Assembly (NCBI GenBank): GCA_012730045.1
Contig: JAAYBR010000025.1
Span: 1-51,377 of the forward strand
Origin: Candidatus Hydrogenedentota bacterium
GTDB taxonomy: Bacteria > Hydrogenedentota > Hydrogenedentia > Hydrogenedentales > CAITNO01
Length of the DNA: 51,377 nt
Reading direction: 5' to 3'
In this document: positions 1-51,377 of the stretch, piece by piece
Numbering within the stretch: position 1 is the first letter of the stretch
How the letters are laid out: each line of letters begins with the position of its first letter
Program-made: the position numbers and the translations under genes
Notes under the pieces: generated by a model
Told to the model about the DNA's origin: nothing
The model's database searches: none
Seen by the model: the letters and a program-made list of their open reading frames with translations, nothing else

Positions 1-123
1 GCCCGCGGACAGGAGGAATACGAACGGCAGTACCAGGAGCGGTTGCTCAAAAATCTCGCAAGACAAGCCACAAGAATGGGTTGCCAGCTCATTGTGGAAA
101 ACTCCGGAGAAGTACTTTCTTAG
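1..123 (+). CDS. C-terminal fragment of an unrecognised protein (possibly a transposase)
   Basis: Frame 1 is open from the window edge to a TAG at 121-123 and gives the last 40 residues of a protein that begins outside the window. The tail is rich in charged residues (EEYERQYQERLLKNLARQA), then GCQLIV and an ENSGEVLS end. Helical Glu/Arg/Gln-rich tails followed by a short LxxxA..LGxxLV-like strand occur in several transposase families, so a transposase end is possible, but I do not recognise it with confidence. Base composition is visibly lower in GC than the genes to its right, which would fit a mobile or acquired gene. Confidence 0.5.
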   Translation, partial: ARGQEEYERQYQERLLKNLARQATRMGCQLIVENSGEVLS

Positions 124-143
124 CAGGAGGCCCACGTCAGGCA

Positions 144-209
144 CGTCACTGCGAGGAGACCGCCGCCTGACCCGTCACTGCGAGGAGGCCGCCCCGGCCG
201 ACGCGGCAG
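144..209. repeat. Direct-repeat / REP-like intergenic sequence
   Basis: CGTCACTGCGAGGAGACCGCC at 144-164 recurs as CGTCACTGCGAGGAGGCCGC at 173-192, followed by a CGACGCGGCAG segment. The CGTCA(C/T)TGCGAGGAG motif resembles a widespread REP-type extragenic repeat. Nothing coding is supported in 124-303. Confidence 0.5.
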
Positions 210-268
210 CCTCGTTCCCGGACGCCCCCCGGCGGGCGCCATGAACACGCCCCGCTCAGCCCCCCATG

Positions 269-297
269 TTGCGTCCCCGGCGGGCTTGGGGTATGCT
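269..297 (+). promoter_or_regulatory. Sigma70-type promoter of the glycosyltransferase at 304, probably leaderless
   Basis: A TTGCGT -35 box (269-274), a 17-nt spacer and a TATGCT -10 box (292-297) lie immediately upstream of the ATG at 304. A start site 7 nt after the -10 falls on the A of that ATG, so the mRNA would have no leader. No Shine-Dalgarno sequence precedes the ATG, which agrees. Confidence 0.6.
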
Positions 298-303
298 GGG
301 ACG

Positions 304-1449
304 ATGACCCCCGCGCATGACACCGCCGCCCCCCCGGACGCACCGCCCCGCGTGCTGCTGCTCGCGGAAAGCCCCTATTTCGGCGGCATCACCGCGCATC
401 TGCTCACGCTGCATGCAGCGCTGGAGGCCCGCTGGCCGGGCGTTTCGGTGCTGGCCTCCCTGTCCGGCCGCCGGGAGGACCGCGCCCTCTGCGACCAGGC
501 CGCCGCGCGCGGGCTGGAAGCTGTGGAAATCCCGATGTCCGGCCCCTGGGACATCCGCGTCCTTCCCCGCCTGCGCGCCCTGGCGCGGGCGCGCGGCGTC
601 GCCGTGGTCCACACGCACAACTACCGCGCCTCCCTTCTTGCGGCGGCCGCCCTGCCGGGCCTGCCCCTGGTCGTGACGTGCCACGGGATCGCCGCAGGCC
701 CCGCGCGCGTGCGCCGGTGGCAGGCCCTGGAGCGCGTGCTCGCCATGCGGCGCGCGCGCCGCGTGGTCGCCTGCGCCGCCGCCGTGCGCGACGCCCTCCT
801 CGCGCGCGGCGTGGCCCCGGAGAAACTCCGCGTCGTGCGCAACGCCGCCCCCGCGCCCCGGGCCGTGGCGGTGGCGGAGCTGGACGCCCTCCGGGCGCGC
901 CACGGTCTGGCGGAGTGCGGGTTGACGGCGCTCTATGCCGGGCGCCTCGTGGAAGGCAAGGGCCTGGAGACCCTGCTGGACGCCCTGCCCCGGGCGCGCG
1001 GCTGGGCCGCCGTGCTGCTCGGGGACGGCCCCCTGCGGCCCGCGCTGGAGGCGCAGGCCCGCCGGCTCAAGGTGCCCGCCGTCTTCCCCGGACAATGCGA
1101 CGACACCGCCCCGTGGTACGCCCTGGCCGACGCCGTCGTGCTGCCCTCCCGGGGCGAGGCCCTGCCCATGACTCTGGTCGAGGCCGCCGCCGCAGGCCGA
1201 CCCACCGTGGCCTCCAACGTGGGCGGCGTCCCCGAAATCCTCCAGGACGGCACCACGGGCCTCCTTACCCCCCCTGGCGACCCCGAGGCCCTCGCCGCCG
1301 CCCTCCGCGGCCTCGAAGACCCCGTCGCCCGCGGCCGCATGGGCACCGCCGCCCGGGACCGCTGGCGCGGGCATTTCACCCCGGAAATCCTCGCCGGCAC
1401 CCTGGCCGCCGTCTACCGGGAGGCGGCGGGCGGACCGGCCTGCGGTTAA
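304..1449 (+). CDS. Family 4-type (GT-B) glycosyltransferase
   Basis: A 381-residue cytosolic or membrane-associated glycosyltransferase that should transfer a sugar from a nucleotide-sugar donor to a glycan or lipid acceptor. The N-terminal half begins PRVLLLAESPYFGGIT, the glycine-rich acceptor-side loop of GT-B enzymes. The C-terminal half has YAGRLVEGKGLETLL, then the donor-site E-x7-E stretch GEALPMTLVEAAAAGRP and VGGVPEILQDGTTGLL, all typical of the GT1/GT4 superfamily. A longer reading from ATG 241 would run through a good -35/-10 pair, so 304 is preferred. It is a single gene, divergent in role from the hydrogenase behind it. Donor and acceptor cannot be read from sequence. Confidence 0.85.
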   Translation: MTPAHDTAAPPDAPPRVLLLAESPYFGGITAHLLTLHAALEARWPGVSVLASLSGRREDRALCDQAAARGLEAVEIPMSGPWDIRVLPRLRALARARGVAVVHTHNYRASLLAAAALPGLPLVVTCHGIAAGPARVRRWQALERVLAMRRARRVVACAAAVRDALLARGVAPEKLRVVRNAAPAPRAVAVAELDALRARHGLAECGLTALYAGRLVEGKGLETLLDALPRARGWAAVLLGDGPLRPALEAQARRLKVPAVFPGQCDDTAPWYALADAVVLPSRGEALPMTLVEAAAAGRPTVASNVGGVPEILQDGTTGLLTPPGDPEALAAALRGLEDPVARGRMGTAARDRWRGHFTPEILAGTLAAVYREAAGGPACG

Positions 1450-1473
1450 CCAAAGAGGCCGGTCCGCGCAAAG

Positions 1474-1549
1474 AGGTGGCACGGGCTCCAGCCCGTGATT
1501 GGGGGCATGGATGCGGCCCAAAACCACGGGCTGGAAGCCCGTGCCACCT
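1474..1549. repeat. Palindromic repeat: inverted arms of a GTGGCACGGGCT motif
   Basis: AGGTGGCACGGGCTCCAGCC (running to 1497) is answered by its near-perfect inverted copy at 1525-1549, with a 27-nt loop. The GGCACGGGCT..AGCCCGTG core is a type of dispersed palindrome common in planctomycete-like genomes. It sits between the convergent glycosyltransferase and hydC and could also help terminate transcription. Confidence 0.65.
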
Positions 1550-1612
1550 CCCTGCGCATGCCCGGCGGCTCTCAAGAGCGCCGCACCGCCCTATGAACCC
1601 CTCCAAGCCAGT

Positions 1613-1663
1613 GGCAAAGAAACGCGCGCGTCCGCCGGCGGGGGTCGCCGGAAGACGCGCGCG
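1613..1663 (-). terminator. Rho-independent-type terminator of hydBAC
   Basis: Read on the minus strand, a strong two-part stem (1654-1663 pairs with 1623-1632; 1646-1651 pairs with 1635-1640; loop 1641-1645) is followed by TTTCTTT. It begins 24 nt after the hydC stop codon. Confidence 0.6.
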
Positions 1664-1686
1664 GCGTGTCTCTCCGAGAAAGGCCG

Positions 1687-2226
1687 TCAGGCCTTCTTGG
1701 TGTACTTCTCGAGGATGGCGGGGACCTGGTCCGGGGTCATGCCGCCGTAGACCTTGTCCTCGACCACGACCACGGGGGCGAGGCCGCAGGTGCCGACACA
1801 GCGGGTGGCGTTGAGGGAGAACAGGCCGTCCTTGGTGGTCTCGCCGAAGTGGATGCCGAGCTCCTCCTGGAGGCGGTCGGCGACGCGCTCGGCGCCCTTG
1901 ACGTAGCACGCGGTGCCGAGGCAGACGCTGATCATGAACTTTCCGCGGGGCTCGAGGCGGAAGAAGTGGTAGAAGGTGGCGACGCCGGTAACCTTGGAGG
2001 CGGGCACCTGGAGGAGCTGGGCGACGGCGTCCATCTGCTCGCGGCCGAGGTGGCCGTAGTGCCCCTGGACGCGGTGCAGGACGCGGATCAGCTGGCTCTC
2101 GGGGTGCGCGTCGGCGGCGCACTCCTCGATGAAGGCGACGATCTCGGGGGTGAGGGCGGCCTTGGCGTTCTCGCGCACGGCCTCGCGGTTGTCGTTGCAG
2201 CCGCAGCAGCATTCATGGTGGCTCAT
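1687..2226 (-). CDS. hydC: HydC/NuoE-like [2Fe-2S] subunit of NADH-linked [FeFe] hydrogenase
   Basis: A 179-residue thioredoxin-fold ferredoxin subunit, homologous to the 24-kDa subunit of complex I (NuoE) and to HndA/HydC. It passes electrons between the NADH/FMN subunit and the catalytic subunit. The four cluster ligands are visible as C102-x4-C107 (VCLGTAC) and C143-x3-C147 (CVGTC), with the conserved GVATFYHFF stretch before them. An unusual Cys/His-rich start (MSHHECCCGC) may bind metal or be flexible. Its ATG overlaps the hydA stop codon by one base (TGATG), so it is translationally coupled as the last gene of hydB-hydA-hydC. Confidence 0.92.
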   Translation of the reverse strand: MSHHECCCGCNDNREAVRENAKAALTPEIVAFIEECAADAHPESQLIRVLHRVQGHYGHLGREQMDAVAQLLQVPASKVTGVATFYHFFRLEPRGKFMISVCLGTACYVKGAERVADRLQEELGIHFGETTKDGLFSLNATRCVGTCGLAPVVVVEDKVYGGMTPDQVPAILEKYTKKA

Positions 2227-3995
2227 CAGCGGATTCCTCTCGGCAGTCTGGGCTGGTAGTGGGTGTGGAGCAGGCGGTGGGCCGTCTCGCCCCCGGGCTC
2301 GCCCAGGAACTCGTCGTACAGCGCCTTGATGGCGGGGTTGTGGTTGGAGCTCCGCACATCCTTGTTCAGGTCGATGGTGTAGAGCGCCTTGGCCCGCTTG
2401 GCCAGGAGCTTCGGGTCGAGGATGGTGTAGCCGCGCGGCGGGTAGGGCTGGCCGCCGCCGCCGATGCAGCCGCCGGGGCAGGCCATGACCTCGATGATGT
2501 GGAAGACCTCCTCGCCCGAAACCACCTTGTCCAGGAGCTTCTTGGCGTTCTGCAGGCCGTTGGACACGCCCACGCGCAGCGTGAGGTCGTTGTTCACCTT
2601 CAGCTCGCGGACGCGCAGGCCCTCGACGGCGCGCACCTCCACGAACTCCATCTGCGCGGGCGGCTCGCCGTTGATGACCTCGGCCGCCATGCGCAGGGCG
2701 GCCTCGAGCACGCCGCCGGTGGTGCCGAAGATGTCGGCCGCGCCGGACGACGCGCCGAGGGGCGAGTCGAACTCGCCGTCCTCAAGCTCCGCCAGGTCAA
2801 TGCCGTAGCTCTTGATCATGAAGATCAGCTCGCGGGTCGTGAGCGAGGCGTCGGTCTCCTGCCCGCCGTCGGGGGTGGCAAACTCGGGGCGCTGGGCCTC
2901 GAACTTCTTGGCCGTGCAGGGCATGATCGCGACGACGAAGACGTCCTTCGGGTCTATGCCCTCCTTCTTCGCGTAGTAGGACTTGATGAGGGAGGACATC
3001 ATGGACATGGGGGAGCGGCAGGAGCTGGCGTTCGGGATCAGCTCGGGGTAGAAGCGCTCCATGAAGTTGACCCAGCCCGGGGAGCAGCTTGTCAGCAGGG
3101 GCAGCCGGTCGTTGTTCTTGAAGCGGTTCAGGAACTCCGTGGCCTCCTCGATGATCGTGAGGTCGGCGGTGAAGTTGGTGTCGAAGACGCGGTCGAAGCC
3201 GAGGCGGCGCAGGGCCGTCACCAGCTTGCCCGTGGCCGGGGTGCCCGGCGCCATGCCGAAGCCCTCGCCGACGGTCGCGCGGATGGCCGGGGCCGTCTGC
3301 ACCACGACATGCTTGGTGGGGTCGCCCAGGGCCTTCCAGACGCGGTCGGAGTCGCTGTGGCCGACAAAGGCCGCCGTCGGGCAGGCGTTGATGCACTGGC
3401 CGCACTGGATGCACACCGAGTCGTCCATCTTGTCGCCGTGGGCCGGGGCCACGTGGGTCGTGAAGCCGCGCCCCTGCTGGCTGAGGTTGTGGACGCCCTG
3501 GACCTCGGCGCACACGCGCACGCAGCGGCCGCAGAGGATGCACTTCTCGGCGTCGCGCACGATGGACACGCTGGACTTCTCGATGGGGAAGCGCTTGCGC
3601 TCGCCGTCGAAAAGCCGCTCGCGCACGCCCAGCGTGTAGGCCAGGTTCTGCAGCTCGCAGTTGCCGTCGCGCACGCAGGTGAGGCAGGCGCGGGGGTGGT
3701 TGTCCAGCAGCAGCTCCAGGATGTCGCGCCGGGCCTGCCGGATCGCGGGGCTGTTGGTCTGGATCTCCATGCCCTCCCACACCTGCACGCTGCACGAGGC
3801 CATGTAGAAGGGCACGCCCTTCACCTCGACCACGCACACGCGGCAGGAGCCCTGGATGCTGAGCTTGGGGTGGTGGCACAGGCGGGGAATCTTCACCCCG
3901 AGCTTCTGCTCGGCCGCCTGCATGATCGTCGTCCCCTTGGGCACCGTCACCGGGACGCCGTCTATCGTCAGGTTGATCATCTGCTGCTGGCTCAT
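2226..3995 (-). CDS. hydA: [FeFe] hydrogenase catalytic subunit HydA
   Basis: A 589-residue multi-cluster [FeFe] hydrogenase. In order: a plant-type [2Fe-2S] domain (C40, C51, C54, C68); the His-ligated [4Fe-4S] motif (H100, C104, C107, C113); two [4Fe-4S] ferredoxin motifs (C152/155/158/162 and C195/198/201/205); then the H-cluster domain with L1 TSCSPGW (302-308), L2 MPCTAKKFE (from 358) and L3 EVMACPGGCIGGGG (C506, C510). A C-terminal small-subunit-like tail follows. It reduces protons or oxidises H2. With HydB and HydC it should form the soluble trimeric enzyme that couples NADH and ferredoxin to H2. L1 has Ser where TSCCPGW has its second Cys. Maturation genes hydEFG are not in the window. 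Confidence 0.95.
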   Translation of the reverse strand: MSQQQMINLTIDGVPVTVPKGTTIMQAAEQKLGVKIPRLCHHPKLSIQGSCRVCVVEVKGVPFYMASCSVQVWEGMEIQTNSPAIRQARRDILELLLDNHPRACLTCVRDGNCELQNLAYTLGVRERLFDGERKRFPIEKSSVSIVRDAEKCILCGRCVRVCAEVQGVHNLSQQGRGFTTHVAPAHGDKMDDSVCIQCGQCINACPTAAFVGHSDSDRVWKALGDPTKHVVVQTAPAIRATVGEGFGMAPGTPATGKLVTALRRLGFDRVFDTNFTADLTIIEEATEFLNRFKNNDRLPLLTSCSPGWVNFMERFYPELIPNASSCRSPMSMMSSLIKSYYAKKEGIDPKDVFVVAIMPCTAKKFEAQRPEFATPDGGQETDASLTTRELIFMIKSYGIDLAELEDGEFDSPLGASSGAADIFGTTGGVLEAALRMAAEVINGEPPAQMEFVEVRAVEGLRVRELKVNNDLTLRVGVSNGLQNAKKLLDKVVSGEEVFHIIEVMACPGGCIGGGGQPYPPRGYTILDPKLLAKRAKALYTIDLNKDVRSSNHNPAIKALYDEFLGEPGGETAHRLLHTHYQPRLPRGIR

Positions 3996-4029
3996 ACAGT
4001 CACCTTATGGGTTGTCCGCGTTGTTGGGG

Positions 4030-6210
4030 TCAGGCCCGCGCCACCGCGTCGAAGCGGCACACCTCGAAGCACCGCCCGCACTTGATGCAGGCGTCCTGCC
4101 CGATCACGTGCGGCTCCTTGCGCGCGCCGCTGATGCACCCGGCGGGGCAGTTTCGGGCGCACATCGTGCAGCCCACGCACTTCTCCGCGTTGATCTCGTA
4201 GCGCACCAGCGCCTTGCACTTGCGCGCGGCGCAGGTGCGGTCGTTCACATGCGCGTCGTACTCGTGGCGGAAGTGGCGCAGCGTGCTGAGCACGGGGTTC
4301 GGCGCGGCGCGCCCCAGCCCGCACAGCGACGTGCTGCGCACCAGGTTCGCCAGGCGCTCCAGCTTCTCCACGTCCTCCTGCGCCGCCTTGCCCTGCGTGA
4401 TCTTCTCCAGAATCTCCAGCATGCGCTTCGTGCCCTCGCGGCACGGCGTGCACTTGCCGCACGACTCGTCCTGGCAGAACGTGATGAAGAACTTCGCCAC
4501 GTCCACCATGCAGTCGTCCTCGTCGAGGACGATCATGCCGCCGCTGCCCATGATGGAGCCCATCTTGCCCAGCGTGTCGAAGTCAATCGGCGTGTCCAGG
4601 TACTCCTCGGGGATGATGCCCCCCGCCGGGCCGCCCGTCTGCACGCCCTTGAGCTTCTTGCCGTTGGGCACGCCGCCGCCGATGTCAAACACCACCTCGC
4701 GCAGCGTGGTGCCCATGGGCACCTCCACCAGGCCCGTGTGGCGCACCTTGCCCGCCAGGGCGAACACCTTGGTGCCGCCGCTCTTCTCGGAGCCGACGCG
4801 GCGGAACCACTCGCCGCCGTACACGAGGATGGCCGGCACGTTCGCGAAGGTCTCGACGTTGTTAATGACTGTCGGCTGGCCCCAGAGCCCGCTCTCGGCG
4901 GGGAACGGCGGGCGGATGCGGGGCTGGCCGCGCTCGCCCTCGATGGAGTGGATGAGCGCCGTCTCCTCGCCGCACACGAACGCGCCCGCGCCCAGCCGGA
5001 TCTCCAGATCCAGGCTGAAGCCCGAGCCCAGGATGTTCTTGCCCAGCAGCCCGTGCTTCCGGCACTCCGCCAGCGCGTGCTCAATGCGCTTGATCGCCAG
5101 CGGGTACTCGGCCCGCACATAGAAGAAGCCGCGCGTCGCGCCGACCGCGTAGCCGCCGAGGATCATGCCCTCGATCACGCTGTACGGGTCCGACTCCAGC
5201 ATGCTGCGGTCCATGAACGCGCCCGGGTCGCCCTCGTCCGCGTTGCAGATGATGTAGCACGTGTTCTTCACATGCTGCCGCGTCAGCTTCCACTTCTGGC
5301 CCGTCGGGAACCCGCCGCCCCCGCGGCCGCGCAGCTGCGACAGCAGCACCTCGTTGATCACCCACTCCGGGTCCTCCTTGGCCAGCGCCGTCGCCAGCGC
5401 CTGGAACCCGCTGTAGTGCATGTACTCGTCAAGGCTCTCCGGGTCCACCACGCCCGCGTTCCGCAGGGCGATCCGGTTCTGCCGGTTGAAGAACGACACG
5501 TCGCCGTACAGGTCAAAGAAGCGCTGGCTGATCGGCTTCGCGTCGCTCAGGAGCTCCGCCACGGGCTCGCCGCCCGCCAGGTGCCCCTTCACGATCCGCG
5601 CCACGTCGTCCGCCGAACGCACGTTGTAGATCGTCTCGCCGGGGCGCACCATCACGCTGGTCACGCCCTCCGGCCGCGGCGTCGAGCAGAAGCCCAGGCA
5701 GCCCACCGGGATGACCCGCACCTTGTCCGTGCCGAGGCCCGCATCCTCCAGCGCCCGCAGGAACGCCTTTTCCGTGCTGCCGCCCACGATGGCGCCGCAA
5801 TGCTTGTCGTCGCACACCAGCACCTCGTAGTCCGCGCGGACCTCCGCCTTCTCCAGCAGCCGGTCCTCCAGCGGATTCCCGCCCTGCACGTGCTGCGTGA
5901 AAATCGTGTGCGCCGTGTCGCGGTCCACCTGCTGGTAGATCACCGGCATCTGGCCCGGCACGAACACCGTCACGATGGGCTCGCGGCTGCACCGGCCCGT
6001 GCAGCCCGTCTTGCGCAGAAGGATGTCCGTGCGGCCGCTCGTGAGGATGCTCCGCTCGAACTCCTGCCACACCTCCCCCGCCCCCGCCGCGTTCTCGCAC
6101 GTGGCCGAGCCGACTTGGATGCGGACCGCCTTGGCCGGCACGGCTTTCGCAAGCCGCTTCTCCGCTTTTGCGTGCAGTTCCTGATAGGCTTTCGTGACTT
6201 TTTCTTTCAT
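4030..6210 (-). CDS. hydB: HydB/NuoF-like NADH- and FMN-binding subunit of [FeFe] hydrogenase
   Basis: About 726 residues from ATG 6210 (a GTG at 6240 would add ten). It has two thioredoxin-like [2Fe-2S] segments at the N-terminus: C38/C70/C74, and C133-x4-C138 with C171-x3-C175. Next comes the NuoF core with the glycine-rich NADH/FMN loop GRGGGGFPTGQKW (295-307), an SLBB-type region, the [4Fe-4S] motif SCGKCTPC (C584, C587, C590, with C630), and a C-terminal 2x[4Fe-4S] ferredoxin domain (C678/681/684/688 and C708/711/714/718). It oxidises or reduces NAD(H) and is the likely bifurcation site. It is the first gene of the operon, 34 nt before hydA. Neither start has a convincing Shine-Dalgarno sequence. 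Confidence 0.93.
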   Translation of the reverse strand: MKEKVTKAYQELHAKAEKRLAKAVPAKAVRIQVGSATCENAAGAGEVWQEFERSILTSGRTDILLRKTGCTGRCSREPIVTVFVPGQMPVIYQQVDRDTAHTIFTQHVQGGNPLEDRLLEKAEVRADYEVLVCDDKHCGAIVGGSTEKAFLRALEDAGLGTDKVRVIPVGCLGFCSTPRPEGVTSVMVRPGETIYNVRSADDVARIVKGHLAGGEPVAELLSDAKPISQRFFDLYGDVSFFNRQNRIALRNAGVVDPESLDEYMHYSGFQALATALAKEDPEWVINEVLLSQLRGRGGGGFPTGQKWKLTRQHVKNTCYIICNADEGDPGAFMDRSMLESDPYSVIEGMILGGYAVGATRGFFYVRAEYPLAIKRIEHALAECRKHGLLGKNILGSGFSLDLEIRLGAGAFVCGEETALIHSIEGERGQPRIRPPFPAESGLWGQPTVINNVETFANVPAILVYGGEWFRRVGSEKSGGTKVFALAGKVRHTGLVEVPMGTTLREVVFDIGGGVPNGKKLKGVQTGGPAGGIIPEEYLDTPIDFDTLGKMGSIMGSGGMIVLDEDDCMVDVAKFFITFCQDESCGKCTPCREGTKRMLEILEKITQGKAAQEDVEKLERLANLVRSTSLCGLGRAAPNPVLSTLRHFRHEYDAHVNDRTCAARKCKALVRYEINAEKCVGCTMCARNCPAGCISGARKEPHVIGQDACIKCGRCFEVCRFDAVARA

Positions 6211-6240
6211 GGAGAACCCCGATGTGTTTGCCCGGTCCAC

Positions 6241-6537
6241 TGCCGGAATGCGACACTCTTGGAGGCTGTGTTGAACTTCCGGCAGGAAAAAGGCATGATC
6301 TTCTCCGCCGGAAAGGTCTCAGCTGGCGACATTCTATGCGTAGGGGCTTTCCCGGCTTCAATAGATTCTTTTGGAATGCATGCCTAATATTTGGTAATGT
6401 GGCTGAATTTCTGGACTTTCCGGCCCCGTAGAGCGCCTTTTTGGGGATGGGAAAGCGGATATTTTGGCCAAAAGGGCGGGTTTTCCCCGAGATTTTGGAA
6501 AAATCCGGGGATTCAAACCGCATAAAGGAACTTTTTT
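6241..6537. promoter_or_regulatory. AT-richer divergent control region between hydBAC and the methyltransferase-exonuclease operon
   Basis: This 297-nt gap is clearly AT-richer than its surroundings. On the minus strand TTGAAG (6356-6361), 17 nt, CATAGA (6333-6338) could drive hydB. On the plus strand TTGGAA (6371-6376), 18 nt, TAATGT (6395-6400) could drive the rightward operon. A perfect 12-bp palindrome TTTTGGCCAAAA lies at 6462-6473, and an imperfect hairpin at 6485-6510 (CCCCGA..TCCGGGG) lies 28 nt before the rightward start. The promoter assignments are weak; the palindromes are certain. Confidence 0.4.
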
Positions 6538-7602
6538 GTGAGTGATCCGGAACGGGCAGATCGGGCCATCCCCCCCCGCAGGGCACCCCTTGCCCGCCGT
6601 CCCGCCGCCCCGATCCTCCACACCCTGCTGGAGGCCCACCGCATCTCCCACAAGGTCCGTATCCTGTGCTACGGGTGCGGCCAGGGCGCGGACGTGCAGT
6701 GGTTCCTGCTGCGCCGGTTCAAAGTGCATGGCTACGACCCCCACCCGCCTTTTGGCTACAGCGACAAGCCGGAGGGCCACTACGAGTTTGTGTTCTTTAA
6801 TTATCTGATGACCCGGCTGAAGACGCCGGAGGCGCGGCGGCGGACCCTGGCCGAGGCTTTCCAGCATGTGAAGCCCGGGGGGGCGCTGGTGGTCACCAGC
6901 CGGATACTGGCGCAGGTGTGGGCCGCCGGGGGCGATGAGGGGGTCCGGAGTCATGCCCGGGATCTTCTGGCGGACTGCGACACGGCGGAGATGGAGGTGT
7001 TTCCCCCCGATGCGGGCGACCAGTCCATTGCGGTGCTGGTGCGGCGCAGCGGGGTCTACCGTCCCGCTTCGCCGTGGGTCTGGGTGGACGCCCGGGAGGA
7101 TTTCGAGGCCCTCTGCCCCCTGTTGGAGCGGGAGCGGATCATGGGCCTGGATGTCGAGACCACGCTGGAGGAGCCGCGCACCCTGTGCACGGTGCAGATT
7201 GCGGTGCCGGGGCGCACCTATGTTCTGGACGCCTTGAAACTGGCGCCGCTGGACCCGCTGCGCCCGGTCATGGAAAACCCGGACGTCCTCAAGATCATCC
7301 ACAACGCCGACTTCGAGCGGGAAATGCTCGCCAGACACGCCATCAAACTCGACGGGGTCTATGACACCCTTGCGGCCTCCCGCAAGAAGCACCGCAAGGG
7401 CGGCGTCTCGGGGCACAAACTGGGCGACGTCTGCGAGCGGGAGCTGGGCATCTATCTGGACAAGGCCCTGCAGCTCTCCGACTGGACGGTTCGCCCGCTC
7501 AGCCCGGATCAGCTAAACTATGCGGCGGTGGACGCCGAGGTCATGCTCCTCCTCCACCGCGTCTTTGAACCGCCGCTGCCGCAGAACCTGGAACTGTTCT
7601 GA
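6538..7602 (+). CDS. Methyltransferase-like domain fused to a DEDDy 3'-5' exonuclease
   Basis: 354 residues, GTG start preceded by AAAGGA. Residues about 35-170 look like a class I SAM methyltransferase: motif I ILCYGCGQGADVQWF (42-56), GYDPH after beta 2 (65-69), VFFNYL (85-90) and VKPGGALVVTSR (111-122). Residues about 178-350 are an RNase D/WRN-type exonuclease: Exo I GLDVETT (D205, E207), Exo II IIHNADFERE (253-262) and Exo III LNYAAVDAEV (Y328, D332), so the DEDDy class. In Exo II, Glu260 stands where many family members have Asp. The YGCGxGxDV..GYDP pattern resembles putative methyltransferases associated with DNA phosphorothioation (inference from memory). It is the first gene of a four-gene operon; the next gene starts 12 nt later. 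Confidence 0.8.
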   Translation: MSDPERADRAIPPRRAPLARRPAAPILHTLLEAHRISHKVRILCYGCGQGADVQWFLLRRFKVHGYDPHPPFGYSDKPEGHYEFVFFNYLMTRLKTPEARRRTLAEAFQHVKPGGALVVTSRILAQVWAAGGDEGVRSHARDLLADCDTAEMEVFPPDAGDQSIAVLVRRSGVYRPASPWVWVDAREDFEALCPLLERERIMGLDVETTLEEPRTLCTVQIAVPGRTYVLDALKLAPLDPLRPVMENPDVLKIIHNADFEREMLARHAIKLDGVYDTLAASRKKHRKGGVSGHKLGDVCERELGIYLDKALQLSDWTVRPLSPDQLNYAAVDAEVMLLLHRVFEPPLPQNLELF

Positions 7603-7614
7603 GGGAGGCACATC

Positions 7615-9915
7615 ATGCGACGCAAAGAACGACTGCCGGAGGCCGTGCTGTTGCTGGCCGCGCTGCTCCTCGCGGCGGCGGTCCCCGCCCAGATTCCCGG
7701 ACTGCCCTCCCTCCCGGAGACGGCCGGCGCCGAAACGGCGCAGGAAGCCCCGCCGGAGGTTCTGGTGGAGACCCTCCAGACGCAGGCAACCGAGGCGGAG
7801 CAGCGGCTTGCCGAGGCGCTTTCCCTGGCCGAAAACCCGGAGGCCCTGCCCCCCGGCATTTCCGCCGAGCTGGCGGAGGCCCGGGTTCAGGCGGCGCGCA
7901 ACGCCCTTAAAGCCCTTCAGGCCCGCCTCCAGCAGGTCCGCGACCTGGAAACGGAGCGCGCGGCGGCCGCGGCGGCCCGCGAAAGCCTGGAATCCTTTGT
8001 CAAGCTCGACGAGCCCCCGCCCTATGCCATGGCTTTCCTGGACACCCTGCGCGGGCAGGTGGACGCGAAACAGAGCGAGATAGACGCCGAGCGCCTCGGG
8101 CGCGACGTGGTCCGGGGCATGGCGGAGCGGGAGACGGCCAACCTGGAACGGCTCAAGATGCTGGCCAACCAGGCGGCCGAGGCCGCCAAAGCCGCCGCCT
8201 CCGAGGAGGACAAGGCCCGCACGCTGTTCGCCCTGGACACGGCCCGCCGCAGCCAGCGCGCGGCGGAAACGGGTGTGGAGGCCCTCCGCGCCGCCGTTGC
8301 CGTGGCCGACCAGCGGCTGGCGCGGCTGGACACGGAACTGGAACTGGGCCGGCGCCGCGCCGCAGCCGCGGCCGCGCAGACCCTGTTCACCCAAAAGGAG
8401 CTGGAGGAAATTGAGCAGGCCGCCAAACAGGCGCGGGCCGCCCTGGAGGAGGAGCTTGCCGGGGCGCAGCGGGAGCTGGACCGGCGGACCGCCCGGGACG
8501 GCGAGCTGGCCCGGCGCGCCGGGCAGGAAGGCCCCGCGGACCCGGCCCTCGCCGCCCAGCGGGAGACCGCCCGCGTCCGGGTGGAAGCCGCCCAGGGCCT
8601 GGTCAATTCCCTGGGCAGCATGCTGGAGATGGAGGCCGACACCCTCGAGGTGTGGCGTCTGCGCTTTGAGGTGGCCCACCCCGGCGCGGGGGGCGAGCGC
8701 CGCCCGGTGACGGAACTGGAACGGGAGATGGACGCCTACCGCTCCCGGTATGACGGCATCCAGGCCATTTTTGAGCAGCGGCTCAATGCGGTCCGGGCCC
8801 AGACCCTTTCCCTCGACAAGGAGGTCCAGGCGCTGCCGGAGGAGGCGCGCGCAGAGTTTCGCCTCCGGCGGGAGGCCCTGGCCGAGCGAGAGACGGGCCT
8901 GCTCCGGCTGGCGGCGCGGGGGGAGGCCCTCTCCCGCCTGATCCGGTCGGGGCGGCTGGACATTCGGGGCCGGCTTGAGGCCCTCTCCGGACTCGACCGG
9001 GCGGCCCAGGGCGTTTCGGACCTTTGGCGCAACACCCTCAACTTCTTCGACCGGGAACTGTTCACCATCGGCGACGAGTCCATCACGCCCCGCAAGCTGA
9101 TCATCGCCGTGGTCATTCTGGTGTTCGGGCTCCTGTTCACCCGGCTGTTCCTGAACCGGATCACCGGATTCGCCATCACCCGCCTCAAGCTGCGCCCGGG
9201 CGGCCGCTACGTGGTGGAGACCATCACCCGGTACCTGCTCCTCATCATCGTCTTCTACGCCGTTCTCAAGTACCTCAACATCTCCCTGACCGTCTTAACC
9301 TTCATCGGCGGCGCGGCGGCCATCGGCGTCGGTTTCGGCGCCCAGACCCTCGTGAGCAACTTCCTGAGCAGCCTCATCCTCATGGGTGAGCAGCCCATCC
9401 GCGTCGGCGACATCGTCGAGGTCGGCGGGCTCACGGGCCGCATCGTCCACATGGGCGCGCGCGCCTGCATGGTCCGCACCTTCTCCGGCGTCGAGGTCCT
9501 CGTGCCCAACAGCAAGTTCCTCGAGGACAACGTGGTCAACTGGACCCTTTCGGACCAGAAGATGCGCTTCGACGTGACGGTCGGCGTCGCCTTCGGCTCC
9601 GACATTCGCCGGGTCAAGGACATCCTGGAGGATATCGCGGGCCGCCACGGGCAGATCCTCAAGGATCCCGAGCCGGTCGTGGTGTTCCAGGATTTCGGCG
9701 ACAACGCCCTGGTCTTCGCCGTCTACTTCTGGCTCGACCTGGAGAAGAGCGACTCCCGCGTGGTCCGCAGCGACATCCGCTTCATGGTCGAGCGCGCCTT
9801 CGCCAAGGAAGACATCGCCATCGCCTTCCCGCAGCGGGATGTGCACATGAACATGGCCGGACCCGTCGAGGTCCGCCTCGCCCGGGAGCAGGACGCCGGG
9901 CCCGCCAAAGACTGA
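7615..9915 (+). CDS. MscS-family mechanosensitive channel with long periplasmic coiled coil
   Basis: 766 residues, RBS GAGGGAGG. A signal peptide (about 1-25, ending AAAVPAQ) is followed by about 450 residues of Ala/Glu/Arg-rich heptad-like sequence, almost certainly a periplasmic coiled coil as in MscK/YbdG-type relatives. Membrane segments lie at about 495-513 and 540-556. The pore-lining helix with GGAAAIGVGFGAQTLVSNF (about 565-583) and the following GEQPIRVGDIVEVGGLTGRI are the hallmark of MscS. The C-terminal 170 residues form the cytoplasmic beta/alphabeta cage (VRTFSGVEVLVPNSKFL). It should gate open on membrane tension during hypo-osmotic shock. It is second in the operon. Confidence 0.92.
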   Translation: MRRKERLPEAVLLLAALLLAAAVPAQIPGLPSLPETAGAETAQEAPPEVLVETLQTQATEAEQRLAEALSLAENPEALPPGISAELAEARVQAARNALKALQARLQQVRDLETERAAAAAARESLESFVKLDEPPPYAMAFLDTLRGQVDAKQSEIDAERLGRDVVRGMAERETANLERLKMLANQAAEAAKAAASEEDKARTLFALDTARRSQRAAETGVEALRAAVAVADQRLARLDTELELGRRRAAAAAAQTLFTQKELEEIEQAAKQARAALEEELAGAQRELDRRTARDGELARRAGQEGPADPALAAQRETARVRVEAAQGLVNSLGSMLEMEADTLEVWRLRFEVAHPGAGGERRPVTELEREMDAYRSRYDGIQAIFEQRLNAVRAQTLSLDKEVQALPEEARAEFRLRREALAERETGLLRLAARGEALSRLIRSGRLDIRGRLEALSGLDRAAQGVSDLWRNTLNFFDRELFTIGDESITPRKLIIAVVILVFGLLFTRLFLNRITGFAITRLKLRPGGRYVVETITRYLLLIIVFYAVLKYLNISLTVLTFIGGAAAIGVGFGAQTLVSNFLSSLILMGEQPIRVGDIVEVGGLTGRIVHMGARACMVRTFSGVEVLVPNSKFLEDNVVNWTLSDQKMRFDVTVGVAFGSDIRRVKDILEDIAGRHGQILKDPEPVVVFQDFGDNALVFAVYFWLDLEKSDSRVVRSDIRFMVERAFAKEDIAIAFPQRDVHMNMAGPVEVRLAREQDAGPAKD

Positions 9916-9925
9916 GGAGGCACCC

Positions 9926-11179
9926 ATGGACATGGACCGAAGAACCTTTATCGCGGGCACCGCCGCCGCCGCCGCGGGCACCCTCGCCCGCCGCGCGCGC
10001 GCCCAAAGCCCCAACGGCCGCCTGGGTGTCGGCGTTATCGGCTGCGGCGGGCGCTCGGAAACCCATATCGCCACCCTCCTCGAAATGGAGAAAACCGACA
10101 AGACCGTGGAGATCGTCGCCCTCTGCGACGTCTACCGGCCGCGTCTGGAGAAGAAGGCCGCGATGGTCGGCCGGCCGGTCCGCCTCTACCGGGACTACCG
10201 GGAGCTGCTCGCGGACCCCGCCGTGGACCTGGTCACCATCGCCACGCCGGACCACCACCACGGGGAGCAGGCCATCGCCGCCCTGGAGGCGGGAAAGCAC
10301 GTCTACTGCGAGAAGCCCCTCACCCACTGGCGGCAGTGGGACCTGACCCGCCGTTTCTTCGAGGCCGCGGCGAAGTCCCCCGCCGCCTTCCAGCTCGGCG
10401 CGCAGCGCATGTCCGACTCCGCCTTCCGCCAGATGAAACAGCTCGTGAAGGACGGGATCATCGGGAAGCCGATCCACGCGGAGTGCGGCATCTTCCGCAC
10501 CGGAGACTTCGGCGAACGCGGCATGCCCATGGACGACCCGGAGGCCAAGCCCGGCCCCGACCTCGACTGGGACGCCTTCCTCGGCGACGCCCCCAAGCGG
10601 CCCTTCGACGCGAGCCGCTTCTTCCGCTGGCGCATGTACGAGGACTATGCGGGCGGCCCCGTCACGGACCTCTACCCCCATGTGCTCACGCAGGTCATAG
10701 ACATCCTCGGCGTCACCCACCCGTCCCACGCCGTCGCCACGGGCGGCAAATACCGCTACCAGGAGCGCGAGGTGCCCGACACCTTTAACATGCTGGTCGA
10801 GTATCCCGGGAACATTTCCATCGCGGTGCTGGGCACCCAGGGCAGCAACTACCAGGGCACCGGCGGCCGCGACGACATCCGCATCCCCGTCATCCGCGGC
10901 TGGGACGGCGCCCTGACCATCCAGGAAAACGACATCGTGTTCATCCCCGACACCCCGGGGGGCGGGCGGAAGGAGGAGCGGTTCCCCATCGAGCGCGGGT
11001 ACAACGTGCTCTACCTCATGCGCAACCTCGTCGAATGCGCCCTGACCGGCGCGCGCACCCTCGACAGCGGCCCCGCCCTCGCCTACCACACCCAGACGGC
11101 TCTCCTCATGGGCATGACCGCCTACCGCGAGAGGCGGACGGCCTTTTTCGACCCGGAGAAGCAGGAAATCACCACATGA
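9926..11179 (+). CDS. Tat-exported Gfo/Idh/MocA-family oxidoreductase
   Basis: 417 residues, RBS AGGAGG five nucleotides before the ATG. A twin-arginine signal is evident (R5-R6 in DRRTFIAG, a hydrophobic Ala stretch, ARA-Q at about 24-27). The Rossmann motif GVGVIGCGGRSETHI (34-48) and the family catalytic-region signature CEKPL (128-132) mark a NAD(P)-dependent sugar or inositol dehydrogenase fold. Export by Tat implies cofactor binding before secretion, a pattern frequent in planctomycete-like bacteria. Substrate unknown. It sits between mscS and a propeller glycosidase and overlaps the latter's start by ATGA, so the two may act on the same sugar. Confidence 0.9.
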   Translation: MDMDRRTFIAGTAAAAAGTLARRARAQSPNGRLGVGVIGCGGRSETHIATLLEMEKTDKTVEIVALCDVYRPRLEKKAAMVGRPVRLYRDYRELLADPAVDLVTIATPDHHHGEQAIAALEAGKHVYCEKPLTHWRQWDLTRRFFEAAAKSPAAFQLGAQRMSDSAFRQMKQLVKDGIIGKPIHAECGIFRTGDFGERGMPMDDPEAKPGPDLDWDAFLGDAPKRPFDASRFFRWRMYEDYAGGPVTDLYPHVLTQVIDILGVTHPSHAVATGGKYRYQEREVPDTFNMLVEYPGNISIAVLGTQGSNYQGTGGRDDIRIPVIRGWDGALTIQENDIVFIPDTPGGGRKEERFPIERGYNVLYLMRNLVECALTGARTLDSGPALAYHTQTALLMGMTAYRERRTAFFDPEKQEITT

Positions 11180-12213
11180 CCAAACCCGCCGCCCTCCTGC
11201 TGCTCGCTGCGACGCTCCTGCTTGGCCCGGTGACCGCCTTCGGCGCGGCGCTGGAAGACGTCGCCGCCGCGTCCGCCGGGACGTACGCGGGCATTTTCCA
11301 GAAGTTCGCCGCCTATGACACCGTGGTGGAGCCCGACAAGAACGCCCCGGAATGGTGGGCCGGCGCGCCGTCCGTGGTCCACGACCCCGACACGGGCTTC
11401 TGGATGGCCTGCCGCATGCGGGCCGGCGAGGGGCCTCGGGGCCTGCGCGGCTATGAGGTGCGCATCCTCCGCAGCGATGACGGGATCCATTTCACCCCCG
11501 TCCTGAACATCCGCCGCGAGGACGTCCCCATCCCCGGATTCGAGCGGCCCGCCCTCGTCCGCGACCCCCAAACCGGCAAATTCCGCCTCTACGGCTGCGG
11601 CCCCTGGAAGGACGGCCCCTGGTCCATTATCAAATGGGATGACGCCGGCCGGCCCGACCAGATCGTGGTCACCTCCGCCAAACCGGTCATCGTCCCGCCG
11701 GAGAAGGAATACGAGCGCGACATCGTGCCGAAGGGGTTCAAAGACCCGGTCATCCTCTTCGCGGAGGGGGCCTGGCACTGCTACGTCATCGGCTACATCC
11801 GGGAAAATGAGCGGATTTTCCACTTCAGCAGCCCCGACGGCGAGAACTGGAAGCCTGTGGGCGATTTCCGCAGCCCCGTAATGGACCTCACGGGCTGGCA
11901 CGACTTCTTTGTGCGGCCCGCCAGCGTCGTGCCCGTCGGCGTGGGCTATCTCTTTGTCTACGAGGGGTCAAAGACAAGCTGGCATGACCCTGTCTACAAC
12001 ATCGCCACCGGCTTGGGGTTCACCTTCGACCTGCACCAAATCACCGACCTGACCCCCGACACCCCCCTCGCCCTCAGCACCACCCCCAGCGGGGATTTCG
12101 CCACCCTGCGCTACTCCCACTGGCTCAACCGCGACAACGAGTTATGGGTCTACGCCGAGGCGGCCCGCCCCAACGAAAGCCACGAAATCCGCCTGTTTCG
12201 ACTGAAAAAGTAG
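11176..12213 (+). CDS. Secreted five-bladed-propeller protein, glycosidase-like (GH43/GH32/GH130 type)
   Basis: 345 residues from the ATG that overlaps the previous stop (ATGA). A signal peptide (MTKPAALLLLAATLLLG.. to about residue 24) precedes a single propeller domain. It has repeated blade-like motifs with aromatic/Asp content: SVVHDPDTGFWMACR, RPALVRDPQTGKFRLYG, KDPVILFAEGAWHCYVIG and RPASVVPVGVGYLFVYEG. The pattern of Asp-containing blade starts resembles GH43/GH32-superfamily glycosidases and GH130 phosphorylases, but I cannot assign catalytic residues, so 'glycosidase' is provisional. Last gene of the 6538-12213 operon. Confidence 0.75.
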   Translation: MTKPAALLLLAATLLLGPVTAFGAALEDVAAASAGTYAGIFQKFAAYDTVVEPDKNAPEWWAGAPSVVHDPDTGFWMACRMRAGEGPRGLRGYEVRILRSDDGIHFTPVLNIRREDVPIPGFERPALVRDPQTGKFRLYGCGPWKDGPWSIIKWDDAGRPDQIVVTSAKPVIVPPEKEYERDIVPKGFKDPVILFAEGAWHCYVIGYIRENERIFHFSSPDGENWKPVGDFRSPVMDLTGWHDFFVRPASVVPVGVGYLFVYEGSKTSWHDPVYNIATGLGFTFDLHQITDLTPDTPLALSTTPSGDFATLRYSHWLNRDNELWVYAEAARPNESHEIRLFRLKK

Positions 12214-12308
12214 CCCGCCCACCGGTCCGGCCACCGCCGGCTTCCGAGGGGTTCACGCAAAACACCCCATTCGCCCCTTTCCTCCCTCGCACCCTGCCGA
12301 ACGCCGGG

Positions 12309-12335
12309 AAAAGGGGAGGAGCCCCGTCTTTTTTT
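12309..12335 (+). terminator. Possible terminator after the 6538-12213 operon
   Basis: A short GGGG-AGGAG-CCCC stem (12313-12325) preceded by an A-run is followed by GTCTTTTTTT (12326-12335). The stem is short, so strength is uncertain. It lies just before the promoter of the next gene. Confidence 0.4.
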
Positions 12336-12356
12336 GGAGAGCCGGCCCAAAAACTC

Positions 12357-12385
12357 TGGACATTTGGGGAAATACATGCTACCAT
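12357..12385 (+). promoter_or_regulatory. Promoter of the IMPase-family gene
   Basis: TGGACA (12357-12362), a 17-nt spacer and TACCAT (12380-12385) predict a start near 12392. That gives a leader of about 190 nt before the ATG at 12581. Nothing else coding is supported in 12214-12580. Confidence 0.5.
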
Positions 12386-12580
12386 GGGAGCCGCGTAAAG
12401 TGGCGAGGTGTATGCGTTTTGCCCGCCTTCGGGACGGTGGCGACACTGTTTTTCCGGGAGGCGGTGGAGTCTAAAGCCTTTTTTGGGAACATGTTGGCTC
12501 CGGACCCCGCTCCGGGGCAGGCACGGTCGGTGGTTGCAGAGAAAACGGCGCAATGGGGCGCACTAGGCGAGGGTAAACGC

Positions 12581-14275
12581 ATGGCGAAACGCCCGGAAGC
12601 GGTCAAGGCCAAGAAAACAGCAGTTTCCGCGAAAAAGCCGAAAGTGGTCCAGGGAAAGCCGAAAACGCCGCCGAAGGCGGTGACGCCAAAAGGAAAGGCC
12701 AAACCAGCCCCCGCTGCGGCGAAAAAATCGCCGGTAAAGCCCGCCCGGGCCGCCGCCCCGGCGCCGAAAAAGGCCGTGCCGGCCAAAAAAGGGGCCGTGA
12801 CCGCAAAAACGGCCAAGAAAACTCCGCCCGTGGCACAGAAAAAGAAGAGTATCGTTGCGGCTCCCAAGAAGGCCGCCCTCCCGGCCAAGAAGCAGAAGGC
12901 GGTCGCTGTGAAGGCCAAGACCGCCCCCCCGGCCAAGAAGCAGAAGGCGGTCGCCGTGAAGGCCAAGGCCGCCCCCCCGGCCAAGAAGCAGAAGGCGGTC
13001 GCCGTGAAGGCCAAGGCCGCCCTCCCGGCCAAGAAACAGAAGGCGGTCGCCGTGAAGGCCAAGGCCGCCCTCCCGGCCAAGAAAAAGCCGGCTGCGGTTC
13101 CCAAGAAGCCCGTCGTCCAGACGAAAGTAGTGGCCAAGATTCCCGCGAAACAGGCGGCAAAAGCCCCGATAAGACCCGAAAAAGCCCCCAAAGTCGCTGA
13201 AAAACCGGTGCCAAAGCCCGCGAAGCCCGTTTCCCCTCCCCCGAAACCGGTGACCGCCCCCGTTAAGGAAAAGGCGCCGGCCCCCGCACGAAAAGAGAAA
13301 ATGGTTCCTCCCATCCCGGTCGCTTTCCTGGTGGAACTGGCGCAGACGATCAAGGAGGCCGTGGAGGAGTCGGCGCGCGCGGTACGGGGCCGCGAGGTGG
13401 TCAGCCACGCCGAAAGCGGGGATGTGACCTTCCAGTTGGACAAGATCGCCGAAAAGGCGCTGCTGAACTTCCTGAAGCGGGCCGGACAGCCCGTCGCCTA
13501 CTATTCCGAGGATGCCGGGTACTCCACCTTCACCTCCGAAAAGCCCAAGCACCTGCTGGTGGTGGACCCCATAGACGGGAGCCGGGCGGCCAAGAGCGGC
13601 TTTGAGGGCTGCGTGGTGGCCGTGGCGAGCACGCGGGTCATCGAGCGGCCCACCATGGCCGACGTGGACAGTGCCGTCGTGCTGGAGCTGCTGGGGGACC
13701 GCTGCTTCCAGGCGGAGCGCGGCAAGGGGGTGAAAATCACCGCCGGAAGCCAGCCCCGCCGTCCGAAACTCTCGGTCAACACGGAACTGCGGACCATGAT
13801 CTGGTCCATGACCGTGCCGGGGCGGCCCGCCGAGCTGGTCTTCCCCACCGTGGCGCGCCTGATAGACCATTCCAGTCTGGAGGGGGGCTTTTTCGCCTGC
13901 AACAGCACGGCCTACAGCCTGACGCGCCTGCTGACCAACCAGTTGGACGCCTGCGTGGACATCGCCAACCGGTACTACCGCGACATTCCGGAGAAGGTCC
14001 AGCGGCTTTTCGAGAACGCCGGGCAGGGACGGGTGATCGGCATTGCGCCCTACGACCTGGCCGCCGCCCTGCTGGTGGCCCAGGAGGCCGGCTGCGTGGT
14101 CACCGACGCCTATGGAAAGAACTTCAACGACGTCCTGCTGCTGGACAGCACGGCGTCGAACCATCTATCCCTGGTGGCGGCGGCCAGCAAGGGGCTCCAC
14201 GCCAAGCTCATGGAGTTCCTGGTCCGGCGCATCGAGATGGTGGAAAGCCGGTTCCAGGCCCTCCCCTCCGCCTGA
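12581..14275 (+). CDS. IMPase/FBPase-family phosphatase with a histone H1-like N-terminal tail
   Basis: 564 residues from ATG 12581 (GAGGG nearby; a TTG at 12419 is open in frame but less likely). Residues 1 to about 235 are nearly only Lys, Ala, Pro and Val, like a histone H1/AlgP tail, and include four 16-residue units PAKKQKAVAVKAKAAP/L (101-164) plus a partial fifth. Residues about 245-545 are an inositol-monophosphatase-superfamily domain. Its metal-site motif is DPIDGS (329-334), with E310 in YYSEDAG upstream and YDLAAALLVAQEAG near the end. It should be a Mg-dependent sugar- or nucleotide-phosphate phosphatase. The basic tail suggests binding to DNA, RNA or another polyanion. The typical DPxDGT ends in Ser here, which the family tolerates. 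Confidence 0.85.
   Translation: MAKRPEAVKAKKTAVSAKKPKVVQGKPKTPPKAVTPKGKAKPAPAAAKKSPVKPARAAAPAPKKAVPAKKGAVTAKTAKKTPPVAQKKKSIVAAPKKAALPAKKQKAVAVKAKTAPPAKKQKAVAVKAKAAPPAKKQKAVAVKAKAALPAKKQKAVAVKAKAALPAKKKPAAVPKKPVVQTKVVAKIPAKQAAKAPIRPEKAPKVAEKPVPKPAKPVSPPPKPVTAPVKEKAPAPARKEKMVPPIPVAFLVELAQTIKEAVEESARAVRGREVVSHAESGDVTFQLDKIAEKALLNFLKRAGQPVAYYSEDAGYSTFTSEKPKHLLVVDPIDGSRAAKSGFEGCVVAVASTRVIERPTMADVDSAVVLELLGDRCFQAERGKGVKITAGSQPRRPKLSVNTELRTMIWSMTVPGRPAELVFPTVARLIDHSSLEGGFFACNSTAYSLTRLLTNQLDACVDIANRYYRDIPEKVQRLFENAGQGRVIGIAPYDLAAALLVAQEAGCVVTDAYGKNFNDVLLLDSTASNHLSLVAAASKGLHAKLMEFLVRRIEMVESRFQALPSA
12881..13072 (+). repeat. Four tandem 48-bp in-frame units within the H1-like tail
   Basis: Four nearly identical 48-bp units start at 12881, 12929, 12977 and 13025, each beginning CCGGCCAAGAAGCAGAAGGC or one base different. 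A truncated fifth starts at 13073. Each encodes 16 residues, so slippage changes length without a frameshift. Confidence 0.9.
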
Positions 14276-14280
14276 CACCC

Positions 14281-14412
14281 GAAAACCGCACCGTCCCCCG
14301 TTTCCCGCCGGGGCATGGGGAATCCCCTGTCCAGCGCCGGGAAGGGGTGTCCGGGTGCGGCGCGGCGTCCGCATTTTTAGGGTCGCGGGGGGAGGTTCGG
14401 GGCATGTATACT
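14281..14412 (+). promoter_or_regulatory. Structured gap with a possible terminator and a TATACT -10 box
   Basis: Several GC-rich inverted segments (for example CCGCACC near 14287 and GGTGCGG near 14361) end in ATTTTTA (about 14373-14379) and could terminate the upstream gene. TATACT at 14407-14412 is a good -10 about 75 nt before the GT2 start, but I see no matching -35. Confidence 0.35.
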
Positions 14413-14487
14413 CAGTCCCCGACAGGTTTTCAGGACGGCGGGCGCGGAGCGGAGGCCCCTCCCCCGGCCCCGGAAGAAGGGTGAGCA

Positions 14488-15456
14488 ATGACTGAAGGCA
14501 AGCGAAGCGTTTCAATCGTGGTGCCCGTGTACAACGAGGAGGAGTCCCTCCGCCCGCTGCACGCGGAGATCACGGCCGCCATGGAAAAGACCCCGGCCGT
14601 GGCGGACTACGAGATTATCCTGGTGGACGACGGCAGCCGCGACCGCTCGGTGGAGGTGTGCCGGGAACTGCACGCGGCGGACCCGGCCCATGTGCGGGTG
14701 ATTGTCCTGCGGCGCAATTTCGGCCAGACGGCGGCGATGGCCGCGGGCTTCGACGCCGCGCGCCACGGGGTGATCGTGCCGATGGACGCGGACCTCCAGA
14801 ACGACCCGGCGGACATCGGGCTGCTGCTGGCGAAGCTGGACGAGGGCTACGACGTGGTCAGCGGCTGGCGGGCCAACCGCCAGGACAAGGCGCTGTCGCG
14901 CAAGCTCCCCTCCCTGGTCGCGAACCGGCTGATCGGGTGGATCACGGGGGTGCGCATCCACGACTACGGCTGCACGCTCAAGGCCTACACCCGCGACGTG
15001 ACGGAGCACATGAACTTCTACGGCGAGCTGCACCGCTTCCTGCCCGCGCTGGCGAGCTGGGCCGGCGCGCGGGTGGCGGAAATCCCCGTGAACCACCGCA
15101 GCCGGCAGTTTGGCGCGTCGAAGTACGGCATCGGCCGCACCATCCGGGTCATCCTCGACCTGATCACCGTCAAGTTCCTCATGTCCTACTCCACCAAGCC
15201 CATGCAGGTCTTCGGCAAGTGGGGCGCGGTCTCCCTGGGGATCGGCTTCTTCGCCGGGCTCATGACGGTCTGGGACAAGCTGTTTTACCACCTCAGCGTG
15301 AACCGGAACGGCTGGGCCCTGGTCTGCCTGCTCTTCTTCCTCATGGGCATGCAGTTCATCAGCATGGGCCTCCTCGGCGAGATCAGCATCCGCACCTACT
15401 ACGAGAGCCAGAAGAAGACCATCTACACGGTCCGCGAAAAAATCGGGACGGAGTGA
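14488..15456 (+). CDS. GT2 glycosyltransferase, polyprenol-phosphate sugar synthase type, with two TM helices
   Basis: 322 residues. A GT-A fold with VSIVVPVYNEEESL at the N-terminus, ILVDDGSRDRS (D47, D48) and the catalytic DAD motif (100-102, MDADLQNDP). Two C-terminal membrane helices (about 245-265 and 276-297) are arranged as in DPM1/ArnC/GtrB-like enzymes. It should load a sugar from UDP or GDP onto undecaprenyl phosphate at the inner membrane. The next glycosyltransferase begins 4 nt after its stop. First gene of the polysaccharide cluster. Confidence 0.92.
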   Translation: MTEGKRSVSIVVPVYNEEESLRPLHAEITAAMEKTPAVADYEIILVDDGSRDRSVEVCRELHAADPAHVRVIVLRRNFGQTAAMAAGFDAARHGVIVPMDADLQNDPADIGLLLAKLDEGYDVVSGWRANRQDKALSRKLPSLVANRLIGWITGVRIHDYGCTLKAYTRDVTEHMNFYGELHRFLPALASWAGARVAEIPVNHRSRQFGASKYGIGRTIRVILDLITVKFLMSYSTKPMQVFGKWGAVSLGIGFFAGLMTVWDKLFYHLSVNRNGWALVCLLFFLMGMQFISMGLLGEISIRTYYESQKKTIYTVREKIGTE

Positions 15457-15460
15457 CGGC

Positions 15461-16648
15461 ATGCGGATACTGATGCTGAACTACGAGTACCCGCCCCTGG
15501 GTGGCGGCGGCGGGGTCGCCTCGGCCAAGTTGGCGGAGGGCTTTGTCCGAGCGGGGCACGCGGTGGACGTCATCACGTCGCACTTCGCGGGCCTGCCGCG
15601 CGAGGAGACTCTGGAGGGGGTCCGCATCTTCCGCGAGCCCGTCGCCGGGCGCAAGGACTACCAAACCGCCTCGATCATCTCCATGCTGACCTATCCGCAG
15701 GCCGCCGTGCGCCGCGCCCTCGCCCTGCGGCGCGGCGGGGACTACGACGTCCTTAACACGCATTTTGCCATTCCCACCGGCCCGGCGGGCTGTATTCTGT
15801 CCGCGCTTTGGCGCAGGCCGAACGTCCTGTCGGTCCACGGCGGCGACATTTACGACCCGAGCAAGAAGTACTCCCCCCACCGGCACCCTGCGCTCAAACT
15901 GGCGGTGAAGACGGTGCTCAACCGGGCCTCGGTGATCGTCGCGCAGTCGGAGGACACGCGCGCCCGCGTTGAGGGCATCTATCACCCCAAACGCCCCGTG
16001 TCGCGCATTCCGCTCGGCTTTCGCCCCCCCGACATTGCCTCCGTCCCCCGCGCGGAGCTGGGGCTGGAGGAGAACGCCGTCTATGCGGTGGCGGTGAGCC
16101 GCCTCGTCGCGCGCAAGGCGTACCCGGATCTGCTGCGGGCCTTCGCCCGCTGCGTCACGCCGGGACTGCGGCTGCTGATTGCCGGAGACGGCCCCGAGCG
16201 CGGCGCGCTGGAGGCGCTCTGCCGCGAGCTGGGCATTGCTGAACGCGTGCGCTTCTTCGGCCAGGTGACGGAGGAGGAGAAGTACCGGCTCCTCGCCGCG
16301 GCCGACTTCTTCGCCCTGGCCTCGCAGCACGAGGGCTTCGGCATCGTGTTCCAGGAGGCCATGCACTGCGGCCTGCCCGTGGCCACCACCAACGTCGGCG
16401 GGCAGACCGACTTCCTCTTCCACGGCGACAACGCGCTCCTGAGCGCCCCCGGCGACACGGAGACCCTCGCGCGGCATCTGGACACGCTGGCGGCGGACGC
16501 GGACCTGCGCCGGAAAATGGGCGCCCTCAACCGCGAGCGCATCCGGGAACACCACATTGACCGGGTGGTGGAGCGCTACGTCGAACTCATGGAAGGGCTC
16601 CTGAAACACCCCTCCGGGAAAGACCCGCAGCAGAGTCAGACAACGTGA
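15461..16648 (+). CDS. GT4-family glycosyltransferase
   Basis: 395 residues, GT-B fold. The N-terminus is MRILMLNYEYPPLGGGGG, the nucleotide-sugar glycosyltransferase loop, followed by NVLSVHGGDIY. The donor half contains AVSRLVARKAYPDLL, LLIAGDGPERGALEAL, and the E-x7-E signature EGFGIVFQEAMHCGLPVATT. It is translationally close to the GT2 gene (4-nt gap), so the two probably act in the same pathway. Acceptor and donor unknown. Confidence 0.92.
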   Translation: MRILMLNYEYPPLGGGGGVASAKLAEGFVRAGHAVDVITSHFAGLPREETLEGVRIFREPVAGRKDYQTASIISMLTYPQAAVRRALALRRGGDYDVLNTHFAIPTGPAGCILSALWRRPNVLSVHGGDIYDPSKKYSPHRHPALKLAVKTVLNRASVIVAQSEDTRARVEGIYHPKRPVSRIPLGFRPPDIASVPRAELGLEENAVYAVAVSRLVARKAYPDLLRAFARCVTPGLRLLIAGDGPERGALEALCRELGIAERVRFFGQVTEEEKYRLLAAADFFALASQHEGFGIVFQEAMHCGLPVATTNVGGQTDFLFHGDNALLSAPGDTETLARHLDTLAADADLRRKMGALNRERIREHHIDRVVERYVELMEGLLKHPSGKDPQQSQTT

Positions 16649-16675
16649 ACCAACACACAGACACGCACGCCGCCC

Positions 16676-16763
16676 GTCGTTCCCACGAAAGCGGGAACCC
16701 ATCCCGGGGCGGGGGGGTGCGCCCCGCGCCGAAGGCATGGACCCCCGCCTTCGCGGGGGTGAC
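16676..16763. repeat. Palindromic repeat (GAAAGCGGGAA ... TTCGCGGGGGT)
   Basis: GTCGTTCCCACGAAAGCGGG at 16676-16695 and an inverted counterpart near 16738-16763 (CCCCCGCCTTCGCGGGGGTG) form a long imperfect hairpin. This is the common bacterial 'CGAAAGCGGGAATCC' extragenic palindrome type. Confidence 0.6.
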
Positions 16764-16856
16764 GGGGGACTTTGCGGGCCCCACACCGCCCGAGGTGGGG
16801 ATTCTACCGATGAAGTCATGGATGCGATGTGGACCATGGCCAACGGTTTTTCTTCA

Positions 16857-17090
16857 CCCCGGAGGGGTGAGGGACATTAGCCGGTGGTTGAGCGCAAGCG
16901 ATACCACCGGAAAAGGGGGCCTCATCCCGTTGTCGGTACCCCGGCAGGGGTGCAGGACTCTGGATCTGGGGGAACCGACGCGTCCTGAACCCCATCCGGG
17001 GTTCGAAAGAAATGGGGGGAAGGGTCCGCTGTCCGGTGGTATCGCCTGCGCTCAACCACCGGCTAATATCCTGTATCCCTCCGGGATGCC
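16857..17090. mobile_element. MITE-like element with about 55-bp terminal inverted repeats (copy 1)
   Basis: The left end (16857-16911) carries GGACATTAGCCGGTGGTTGA and CGATACCACCGG. The right end (about 17036-17090) carries their reverse complement, TATCGCCTGCGCTCAACCAC followed by CGGCTAATATCC and CCTCCGGGATG. Each end also folds into its own CCGGTGGT..ACCACCGG hairpin. The inner part (CCCCGGCAGGGGTGCAGG, CCGACGCGTCCTGAACCCC) reappears reverse-complemented at 51214-51377. No open frame of its own, so it would be non-autonomous. Confidence 0.7.
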
Positions 17091-17179
17091 CATCGGGAGA
17101 TTGGCGTTCCCAGGCGGGGGGCCGTCCCGACACGCTCCTTGCTCACTTGGCAGCGTGGCGCTGTTGTTAGAAGGGCTTC

Positions 17180-17245
17180 TTCCTTCGCGCCTCCGCGCCT
17201 TTGCGTTAACTCCGCCTTCTTCCCTGACGCAAAGACGCGAACGCG
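17180..17245. repeat. CTCCGCGCCTTTGCGTTAA-type repeat
   Basis: CGCGCCTCCGCGCCTTTGCG followed within 20 nt by ACGCAAAGACGCGAACGCGG, an inverted pair. The same motif family occurs reverse-complemented at 20750-20782. Confidence 0.5.
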
Positions 17246-17261
17246 GCGGGGAGTGCGCGTG

Positions 17262-18566
17262 ATGAAGGCCGGAAAACTGACCAAGGAAACCGTGTGGGCC
17301 GCCCTGTCCAAGGGCAGCACGCTGGTCTTCTTCCTGCTCATCAACGCCGCGCTGGCGCGCATTCTGGGCCGCGAGGCCTTCGGCGCATGGTCCTACTTTT
17401 ACGCCGCCTTCAGTGTGGTCTATCTTGCATCGCGTCTGGGGGTTAGTGATTCGGCCCGCGTGTTTACGGCCCGTGCCCTCGGCGGCGACATCCGCCCGCC
17501 CGTCACGGCGGGGCTGCTCCTGCAGGTAATCTCGTCTTCCCTCTTCGCGCTCGGGCTGTTGGCGCTGGCCGGGCCGCTCTGCGCGCTGATGGACCGCCCC
17601 GATTTCGTCCTGCTGTTCCGGCTTGGCGCGCTGCTGGTGTTCACCCAGAGCGCCACGGACTTCTTCAAACTGGTCTTTGAGGGGCTTCACCGCCTCCGCT
17701 TCACCTTCACCACGGGCTTCCTGGACTACGCGCTGCGCCTCGTCCTGATCGTGACCCTGGTCTGGGCCTTCCCGCAGCCCTGGGCCGCCGTCACGGCCTT
17801 CATCATCGCCACGGCGCTGTGTGCCGCCGTGTCCTTTCTTGTGCTGGACCGCCGCTTCATTCACCCGGCGGGCGGCTACACCCTGCGGGGTTTCTCGATC
17901 CTTTCCATGATTGTCTATGCCGCCCCAATGTTCCTGTCAAACCTCGGCGCCGCGGTGTCCGTCGAGCTCGACGTTCTGATGCTGGGCCGGCTTACCTCGG
18001 ACGCGGAGGTGGGCCTTTTCGCCCCGGCCAAGGAAATTTCGGCGCGCATGATGCACGGCGGCGTGCTGCTGGCCATGAGCACCCTCCAGGTCTTCGCCCG
18101 GACAAAGGAAGAGGACCTGCCGTCCCTTCGCCCGCTGCTGAACCGGCTCCTCTGCATCGCCGTGGCCTTTTACTCCGTGGGCTGTGTCGCCATTCTGCTC
18201 TTTGCGGGAAAGATCATGCCGCTCATTTTCGGCGCCGAATTCGCCGGGTCAGGCATGCCCATGCAGCTTCTTGTGCCTTTCGTCTTCTACATGAGCGTGT
18301 CACGCGTGTACACGGGCATCCTGGATTACCGGGGCCAGGCATGGATCCGGGTGGGATATCTCGCTCTTTCCGTCCTCTTGAACGTCGTCCTGAACCTCGT
18401 GTTAATTCCGAACTTCGGCGCGGCGGGAGCGGCCACGGCCACATCGTTGGCCTACCTGCCTTATGTTATCCTCTGCTGGGTTCAGTTGCGGCGGGTTTTC
18501 GCCGCCGCGGAGACCGCCCAGAAGAACAACATGGAGTCCCCCAGGATTGATGCATCCACTCCTTGA
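17262..18566 (+). CDS. Polysaccharide flippase (Wzx/MATE-like, MVF superfamily)
   Basis: 434 residues, ATG 17262 with GGGGAG upstream. It is almost entirely hydrophobic with some 12 membrane helices, starting TKETVWAALSKGSTLVFFLL, the N-terminus typical of oligosaccharide flippases. Later come LGAAVSVELDVLMLGRLTSDAEVGLF-like and PNFGAAGAATATSLAYL-like segments shared by Wzx proteins. It should flip lipid-linked oligosaccharide units across the inner membrane. It lies directly downstream of the repeat region. Its 3' end overlaps the next gene by 17 nt. Confidence 0.9.
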   Translation: MKAGKLTKETVWAALSKGSTLVFFLLINAALARILGREAFGAWSYFYAAFSVVYLASRLGVSDSARVFTARALGGDIRPPVTAGLLLQVISSSLFALGLLALAGPLCALMDRPDFVLLFRLGALLVFTQSATDFFKLVFEGLHRLRFTFTTGFLDYALRLVLIVTLVWAFPQPWAAVTAFIIATALCAAVSFLVLDRRFIHPAGGYTLRGFSILSMIVYAAPMFLSNLGAAVSVELDVLMLGRLTSDAEVGLFAPAKEISARMMHGGVLLAMSTLQVFARTKEEDLPSLRPLLNRLLCIAVAFYSVGCVAILLFAGKIMPLIFGAEFAGSGMPMQLLVPFVFYMSVSRVYTGILDYRGQAWIRVGYLALSVLLNVVLNLVLIPNFGAAGAATATSLAYLPYVILCWVQLRRVFAAAETAQKNNMESPRIDASTP

Positions 18567-19443
18567 AGACATCGTCCGGACGCGTCTAAAGTGCCCCGTG
18601 TGCCCCGCGCCGGAGCGGCCGACCGCCGGGTCCGACGAGGACGGCGTCTCGACCTTCCAGTGCGGCGCGTGTGGATTCCGCATGACGGTGTCCTCGAACG
18701 GACTATTGACGGCGCTTCCGCCGCATCTTGCCGGCACGGCGCAGGAGAACATCGCTTATTACGATGCCATGGCCTGCGGCGGGGGCGGCCGCCTGTCGTC
18801 CCGCTCGCGCGGCCGCAACCACCAGCACAAATGCGGGGCCGTCCTGCGCCATCTCCGCCTTGCGCCGGGGGGCGCGGCCCGGACGGTGCTGGAGTTCGGC
18901 ATCGGCCTGGGCAGCCATGCCGAGGCCGTTGTTGATGCCGGAGCCGCCTGTGCCGGGCTGGATATCTCCCCCGAACTGCTCAAGTTTGTGCAGAAGAACA
19001 GCCCCAAGCTTCAGGGCAGCCTGTTCGCCGCCGCAGACGCCACATCGCTCCCCTTTCAGGAAGAGTCCTTTGACGCCGTTTTCTGCGTCGCGGCGCTGCA
19101 TCATCTGGTGGAGCCGCTGGACGGGGTGCGAGAACTGCTGCGCGTGCTGAAGCCGGGCGGCCGCTTCTGTTTTCTGGAGCCAAAACGGTTCTATCCGGCG
19201 CAGCTCATGGGATACCTGCGCAACCCGAAGGTGGAGGCGGGGACAATGCGGACCACCCGGGGGCGCATCCTGCGCTGCCTGCGCGCCATGAATGTGGCTG
19301 AGGCCTCTGCGGAGCCCCTGATCTACACGCCCAACCGCCCCCGCGCGCTGGCGCCCCTGTATGACCGCGTGGACTGGCTGCTCGGCCGAATGCCCCTCGG
19401 CGGACTGCTCTCGGTGATGTTCTGCATTCACGGCGTAAAATAA
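18550..19443 (+). CDS. SAM-dependent methyltransferase with N-terminal zinc-ribbon-like segment
   Basis: 297 residues. C15-x2-C18 and C38-x2-C41 near the start resemble a Trm112-type zinc ribbon. A class I methyltransferase follows with TVLEFGIGLGSHAEAV (motif I), GLDISPELL, FDAVFCVAALHHL and LRVLKPGGRFCFLEP. Start ATG 18550 lies inside the end of the flippase gene with AGGA just upstream. Given the neighbours, methylation of a sugar or glycan end is the natural guess, but the substrate is not shown by sequence. Confidence 0.88.
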   Translation: MHPLLEDIVRTRLKCPVCPAPERPTAGSDEDGVSTFQCGACGFRMTVSSNGLLTALPPHLAGTAQENIAYYDAMACGGGGRLSSRSRGRNHQHKCGAVLRHLRLAPGGAARTVLEFGIGLGSHAEAVVDAGAACAGLDISPELLKFVQKNSPKLQGSLFAAADATSLPFQEESFDAVFCVAALHHLVEPLDGVRELLRVLKPGGRFCFLEPKRFYPAQLMGYLRNPKVEAGTMRTTRGRILRCLRAMNVAEASAEPLIYTPNRPRALAPLYDRVDWLLGRMPLGGLLSVMFCIHGVK

Positions 19444-19453
19444 GTCCCGCCTG

Positions 19454-19483
19454 TTGTCTGGGGAGCCCATGCCCCCTTACACT
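19454..19483 (+). promoter_or_regulatory. Promoter of the polysaccharide pyruvyl transferase gene
   Basis: TTGTCT (19454-19459), an 18-nt spacer and TACACT (19478-19483) predict a start near 19490, about 68 nt before the ATG at 19558. Confidence 0.5.
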
Positions 19484-19557
19484 GGTGGACGCGGCGGCCC
19501 CGCGCCCCCCTGCCCGGGCGCATTGCCCGGAACAACCACGGAAAGCAGGTTAGTGCC

Positions 19558-20736
19558 ATGGCGAGATTCTGCATCATCGGCTCCTACAGCGGCCGCAACG
19601 CGGGCGACTGCGCCATTCTTGAAAACGTGGCGCGGGGGATTGTCGAGACCTTTCCCGATGCGGTGTGCGAAGTGCCGACACTCAACCCCGCGTTCATCCG
19701 GAACACCTATTCCGATCTTCCGATGGTGCCCGTGCCCTGCATGCCCTGGAACCTGAGCGTGAAGCTGTTCGGGCTGCCGCTGGCCCTGTCCGTCCTGCGC
19801 AGCGACGCGGTGATCGTGACGGCGGCCATGCTTTTCGACATCCGGTTCTGGAACCCGCTCTACAACTTCCTGACCTCCCTGCTGATCGCCCTGCCCCTCG
19901 CAAAACTCACGGGCAAAAAGGTGTTCTTCTACGGTGTGGGCGTCGGCCCCGTCAACACGCTCAAGGGCCGCGCCGTGGTGCGCTACCTGCTCAACCTTGC
20001 CGACGGCATCACGTTGCGCGAGGAGAATTCCATCCCCATCATGCGGGATCTCGGCGCCGCCGTGACGCCCGTCATGGCCGCCGACCCGGCCCTCAACCAG
20101 CGCGTGCCGGAGGAGGCCGCCGCCCGCATGCGGGAGCGCGTGCGGCAGGACCTCGGGGAGGGCCCCTTCGCCACGGTGAACCTCAACGCCTATGTCGGCG
20201 GATGGACCCAGGACGCCGCAGGGAAGACGCTCACGCGGGAGCGGTTCGAGGCGGAGACGGCGGCCGCCGTGCGGCGGCTGGTGGACGAGTGGAACCTCGG
20301 CGCCGCCCTCATCTCCACCCACCGCATGGACGACGCCGTCATGGAGTCGGTCCTGCGGCGGATTGACCGGCCGGGCCGCGCGGTCCTCTACAAGTGCCGC
20401 GACTTCGACCACCGCGAGCTGATGGCCGTCATGGGGATGTCAGAGTTCATGGTCGGCATGCGGCTCCACTGCCAGATCCTCGCCTTCGCCGCAGGCACGC
20501 CGTGCATCGCCCTCAACTACGCCCCCAAGGTCCGGCATTTCATGCAGATGGCCGGCCTGGAGGACCTGGTGATCGAGCTGGACGGGGGATACTCCGCCGA
20601 CGGGCTGCTCGGGCGCTGCGCCCACCTGCGCGACCACCGGGAAACCCTCCTCCCCGACATGCTCGCCCGCGTTGCCGCCCTGAAGCAGGCCGCGAAGAAC
20701 AGCCCCGCCGAACTCGCCAAAGTCATGGGCGGATAG
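19558..20736 (+). CDS. Polysaccharide pyruvyl transferase family protein (CsaB/WcaK-like)
   Basis: 392 residues. The start FCIIGSYSGRNAGDCAILEN is the family hallmark (GxxxxxNxGDxAI). It is followed by FYGVGVGPVNT, DGITLREENS and the C-terminal MVGMRLHCQILAFAAGTPCI, which matches the conserved R-x-H element of CsaB-like enzymes. The family transfers pyruvyl groups from phosphoenolpyruvate to glycan sugars, giving acidic ketals that can anchor S-layer proteins. It fits the preceding glycosyltransferase/flippase genes but has its own promoter. Convergent with mdh. Confidence 0.9.
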   Translation: MARFCIIGSYSGRNAGDCAILENVARGIVETFPDAVCEVPTLNPAFIRNTYSDLPMVPVPCMPWNLSVKLFGLPLALSVLRSDAVIVTAAMLFDIRFWNPLYNFLTSLLIALPLAKLTGKKVFFYGVGVGPVNTLKGRAVVRYLLNLADGITLREENSIPIMRDLGAAVTPVMAADPALNQRVPEEAAARMRERVRQDLGEGPFATVNLNAYVGGWTQDAAGKTLTRERFEAETAAAVRRLVDEWNLGAALISTHRMDDAVMESVLRRIDRPGRAVLYKCRDFDHRELMAVMGMSEFMVGMRLHCQILAFAAGTPCIALNYAPKVRHFMQMAGLEDLVIELDGGYSADGLLGRCAHLRDHRETLLPDMLARVAALKQAAKNSPAELAKVMGG

Positions 20737-20749
20737 AGGCAGACTCAAC

Positions 20750-20782
20750 GCAGAGGCGCGGAGAGCGCAAAGGGCGCAGAGT
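20750..20782. repeat. CGCAGAGGCGCGGAGAGCGC-type repeat
   Basis: Reverse complement of the family at 17180-17245. It lies in the 89-nt gap between convergent genes. Confidence 0.45.
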
Positions 20783-20825
20783 ATCCGGGAAGAGTCCGAT
20801 GCGCGGGCCGCCGCACGGCCTGTTC

Positions 20826-21776
20826 TTAGAGCAGGCCGAGTTCTTTGAGGCCGTCTATGCCCGTGCGGACCTCGCCCGCGGAGCGGTGCAGGGACGCGCG
20901 GTCGGCGTTGGAAATGTCCAGCTCCAGCACCTTCTCCACGCCGTTCATCCCCAGGAAGCAGGGGACGCCCATGTAGATGTCGCTGAGGCCGTACTCGCCG
21001 CTGAGGAGGGCGGCGCAGGGCAGGAGCTGGCGCTCGTCGCGGAGGATGGACTGGACCATGCGCACGGCGCTGGCGGCGGGGGCGTAGTAGGCGCTGCCGG
21101 TCTTGAGCAGCGCCACGATCTCGCCGCCGCCCTTGCGGGTGCGCTCGACGATGGCGTCAATGCGGTCCTGCGGCAGGAGCTTCGTGATGGGGATGCCGGA
21201 CACGGTGGTGTACTGCGGCAGGGGAACCATGTCGTCGCCGTGGGAGCCGAGGACCATGGTGTCCACGTTCTTCATGCTGACGCCGAGCTCCATGGCGACA
21301 AACGAGCGCATGCGCGCGCTGTCGAGGCAGCCCGCCATGCCCAGGACGCGGCTGGCCGGGAAGCCCAGGCGCTTCCACGCCAGGTACACCATCACGTCCA
21401 GCGGGTTGGTCACGATGATCACCACGGAGTCCGGCGCGTGGGTCTTGATGCTGTCGCAGACCGCGTTGAGGATGCGGGCGTTCTTCTCCAGCAGGTCGAG
21501 GCGGGTCATGCCCGGCTTGCGCGGCAGCCCCGCCGTCACCACCACCACGTCGGACCCGGCGATGTCGGCGTAGTCGTTCGTGCCGGTGCACACGCCGCTG
21601 TACCCGCGGATCGGGCCGGCCTCGGTCAGGTCGAGGGCCTTGCCCTGCGGCAGCCCCTCCACGATGTCCGTGAGCACGACGTCGCCGAGCTCCAGTTCCA
21701 GGCAGTACTGCGCCGCCGAGGCGCCCACGTTGCCCGCGCCGATGACCGCGATCTTGAACCGTTTTCCAGCCGCCAT
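20826..21776 (-). CDS. mdh: Malate dehydrogenase, LDH-like type
   Basis: 316 residues, RBS AAGGAGG. It has the NAD-binding GAGNVG (13-18), D37 at the end of beta 2 (NAD preference), the active loop GLPRKPGMTR (83-92), VTNPLDV (122-128) and the catalytic His in GSHGD (H179). Arg86 sits where lactate dehydrogenases carry Gln, which marks malate/oxaloacetate specificity. It interconverts malate and oxaloacetate with NAD(H) in the cytosol, in an anaerobe probably in the reductive TCA branch. Transcribed alone from a strong promoter with a palindromic operator. Confidence 0.93.
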   Translation of the reverse strand: MAAGKRFKIAVIGAGNVGASAAQYCLELELGDVVLTDIVEGLPQGKALDLTEAGPIRGYSGVCTGTNDYADIAGSDVVVVTAGLPRKPGMTRLDLLEKNARILNAVCDSIKTHAPDSVVIIVTNPLDVMVYLAWKRLGFPASRVLGMAGCLDSARMRSFVAMELGVSMKNVDTMVLGSHGDDMVPLPQYTTVSGIPITKLLPQDRIDAIVERTRKGGGEIVALLKTGSAYYAPAASAVRMVQSILRDERQLLPCAALLSGEYGLSDIYMGVPCFLGMNGVEKVLELDISNADRASLHRSAGEVRTGIDGLKELGLL

Positions 21777-21796
21777 GGTGCAACCTCCTTGTGTTA

Positions 21797-21844
21797 TAGA
21801 GAAAAATTTCTCTAATTGTACCGCCCCGTGCCCGTCTTTGTCAA
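21797..21844 (-). promoter_or_regulatory. mdh promoter with palindromic operator over the start site
   Basis: Minus strand: TTGACA (21839-21844), an 18-nt spacer, TACAAT (21815-21820). Directly after the -10 lies a perfect inverted repeat TAGAGAAA-AA-TTTCTCTA (21797-21814) that covers the expected +1 near 21808. A repressor bound there would block initiation; the same sequence would also make a 5'-end hairpin. Confidence 0.7.
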
Positions 21845-21872
21845 CATGCCCGCGCCGGGGCGCATTCCCGCC

Positions 21873-22532
21873 CTAGCAGCGCTTCTCCGGGAAGTAGTGC
21901 GCCTCGATGAGGCAGCAGACCGTGTGCCACAGCGTCGCGTGGGCCTCCTGTATGGCCTTGGTCGAGTCGCCCGGGGCTTTGACCGCGATGTCCGCCTCCG
22001 CCGCCAGATAGCCGCCCTTGGGCCCCGTCATGGCCACCGAGACGCCGCCCTTCGCCTTCGCCACACTGACGGCCATGCGGCAGTTCGGCGCGTTGCCGCT
22101 GGTGGAGAGCACCAGCAGGACATCGCCGGGGCGCATGAGGGCGTTGAGCTCCTGGGCGAAGGCCACATCGCGCAGGGGCGAGTCGTTTTCCACGGCGGTC
22201 TTGAGGGCCGAGTTCAGGCCGAGGGTCACGCCGCGCAGGCCCGCCTCGAGATGGGCGCGCAGCTCCTCCCCGAAAGGCAGGCCGTCCAGCGCCGCCGCAA
22301 AGGCGGGGTCCAGCGTGCGCCTCCGCTCGAAGCTCTTGCAGAGTTCGCCGACAATGTGGACCGCGTCCGCGTGGGACCCGCCGTTGCCCGCAGTGTAGAG
22401 CGTGCCGCCGCCGTCATAGCAGCGCACGAGGGCGTCGTGGACCGATTCCAGCGCGCCCGTCATCGGGGCGAGGTCCGGCCGCCGCGCCAGCATCTCCGCC
22501 ACGATCTCCTGTTCCAATGCGTTGAAAGGCAT
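21873..22532 (-). CDS. gmhA: Sedoheptulose-7-phosphate isomerase GmhA (SIS domain)
   Basis: 219 residues from ATG 22532, RBS AGGAGA. A SIS domain with the sugar-phosphate loop TAGNGGSHADA (47-57), the second loop VLSTSGNAPN (141-150) and the QEAHATLWH helix (195-203) that carries GmhA's metal/active-site residues. It makes D-glycero-D-manno-heptose 7-phosphate, the first step to the ADP-heptose of LPS core or GDP-heptose of glycans. An insert at about 70-95 (RRTLDPAFAAALDG..) is typical of the longer GmhA group. TATACT (22583-22588, minus strand) is a probable -10. Confidence 0.85.
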   Translation of the reverse strand: MPFNALEQEIVAEMLARRPDLAPMTGALESVHDALVRCYDGGGTLYTAGNGGSHADAVHIVGELCKSFERRRTLDPAFAAALDGLPFGEELRAHLEAGLRGVTLGLNSALKTAVENDSPLRDVAFAQELNALMRPGDVLLVLSTSGNAPNCRMAVSVAKAKGGVSVAMTGPKGGYLAAEADIAVKAPGDSTKAIQEAHATLWHTVCCLIEAHYFPEKRC

Positions 22533-22630
22533 GAGCGTCTCCTGTGTCCGGCGCGGAAAAGCCCTCCCCGCGCGCCGGGAAAAGTATAGCAGGGCTGCCG
22601 CGCGGGGAACCAGAGAGGGGCGCCAACACC

Positions 22631-22733
22631 GGACGGACATGGACAATATGGACTGGATGGACGGAATGGACACAAGCCCACGGAAGGCCCGCCACCGTCT
22701 TCGTCCATGCTGTCCATGTCGTCCATATCGTCC
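22631..22733. repeat. Inverted pair of hexamer-like TGGAC tandem arrays
   Basis: 22631-22672 is a run of roughly 6-nt units around ATGGAC (GGACGGACATGGACAATATG ...). 22697-22733 is a run of the reverse-complement unit GTCCAT. The two arms would fold into a long imperfect hairpin upstream of the propeller gene. Confidence 0.75.
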
Positions 22734-22753
22734 CTCTTCCCGCGTTTCCCCGT

Positions 22754-22782
22754 TGCGCTCTTTTGGCCCCCGGTGTATGATG
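22754..22782 (+). promoter_or_regulatory. Promoter of the first propeller gene
   Basis: TTGCGC, a 17-nt spacer and TATGAT (ending about 22782) predict a start near 22789, leaving a very short leader that carries AAGGAGGG (22793-22800) and the ATG at 22807. Confidence 0.6.
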
Positions 22783-22806
22783 GAGCCCATCCAAGGAGGG
22801 CGTCCC

Positions 22807-25029
22807 ATGCGGACAACGGGTGTGTGGGGCGGCGTGCTGTGCGCCGCCGTGATGGCGGGGATGCTTTTCCCCGCAACCGCGGACGCGCAGAAACCCAAGC
22901 CCCCGGACCATCTGGTCTATCCCGGCCTGCCCGGGGGGCAGATGCGCGCGGACCTGGCCGCGGGCGTGTTCCTCTGCATGAAGTACGGCAATCTCTACGC
23001 CGATGACCTGGAGACGGGAACCACGCGGTGGACCGCCCCCGTCTCTCTCAGCCAGGACGATCAGGGCCGGCAACGGGGGGGCGTCCTGTTCGGCGAGCGA
23101 ATCTCGCTGGTCTATTCAGCGGACGGCACCGTTTCCCTGCTGGACAACGGGACGGGCGGGGAGGTCTGGCGCCAGCGCGCGGGGTTCTTCGGGGGAGGGC
23201 TCTCCCACGCGCAGTTGGACGCCGGGAACCGGTGGGTGACGCTGCACTACAAGACCTCGGCGGAGCTGTGCGAGGTGGCCTCGGGGCGGTGCTTCAAGGT
23301 GTCGCTTCCGTCCGGGAAGTCCTTTGGCGTCTTTTGGATGCAGGACGGGAAGGCCGTTGTCCTCTCGGAACTGCTCACGGAGGAGAACAAGGCCCCCACC
23401 AGCATCCAGCTCTGGCTCTGGGAGCCCGGCACCGCCGACCCCGTCAAGGGCTGCGTGTTTGACTCGCCGAAGCATGCCCACGTCTCCGGCACCTTTCCCG
23501 GCGGGGGCGCGGTCGTCACGGAATACACGCCGGGGAGCGCCGGGGAGATGATCCAAACCGTGATCAACCCCCGCACAGGCGAAAAGCTGCGCAATCTGGG
23601 CGACCTGCGGGAACCGGCCGCCACCACACGTCGCACAGAGGACGGCACGCGGCTGGTGAAGATAGACAACGTCTCCTCCGCCGTGGAGGTGCTGGAGGCG
23701 GCCACGGGGGCGGCGCTGTTCCAGATCACCCCGCCGGAGGGCCTGAAGCTCTACCCCTATGTCTGCTTCCGGTCGGTGGAAAAGGACTGGCTTATGGGTC
23801 TGGACCGGCAAAACGCCCTGTGGCTCGTGCCGGTGGAGGAAAACGGCGCGCCCCGGCGCATTCTGGGGGACAGACGCTTTCTCCCCGGCCGAGTGGCCAA
23901 CATCCGCCCCCCTCATCTGCTGTGCCAGGAATTCCGGGGCAACAACAGCGAGACCAACACCCTTGTGTCCATTGACACCCTGGAGGAGCGCGCCCGCTGG
24001 AACGCCACCATGCCGCTCAACGCGGGGGGCTGGCCGCCCATGCTCAGCGAAACGAGCGGACGCCTGCTGGTGGGAACGATGGGACAGGAGGGCAACCAGC
24101 GCAAACACGCGCTCACCCTGATGGCCTCCGGCGCGGAGGTGCCGCTGCTGGAGAAGCCGTACCGCCCCATCGCGCTCTCGCGGGACGGCAACTACCTGGT
24201 GGCGGCGGTGGGGGACGAGGGCCCCGTCTTCCTGCTGGACGACACGGGCAAGAGCCTGGCCAAATACAATTCGGAGCAGCGCTATTCCACCGGGCCGGCG
24301 GCCTTCTCGCCCGACGGCCGCCGCGTGGCGGTGTTCCACATGCCCCGCATCACCGTGACCGACCTCGCCGAGGGCTTCCCCGCGCGGGAGCTGACAGGCC
24401 AGCCCGGCACCGCGAACCTCTACATGTACCGGGAAAACGCGCTGTGCTTCTCCCCCGACGGCAACCTGCTGCTGGCGGGCACCACCCATGGCAAGGCCCT
24501 CCTGTTCGACGCGAACACCGGGAAGCTGCTGCACACGTTCGTGGAGGAGCGGCGTTTCCGAGACCGGTATGTGCAACAGCAGCGCTTCCTCTCCTCGCTG
24601 GAGGGCATGGCCAAGGACCTCCTGGGCGGGGTGACGGACCGGGCCAAGCGCGCGCCCATGATCACCTGCGCCTTCGCAAACAATGGCACGCTTGCCCTCA
24701 CGATTGCCGACGGCCAGATACTCCGCGCCTGGAGCGTCCGCGACAGGCGGCTCGTCCGCAGCGTGGACCCGAAACTCCCCGAGGAGCGCGACAAGCACGG
24801 CAGCATCAACAACCAGATCCTTCTCAGCCCCAACGGGGACTACTGCCTCGCCTACAACCGGAACGGTTTCGGCATCGCCTCCCTCTGGAACACCGTGGGC
24901 GGCCAGCGGCTCGAGGAATACCGCTTTCCCGAAGGCGCGCGCCTCGGCGCGGTCGCCGTCGCCGATGACGGCAAGACGGTCTACGCCATGATTGACGGCG
25001 ACCTGCATTTCCTGCCGGGAAGGAAGTGA
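22807..25029 (+). CDS. Secreted beta-propeller (PQQ/WD40-like) protein, paralog 1
   Basis: 740 residues. Strong RBS AAGGAGGG six nt before ATG 22807, signal peptide to about residue 27 (FPATADAQ). Thereafter the chain has repeated blade motifs such as YADDLETGTTRWTAPV, NALWLVPVEENGAPRRIL, FSPDGRRVAVFHMPRITV, CFSPDGNLLLAGTTHGKALL and VADDGKTVYAMIDGDLHF, i.e. a mix of PQQ-like and WD40-like blades, ending FLPGRK. No catalytic motif is visible, so it is probably a binding or scaffold protein outside the cytoplasm. It is the first of three tandem paralogs that share the same start and end motifs. Confidence 0.85.
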   Translation: MRTTGVWGGVLCAAVMAGMLFPATADAQKPKPPDHLVYPGLPGGQMRADLAAGVFLCMKYGNLYADDLETGTTRWTAPVSLSQDDQGRQRGGVLFGERISLVYSADGTVSLLDNGTGGEVWRQRAGFFGGGLSHAQLDAGNRWVTLHYKTSAELCEVASGRCFKVSLPSGKSFGVFWMQDGKAVVLSELLTEENKAPTSIQLWLWEPGTADPVKGCVFDSPKHAHVSGTFPGGGAVVTEYTPGSAGEMIQTVINPRTGEKLRNLGDLREPAATTRRTEDGTRLVKIDNVSSAVEVLEAATGAALFQITPPEGLKLYPYVCFRSVEKDWLMGLDRQNALWLVPVEENGAPRRILGDRRFLPGRVANIRPPHLLCQEFRGNNSETNTLVSIDTLEERARWNATMPLNAGGWPPMLSETSGRLLVGTMGQEGNQRKHALTLMASGAEVPLLEKPYRPIALSRDGNYLVAAVGDEGPVFLLDDTGKSLAKYNSEQRYSTGPAAFSPDGRRVAVFHMPRITVTDLAEGFPARELTGQPGTANLYMYRENALCFSPDGNLLLAGTTHGKALLFDANTGKLLHTFVEERRFRDRYVQQQRFLSSLEGMAKDLLGGVTDRAKRAPMITCAFANNGTLALTIADGQILRAWSVRDRRLVRSVDPKLPEERDKHGSINNQILLSPNGDYCLAYNRNGFGIASLWNTVGGQRLEEYRFPEGARLGAVAVADDGKTVYAMIDGDLHFLPGRK

Positions 25030-25101
25030 GTCTGGAGGTGGGAGTCTGGAGTCTGGAGGAAGAGAAGAGGAAAAAGAGGAACGGATGATGGGCGGATTTC
25101 C
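25030..25101 (+). repeat. GTCTGGAG tandem spacer repeats (first copy)
   Basis: Directly after the stop codon, GTCTGGAGGTGGGAGTCTGG begins an array of the same units found after the second paralog (27576-27659). More copies of GAGTCTGGAGTCTGG occur at 25268-25290. Confidence 0.7.
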
Positions 25102-25257
25102 GCCTCGTTCCCAAGTTTCACTTGGGAACGCACTTGGCGGCGAAGCTCCGCTTCGCGATTGCTTCGTATGGGGCCGGCGACTCGAGGGAAAGGAACGAAT
25201 GCAAAGCAAAGCTTTGCCCACAAGACCGTTCCCAAGTAAAACTTGGGAACGAGGGCA
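25102..25257. mobile_element. MITE-like element bounded by CGTTCCCAAGT palindromes
   Basis: Two perfect hairpins, CGTTCCCAAGT-ttc-ACTTGGGAACG (25106-25130) and CGTTCCCAAGT-aaa-ACTTGGGAACG (25227-25251), lie in mirror-image surroundings (GCCTCGTTCCC... at the left; ...GGGAACGAGGGC at the right; GCGAAGCTCCGC / AAAGCAAAGCTTTGC inside). The ends are therefore extended inverted repeats of about 50 bp around a short core. No gene inside. Confidence 0.6.
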
Positions 25258-25337
25258 AATGAGGGAGGAGTCTGGAGTCTGGAGTCTTCTTCCTGACGCC
25301 TGAAGTCTGAAGCCTGGGGGAAAGGGAGGAATGGATC

Positions 25338-27575
25338 ATGGACGGGTTTAGGAACAAGGATGCGGTTGGACGGATGGCAGTTGTCTTCGCGGTTGTCTCG
25401 CTGGCATTGGCGGGCGCGGCGGAGGTGCAGAACCCCGCAGACCCGGACCATCTGGTCTACCCGGGGGTGCGTTCACGGCGGATCCGGGCGGATCTGGAGG
25501 GGGGAGTGGCGCTCTGGGCGGGCATCTCCCAAATCACGGCCGAAGACCTGGACACGGGCGCCGCCCGGTGGACGGTTCCCGTGCGGCGCGGGGTGGATGA
25601 CCAGAAGCTTCCCCTGGGCGGGTCGGAGGTGGGCCGACGCCGCACGCTGGTCTGGTCGGCCGAGGGGGAGGTTTCCCTGCGGGACAACGGAAACGGGAAG
25701 GAGGTCTGGGGGCGGCGGCCCGGATTCTTCGGGGGAGCGCGGCTCGTCCATGCGGCCCTCTCCCCGGATGGGGAGTGGGTGACGCTCCACTATCTGGACA
25801 AGACGGTGGAACTGTGGCGGGTCGCGTCTGGAAAACGGTTCCGGGTGACCCTTCCCTCCGGGAAATCCTTCTGGTTCCGGTGGATGGGCGACGGCAAGAC
25901 CGCCGTGCTGGCGGAGTCCCTCCTGGAGGGGAACCCGCCGAACTCCAAGCTCCGCCTGTGGCTGTGGGAGCCGGGCGGTGCGGACCCGGTGCAGGGGGGG
26001 GTGTACGAGACGGAACGGAGCGCGTGGGTCGAGGGGGGGCTTCCCGACGGAAACCTCCTCGTGACGGAATTTGAGCGGGACAGCCCGGAGCAGGACTTCT
26101 ACCAGGTCATCGTTAACCCCCGCACGGGCGAAAGGGTGCGCGAAATCGCCGTGCCCCGGGAGACCAGCCGCCAGCTCCTGACCACCGAGGACAACGCGCG
26201 CCTTGTGGCGTTCCAGGAGGGGTCCCCCACCGCCCGGGTGACGGACCTGCCTGCGGGGACCCTCCTGTTCGAGATGAGTCTCCCCGGGGGCGCCCGCATT
26301 CCGTCGCACTGCTTCCATTCCGCCGGCAAAGACTGGGTCGTCTGCCAGGACGGGCGGAACGCCCTGTGGCTCGTGCCGGTGGAGGAGGGCGGCGCCCCCC
26401 GGCGGATTCTGCGGGACAAGCGGTTTCTCCCCAGCCATGTGGCCGGCATCCGCCCGCCCCACCTGCTGTGCAGCGAGAGATCCGACGACGGAAGACGGGT
26501 CCACACGCTCCTGGACATGGACAGCCTGGAGGAGCGGGCGCGCTGGCAATGCGGCGTGTCCGCGCAGTTCTGGGGAACCTGGACGCTGCTCAGCGCGGAG
26601 AGCGGGCGCCTGCTGCTCGGCGCGGTGGGGCGTGAGGGCGAGCAGAACAGGAACGCGCTTGTCCTGATGGCCTCGGGCGCGGAGACGCCGCTGCTGGAAA
26701 AGCCTTACAGCCCCGTGGCGCTGTCGCCGGACGGCAAATGGCTGGTGGCATCGGGCGACGATGGATCCCTCTTTCTGCTGGACGAGACGGGCGGGACCGC
26801 GGCCAGCTATGTCCCGCAGGAGCGCCAAGGTACCGGACCGGCGGTCTTCTCGCCCGACAGCCGCCGCGTGGCGGTGTTCCACATGCCCCACCTCACGGTG
26901 ACCGACCTCGCCGGGGGGTTCGCCGCGCGGGAGCTGGCCGGCCAGCCCGGGGTCGAAAGAATGTACCTGTACAAGGAGGACGCCCTGTGCTTCTCCCCCG
27001 ATGGCCGCCTGCTGCTGGCGGGCGCCACCCGGGGCCGGGCCTACCTGTTCGACGCGGACAGCGGCAGGCTGCTGCACACCTTTGCCGAGGAGCGCCGCTT
27101 CCTCCACCGGAACATGCAGCATCAGGGGGGATTCCTCACCTCGCTCGGGGTGGTGGCGATGGACCTCCTGGGCAGTGTGACAGACCGCAGAAAGCCGACC
27201 CCCGACCTCACCTGCGGATTCGCGAACAACGGAACCCTCGCCCTCACCATCGCCGACGACCAGCTCCTCCGCGCCTGGAGCGTTCACGACGGGCGGCTCG
27301 TCCGCACCGTGGACCCGAAACTCCCGGAGGAGCGCGACACCAACGGCAGGATCAACAACCAGATCGTGCTCAGCCCCAACGGGAACTACTGCCTCGCCCG
27401 CAACTGGAACGGTTTTGGCACGGCCTCCCTCTGGGACACCGTGGGGGGGCAGCGGCTGGCGGAATACCGCTTCCGGGAGGACAGCCGTCTCAGCGCGGTC
27501 GCCGTCGCCGACGACGGCAAGACGGTCTATGCCATGATTGACGGCGACCTGCATTTCCTGCCGGGAAGGAAGTGA
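25338..27575 (+). CDS. Secreted beta-propeller (PQQ/WD40-like) protein, paralog 2
   Basis: 745 residues, RBS GGGAGGA seven nt before the ATG. Signal peptide (VFAVVSLALAGAAEVQ, to about residue 31). It follows paralog 1 blade for blade: DHLVYPGV, AEDLDTGAARWTVPV, NALWLVPVEEGGAPRRIL, FSPDSRRVAVFHMPHLTV, LTIADDQLLRAWSV, and the identical ending VYAMIDGDLHFLPGRK. The last coding DNA and the first bases after the stop are also the same as in paralog 1, so the duplication included the downstream spacer. No enzymatic motif. Confidence 0.85.
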   Translation: MDGFRNKDAVGRMAVVFAVVSLALAGAAEVQNPADPDHLVYPGVRSRRIRADLEGGVALWAGISQITAEDLDTGAARWTVPVRRGVDDQKLPLGGSEVGRRRTLVWSAEGEVSLRDNGNGKEVWGRRPGFFGGARLVHAALSPDGEWVTLHYLDKTVELWRVASGKRFRVTLPSGKSFWFRWMGDGKTAVLAESLLEGNPPNSKLRLWLWEPGGADPVQGGVYETERSAWVEGGLPDGNLLVTEFERDSPEQDFYQVIVNPRTGERVREIAVPRETSRQLLTTEDNARLVAFQEGSPTARVTDLPAGTLLFEMSLPGGARIPSHCFHSAGKDWVVCQDGRNALWLVPVEEGGAPRRILRDKRFLPSHVAGIRPPHLLCSERSDDGRRVHTLLDMDSLEERARWQCGVSAQFWGTWTLLSAESGRLLLGAVGREGEQNRNALVLMASGAETPLLEKPYSPVALSPDGKWLVASGDDGSLFLLDETGGTAASYVPQERQGTGPAVFSPDSRRVAVFHMPHLTVTDLAGGFAARELAGQPGVERMYLYKEDALCFSPDGRLLLAGATRGRAYLFDADSGRLLHTFAEERRFLHRNMQHQGGFLTSLGVVAMDLLGSVTDRRKPTPDLTCGFANNGTLALTIADDQLLRAWSVHDGRLVRTVDPKLPEERDTNGRINNQIVLSPNGNYCLARNWNGFGTASLWDTVGGQRLAEYRFREDSRLSAVAVADDGKTVYAMIDGDLHFLPGRK

Positions 27576-27659
27576 GTCTGGAGGTGGGAGTCTGGAGTCT
27601 GGAGGTGGGAGTCTGGAGTCTGGAGGTGGGAGTCTGGAGTCTGGAGGTGGGAGTCTGGA
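27576..27659 (+). repeat. Four perfect 21-bp tandem units
   Basis: Four identical 21-bp units (GTCTGGAGGTGGGAGTCTGG plus A) start at 27576, 27597, 27618 and 27639, followed by GTCTGGAGTCTTCTTC. They begin directly after the stop codon of paralog 2. Confidence 0.95.
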
Positions 27660-27716
27660 GTCTGGAGTCTTCTTCTTGGAGCCTGAAGCCTGGAGCCTGA
27701 GGAAAGAGAGGAGCTC

Positions 27717-29912
27717 ATGATGGGCACGTTTCGATTGCGCGGCGCGGGCATGGTCCTGGTCATGCTGCTGGCGGGGGCGGCGGTTGGCGAGATTGATGTG
27801 GCGACGCATGAGCACCCGGTGTACCGGGGCTCCATGTGGATCCCCCGGGTGGACCTCGTTTCGGGGGTGGTGACGCATTGGCGGGGCACGTATCTGCGGG
27901 CGGACGACCTGGAAACCGGCGCCGCGCGGTGGACCTATGCGCTGCCGACGGGGCGCGACGGCGGCGGGTACATGACGGGCGAGCGGCGCACGGTGGTCTA
28001 TTATCCCGAGGGCCGCCTGGTGGTGCTCGACAACCGCACGGGGGAGGAGGTCTGGCGGCAGCGGGGCTCCTATTTCGGCGGCGGGCTGAGCGAGGCCCGG
28101 ATCGCGGGCGGCGACCGGTGGCTGGTGGCCGACTACGTGACAAGCGCCGTCGTCCATGATTTGGAGGCCGACCGGTCCTACAAGATATCGCTTCCCGGAG
28201 ACAAGATCCTCTCCCTCGTCCTGATGCCGGACCGGCGTCGCTTTGTGATCGTGGAGCGCCTCAGCGGGGACAAGCCGCCGACCACCCTGCGGTTCTGGCT
28301 GTGGGAGCCGGGGGTCTCCGAGCCCGAGCAGGGCTGCACGGTGGATTCGCCGATCCGCATCGAGGTGCGGGCGGTCCTGCCCGGCGGCGGCGTGCTCCTG
28401 CGGGAGCACACCTCCCTTGATCCCGTGAAGAACCAGTTCAAGATCGTGGACCCGAAAACGGGCGCCGTGCTGCGCGCGCAGCCGGAGCCCGAGGAAGAGA
28501 CGGTCCACCGCGACCCCTCGGGCGACGGCACGCGCGAGTTTGTCTTCCGCGAGGGGACCGCCGTTGTGGAGGTCGCGCGGCTGGAGGACGGCGCGCCGCT
28601 CTTCTCCGTGCCCCTGCCCTGGGCGCGGCCCCGCGCTGCGGCGGTCCCGTGGGTCTCCGACGGCAAAGACTGGGGGATGTTCTGGGATGACGGGAACGCC
28701 CTGTGGCTTGTGCCGCTGGTGGAGGGCGGCGCGCCCCGCCGCATCCTGGGCGACACGCGGCTCCTCCCCGGCCGTCCCGCCCGGATAGATCCGCCCTACC
28801 TTCCCTGCTTCGAAACCGGGACGATGCAGAAGACGCTGCGGCGCACGCTGTTCATCCTGCCGGACCTGGCGCTGAAGGCGGAATGGGACTTTCCGCCGGG
28901 GCGGGGCGGCGGGTGGATCCAGTACAGCGCCGACAGCGGGCGGGGGGTGCAGGGTTATTACAACTACGACTACGACAACCAGCGGATGCTGGGGCGGACG
29001 CTCATCGTCAAGGAAAACGGCAACGACGCGCCCCTGCTGGAAATGCCCTGCCAGCCTCTGGCGTTCTCCCAAGACGGGCGCCACCTTGTCGCCCAAGAGG
29101 GGGAAAACCGAAAACTCCTTGTCGAGGTGGACACCAAGAAGATTCCCGTGCGGCTCACGGCGGACCGGGAGTATGACTACAGCCCGGCGGGGTTTTCCCC
29201 TGACAGCCGCCGTGCCGCCTTCTTCAGCCATCCCCGGCTGGTCGTCGTGGAGCTTGCCGAGGGGTACCCCATGCGGGAGATGGACCTTTCCACGGTGGAC
29301 AAGGACCGTTTCTGGAACAGCGGCCTCTGTTTCTCCCAGGACGGGACGCGGCTGCTTGCGGGGGGGAGCGGCCAGGCGATGCTGTTCGACGCGGACACGG
29401 GCAAGCTCCTCCAGACCTTCACGGAGGAGCAGCGCTTCCAGGAGCGGTGGCAGTCGCGCGGGTACAGCTTCCTCAGCACCCTGGAGGGCATGGCGCTGGA
29501 CATCGCCGGCAATGTCACGGACCGCTTCAAGAGGAAGCCGGAAGTGCAGGCGGTGTTCTCATCGAACGACACCCGCGTGGTCACCCTTTCCGACGGCCAG
29601 CTTGTCCGCGTGTGGGACGCGCGCACCGGGAAACGCCTCCACACCATAGACCCCGAACTCCCCGAAACCCGCAACCGCTGGGGCGGGATCACCAATCGCG
29701 GCGTCTGCGACAAGAGCGGCCAGTTCTGCCTCACATTCAACGAGAATGCCTTCGCCCCGGCCGTCCTGTGGGACCTGGCCACGGGCCGGAAACTGGAGAC
29801 CTACCTCTTCCCGGAGGGCACCGACTACATGGCCGCGGCGATTTCAGAGGACGGAAAGACCGTCTACGTCACGGTGGACGGCGACCTGCACCTGCTCCCG
29901 GGGAGGAAGTGA
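27717..29912 (+). CDS. Secreted beta-propeller (PQQ/WD40-like) protein, paralog 3
   Basis: 731 residues, ATG 27717 (or the adjacent ATG 27720), RBS GAGAGGAG. Signal peptide to about residue 24 (LVMLLAGAAVGEI). It is the most diverged of the three but keeps RADDLETGAARWTYAL, NALWLVPLVEGGAPRRIL, FSPDSRRAAFFSHPRLVV, GQAMLFDADTGKLLQTF and the end VYVTVDGDLHLLPGRK. The WD40-like C-terminal blades are clear (QLVRVWDARTGKRLHTID). Function unknown; probably acts with the other two in the envelope. Convergent with the aminotransferase. Confidence 0.85.
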   Translation: MMGTFRLRGAGMVLVMLLAGAAVGEIDVATHEHPVYRGSMWIPRVDLVSGVVTHWRGTYLRADDLETGAARWTYALPTGRDGGGYMTGERRTVVYYPEGRLVVLDNRTGEEVWRQRGSYFGGGLSEARIAGGDRWLVADYVTSAVVHDLEADRSYKISLPGDKILSLVLMPDRRRFVIVERLSGDKPPTTLRFWLWEPGVSEPEQGCTVDSPIRIEVRAVLPGGGVLLREHTSLDPVKNQFKIVDPKTGAVLRAQPEPEEETVHRDPSGDGTREFVFREGTAVVEVARLEDGAPLFSVPLPWARPRAAAVPWVSDGKDWGMFWDDGNALWLVPLVEGGAPRRILGDTRLLPGRPARIDPPYLPCFETGTMQKTLRRTLFILPDLALKAEWDFPPGRGGGWIQYSADSGRGVQGYYNYDYDNQRMLGRTLIVKENGNDAPLLEMPCQPLAFSQDGRHLVAQEGENRKLLVEVDTKKIPVRLTADREYDYSPAGFSPDSRRAAFFSHPRLVVVELAEGYPMREMDLSTVDKDRFWNSGLCFSQDGTRLLAGGSGQAMLFDADTGKLLQTFTEEQRFQERWQSRGYSFLSTLEGMALDIAGNVTDRFKRKPEVQAVFSSNDTRVVTLSDGQLVRVWDARTGKRLHTIDPELPETRNRWGGITNRGVCDKSGQFCLTFNENAFAPAVLWDLATGRKLETYLFPEGTDYMAAAISEDGKTVYVTVDGDLHLLPGRK

Positions 29913-29920
29913 GGGGGCGA

Positions 29921-29966
29921 GTCCGAAGATCCGACCGATCCGACGGATCCGACCGATCGGTCTGAT
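29921..29966. repeat. GATCCGACC tandem array
   Basis: GATCCGACCGATCCGACGGA continues as a roughly 6-9-nt degenerate tandem array in the 65-nt gap between convergent genes. Same unit type as 46151-46241. Confidence 0.7.
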
Positions 29967-29977
29967 GTTCTTCTTTT

Positions 29978-31369
29978 TTACTCCCCCAGCGTCCCGCGCA
30001 GGTAGGTGAGCACTTCCATGATGGACTGTTCCTGTTCCGGGGTGAGGCAGCTGGGGATGTTGATGCCGACGGTGGACACGAGGCCGTCGTCGAGGCGGGG
30101 CAGGGTGCCGCGGGCGTAGCCGTGCGCCGTGTGGAAGGCGTTGCGCGGGCATTCCCACGGGCAGCCGTTGTTCATGGGCCACTTCTCGACCAGCGGTTGG
30201 ATGTTGTAGTAGACGTGCACCTCGAAGTCGTGCATGAACCACGCGCGGAGGCCCCACTCGTTGAGCAGGGCGGCGGCGGCGCGGCCCCGGGCGACGCGCG
30301 CCGCGTCGTCCGCGTCCGTGTCCGGCAGGCGGAAACAGCAGTAGTACCCCGTGTCGCCGGGGTGTTCCGCGTCGGCGCGGGCGCGCGGCGCGAGGCCCAG
30401 CCCCCGCGCGTGCGCCTCGATGCGGTCGTGGCTGGCGCGCATGGCGGCGAGGATCGTGTCCGCGCGGCCGAGCTGCGCGCGCGCGAGGGCGCCCTGCAGC
30501 TCCGTCATGCGGCGGCCCTGCCCCCAGCCCAGCGGGTCGTCTCCGTACCAGTTCTGCGCGGGGACGGCGTCCTTGGCGTAGCCGACGTTGTGCAGCGCCT
30601 CAACGCGCCGGGCGAGGTCCGGGTCGCGCGTGACCACCATGCCGCCCTCGCCCGCCGTGATGTTCTTGTTGATCTGGAGGCTGAAGATGCCGATGTCGCC
30701 GAAGGTGCCGACGCGGTGGATGCCGTCGGCCCCCGCCGGGGCGGTCGAGCCGGGCACACCGCGCGCGTGGGCGCCGAGGGCCTGGGCGCAGTCCTCGAGC
30801 ACGCGCACGGGGGGCAGGCCCGCCGCCGCGCGCTCCGCGTTGACCCCCCGCACGACCTCCATGATCCGGCCGATGCGGGCGCAGCCGCCGAGCATGGGTA
30901 CGGGCATGACGACCTTCGTGCGCGGCGTGATCTTCGCGCGCAGGGCCTCCGGGTCCAAGTTCAGCGTGTCGTCGGAGTCCGCCAGCACGGGGATGGCGCG
31001 GTTGCGGATGATGGCGGAAATGGAAGCGATCCATAGGAAGCCCTGGACGACGACCTCGTCCCCGCAGCCGACGCCGAGCGCGTCCAGCGCCACCTCCAGC
31101 GCGCCGGTGCCCGAGTTCACCGCCGTCACCCGCAGGTCCGTCTCCTCGGGCCAGGGCCCGCCGAACGGGCTGGCGAGGAACCGGGCGAACTCCCCCTCGA
31201 AGGCCGCCACCTCGCCGCCGAACGCGGGGCCGTAATACCGGAACGGGGACCGGTTCAGGATCACCCGCCGCGCCGCATCCAGCTCCTCTTCCCCATACCA
31301 GGCCGCGCCGGGGAACTCCGGCGGCAGTTCAAACTTCGGGGGGCGCAGAAAGGCGGCGTCGGGGGTCAT
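29978..31369 (-). CDS. DegT/DnrJ/EryC1/StrS-family PLP-dependent sugar aminotransferase
   Basis: 463 residues from ATG 31369 (TAGGAG upstream). A fold-type I aminotransferase: NSGTGALEVALDALGVGCGDEV (85-106) is the cofactor-phosphate and dimer region. D193 in VLEDCAQALGA should contact the pyridine nitrogen. K235 in SLQINKNITAGEGG should form the Schiff base, inside the family's QxxKxxxxGEGG pattern. Such enzymes put an amino group on keto-sugars of nucleotide-sugar pathways, or act as dehydratases. The substrate is not determined. Related in theme to the polysaccharide genes but located apart from them. Confidence 0.9.
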   Translation of the reverse strand: MTPDAAFLRPPKFELPPEFPGAAWYGEEELDAARRVILNRSPFRYYGPAFGGEVAAFEGEFARFLASPFGGPWPEETDLRVTAVNSGTGALEVALDALGVGCGDEVVVQGFLWIASISAIIRNRAIPVLADSDDTLNLDPEALRAKITPRTKVVMPVPMLGGCARIGRIMEVVRGVNAERAAAGLPPVRVLEDCAQALGAHARGVPGSTAPAGADGIHRVGTFGDIGIFSLQINKNITAGEGGMVVTRDPDLARRVEALHNVGYAKDAVPAQNWYGDDPLGWGQGRRMTELQGALARAQLGRADTILAAMRASHDRIEAHARGLGLAPRARADAEHPGDTGYYCCFRLPDTDADDAARVARGRAAAALLNEWGLRAWFMHDFEVHVYYNIQPLVEKWPMNNGCPWECPRNAFHTAHGYARGTLPRLDDGLVSTVGINIPSCLTPEQEQSIMEVLTYLRGTLGE

Positions 31370-31407
31370 GGCGGGGACTCCTAGCATGCGGGTTTCAGGA
31401 AGGGTCC

Positions 31408-31413
31408 ATGATA
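31408..31413 (-). promoter_or_regulatory. Possible -10 box of the aminotransferase gene
   Basis: TATCAT on the minus strand, giving a leader of about 32 nt. No convincing -35 box is seen. Confidence 0.35.
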
Positions 31414-31441
31414 AACAAGGGCGCGGCGCGGATGCACCCCG

Positions 31442-31534
31442 GGGCGCGGCAAGCAGCGCCCCTACAGGAGGATTCGCCGGTGTTATCGCGCATGCCCAAG
31501 GCAAGTGCAGGTAGGGGCGCTGCTTGCCGCGCCC
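31442..31534. repeat. 93-bp palindromic element with perfect 24-bp inverted ends (copy A)
   Basis: 31442-31465 (GGGCGCGGCAAGCAGCGCCC then CTAC) is perfectly inverted at 31511-31534, with a 45-nt core. A diverged second copy lies at 41097-41191, sharing also part of the core (GGATT..CCGGTGT). Confidence 0.85.
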
Positions 31535-31557
31535 TCTTCCTTTACGGCCCCCCGTCT

Positions 31558-31587
31558 TTGAGCGCGGCGGGCGCATTCTGCTAAACT
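31558..31587 (+). promoter_or_regulatory. tyrS promoter
   Basis: TTGAGC (31558-31563), an 18-nt spacer and TAAACT (31582-31587) predict a start near 31594, about 75 nt before the ATG. Confidence 0.5.
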
Positions 31588-31668
31588 CCGGCCGCGCGCG
31601 TGGCGCGTCCCCCCGGTCCCCTTCCCTTCAGGCTTCGGGGGCGGATATAACCCCAAGGAGTCCCCGGC

Positions 31669-32961
31669 ATGGCGGCAGACGGCGGTAGTGAAACCCTTTT
31701 CGAGGAACTGCGCTGGCGCGGGTTTGTGCACGCGGTGACGCACCCGGAGCTGGAGACGGTGCTGGCGAAGGAGAAGATCACGCTGTACTGCGGGTTTGAC
31801 CCGACGGCGGACAGCCTGCACATCGGCAGCCTGCTCCCGATCATGGGGCTGGCCCATTTTCAGCGGGCGGGGCACCGGCCCATCCCGCTGGTGGGCGGCG
31901 GCACGGGCCTCATCGGCGACCCGAGCTTCAAGGCGCAGGAGCGCGCCATGCTGACGCGGGAGCAGGTGGACCTGAACGCGGAGGGCATCCGCCGCCAGCT
32001 GGCGCATTTCCTGTCCTTCGAGGGGGACAACGCGGCCGCGATGATGAACAACGCGGACTGGCTGTGCGCCCTGCCGCTGATTGACTTCCTGCGGGACGTG
32101 GGCAAGCACTTCTCGGTGAACGTGATGCTCAACCGGGACAGCGTGAAGAACCGCCTGACCGACCGGGACCACGGCATCTCCTTCACGGAGTTCTCGTACA
32201 GCCTGCTCCAGGCCTACGACTTCATGCACCTGTACCGCACGCGGGAGTGCCGCCTCCAGATCGGCGGCAGCGACCAGTGGGGCAACATCGTGGCGGGCAT
32301 GGACCTCAGCCGCCGCCTCTGCGGCGCCGAGACCTTCGGCATGACCTTCCCCCTGGTCACCAAGGCCGACGGCACGAAGTTCGGCAAGTCCGAGGGCGGC
32401 AACATCTGGCTTGATCCGGAGCGCACCTCCCCCTACGCCTTCTACCAGTTCTGGATCAACCAGGCGGACGCAGACGCGGGGGCCTACCTGCGCTATTTCA
32501 CCTTCCTGACGCGGGGGGAGATTGAGGACCTGGACCGCCTCACGCGCGAGGAGCCCCACAAGCGCGCCGCCCAGCGCCGCCTGGCCGAGGAGGTCACGCG
32601 TCTGGTCCACGGGGAGGAGGCCCTGCAGGGCGCCCAGCGCGCCGCAGAGGCCATGTTTGGCGGCGACCTCTCCGGGCTGGACGAGCGCACCCTGCTGGAG
32701 ATCTTCCACGATGTGCCGAGCACCACGCTGCCGAAGGACCTCCTGGGGGCGGGCAGGACGCTGCTGGACATGCTCGCGGAGGCGGGCGTCTTCCCGAGCA
32801 AGGGCGAGGGGCGGCGCATGATCCGCAACGGCGGGCTCTACCTCAACAGCCGCCGCGTGGACGCCGAGGACGCGAAACTGGACGCGGACAGCCTGCTCAC
32901 GCCGGCGCTCGCCGTCGTCCGCACGGGCAAGAAGAACTACCACCTCCTCCGCTTCGGGTGA
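31669..32961 (+). CDS. tyrS: Tyrosyl-tRNA synthetase
   Basis: 430 residues, a full-length bacterial TyrRS. Class I signatures are HIGS (51-54, in ADSLHIGSLLP) and KFGKS (237-241). Tyrosine-binding residues are in YCGFDPTADSLH and QIGGSDQWGN. A C-terminal S4-type RNA-binding segment follows (FPSKGEGRRMIRNGGLYLNS, then NYHLLRF). It charges tRNA-Tyr in the cytosol. It has its own promoter, and its stop codon lies only 19 nt from the convergent sulfatase-fold gene. Confidence 0.97.
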   Translation: MAADGGSETLFEELRWRGFVHAVTHPELETVLAKEKITLYCGFDPTADSLHIGSLLPIMGLAHFQRAGHRPIPLVGGGTGLIGDPSFKAQERAMLTREQVDLNAEGIRRQLAHFLSFEGDNAAAMMNNADWLCALPLIDFLRDVGKHFSVNVMLNRDSVKNRLTDRDHGISFTEFSYSLLQAYDFMHLYRTRECRLQIGGSDQWGNIVAGMDLSRRLCGAETFGMTFPLVTKADGTKFGKSEGGNIWLDPERTSPYAFYQFWINQADADAGAYLRYFTFLTRGEIEDLDRLTREEPHKRAAQRRLAEEVTRLVHGEEALQGAQRAAEAMFGGDLSGLDERTLLEIFHDVPSTTLPKDLLGAGRTLLDMLAEAGVFPSKGEGRRMIRNGGLYLNSRRVDAEDAKLDADSLLTPALAVVRTGKKNYHLLRFG

Positions 32962-32980
32962 TCCGGACACGCCCCGGCGG

Positions 32981-34867
32981 TCAGTTCAGATAGCCCAGGG
33001 CCTGCATGTTCTCCTGGAATTCCTCCATGGACAAAGACGCCCCGTCCTTCAGGACGCCGCCGTCCACGCGGAAAAACTTCACCCCGCCCACGGCGGACCA
33101 GCGGTCTTTCCCGCCCGGAGAAAGCACGACCGAACAGCCGGCATCGCCCACCGCCACCTCCCCCACAGGGAAATAGTGGTCCAGCAAGGGTTCCCTCGGC
33201 AGGGGCTCCCAATGCGCCTCCACGGGCGCGGCCCCCGGAAGCTGCACCGTGACAGAGACAGGCGACGGTGCCTTGTCCTTCTCCGGGGCCGACAGGATAA
33301 CCCAGGCACTGTACTTTCCCGATTCCAGCGGAAAGGTCATGGTCAGGGGCGGGGCTTCCTCTGTGGGATTCGCGGACCACAGCACTCCCTTTGAGAGGGA
33401 CCAGCGGTTGTCCGTAAGGTCTGCGGGGTCCCCGGCATCGCCCTCCCGAACCAGCAGCGCGTCCCGTGGGGAAACACTGTCCGGGTCGAAGGCTTTCTGG
33501 AAGTCGTGCAACTGAAAGGTCCGGGGATGGGAAAGATACCGTTCCCACAGGGGAAGAAGCGTTCCGGTGATGGTTTCCCGGTATCCCCCAACGACCTCAG
33601 GGGGAACCCCCTCCAGTTCCCGGCGTTCGGCGTCCGGCGCGGGAAAGACCCGCTCCTGTCCCGTGTCCAGGGCGTATTCATAGCGGTGCTCGCGGTTCAC
33701 CAGGACAAAGACGACATCCTTCTCATAACCATTGGCCCTTGCGAGAACGGGCTCCCCGGTCTCTCCCTTCTCGCCCCGCACGAGGGGCATCAGGCTCACC
33801 CCATGCATGGTGGCGTCCGTGCGCAGGCCCAGGAGGTCCAGCAGGGTGGGCAGGATGTCCATATTCCGGGTCAGGCCGGGCACCCGCATGCCTGCGGGAA
33901 GCCCCGGGCCCGAGAGAATCAGCGGCGCGCGGAGCACCGGGTCCGCGATGTGCGCCGCATGCCCCCAGCGTGTCCCGTCCTCCCCCAGCAACTCGCCATG
34001 GTCAGCAGTGATGACAAAAATGGTGTTTTCCGCGTCGCCCCGGCTCTCCAGGAACGCCACCAGCTCGCCGAAAGCCCGGTCCGCGCTCCTGATGGAGGCG
34101 TCGTGCAGGTTTCGCATGCACTCCCTTTCCTCCTCGTCAAAAGAGCAGCCAAGAAGTCCAACAGGCATGCCGTCCCGGATGTCGTCGCTCACATAGGTGT
34201 CCGCGGACCATTTCCCCTCGCCGCGGTGCGGAAAATGCGTCTCCATGCAGTGGATGTGGAGGAAGTACGGCGCGCCGGGCCGAACACCCGTTGTCAGCAG
34301 ATCCTTGACCGCCGGAAGCATCTCCGACAGCGGCGGGGCGGGAAAGCGGTCCCGGCTGGGCACGAACGCCGCCTTGTCGAAGGACTGGTACATGGGGCTG
34401 TTCTGCGTCATGATGGGATGGGACGCGGCGAAGAGGGTTGTGTACCCGTTCTCCCGAAGAATTTCGGACACATACTTCTCGTCCGCAGGCCGCACCCGCG
34501 GCACGATGCGTCCATTGACGTCGGTCGTGCACATCGTGGGAAGAAGCTGTCCGGTCAGATAGGACGGCACGGAGATCGTCGTCATCAGGCCCTGAGCGTA
34601 GTTGTTCTCGAAGACGACCCCGGCCCGCGCGATCCGGTCCATGGACGGCGACGTTTCGACAGGGTACCCGTAGCACGAAAGATGGTCAGACCGGCAGGCG
34701 TCCAGCACCAGCCAGACCACGTTCGGGGGGCTGGGGGGGGCCGGTGCCGCAAGGACGGGAAGTGCGGCCGGGGCTTCGGCCGGCGCGGAGGAAAGAAACC
34801 GCCCCAAGATGAAGGAAGCCGCGCACAGCATGACCGCCCCCGCCACAAGAACAACTGTCTTCTTCAT
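32981..34867 (-). CDS. Sulfatase-fold (alkaline phosphatase superfamily) protein lacking the formylglycine Cys, paralog 1
   Basis: 628 residues from ATG 34867 (AGAGGA upstream). One N-terminal membrane anchor or signal (about 4-23), then a sulfatase-fold domain: metal ligand Asp56 in VWLVLDACRSDHLSCYGY, and ITADHGELLGEDGTRWGH (D289, H290, H303). The nucleophile motif, usually C/S-x-P-S-R, reads S99-V-P-S-Y103. The maturable Cys is absent and the Arg is Tyr, so a true formylglycine sulfatase is unlikely unless Ser99 is modified. It could be a Ser-type hydrolase, a phosphotransferase or inactive. After the fold comes a C-terminal beta-rich domain, ending MQALGYLN. It pairs with the paralog upstream. 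Confidence 0.85.
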   Translation of the reverse strand: MKKTVVLVAGAVMLCAASFILGRFLSSAPAEAPAALPVLAAPAPPSPPNVVWLVLDACRSDHLSCYGYPVETSPSMDRIARAGVVFENNYAQGLMTTISVPSYLTGQLLPTMCTTDVNGRIVPRVRPADEKYVSEILRENGYTTLFAASHPIMTQNSPMYQSFDKAAFVPSRDRFPAPPLSEMLPAVKDLLTTGVRPGAPYFLHIHCMETHFPHRGEGKWSADTYVSDDIRDGMPVGLLGCSFDEEERECMRNLHDASIRSADRAFGELVAFLESRGDAENTIFVITADHGELLGEDGTRWGHAAHIADPVLRAPLILSGPGLPAGMRVPGLTRNMDILPTLLDLLGLRTDATMHGVSLMPLVRGEKGETGEPVLARANGYEKDVVFVLVNREHRYEYALDTGQERVFPAPDAERRELEGVPPEVVGGYRETITGTLLPLWERYLSHPRTFQLHDFQKAFDPDSVSPRDALLVREGDAGDPADLTDNRWSLSKGVLWSANPTEEAPPLTMTFPLESGKYSAWVILSAPEKDKAPSPVSVTVQLPGAAPVEAHWEPLPREPLLDHYFPVGEVAVGDAGCSVVLSPGGKDRWSAVGGVKFFRVDGGVLKDGASLSMEEFQENMQALGYLN

Positions 34868-34950
34868 CGGCAATCCTCTTCGTTCTCAGAGGGGGCAACG
34901 CACAGCGCCTCCGAATCCGGCAACGAAAAACCTCCTAAACGTCGAAAAAG

Positions 34951-34980
34951 ACCTTATCAGGACCGGATCAAACCGCGCAA
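34951..34980 (-). promoter_or_regulatory. Promoter of sulfatase-fold paralog 1
   Basis: Minus strand TTGCGC (34975-34980), an 18-nt spacer, TAAGGT (34951-34956). Both boxes and the spacing are the same as in front of paralog 2, and GG follows the -35 box in both. Confidence 0.6.
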
Positions 34981-35023
34981 GCCCCGCCGGTTGCGGCGGA
35001 GAACACCGGGGGCGACCCCGCAG

Positions 35024-36904
35024 TCAGTTCAGATAGCCCAGCGCCTGCATCTTCTCCTGAATCTCCTCCATCGACAGAGAAGCCCCGTCGTTCAGGACGC
35101 CGCCGTCCAGGCGGAAGAACTTCACACCGCGCAAGGCGGACCAGTGATCCTCCCTCCCCGGAGAAAGCGCGACCGCGCAGCCGCCGTCGCCCACCTGCAC
35201 CTCCCCCACGTGGAAGTAGTTGTCAGGCAGGTGGTCCCGGGGCGGGGGGGTCCAGGTCGCGTCTATGAGTGCGGACCCCGGCAGCTGCACCGTGAGGGAG
35301 CTGCCCGGCTGGGCGTCGTCCGGCCTCATGACCTTCAGAATGATCCAGACGCTGTATTTGCCCGGGTCCAGGGGGAACGTCATCGTGATCGGCGGGGCCT
35401 TCTCCGTCGGATTCGCCGCCCACAGCGCGCCCTCCGAGAAGGTCCAGCGGCTGTCCGAACGGTCCGCGGGGTCGGCATTGCCGCCCTCCCGCACCACCAG
35501 TAAGTCGCGCGGGGAGACGATGTCCGCATTAAACTCCTTCCGGAAGTCATACAGCTGGAAACTCCGCAGATAGGTCAAATACCTCTCCCACAGGGGGATA
35601 AAGGTTGCCGTGAGCGTGGCGCGGTAGCCCTGCACCACTTCGGAGGGGACCCCATCCAGGAGCCGGCCCTCGGCGTCTGCGGCGGCGAAGACCCGACCCT
35701 CCCCCGTGTCCAGAACATACTCGTAGCGGTGCTCCCGGTTGACAAGAATGAAGGTGACGTCCTCCTCGTAGCCGCCCGCCCGCGACAGGACGGGCTCGCC
35801 GGTTTCCGCCTTTTCGCCGCGCACCAGAGGCATCAGGCTGACCCCGTGCAGGGTGGCGTCCGTGCGCAGGCCCAAGAGGTCCAGCAGGGTGGGCAGAATG
35901 TCCAGGCTGCGGGTCAGGCCGGACACCCGCGCGCCTGCGGGAAGCCCCGGACCCGCGAGAATCAGCGGGGTGCGCAGCACGGGGTCCGCAATGTGGATTT
36001 CATGCCCCCAGCGCGTCCCGTCCTCCCCGAGCAGCTCGCCGTGGTCCGAGGTGATGACGAAAAGGGTGTTGTCCGCGTCGCCCCGTTTTTCCAGAAGGGC
36101 CAGCAGCTCGCCGAAAGCCCGGTCCGCGCTGCGAATGGAGGCGTCGTGCAGGTTGCGCATGCACTCCTTCTCCTCCTCGTCGAACGTGCAGCCGATGAGC
36201 CCCAGGGGCATGCCGTCCCGGATGTCGTCGCTCACATACGTGTCGGCGGACCACTTCCCCTCGCCCCGGTGCGGAAAATGCGTCTCCATGCAGTGGATGT
36301 GGAGAAAGTACGGCGCGCCGGACTTGGCGCCCGCGGCCAGGAGTTCCCTGACCGCCGGAAGCATCTCAGACAGCGTCGGCGCGGGAAAACGGTCCCGGCT
36401 GGGCACAAACGCCGCCTGGTCGAAGGACTGGTACAGGGGGCTTTCCCGCGTCATGCCGGGATGGGACGTGGCGAAGAGGGTGGCGTACCCGTTCTCCCGC
36501 AGGATTTCCGACACGCATTTCTCGTCCGGCGGCCCGACCCGCGGCACCCCGCGGCCATAGGCGTTGAACAGGCAGTTCGCGGGAAGATACTGGCCGGTGA
36601 TGTAGGAGGGCACGGAAAGCGGCGTCATCAACCCCTGCGCGTAGTTGTTCTCGAAAAGCACCCCCGCCTTCGCCATCCGGTCAATGAATGGGGAGGTCTC
36701 GACCGGATACCCGTAACTCGAAAGATGGTCGTACCGGCAGGCGTCCAGCACCAGCCAGACCACGTTCGGGCGGCTGGGGGGGGCGGGTGCCACCGGATCG
36801 GGAAGGGCTGCCGGAGGCGCGGCCGGGGTGAGCGCCCGGCCCAGAAAAAAGGACACTGCGCACAACAGGACTGCCCCCGCAGCGAGTATAACCGTTTTTT
36901 TCAT
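35024..36904 (-). CDS. Sulfatase-fold (alkaline phosphatase superfamily) protein lacking the formylglycine Cys, paralog 2
   Basis: 626 residues from ATG 36904 (GGAAGG upstream), about the same length and layout as paralog 1 and clearly a tandem duplicate. It has MKKTVILAAGAVLLCAVSFF as membrane anchor, VWLVLDACRYDHLSSYGY, the altered nucleophile motif LSVPSYITG, THFPHRGEGKWSADTYVSDD, TSDHGELLGEDGTRWGHEIH and the same MQALGYLN end. The Cys is again missing and Tyr again replaces Arg. Because both copies keep the metal ligands and the SVPSY motif, the change was probably present before duplication and is under selection. Sits 87 nt downstream of the kinase gene on the same strand but has its own promoter. 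Confidence 0.85.
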   Translation of the reverse strand: MKKTVILAAGAVLLCAVSFFLGRALTPAAPPAALPDPVAPAPPSRPNVVWLVLDACRYDHLSSYGYPVETSPFIDRMAKAGVLFENNYAQGLMTPLSVPSYITGQYLPANCLFNAYGRGVPRVGPPDEKCVSEILRENGYATLFATSHPGMTRESPLYQSFDQAAFVPSRDRFPAPTLSEMLPAVRELLAAGAKSGAPYFLHIHCMETHFPHRGEGKWSADTYVSDDIRDGMPLGLIGCTFDEEEKECMRNLHDASIRSADRAFGELLALLEKRGDADNTLFVITSDHGELLGEDGTRWGHEIHIADPVLRTPLILAGPGLPAGARVSGLTRSLDILPTLLDLLGLRTDATLHGVSLMPLVRGEKAETGEPVLSRAGGYEEDVTFILVNREHRYEYVLDTGEGRVFAAADAEGRLLDGVPSEVVQGYRATLTATFIPLWERYLTYLRSFQLYDFRKEFNADIVSPRDLLVVREGGNADPADRSDSRWTFSEGALWAANPTEKAPPITMTFPLDPGKYSVWIILKVMRPDDAQPGSSLTVQLPGSALIDATWTPPPRDHLPDNYFHVGEVQVGDGGCAVALSPGREDHWSALRGVKFFRLDGGVLNDGASLSMEEIQEKMQALGYLN

Positions 36905-36945
36905 CGGGAAGACCTTCCGTTGTCGGGGCCGGGACACCAGGGAAC

Positions 36946-36975
36946 ACCTTAGCAATGCGGAACCCAGCCGCGCAA
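36946..36975 (-). promoter_or_regulatory. Promoter of sulfatase-fold paralog 2
   Basis: Minus strand TTGCGC (36970-36975), an 18-nt spacer, TAAGGT (36946-36951), with a start near 36939. Confidence 0.6.
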
Positions 36976-36991
36976 GGCCCGCCGGACGTGT

Positions 36992-39900
36992 CTACCGGTC
37001 TGCCGGGGTGTCGGTGCCCTCTTCCGGGGGTGCTGGCGCGGCGGCCTGCCGCAGTTCGGCGGGGAGCATGCCGCGGGCGAGGAGGGGCGGCATGGCGTGG
37101 GGCTCCGTCAGCGTGAACAGCATCGCGCCATCCGCGCTAAAGGCGACCCGGTGGGGGCCGTCGCGGCGGTTGGTGAGGCTCTGCGACGCGGGCTGGAGGG
37201 TGAGGATTTCGCGGCCGTCGGCGCTGTCCCACAGTTTGAAGAAGCCGTCGCGCCCGGCGGTGGCGAAGCGCGCGCCGTCGGGGCTGAAGGCGGCGCTGCG
37301 GATCTCCTCGGTGTGGGCGGCGGCGCGGAAGGCGCGCGCGCCCTCCGGGAACCGCCACACCACCAGCTCGCCGTCCTTGCCGCCCGTGACCACCAGATCC
37401 TCGCGGGGGCTGAAGGCGGCGCAGGCCACAATGGCGTTGTGGCCGCCGAGCCACACGGGCTCGGCCTCGGGGCGGGCGGTGTCCCACACAAAGGCCCCGC
37501 AGTTCCAGCCCTCATCGGCGAGGAGCTGCGCGCCCAGGGCGAGCCATTTGCCCGAGGGCGAGAAGGCCAGCCCGGCGGTGTATTCCGTCTTCACGGGGAG
37601 CATGGCCTCGGTCTTCCAGGTGGCCGTCTCAAGGAGCGCCACCTGGAGCCCCTTGTCCTGCCCCGCGCCGTTCTTTGGCAGGGCGCACACCGCGAGACGG
37701 CCGCCGTCGGCGGTGCAGGCGGCCTCCACCGCGCCCGACTGCTCCCACACCAGAGCGCCCTCCGGCAGGGCATGGACGGCGGCCCGGTTGCCCTGGCGCA
37801 GGGCGACCAGGCGGTCGTCCTTCCCGCAGAAGGTCATCCAGTCCACGGCGGACGACAGGGGAATCTCCGCCTCCAGCGCGTCCGCCTCCAGGTTCCACAC
37901 CGCAAGCCGCAGGTCCGGGCCGGGCGCGTTCGCGCCGGGCCGTTTCCGCAGCACCGCGGCCACCCGCGCCGCGCCCCGGTCGAAGGCCAGCGACTCGGCC
38001 TCGCACCCCGGCGTTTCCAGCGTGGCGCGGCGGCGCAGGGTCGCGCCGTCCCACACCGCCACCTCGTCCGGCAGCGCCCCGGCCACCAGCCCCGCGCCGG
38101 GGTGGAAGGCCGCCGTGCGCGGGGCGGCGTAGCGCAGCTCCTCGGTGAGGTCCCACAGCAGCGCGGCGCCGTCGAAGGAGCCGGTGGCCAGGGTCTTGCC
38201 GTCGGGGCTGAAGGCCGCGGCCAGCAGGGAGCGGTCGTGGCCCTTGAAGGTGTGCAGGCGCTGGGACGTCGCCGCGTCCCACAGGTGGGCGGCGCGGTCA
38301 AAGCCCGCCGTGACCACGCGCCGCCCGTCGGGCGACCAGGCCACGGCGCGGATGCTGTCCAGATGCGCCTTGGCCACCCGCGTCTCGGCGCCGGTCGCCG
38401 TGTTCCAGAGGATCAGGTCGCCCACGCCGTCGCCCGCCGCCAGCCAGGCCCCGTCGGGGCTGAAGGCGGCGCAGTCGGGCAGGGAGAAGGCGCCGGAGAG
38501 GACCGCGAGGCTTTTCCAGTCCGCGGTGGCGCGGACCTCGCAGCCCGTGTCGGAGGCGAGGCAGACCATCGCGCCGTCGGGGCTGAAGGCCGACGCCCGC
38601 GCCGACGCCACGTCGCCCAGGGTGAACACCCCCGCCGCCGCGCCGTCGGGCATCCGCAGCACCTCCACGGCGCGCGGCCCCGCGCCTTCGCCGGCGGCGG
38701 AGCAGAGGAGCAGATCGCCCCGGGGCGAGAGCTGCATGTGAAACCCCATCTGGGAGGGGGTCGGCCGCTCGAAAACAATCTCCCCCGTGTCCACATGCCA
38801 GACGCGCAGCACCTTGTCCGTGTTGAGCGCCGCCACGGTGGACCCGTCGGCGGACAGGCTGACGAAATACCGGCTCCGCGCCGCCCCGGCCTCGTTGAAC
38901 TCGAAGACCTTTTCGTTCCGGGCCCAGTCCCACACAAAGACCGATTTCGGCGAGGCGACGGCAAAGCGGTTCCCCGCCGCGTCCGCCGCGCCCGCCACGC
39001 CAAAGCCCGCCTTGTCCAGCGGCACGCCCAGGGCCGCGCCGTCGGCCGCGTTGTTCAGGGTGAGGGTGCCGTTGGGCCGCAGGGTGGCGAGGCGCGCGCC
39101 GTCGGCGGACCAGGCAAGGAAGATGCCGCCCGTGTTCAGCGCGAGGCGCTCGCCCGCCGCCTGGCGCATGAGGAAACCCCACTCCCAGTCGCGGAACGCC
39201 GCCGGGGCGCTTTCCAGCAGCCTGCGCCCCTGGCCCACGCGCGTCTCGTCGAAAGCGCGCCGCGCCAGGGCGATGTTGGCGAAATACAGCTCCCGCTCCG
39301 CGCGGGCGCGCTCGGTGTCGGCGGCGCTCCGGGCGGACTCCGCCTCGTCCCGCGCCTCCTGCGCGCGCGCGCGCTCCTCCTCCGCCGTCCGCTGCTGCGC
39401 CAGCGCGAAGTCGCGCTCGGACCGCACCCGGACGTAGGAGTACACGCCCAGCGCCAGCAGGAGCACGGCGGCGGCCGCGGCGGTGGAGAGCACGGTGCGG
39501 TAGCGGCGGACGAAGCGCCGCGCCAGCTCGTGGAAGGCGTAGGTGTGGGCGCTGACCAGCCCGCCGGAAAGGTACTGCCCGATCTCTTCCGCCAACTCGC
39601 GGGCCGTGGCGTAGCGCTCCTCCGGGGCGCGGGCCATGGCCCGCGCGCACACCGCCGCCAGCTCCTTCGGCGCGTTCTTTTCGAGCTGCCCCGCGGGCTT
39701 CGGGGGAAACGCGGCCACGCGCTCCAGGAACTCGCGGAGCGACAGCCCGTGATAGGGCGGGCGGCCCGTGAGGATCGCGTAGAGCACCGCCCCCAGCCCG
39801 TAGACGTCCGACCGCTCGTCTATCGCGTCCAGCGCGCCCGCGGCCTGCTCCGGCGACATGTACATGGGCGAGCCGATGGTCTGGCCGTAGGCCGTCTGCA

Positions 39901-40975
39901 TCGTGTCGCCCGTCTCCACCTCGCGCAGGATCTGCGCCGCCGCGCGGAGGTCCCCCGCGTTCATGTCGTTCGTGTCTTTCGCCTTGGCGATGCCCCAGTC
40001 AATCACCACCGTCTCGCCGAACTCCCCGACCAGCACGTTCAGCGGCTTGAGGTCGCGGTGGATCACGCCCCGGCTGTGGGCGTAGGCGACCGCGTGGCAG
40101 AGGTCCAGGAAATGCGGCAGCAGCCGCAGGCGGTCCTCCAGCCGGGGCCGCGCCTCGATCTCCGCCTCCAGCGACTTCCCGCGCACGAAGCGCATGGTGT
40201 AGTACAGCGACCCGTCCTCCCGGTAGCCCATTTCGTGGACCGGGATGATGGACGGATGCTCGAGCTGGCCCGTGATCCGCGCCTCCTGCACGAAGCGCGC
40301 CGCGAGGCCCGGCGCCGTCGGCCCGCCGGAAAGGCCGGCTATCTGGCCGCTCAACTCCGGCAGCAGCTGCTTGAACGCCACATCGCGGCCAAGGTGCGTG
40401 TCGTGGACCAGCACGATGCGGCCCATGCCGCCCTTCGCGAAGGTGCGCAGCTCCCTGTAGCGGCCCGGGTGCTCCTCCACGGCGGGCACGGAGCGCGGCG
40501 CTCCGCCCGCTCCGGCGGAGACCCGCGTGGGCGCGGCGGGTTTCGCGGACACGGGGGAGGCGAAGGTCCCGCCGCCCCCCACGGTTTCAAACACGGACGC
40601 CCCGCCTGCCGCCGTCGCGGCCGCGCTGGTGTCCCCGACGGGGAAGTCGCCCGTGCCGTCTTTGGCGGGGAAATCCGTCGCCGTGTCCGGCAGGGTTTGC
40701 GCCCGGACAGACACCTGGGCCGGCACGGCGCGCCAGAGGGCCGAGATGGCTGCGGCCACTTTGCCGCCATGCTCCTCCAGGGCCTTCGCCGCCTTCTCCA
40801 CCAGTTCCCCGCGCTCGGCCTCCGTAACCAGGCCCTGCGCCACCAGGCTCTCGCCCAGATCCTTCCCGTGCAGCTGGCAGTCATAGGCGAAACTCGCCAT
40901 CTCCTGCGCGGAAATCTTGCCCTCATGGACGGCAATCAGTCCGAGCAGCAGATTCTGGTTCCGGTTTGCCGCCAA
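36992..40975 (-). CDS. PknB-like Ser/Thr protein kinase with transmembrane segment and WD40 repeats
   Basis: 1327 residues, TTG start preceded by GGTGGGAG. Residues 1 to about 75 form an N-terminal domain (NLLLGLIAVHEGKISAQEM) seen in front of many planctomycete-type kinases. About 172-470 is the kinase: FAKGGMGRIVLV (Gly loop), K202, HRDLKPLN (306-313), DWG (326-328, in place of DFG) and GSPMYMSPEQAAG. A membrane helix follows (about 494-515, TVLSTAAAAAVLLLALGVYS), then a Glu/Arg-rich coiled coil (to about 575) and some 700 residues of WD40 repeats, for example FSPDGKTLATGSFDGAALLW. An extracytoplasmic propeller would sense a ligand and regulate the cytoplasmic kinase. Divergent from the C25 lipoprotein gene. 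Confidence 0.92.
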   Translation of the reverse strand: MAANRNQNLLLGLIAVHEGKISAQEMASFAYDCQLHGKDLGESLVAQGLVTEAERGELVEKAAKALEEHGGKVAAAISALWRAVPAQVSVRAQTLPDTATDFPAKDGTGDFPVGDTSAAATAAGGASVFETVGGGGTFASPVSAKPAAPTRVSAGAGGAPRSVPAVEEHPGRYRELRTFAKGGMGRIVLVHDTHLGRDVAFKQLLPELSGQIAGLSGGPTAPGLAARFVQEARITGQLEHPSIIPVHEMGYREDGSLYYTMRFVRGKSLEAEIEARPRLEDRLRLLPHFLDLCHAVAYAHSRGVIHRDLKPLNVLVGEFGETVVIDWGIAKAKDTNDMNAGDLRAAAQILREVETGDTMQTAYGQTIGSPMYMSPEQAAGALDAIDERSDVYGLGAVLYAILTGRPPYHGLSLREFLERVAAFPPKPAGQLEKNAPKELAAVCARAMARAPEERYATARELAEEIGQYLSGGLVSAHTYAFHELARRFVRRYRTVLSTAAAAAVLLLALGVYSYVRVRSERDFALAQQRTAEEERARAQEARDEAESARSAADTERARAERELYFANIALARRAFDETRVGQGRRLLESAPAAFRDWEWGFLMRQAAGERLALNTGGIFLAWSADGARLATLRPNGTLTLNNAADGAALGVPLDKAGFGVAGAADAAGNRFAVASPKSVFVWDWARNEKVFEFNEAGAARSRYFVSLSADGSTVAALNTDKVLRVWHVDTGEIVFERPTPSQMGFHMQLSPRGDLLLCSAAGEGAGPRAVEVLRMPDGAAAGVFTLGDVASARASAFSPDGAMVCLASDTGCEVRATADWKSLAVLSGAFSLPDCAAFSPDGAWLAAGDGVGDLILWNTATGAETRVAKAHLDSIRAVAWSPDGRRVVTAGFDRAAHLWDAATSQRLHTFKGHDRSLLAAAFSPDGKTLATGSFDGAALLWDLTEELRYAAPRTAAFHPGAGLVAGALPDEVAVWDGATLRRRATLETPGCEAESLAFDRGAARVAAVLRKRPGANAPGPDLRLAVWNLEADALEAEIPLSSAVDWMTFCGKDDRLVALRQGNRAAVHALPEGALVWEQSGAVEAACTADGGRLAVCALPKNGAGQDKGLQVALLETATWKTEAMLPVKTEYTAGLAFSPSGKWLALGAQLLADEGWNCGAFVWDTARPEAEPVWLGGHNAIVACAAFSPREDLVVTGGKDGELVVWRFPEGARAFRAAAHTEEIRSAAFSPDGARFATAGRDGFFKLWDSADGREILTLQPASQSLTNRRDGPHRVAFSADGAMLFTLTEPHAMPPLLARGMLPAELRQAAAPAPPEEGTDTPADR

Positions 40976-40998
40976 TAGATTGCTCCCACCTGATGCAG

Positions 40999-41043
40999 AT
41001 CACCTTGGGGGTGATTGTCGCCGCACCCGCCCCGCAATGTCAA
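40999..41043 (-). promoter_or_regulatory. Kinase promoter with a small inverted repeat at the start site
   Basis: Minus strand: TTGACA (41038-41043), an 18-nt spacer, GACAAT (41014-41019). ATCACC-TTGGG-GGTGAT (40999-41015) forms a 6-bp inverted repeat over the -10/+1 region, a possible operator. Confidence 0.5.
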
Positions 41044-41096
41044 GAACCCGAAGGATCCCGGATCGCCGGATAGGCGACGGTCTACGCGTCCGCTCC

Positions 41097-41191
41097 AGGG
41101 CGCGGCAAGCGGCGCCCCCACAAGGGGATTGCCCGGTGTCTTCGTCTGCGCCCGAGACATGGCCAAGCAGGGGCGCCGTTTGCTGCGCCCT
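41097..41191. repeat. Palindromic element of the GGGCGCGGCAAGC family (copy B)
   Basis: AGGGCGCGGCAAGCGGCGCC (41097-41116) and the imperfectly inverted GGGGCGCCGTTTGCTGCGCC (41170-41189) bound a core that partly matches copy A at 31442-31534. It lies in the kinase-C25 divergent gap. Confidence 0.75.
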
Positions 41192-41218
41192 CTTCCCGGG
41201 GAACACGGGACCGCGTGG

Positions 41219-41224
41219 TACAAT
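41219..41224 (+). promoter_or_regulatory. Possible -10 box of the C25 lipoprotein gene
   Basis: TACAAT at 41219-41224; no clear -35 (CCGGG-rich). The start would be near 41231, about 60 nt before the ATG. Confidence 0.35.
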
Positions 41225-41293
41225 TCAGCGGGTTTCGGGCCCTGCCTTGCACGGGGGAGGAACCCGGCGGGAACGGTCATGAAAGGGAGTCTC

Positions 41294-44200
41294 ATGGGTC
41301 ACGCGGCCGGGCGGGTTATTTTTCTGGCGGTTGGGGCGGCGCTGCTGCTGGGCGGCGGATGCAAGGACCGGACGGCGCCGGGCAATCCGACGGAATTCGC
41401 CGCGATGGCGGGGGAGGCGCGGGTGGACCTGGCGTGGACGAACCCGGCGGACGGCGACCTCCAGTCCGTGCGGGTGAGGCGGGCGACGACCGGCTATCCC
41501 GCGGGCCCTGAGGAGGGGGACCTGGTGTATGAGGGGCTGGACGGCGCGGTGGCGGACACGGGGCTGGCCAACGGAACGCTGTACTACTATGCGGCGTTCG
41601 CCGTGGACCACACAGGCAACTGGTCGAGCGGGGTGCAGGCGTCGGCGACGCCCGCGGCGGTGCTCACGGGCGATTTCACCGCCCTGGGGGACGCGGTGCG
41701 GACGGCGGGCGTTTTCGACGCCGACCAGCAGCAGCGGCTGCTGCAGCTGCTGGACGACGCCAACGCGCTGGCCGACGGCGGCGACGCGTGCGGCGCGGGG
41801 GGGAAACTGGCCGAATTCGGCGGCGCGGTGCAGGAACTGCGGTCGGGCGCGGCCGCGCCGGTCTGCGAGCAGCTTTTCAACGAGGGGCGCATGCTCCGCC
41901 GCGCCGTGGCCCTGGGCTCTCCGGCCAAGGACGACTGTCCGGGCTTCGCCCGCGTGGACCTTCCCGTCTCGCTGGAGACGGATCCGGGGGTCACGGACAC
42001 GGCGGGAGTCGCCCTCAAGGCGGCCTTCGGCGAGCCGCTGCTCGCCACGGCGAGGGTGGGGGAGTTTGCCTTCACCAAGTCGGCTCTTCCCGGGCTGCCG
42101 CCCCTGTCGGGCGCGCCGGGCCGTCCCCTGGTGCCGGGCGCGACGGCGCTCATCGCGGTGCCCGAGGGCGCCGGGGTGACGGTGGCCTGGGAGACGGAGC
42201 CCGCCGAGACCATCCGGATGAACCTGTGGCCCGGCCAGCCGGAGACCATGGATGCCGTGGACTTCTACGCGACGCCGCCCTTCACCCTGGACGCGGCGGC
42301 CTATGCCTCCGCGGACCCCTACCCGGCGGAGGTGGTGTCCGTGCGGGACGCCGGACGGGTCAAGGGGCTCCGCGTGTTCCAGGTGGAGGTGGCCGGGGGG
42401 CAGTATGCGCCCGCGTCGGAGTCCCTCGAACTGTTTGCCGCCGTCAACGTGCATCTCGGATTCACGGGCGGTTCGGGGCAGTTCGGGATCCGCGATCTGG
42501 CGGACCTGCTGGAGGCCCAGGAGGACCCCGTGCTGGGCAGCCTCGCCAACTGGGGCGTGGTGGAGGGCGGCCTGCAGCACCTTCCCATCGTGGCGGGCAT
42601 CCAGGGCGAGGAGCTGATGATTCTGGCGCCCCCGGAGCTTCGCGAGGCGGCCGACCGGCTGGCGGAGCACAAAAACGGCATCGGCGTGGTCACCCGCGTG
42701 TTTGCCGCGGGCGACGGCGTGGGGCCCGGCCCCGACACCCCGGCGGAGATTGACGAGCTCATCGAGGCGGAATACGCGTCGGCCGCGCCGCGGCCCGGCT
42801 ATGTCCTGCTGTTCGGCGACGCGGAGTACCTCCCCCCGGCGTACTACGCGCCGTGGCAGGATGAGGAGAGCATCGGCAGCCCCACCATCGGCACGGACTG
42901 GATCTACGCGGTGGTGGACCAGGACCCCGCGACCGCGCTCCTGCCAGACCTGGCGGTGGGGCGTCTGCCGCTGGACACCCTGGATGAGGCCGACCGGATG
43001 GTGGACCGGATTATCGCCTATGAGACGGCGCCGCCGGACAGCGCGGACTACTACTCCCGCGCGTCCATCGCGTCGCAGTTCCAGTGCTGCAACAAGGAGA
43101 CCACGACGGCGGGGGTGGACCAGCGCACCTTCATCTGGGTGAGCGAGCGCATCCGCAACGTCATGAACGGCCGCGGCAAGACCGTGGACCGTTTATACAC
43201 CAAGACGGTGGACGCGGAGTACACGCTGCCCGCGACACCGAGGTACTACTTCGACGGCGACAGCCTGCCGGACGACCTGCGGAGCAACTTCTCCTGGAAC
43301 GCCACCACGACAAACGTCGTCAACGCGTTCAACGCGGGCCGGTTCATGGTCGTCCACCGCGACCACGGCTCCCCGGGCGCATGGGAGCACCCGTGGTTCC
43401 GCTGGTCCAACGTCTACGGCGACGACCCCGGCGCGTCGGACCTCAAGACCGCCAACGCGCCGCTGTTCCCCGTGGTGTTCAGCGTGAACTGCGCCAGCAG
43501 CATGTTCGACGATGAGACGTCGGGCGGCCATTTCGGGATTCCGGCGGACTTTGAGCTGCTGACGGAGCGCCTGCTCCGGGACGACGACGGCGGCGCCATC
43601 GCCGTTTTCGGCGACGTGCGCAACAGCCCCAGCAACGCGAACAGCGTCCTGCTGCTGGGCTTCCTCGACGCGGTCTGGCCCGAACTTGTCCCGAACTTCG
43701 TCAATCTTTCCCCCACCCCCCGCATGGGCGACATGCTCCGCCACGGCAAGGCGTACCTGGCCAGCATGCAGGGCAAGATGGACTATGTCGGGGCGAACGA
43801 GGTGCGCGACGAGGCGCTGATGTGGCACCTCTTCGGCGACCCCACGCTGCCCCTCTGGACGGAGAACCCGCACACCCGCGCCCTGCCCCAGCCGACCGCC
43901 ATGGCCTGGACGGGGCTCGACACGGTGCGCGTCGTGCTGCCGGCGAACGGCGTCGCGGTCACGGTGACCCAGGAGAATGCCTTCGGGAACCTGGGCGCCC
44001 ACGGCCGGGGCGTCACGGTGAACGGCGTCGTGGACATCACGCTGAACGGCCTGCCCGACCGGAGCCGCAACGCCGGGGTCCACTTCCGCAGGAACAACTC
44101 CATCCCCCTGACCACAACGCTCACGGAGATCGTGCCGCCCGGCCCGGTCACCGGGTTCACCGCCGTGCCGCACAAGGACATCATCATGCTCGGCTGGACG

Positions 44201-45034
44201 AATCCGGGGGGCGACTTCAGCTACGTCCGGATCATGCGCCGCAACGACCGGTTCCCCGCCTCCCCGACGGACGGGACCATGGTGGTGAACGGAAACGGCA
44301 CCTCGCACTACGACGGCGTCTTCCCCGCCTCCACCCCGTGCTACTACACCGCCTTTACCTTTGACGGCAACGGCAACCACGACGCGGGCACGCAGGCCTT
44401 CGCGTCCACCTGGTCCGACATTACCGCGCCGCCCAACGCAACCGGGCTGACGGCGGTGCCCGGCGACGGCGCGGTGCTCGTGTTCTGGACCAATCCGGAG
44501 TCTCCCGACTTCGCCGGGGTGGTCATCGTGCGCAAGGAGGGCTCCGCGCCCTTCTCCAACACCGACGGCGCCGCGGCCTACCAGGGAACGGGCGCCTCCT
44601 TCCTCGACACGGGCCTGGCAAACGGCACAACATACTACTACCGCGCCTTCACCTACGACCTGATGCCCAACTACGCCAGCGGCACCGGGGCTGTGTCCGC
44701 CATCCCCGAAGCCACCGGCGACACCACGCCCCCCGGGGACGTCTCGGGGTTCGACGCGGCGCTCGCCGGGGCGGCCGCCCCCTACGTGCAGCTCTCGTGG
44801 ACCAACCCCGTAGACGCGGACTTCGCGGGCGTCGTGATCCGCCGAAGCACCGACGGCTACCCGGCCACCCCGACCGACGGCGACGCGGTCTACAGCGGGG
44901 CCGAAAGCCCCCAAAACGACCCCAACCCGCTCACGCAGGGAAACACCTATTACTACACCTGCTTCGCGTACGACACGTCGCAGAACCATTCCGCGGGCGT
45001 GACGGCGGACGTGCCCTACCCCGTGGTCAAATAA
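41294..45034 (+). CDS. Gingipain-like (peptidase C25) lipoprotein with fibronectin-III-type repeats
   Basis: 1246 residues from ATG 41294 (AAGGGAG four nt upstream; ATG 41279 is the alternative). Signal peptide ends LLLGGGC, a likely lipoprotein cysteine. The mature chain starts with one FnIII-like domain (WTNPADGDLQSVRVRR .. GTLYYYAAFAVDHTGNWSSG), then a propeptide-like region, then a C25 domain. The putative catalytic pair is His688/His691 in VVHRDHGSPG and Cys733 in VFSVNCASSMFDD. Near the end of the domain is LMWHLFGDPTLPLW, typical of gingipains. Three more FnIII-like repeats follow, each with WTNP, DG and YYY..F motifs. It is probably a surface-exposed cysteine endopeptidase; cleavage specificity is unknown. 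Confidence 0.85.
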   Translation: MGHAAGRVIFLAVGAALLLGGGCKDRTAPGNPTEFAAMAGEARVDLAWTNPADGDLQSVRVRRATTGYPAGPEEGDLVYEGLDGAVADTGLANGTLYYYAAFAVDHTGNWSSGVQASATPAAVLTGDFTALGDAVRTAGVFDADQQQRLLQLLDDANALADGGDACGAGGKLAEFGGAVQELRSGAAAPVCEQLFNEGRMLRRAVALGSPAKDDCPGFARVDLPVSLETDPGVTDTAGVALKAAFGEPLLATARVGEFAFTKSALPGLPPLSGAPGRPLVPGATALIAVPEGAGVTVAWETEPAETIRMNLWPGQPETMDAVDFYATPPFTLDAAAYASADPYPAEVVSVRDAGRVKGLRVFQVEVAGGQYAPASESLELFAAVNVHLGFTGGSGQFGIRDLADLLEAQEDPVLGSLANWGVVEGGLQHLPIVAGIQGEELMILAPPELREAADRLAEHKNGIGVVTRVFAAGDGVGPGPDTPAEIDELIEAEYASAAPRPGYVLLFGDAEYLPPAYYAPWQDEESIGSPTIGTDWIYAVVDQDPATALLPDLAVGRLPLDTLDEADRMVDRIIAYETAPPDSADYYSRASIASQFQCCNKETTTAGVDQRTFIWVSERIRNVMNGRGKTVDRLYTKTVDAEYTLPATPRYYFDGDSLPDDLRSNFSWNATTTNVVNAFNAGRFMVVHRDHGSPGAWEHPWFRWSNVYGDDPGASDLKTANAPLFPVVFSVNCASSMFDDETSGGHFGIPADFELLTERLLRDDDGGAIAVFGDVRNSPSNANSVLLLGFLDAVWPELVPNFVNLSPTPRMGDMLRHGKAYLASMQGKMDYVGANEVRDEALMWHLFGDPTLPLWTENPHTRALPQPTAMAWTGLDTVRVVLPANGVAVTVTQENAFGNLGAHGRGVTVNGVVDITLNGLPDRSRNAGVHFRRNNSIPLTTTLTEIVPPGPVTGFTAVPHKDIIMLGWTNPGGDFSYVRIMRRNDRFPASPTDGTMVVNGNGTSHYDGVFPASTPCYYTAFTFDGNGNHDAGTQAFASTWSDITAPPNATGLTAVPGDGAVLVFWTNPESPDFAGVVIVRKEGSAPFSNTDGAAAYQGTGASFLDTGLANGTTYYYRAFTYDLMPNYASGTGAVSAIPEATGDTTPPGDVSGFDAALAGAAAPYVQLSWTNPVDADFAGVVIRRSTDGYPATPTDGDAVYSGAESPQNDPNPLTQGNTYYYTCFAYDTSQNHSAGVTADVPYPVVK

Positions 45035-45043
45035 CGGCGGGGC

Positions 45044-46069
45044 CTACTCGCGCAACAGCACGTCGCAGGCGAGGCGGGCTTTGGTGAGGAGGCGGCGGAA
45101 GAGGGTGTTGCCGCGCGCGAGGGCGCGCAGGCGCAGGATGGCCTTGCGCTCGAGGCGGTAGCGGTCGAGTTTGGGCGGGGTGGGCGCGGGCACGCCGTCC
45201 CCCGCCTCGAGCAGGGGTTTCCACAGGCCCGCCAACGGATAACCGAGGGTCTCCAGGTCCGCCGGGTCGAGGGAGGCGATGATGCCCTCCATGAGCCGCC
45301 GCTTGGCCGGGTCGTGGACCAGTTCGGCCACCCATTTCTTCACCGACGCCGTGGTGGGCCGGGTGTGCTGTTTCACGCCGATGGGGTCGCCGAGGCCCTT
45401 GCCGCGCGCGGGGCCGTCGTCGCCCGCCTTGCCGTACTCGATGGCCTCGGGCTCGTAGGGCACGCCGATGTGGGCGCAGATTTTCTCGAACCACGCCTCG
45501 GGGGCCTTCACGAGGTCCTCGTAGCGGACGTGGAAGCAGGGGGTCTTCTGCTGGCGCAGGAAGGCGGCCAGCGCGGGCACGTAGCGCTCCACGACGGGGT
45601 TGTAGGCGTGGGCCGCCGCGTAGTCGCCGTCGAAGAAGGAGTTGGCATAGGAAGAGAACATGGCGACCGGGTGGCGCGTCAGCACGATGTATTTCGCGTC
45701 CGGGAAGACCCGCTGCATGAACGGCAGGATGAGCCCGTAGGCGGGCGTCTTGTCGAGGCAGACCGTCTTTCCCGCGCCGTTGGCCGCCAGGTGCCGCCCG
45801 TAGAGCGTGTCGCAGTAGGCGCGGCAGGCGTCCCAGTAGTCCTGCTCCCCGCCGGGCAGCCCGGCGACGAAGAGCTTCTGCGACTCCGCGGCGAGCACGT
45901 GGTCGTAGGGGGCCTTGTCCACCTTGTCCCACACGCCGAGATGGGCGAGGGGCGTGAGCAGGTGGGGCTCCGGCCCGCCGAGGATCATGGAATGCGCCGA
46001 CAGCATGCGCTCAAGCATGGTGGTGCCCGAGCGCGGCGCGCCGATGACGAACAGCATGGACGGTTTCAT
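45044..46069 (-). CDS. PAPS-dependent sulfotransferase family protein
   Basis: 341 residues from ATG 46069. The 5'-phosphosulfate loop APRSGTTMLERML (11-23) at the very start and the 3'-phosphate motif TRHPVAMFSSYANSF later are the two PAPS-binding signatures. HVRYEDLVKAPEAWFEKIC is the conserved third region of Sulfotransfer_1/3 members. It should transfer sulfate from PAPS to a glycan, lipid or protein in the cytosol. TATCAT (46113-46118, minus strand) may be its -10, which would exclude longer starts. Only 9 nt separates its stop from that of the C25 gene. Confidence 0.9.
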   Translation of the reverse strand: MKPSMLFVIGAPRSGTTMLERMLSAHSMILGGPEPHLLTPLAHLGVWDKVDKAPYDHVLAAESQKLFVAGLPGGEQDYWDACRAYCDTLYGRHLAANGAGKTVCLDKTPAYGLILPFMQRVFPDAKYIVLTRHPVAMFSSYANSFFDGDYAAAHAYNPVVERYVPALAAFLRQQKTPCFHVRYEDLVKAPEAWFEKICAHIGVPYEPEAIEYGKAGDDGPARGKGLGDPIGVKQHTRPTTASVKKWVAELVHDPAKRRLMEGIIASLDPADLETLGYPLAGLWKPLLEAGDGVPAPTPPKLDRYRLERKAILRLRALARGNTLFRRLLTKARLACDVLLRE

Positions 46070-46150
46070 GGCGGTGTGCGGGTCTCCCGGCCTGGGGGCC
46101 ATTTGCCGGGACATGATAGCACGCCCGGGGGCGGGCGGCGGTTCCTGCTT

Positions 46151-46241
46151 CATCGGACCGATCGGTCGGATCGGACCGATCGGTCGGATGGGTGGTCGGA
46201 CCTGTCGGACCTGTCGGACCTGTCCGACCCGTCCGACCGAC
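46151..46241. repeat. CGGACCGATCGGT / CGGACCTGT tandem array
   Basis: CATCGGACCGATCGGTCGGA repeats twice, then runs of TCGGACCTG and TCCGACCCG units fill the interval. The units are palindromic (CCGATCGG) and have roughly 6-9-nt periodicity. Same family as 29921-29966. Confidence 0.75.
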
Positions 46242-46307
46242 ACACCGCCCTCCCCGCCGTGTCCGGCCTTGGCGCTGGGTTTCGGACGCGGCGGAAAGGG
46301 CCGCCGG

Positions 46308-49300
46308 TCACTGCCTGGCCGCCTGCCAGGGTTCCGGCTGAAGAATCAGGCGCGGACTTGTCGTGAAGTAGCTCCAGTCGCGCCAGCCCCGCGAGTAGTC
46401 CCACACGTTGCCGGAACTGGTGCTGTATTCCAGCAGGCAGCCGCCCCCGATGGGGACATACCGGAGCCGGTCGGTCAGGGTTGCCTGCCTGTACCAGGGG
46501 TCCTTGCGTTTCTTCTCGGGCATGACCTCCTTCAGGCTCTCGGGAAACCGCCCGGTCTGGGTCTGGTGGAGGCGCAGCGCGATGGCCGTCCGCGCCAGCA
46601 CCGTCCTGGCGGCGATGTTCTGATACCCCGACCCCTGGAAGCGGAAACTGTCCATGTCCAGCATGATCCACTGCTGGTGGTCCGGGCTTAACGTCAGCCA
46701 GGACGGGGCCTCCACATCCAGCCGCTCCCAGTCCTCGGGGGTGCGGGTGAGGTGCGCCCATGCGTTCGCCTCGCCGGCCACGGCCAGCCGCTGCTGTGCC
46801 GCCAGGCCGGTCAGGGAGTACCACGGGGCGGCGCACCGCTCCATCAGGTCCGGGCGGTAGCCCTCCACGGGGTCTTGCACGACGAATCCGGGATCGCCAT
46901 AATGGCTGTACCACCGGGGCCATTCATAGCACCTGTCCTCGTAGAGGAAACGGAACAGGCGTCCGGACCGGTGCGGCGCAGTGTAAGCCCTTTCCCAGGC
47001 GGCGTCCAGCCGGCTCAGGGTCTCCGAGTCCAGCACGTTCCCCGCCAGCAGTCGGTCCAGCAGGTCAAGCGCCATCCCAAAGAAGGAGGCTCTAAGTCTG
47101 GTCTGTCCCCAGGCGAAGTTTTCCGGATTCTGCCGGGCCAGCCCCAGCAGCCCCTCCAGCATGCGGGCCGCCCGCTGCGCGTCCCCCCGCTCGCAGGCGA
47201 GCAGCCCCTCCGCGGCGAAGAGCGTGGCGGCCAGTTGCTCGATGTGCGTCTCGAAGTGCCGCACCGGCCCATAGTAGCCCTCCTGGGGGGACGACCATTG
47301 TCCGGTGGCCTTGGGAAGCGTGGAGGCCGCCAGCAGCGTGTCCAGGACAGGCCCCAGACCGGCCATCGCGTTGCGAACCCACACCAGATTCTCCGGGGAC
47401 AGGTCTTCCTTCCGGGGGTTGCCCTTGTCGAGAAGCAGGAGGTTGCAGACGTTGAACAAGGTGTCCTCCGTCACAGACCGGCCCCCTTCCCTCGGAAACT
47501 GGGTTTGCACCAGGGCGACGGCGGCGCGCACGGCCTCCCGGTAGCGCGGCGTGGCGTTCTCTTCGGCGGGCACCCGGGACGCCTCGGCCATCAGCGACTC
47601 CAGGCTTCTGCGCTCGCCGGAAACCCGGGGCAGATAGTCGTCCCGGTGGGCGTGATACCACGCCCCGGCCACCCACAGGACCGCCAAGACCCCCGCCAGC
47701 CCCAGGGGCGCGGGCAGGAAACGCCGCAGGAACTCCGCGGTGCCTTCCCCGCCCGCAGGGGACAGGGACCCCGCCGCGTCCTTCCCGGCGCCGTGACGCC
47801 AGCGGCGCCACTGGAGGGGGCCGGCGGCGAAGGGCAGCGCCGCCAGCCCGGCCAGACCCGCCATGAACAGGGCGTTGGCCAGCCAGGGGTTCACCGCCGT
47901 CTTCGTACTGCTCCAGAGACGCCAGTGCTGGTCGTCTGTGTCCAGGACGGACGCGCCGTTCAGGAGTTCCGCCACGTCCAGATAGTAGAACCCCGCGAGG
48001 GCCAGCGCCGCGGCCGCCGCCAGCCCGGCCACCCAGCGGTTAATCAGCCCGAGACGGAGCGCGGACCAGAACGTGCGCAGAAAGAGGAGGATCAGCAGCG
48101 TGCCGACCACGCACATGGTTATCAGCCAGACATTGTCCTCCTCCGCCCGCTCAAGAAGGCTGTACACCGCGAGCAGCGCGACGACGATGACGGGGCCGAA
48201 GAAGGCCGCGACTGCCTTCGCGGCCGCGTCGGGCGGCAGCGCGCGGAGAACCCACGCGGCCAGCACCAGCAGCCCGGCCGCCCGCAGGGCGCTCATGCCG
48301 AACTGGCTGTGAAACCCCGCCAGCGCCAGGGGCCAGGCCGCGGGATACAGGATCGTGGGCAGGGGCGGCACCATCCACATCACCAGCAGCGGCAGCCCCG
48401 CCGCGACGCAGAGGTCCCACAGCACCTGCCGCGACGCGACCAGGAGCCGCGCCCGGGCGCAGTCCGTGCTGGAGAAGGGCCGGACCAGTTGGAAGGTCAT
48501 GCCCCCGGACCGGCCCAAATAGGCGTCGGCCACCTGCCAGTACAGGGCGAGCAGGAAGACGCAGCCCGCGGGGATCAGGACCAGCGGCAGGGCCACCTCC
48601 TGGAGGTAGACGCCCTCGACGTGGGTGATCAGTTTGCAGTACACCGCGCCCAGCGCCGCGAAGGCGAAGACCCATTTCCGGCCCTGATGGTAGCGCCGCC
48701 GCAGGAACCACGCCTGCGCGTCGAGGGGGTTCTCAAAGACGAGGGCCCCCTGCGCGCGGCGCAGGCGGTGCTGCGGCCGGAGGACGTCGCGGAAGCCGAC
48801 CTTCTCCTCGTCGAGGCTGCGGCACCGGTGGAAGCGCACGGCCCGGATGGCCTGGAGCGCCAGAAGGCCCAGCACGGCGACCAGAATCCCGCAGAACTCC
48901 GGCGCGTCGAAATGCCCGCCCCGGATGCTCCGGTTCTCGAGGATCATGACCGCCACGGCCCCCAGGGGCACCACCCACGCGCCCCAGAGCCACACGTTGC
49001 GCCCGGCGGCGAACCAGGTGCCCGACTGGAAGCCCGTGTACCAGGCCAGCCCCAGGCACAGGTGGAACCCCTCGATCCCAAAGCGGTCGGGCGCCTCCAT
49101 CAGCACGATGCGGAAGAGCAGCAGCGCGGCCCACAGGGCGGACAGCAGCAGCAGGCGGCTGCCCAGCACCAGCGCGGCCAGGGTCTCCGTGGGCAGGGGC
49201 AGGCGGAACAGCCGCAGGGGAAAGGCCATCCGCGCGTTGTCCGGATTGTGGCTGATGGACAGCAGCAGCGCCATGGCGACGAACACCAGGACGCGGTAGC

Positions 49301-49481
49301 CGTCGTAGATGGTGAGCACGTCGCGGAAACTGACGGACCCCAGCCGGTAATTGACCAGCAGCGCCAGCGCGCCCACGAGGCCCACGACGACCATGGTCAC
49401 CGTGAAGGCCCCGTAACTTCGGAGCTGCTCCCACACCACCGCCGTCTGCGGCGGGATGCGGCGGGTTGCCATGACGCCCAT
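46308..49481 (-). CDS. Giant ABC-transporter permease fused to a soluble C-terminal region
   Basis: 1057 residues from ATG 49481, two nt after the ATPase stop, RBS GGGGAGG. Residues 1 to about 620 hold a dozen or so membrane segments (SYGAFTVTMVVVGLVGALAL, LLLSALWAALLLFRIVLM, VALPLVLIPAGCVFLLALYW, LIILLFLRTFW-like), as in ABC-2/YtrC-D permeases. After a last helix (LGLAGVLAVLWVAGAWYHAH) residues about 622-1057 are soluble and alpha-helical. They end in a segment TAIALRLHQTQTGRFPESL..DPW (about 955-1000), which resembles the 'hGRYPesLdaLvP..DPf' domain common in planctomycete proteins. It is an exporter or an envelope-stress transporter; substrate unknown. Confidence 0.85.
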   Translation of the reverse strand: MGVMATRRIPPQTAVVWEQLRSYGAFTVTMVVVGLVGALALLVNYRLGSVSFRDVLTIYDGYRVLVFVAMALLLSISHNPDNARMAFPLRLFRLPLPTETLAALVLGSRLLLLSALWAALLLFRIVLMEAPDRFGIEGFHLCLGLAWYTGFQSGTWFAAGRNVWLWGAWVVPLGAVAVMILENRSIRGGHFDAPEFCGILVAVLGLLALQAIRAVRFHRCRSLDEEKVGFRDVLRPQHRLRRAQGALVFENPLDAQAWFLRRRYHQGRKWVFAFAALGAVYCKLITHVEGVYLQEVALPLVLIPAGCVFLLALYWQVADAYLGRSGGMTFQLVRPFSSTDCARARLLVASRQVLWDLCVAAGLPLLVMWMVPPLPTILYPAAWPLALAGFHSQFGMSALRAAGLLVLAAWVLRALPPDAAAKAVAAFFGPVIVVALLAVYSLLERAEEDNVWLITMCVVGTLLILLFLRTFWSALRLGLINRWVAGLAAAAALALAGFYYLDVAELLNGASVLDTDDQHWRLWSSTKTAVNPWLANALFMAGLAGLAALPFAAGPLQWRRWRHGAGKDAAGSLSPAGGEGTAEFLRRFLPAPLGLAGVLAVLWVAGAWYHAHRDDYLPRVSGERRSLESLMAEASRVPAEENATPRYREAVRAAVALVQTQFPREGGRSVTEDTLFNVCNLLLLDKGNPRKEDLSPENLVWVRNAMAGLGPVLDTLLAASTLPKATGQWSSPQEGYYGPVRHFETHIEQLAATLFAAEGLLACERGDAQRAARMLEGLLGLARQNPENFAWGQTRLRASFFGMALDLLDRLLAGNVLDSETLSRLDAAWERAYTAPHRSGRLFRFLYEDRCYEWPRWYSHYGDPGFVVQDPVEGYRPDLMERCAAPWYSLTGLAAQQRLAVAGEANAWAHLTRTPEDWERLDVEAPSWLTLSPDHQQWIMLDMDSFRFQGSGYQNIAARTVLARTAIALRLHQTQTGRFPESLKEVMPEKKRKDPWYRQATLTDRLRYVPIGGGCLLEYSTSSGNVWDYSRGWRDWSYFTTSPRLILQPEPWQAARQ

Positions 49482-49483
49482 GG

Positions 49484-50434
49484 TCAGACCCTCCCCGCGC
49501 GGGCGGCGTCCGCCCACGTTTCCGCGCCGCGGCGCCCGTGGACCCGCGCCACGAAAATCTCCTCCAGCGACGGCGAGCGCTGGCCCGTGATTTCGCCGCC
49601 CAGCGCGGCGGCCTGGGCGCGCACGGACTCCGGGTCGCCCTCGCAGACCAGCGTCCAGTCGCGGCCGAGGCCGTTCGCCTCGATCACCCCCGCCATCTCG
49701 GGCAGCTCGGTGCGGTTTTCCACAAAGCGGACGGTGAGGCGCGTGTGCGCCGCCTTCACCGTGTCCAGCGGGCCGTGGAGCACCACCCGCCCGTGGTGGA
49801 TCATGGCGACCACGTCGGCCACCCGCTCAATCTCGTCCAGCAGGTGCGACGAGAACAGCACCGTGCGCCCCTCGCTCACCACGTCCCGCAGGATCGCCTC
49901 CAGGATGTCCTGCCGCACCGCCGGGTCCAGCCCCGACGACGGCTCGTCCAGCAGCAGCAGCTCGGGACGGTAGGCCAGCGCGGCCAGCAGCCCCGCCTTC
50001 GCCTTCTCGCCCCGGCTCAGCGTGCGGATCCGCGACGCCGGGTCCAGGCCGAACAGCTTGCGCAGGCGCTCCGCGTAGGCGTCGTCCCACGCCGGGTAGA
50101 AGGCCCGCGAGTAGCCGATCAGCTCGTCCACCCGCATCCACGGCGGCAGGTCGCGGTCCTCCGACAGATAGCCCAGCCGCGACAGCACCCCCACGGGGTC
50201 CTCCACCGGGTCGCGGCCGAACACCCGCACCGTCCCCGCCGCCGCCCGCATCAGGCCGAGCAGATGGCGGATCAGCGTGGTTTTGCCCGCGCCGTTCTCG
50301 CCCACCAGCCCGAAGACCACCCCCGGCGGCACGTCCAGACTGACGCCGTCCAGGGCGATTTTCTGCTTGAAGTGCCGGACCAGTCCCCGCACCTCGACCA
50401 CCGGTCCCGTCGTGTTTTCAGGCGTTGTCGTCAT
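49484..50434 (-). CDS. ABC transporter ATP-binding subunit
   Basis: 316 residues. Walker A GENGAGKTT (45-53), signature LSRGEKAK (139-146), Walker B LLLLDEPSSGLDP (159-171), switch His197 in SSHLLDE, and a C-terminal ABC-2-type extension (about 220-316). It should dimerise and power the permease encoded downstream. Its start overlaps the gntR stop by 17 nt, so all three proteins are translationally coupled. Confidence 0.95.
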   Translation of the reverse strand: MTTTPENTTGPVVEVRGLVRHFKQKIALDGVSLDVPPGVVFGLVGENGAGKTTLIRHLLGLMRAAAGTVRVFGRDPVEDPVGVLSRLGYLSEDRDLPPWMRVDELIGYSRAFYPAWDDAYAERLRKLFGLDPASRIRTLSRGEKAKAGLLAALAYRPELLLLDEPSSGLDPAVRQDILEAILRDVVSEGRTVLFSSHLLDEIERVADVVAMIHHGRVVLHGPLDTVKAAHTRLTVRFVENRTELPEMAGVIEANGLGRDWTLVCEGDPESVRAQAAALGGEITGQRSPSLEEIFVARVHGRRGAETWADAARAGRV

Positions 50435-50828
50435 GGTGACCTTCCTTTCGTCCCCGCAGCGCCTCCGAGCGCGCGCGCATCAGTTCGACCACTTCTTCCA
50501 GCGTGAAATTAAGATGGTCCGCCTCCACCAGCAGGCCGTCCACCCGGTCCGAAAGCAGGCGCAGCCGTTCCCGGTGCGCCAGGGGCGAGCCCCCCTCCGC
50601 CACATAGGTCCCCGCGCCGATCCGCGTGGTGACCACCCCCGCCGACTCCAGCTCCCGGTAGGCGCGCGCAACCGTGTTCGGGTTGATCAGCAGTTGCGCG
50701 GCCAGCACCCTCACCGGGGGGAGTTCCTCATGGGGCCGCAGCTGGCCCGTGGCGACCAGCCGCTTGATCTGGTTGACGATCTGCACGTAGATCGGCGTGC
50801 CGTCCTTTGGAGCGATGTGCAGGATCAT
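50418..50828 (-). CDS. GntR-family (YtrA-type) transcriptional regulator
   Basis: 136 residues, RBS GGAGA. A winged helix-turn-helix (about 9-76: PIYVQIVNQIKRLVATGQL, LPPVRVLAAQLLINPNTVARAYRELE, VTTRIGAGTYV) with the characteristic YtrA-type short C-terminal helical tail (about 85-130) and no effector domain. In related systems YtrA-like repressors sense envelope stress or antibiotics by unknown means and repress their own ABC operon. Here it is the first gene of gntR-ATPase-permease and has a palindromic operator at its promoter. Confidence 0.95.
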   Translation of the reverse strand: MILHIAPKDGTPIYVQIVNQIKRLVATGQLRPHEELPPVRVLAAQLLINPNTVARAYRELESAGVVTTRIGAGTYVAEGGSPLAHRERLRLLSDRVDGLLVEADHLNFTLEEVVELMRARSEALRGRKEGHHDDNA

Positions 50829-50847
50829 AAGTTTTTCTCCGGCGCCA

Positions 50848-50889
50848 AGATTGTACTAAGACTTTACTACAATCTCGGTCGGTTGTCAA
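50848..50889 (-). promoter_or_regulatory. Promoter and operator of the gntR-ABC operon
   Basis: Minus strand: TTGACA (50884-50889), a 17-nt spacer, TAAAGT (50861-50866). A 28-bp inverted repeat AGATTGTAGTA-AAGTCT-TAGTACAATCT (50848-50875; 11-bp arms with one mismatch) covers the -10 and the predicted start near 50854. It is placed to let the GntR protein block its own promoter. Confidence 0.8.
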
Positions 50890-50942
50890 GTCCCTTTTTT
50901 TGGGGCTGGGGAATTATGGGAATCATGGCGGGGAGGGGAGGG

Positions 50943-51028
50943 AAGACAAGGCCGGCGGGACGCCGGCGCTACGGGGAAGACCGGCGGGTCGTGGCACCGT
51001 AGCGCCGGCGTCCCGCCGGCCTTGTCTT
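50943..51028. repeat. Palindromic element with perfect 32-bp arms
   Basis: 50943-50974 (AAGACAAGGCCGGCGGGACG...) is perfectly inverted at 50997-51028, with a 22-nt loop. GGCCGGCGGGACGCCGGCGC is a common extragenic palindrome type. No gene is supported in 50829-51377. Confidence 0.9.
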
Positions 51029-51213
51029 TGGTTTTGCCCTCGTTCCCACCTTTTGCCAGGAAACGAGGGAAAAAAAGATTGCCGCGCCGGCCGGGGCGTT
51101 GGCGGGAACGAGATTGCCGCGCTTCGCTGCTAATGAAGTGGACGTATTCTTCCGCGCTCCAAGCCGCTGGTTTTTCTCTGCCAAACGTGGAAATGGCCGA
51201 AAGCGAAAGTCTT

Positions 51214-51377
51214 GGGCATCCCGGAGGGATGCAGGACATTAGCCGGTGGGTGAGCGCAGCGATACCACCGGACAGCAGCCCCCCCATTTCTTCAAGAACC
51301 CCGGCAGGGGTTCAGGACGCGTCGGTTCCCGCTGGCCCCGGAGTCCCGCACCCCTGCCGGGGTGCCAGAAAGGAAGA
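51214..51377. mobile_element. MITE-like element, inverted second copy of 16857-17090, cut by the window end
   Basis: CATCCCGGAGGGATGCAGGA, then GGACATTAGCCGGTGGGTGA and CGATACCACCGGAC, then CAGGACGCGTCGGTTCCC and GCACCCCTGCCGGGGTGCC. This is the reverse complement, with substitutions, of copy 1. The right terminal repeat lies outside the window. Confidence 0.7.

Follow-up and report, generated by a model that had tools for sequence, protein, structure and literature searches.

A phosphatase gene present across the phylum Hydrogenedentota encodes a basic, lysine-rich N-terminal tail followed in frame by an inositol-monophosphatase (IMPase) domain, and the composition of this tail is maintained while its sequence is not. 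The gene was examined in a window of 51,377 nucleotides (i.e. the whole stretch of DNA analysed; contig JAAYBR010000025.1) from a Candidatus Hydrogenedentota bacterium.

Structure of the gene

A first-pass annotation had proposed a fusion of a basic tail to a complete IMPase-type domain with metal motifs. Both elements were borne out, as tail and domain lie within one forward-strand reading frame of 564 aa, the C-terminal domain exceeds the PF00459 cut-off and the metal ligands are invariant. The features of the gene are as follows.

12565-12573, forward strand: Shine-Dalgarno-like AGGCGAGGG, read from the sequence, 7 nt ahead of the ATG at 12581
12581-14275, forward strand: tailed IMPase-family phosphatase, complete ORF, 564 aa, with orthologs in 38/38 high-quality genomes of the phylum
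12581-13300, forward strand: Lys/Ala/Pro-rich N-terminal tail of 240 aa, net charge +66, predicted from its composition to be disordered
12869-13083, forward strand: tandem repeat within the tail, 48-bp (16-codon) unit, 4.5 copies, 96% matches
13325-14215, forward strand: inositol-monophosphatase domain (PF00459), residues 249-545, 61.3 bits, E 1.3e-16, cut-off 27
13439-13441, forward strand: Asp equivalent to SuhB D44 (alignment with E. coli SuhB) in the active-site region, nearly invariant among 53 homologs
13505-13513, forward strand: metal motif S-E-D, with an invariant Glu equivalent to SuhB E67
13565-13582, forward strand: metal motif D-P-I-D-G-S, with an Asp pair equivalent to SuhB D84 and D87, both invariant
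14048-14056, forward strand: metal motif P-Y-D, with Tyr for the usual Trp and an invariant Asp equivalent to SuhB D212

Residues 1-240 of the window protein consist of 28% K, 27% A, 17% P and 12% V, and exhibited no match to any Pfam family. This tail is the longest seen because the tandem repeat at 12869-13083 has expanded. GAGG-like sequences were observed ahead of the tail start in many homologs. The gene product is predicted to be one cytoplasmic protein with no apparent signal peptide; if so, an acidic glycan, which had been suggested as one target of the tail, is unlikely.

The enzyme domain

Alignment with SuhB placed residues E67, D84, D87 and D212 opposite E70, D89, D92 and D252 of the domain, and these four positions are kept in all aligned members. 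Membership of PF00459 was examined using the profile score and key residues: the score lies above the cut-off, and the Glu, the Asp pair of DPxDG[ST] and the Asp of the second motif are all present. As the metal ligands are invariant, the domain should be catalytically competent, i.e. an active metal-dependent phosphatase of the IMPase superfamily. The nearest solved chains by sequence were PH1897, SuhB proteins and archaeal FBPase/IMPase (FBPase, fructose-bisphosphatase). An AlphaFold2 model generated from 19 sequences had a mean pLDDT of 47.

The tailed proteins and their tailless relatives form a subfamily that differs from classical IMPases in having DP-x-DG-[ST]-R, an NS pair in place of the GS of SuhB, and Y-D for W-D; the D-P-I-D-G-S motif is followed by a subfamily-specific R-A-A. 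Superfamily and metal ligands are shared with SuhB (i.e. the E. coli IMPase and Nus factor), but SuhB is tailless, distant in sequence and different in its substrate pocket. They are likewise shared with the archaeal-type class IV FBPase/IMPase (NF009321; PDB 1vdw, 1lbv and 1dk4), from which the phosphatase differs in having DPIDG[ST]-R-A for DPxDG[ST]-x-N-F, PYD for WD or TD, and CNS[ST] where SuhB has GSAA, and in carrying the tail.

NF009321, the FBPase/IMPase equivalog, was the best-scoring NCBIfam model, with 88-90 bits against a cut-off of 264. The model for the NADP phosphatase/NAD kinase fusion (NF010678) gave 58-61 bits against a cut-off of 493, and no NAD kinase domain was found. The suggestion that the enzyme is a PAP phosphatase is disfavoured: scores against the CysQ/HAL2 PAP phosphatase equivalogs were about 13-16 bits (cut-offs 229 and 267), while another gene of the window's genome, which reached 251 bits with the HAL2 model, is clearly the relative of HAL2/CysQ type. 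As the scores fell below all equivalog cut-offs, the substrate is not readable from the families.

Distribution and conservation of the tail

The phosphatase gene was detected in all 38 high-quality Hydrogenedentota genomes (i.e. completeness of 90% or more, contamination of 5% or less) and in 61 of 68 genomes overall. It is single-copy, except for two genomes with two fragment-like matches each. Homologs obtained by protein search were labelled Candidatus Hydrogenedentota, the exceptions being one 'uncultured bacterium' and one Nitrospiraceae bin. The latter locus (L017; JAACEL010000568.1) encodes a typical tailed homolog of the Hydrogenedentota type with 67% identity, and its Nitrospiraceae label is probably a binning error.

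The two parts of the protein are retained together throughout the phylum, as the fusion proposal had anticipated, with a basic, lysine-rich, in-frame extension ahead of the domain in 58 of 58 non-redundant homologs. These tails range from 48 to 240 aa (median 113), with a median net charge of +31 and a median Lys content of 24%; the lengths are approximate, as the start-codon rule favours lysine-rich starts, whilst the open in-frame extension itself was seen directly. By charge-hydropathy, all 58 tails lie on the disordered side of the boundary, and 51 are devoid of F, W, Y and C. Alignment of the window tail with the tails of its nearest relatives was close to that of shuffled tails (z about 1) despite domains that are 74-78% identical, indicating that composition is kept and sequence is not.

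Lysine-rich tails are not a general habit of the window's genome as far as it was sampled. In ~375 kb, a K/A/P stretch of this kind was observed only once more, in a small HC2-like protein deliberately included in the sample; L106 and L107, which come from other genomes, were left out of account. Three further PF00459 genes in this genome, one of them HAL2-like, are of ordinary length and have no tail. The HC2-like protein, which is stand-alone and histone H1-like, is encoded on contig C56 (L102:2632-2905, reverse strand; MADVKKAAAKKPAAKK...) and scored 52 bits against HC2 (PF07382; cut-off 40).

Origin of the tail

Nine relatives with 34-48% identity were obtained from outside the phylum in a profile search of 386 genomes. 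All nine are tailless, with reading frames that begin at or near the domain, and their gene neighbours differ from those in Hydrogenedentota. Maximum-likelihood analysis placed the tailed proteins in one group (98/99 support) adjoining the tailless ones; the fork joining the nearest tailless family was weak (84/57). A single tailed clade among tailless relatives indicates that the tail was gained once, and the simplest reading of these sequences would place this event at the root of the Hydrogenedentota.

Comparison with known basic tails

The description of the tail as histone H1-like held for composition only. No match of the tail to the histone H1 (linker histone), HC1 or HC2 models was obtained at E values up to 10, and a linker histone or HC2 domain was thereby ruled out. 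Judged by its sequence, the tail is thus H1-like in composition and a member of no histone family. With the HC2-type histone H1-like proteins (PF07382) it shares a polycationic, lysine- and alanine-rich character.

AlgP and PhaF of Pseudomonas likewise carry a long, disordered Lys/Ala/Pro segment on a different functional part. The K/P/A tails of these proteins bind DNA and position polyphosphate or PHA granules, and AlgP has a net charge of +55 over the whole protein (PMC9239181). Their tails, however, sit at the C-terminus and consist of KPAA repeats, whereas the window tail is N-terminal with one KPAA in 240 residues. The remainder of AlgP and PhaF is helical and not an enzyme, and the resemblance is not put forward as homology. 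No IMPase extended by a lysine-rich segment was found in the open-licence literature.

Gene neighbourhood and substrate

Ten genomes, all belonging to a single Hydrogenedentota family, have zwf on the same strand 13-260 bp downstream of the phosphatase gene; in seven of these, pgl comes next after zwf. Cyanobacteria have an fbp-zwf-opcA operon (PMC5400509). The distribution of zwf is patchy (49/68 Hydrogenedentota genomes); the window's genome had no zwf match, and zwf was absent from nine of the 38 high-quality genomes, all with the phosphatase. At ~20 loci (including L069, L090, L091, L094 and L099; Pfam-confirmed in L090), the phosphatase gene is preceded on its own strand by a DUF6807-type gene whose end lies no more than ~180 bp away. 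The window has neither zwf nor a DUF6807-type gene; there the neighbouring genes encode a Gfo/Idh/MocA oxidoreductase and two glycosyltransferases. The predicted 392-aa protein encoded at positions 11035-12213 (forward strand) matched no Pfam family at E 1e-4. No anti-phage defence match was obtained using PADLOC.

The 68 Hydrogenedentota genomes yielded no fructose-bisphosphatase of class I, II, III or V, save for one GlpX fragment that sits in a contaminated genome. Phosphofructokinase genes were universal in these genomes and often multiple. One copy in the window's genome is PPi-type, and gluconeogenesis can therefore run without an FBPase. The zwf-pgl neighbours in ten genomes and the missing FBPases of these four classes hint at a role in hexose-phosphate metabolism, which agrees with the earlier suggestion of a sugar-phosphatase; this reading is circumstantial because the window's genome has no zwf and does have a PPi-type phosphofructokinase. 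A sugar (hexose-type) phosphate is accordingly put forward as a tentative substrate, with a little less than an even chance. Strict assignment as an FBPase is tempting and is weakened by the same two features of the window's genome.

Alternative explanations

That tail and enzyme are two genes, or that the start was mis-called and the enzyme begins at ATG 13301, is hardly credible. This ATG does lie in frame at the junction in the window, but no good ribosome-binding site precedes it, and among the homologs a GAGG-type site is often found ahead of the tail start. The tail is in frame and stop-free in all 58 homologs, and 49 lack an ATG within 20 codons of the junction; as only nine of 58 have one, a conserved second gene start is excluded. 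The first-pass annotation had named one outcome that would speak against a fusion, a separate gene beginning at the junction in every homolog; this was looked for and does not occur, and the 58 homologs refute a wrong start as a general explanation. Neutrality of the tail raises a different question. A low-complexity, slippage-prone extension that is tolerated as harmless would be consistent with lengths of 48 to 240 aa, with sequences that are not alignable and with growth of the window tail by a 48-bp tandem repeat. Drift, however, should lose some tails, whereas positive net charge and disordered composition were observed in 58 of 58 homologs, and comparable stretches are rare elsewhere in the window's genome; near-neutrality is thus very improbable.

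Two further alternatives grant the tail a function. The IMPase fold may have been recruited to transcription or RNA, as for SuhB, in which case the tail would serve as an arm for binding RNA and catalysis would come second. By sequence, SuhB chains rank among the nearest solved structures, and SuhB is annotated as a Nus factor, but the fold relation is distant (33-47 bits), the conserved neighbours are metabolic and not transcriptional, and full conservation of the active site across the family argues for catalysis, leaving this role improbable. In the other alternative, the tail binds polyphosphate and not nucleic acid, such that the phosphatase would reside on polyphosphate granules and link phosphate storage with sugar-phosphate turnover. 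Association of AlgP, which carries a K/P/A tail, with polyphosphate granules (PMC9239181), binding of polyphosphate by lysine-rich non-PASK segments of E. coli YihI and Rnr (PMC12345225) and the PPi-type phosphofructokinase of the window's genome all favour this proposal. Against it, the PASK motif (i.e. a 20-residue window with at least 75% D/E/S/K) is absent from the window tail and present in only four of 58 homolog tails, and the DNA-binding part of AlgP is the K/P/A tail itself. Residence on polyphosphate granules is considered unlikely.

Proposed role and implications

The preferred reading is of a divergent sugar-phosphatase of the IMPase superfamily that gained its tail once and is tethered electrostatically to an intracellular polyanion; taken as a whole, this is judged to lie just on the probable side. 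At the base of the phylum, a disordered polycationic extension would have been added to the N-terminus of the phosphatase, and this tail may act as an electrostatic tether that keeps the active enzyme on an intracellular polyanion, where it would act on a sugar (hexose-type) phosphate. Tethering of this kind is the firmest part of the proposal: binding to a polyanion is likely because of the tail composition, and the analogy with the tails of AlgP and PhaF points the same way. Given tethering, nucleic acid (nucleoid DNA or RNA) is a reasonably probable target, with polyphosphate as the second choice.

The phosphatase is a candidate for the missing fructose-bisphosphatase of the Hydrogenedentota. 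It is doubtful that a central sugar-phosphate enzyme of the whole phylum replaces the missing FBPases whilst being permanently bound to the nucleoid or to polyphosphate through an H1-like tail; if true, a metabolic step would be coupled to chromosome or storage-polymer organisation. Lysine-rich H1-like tails of bacteria are known mainly from structural or granule proteins. Here, such a tail occurs on a conserved and apparently active enzyme, is universal in the phylum and is kept in composition without being kept in sequence. The tailless relatives, at 34-48% identity, provide a clean natural comparison for the role of a polycationic disordered tail on an enzyme.
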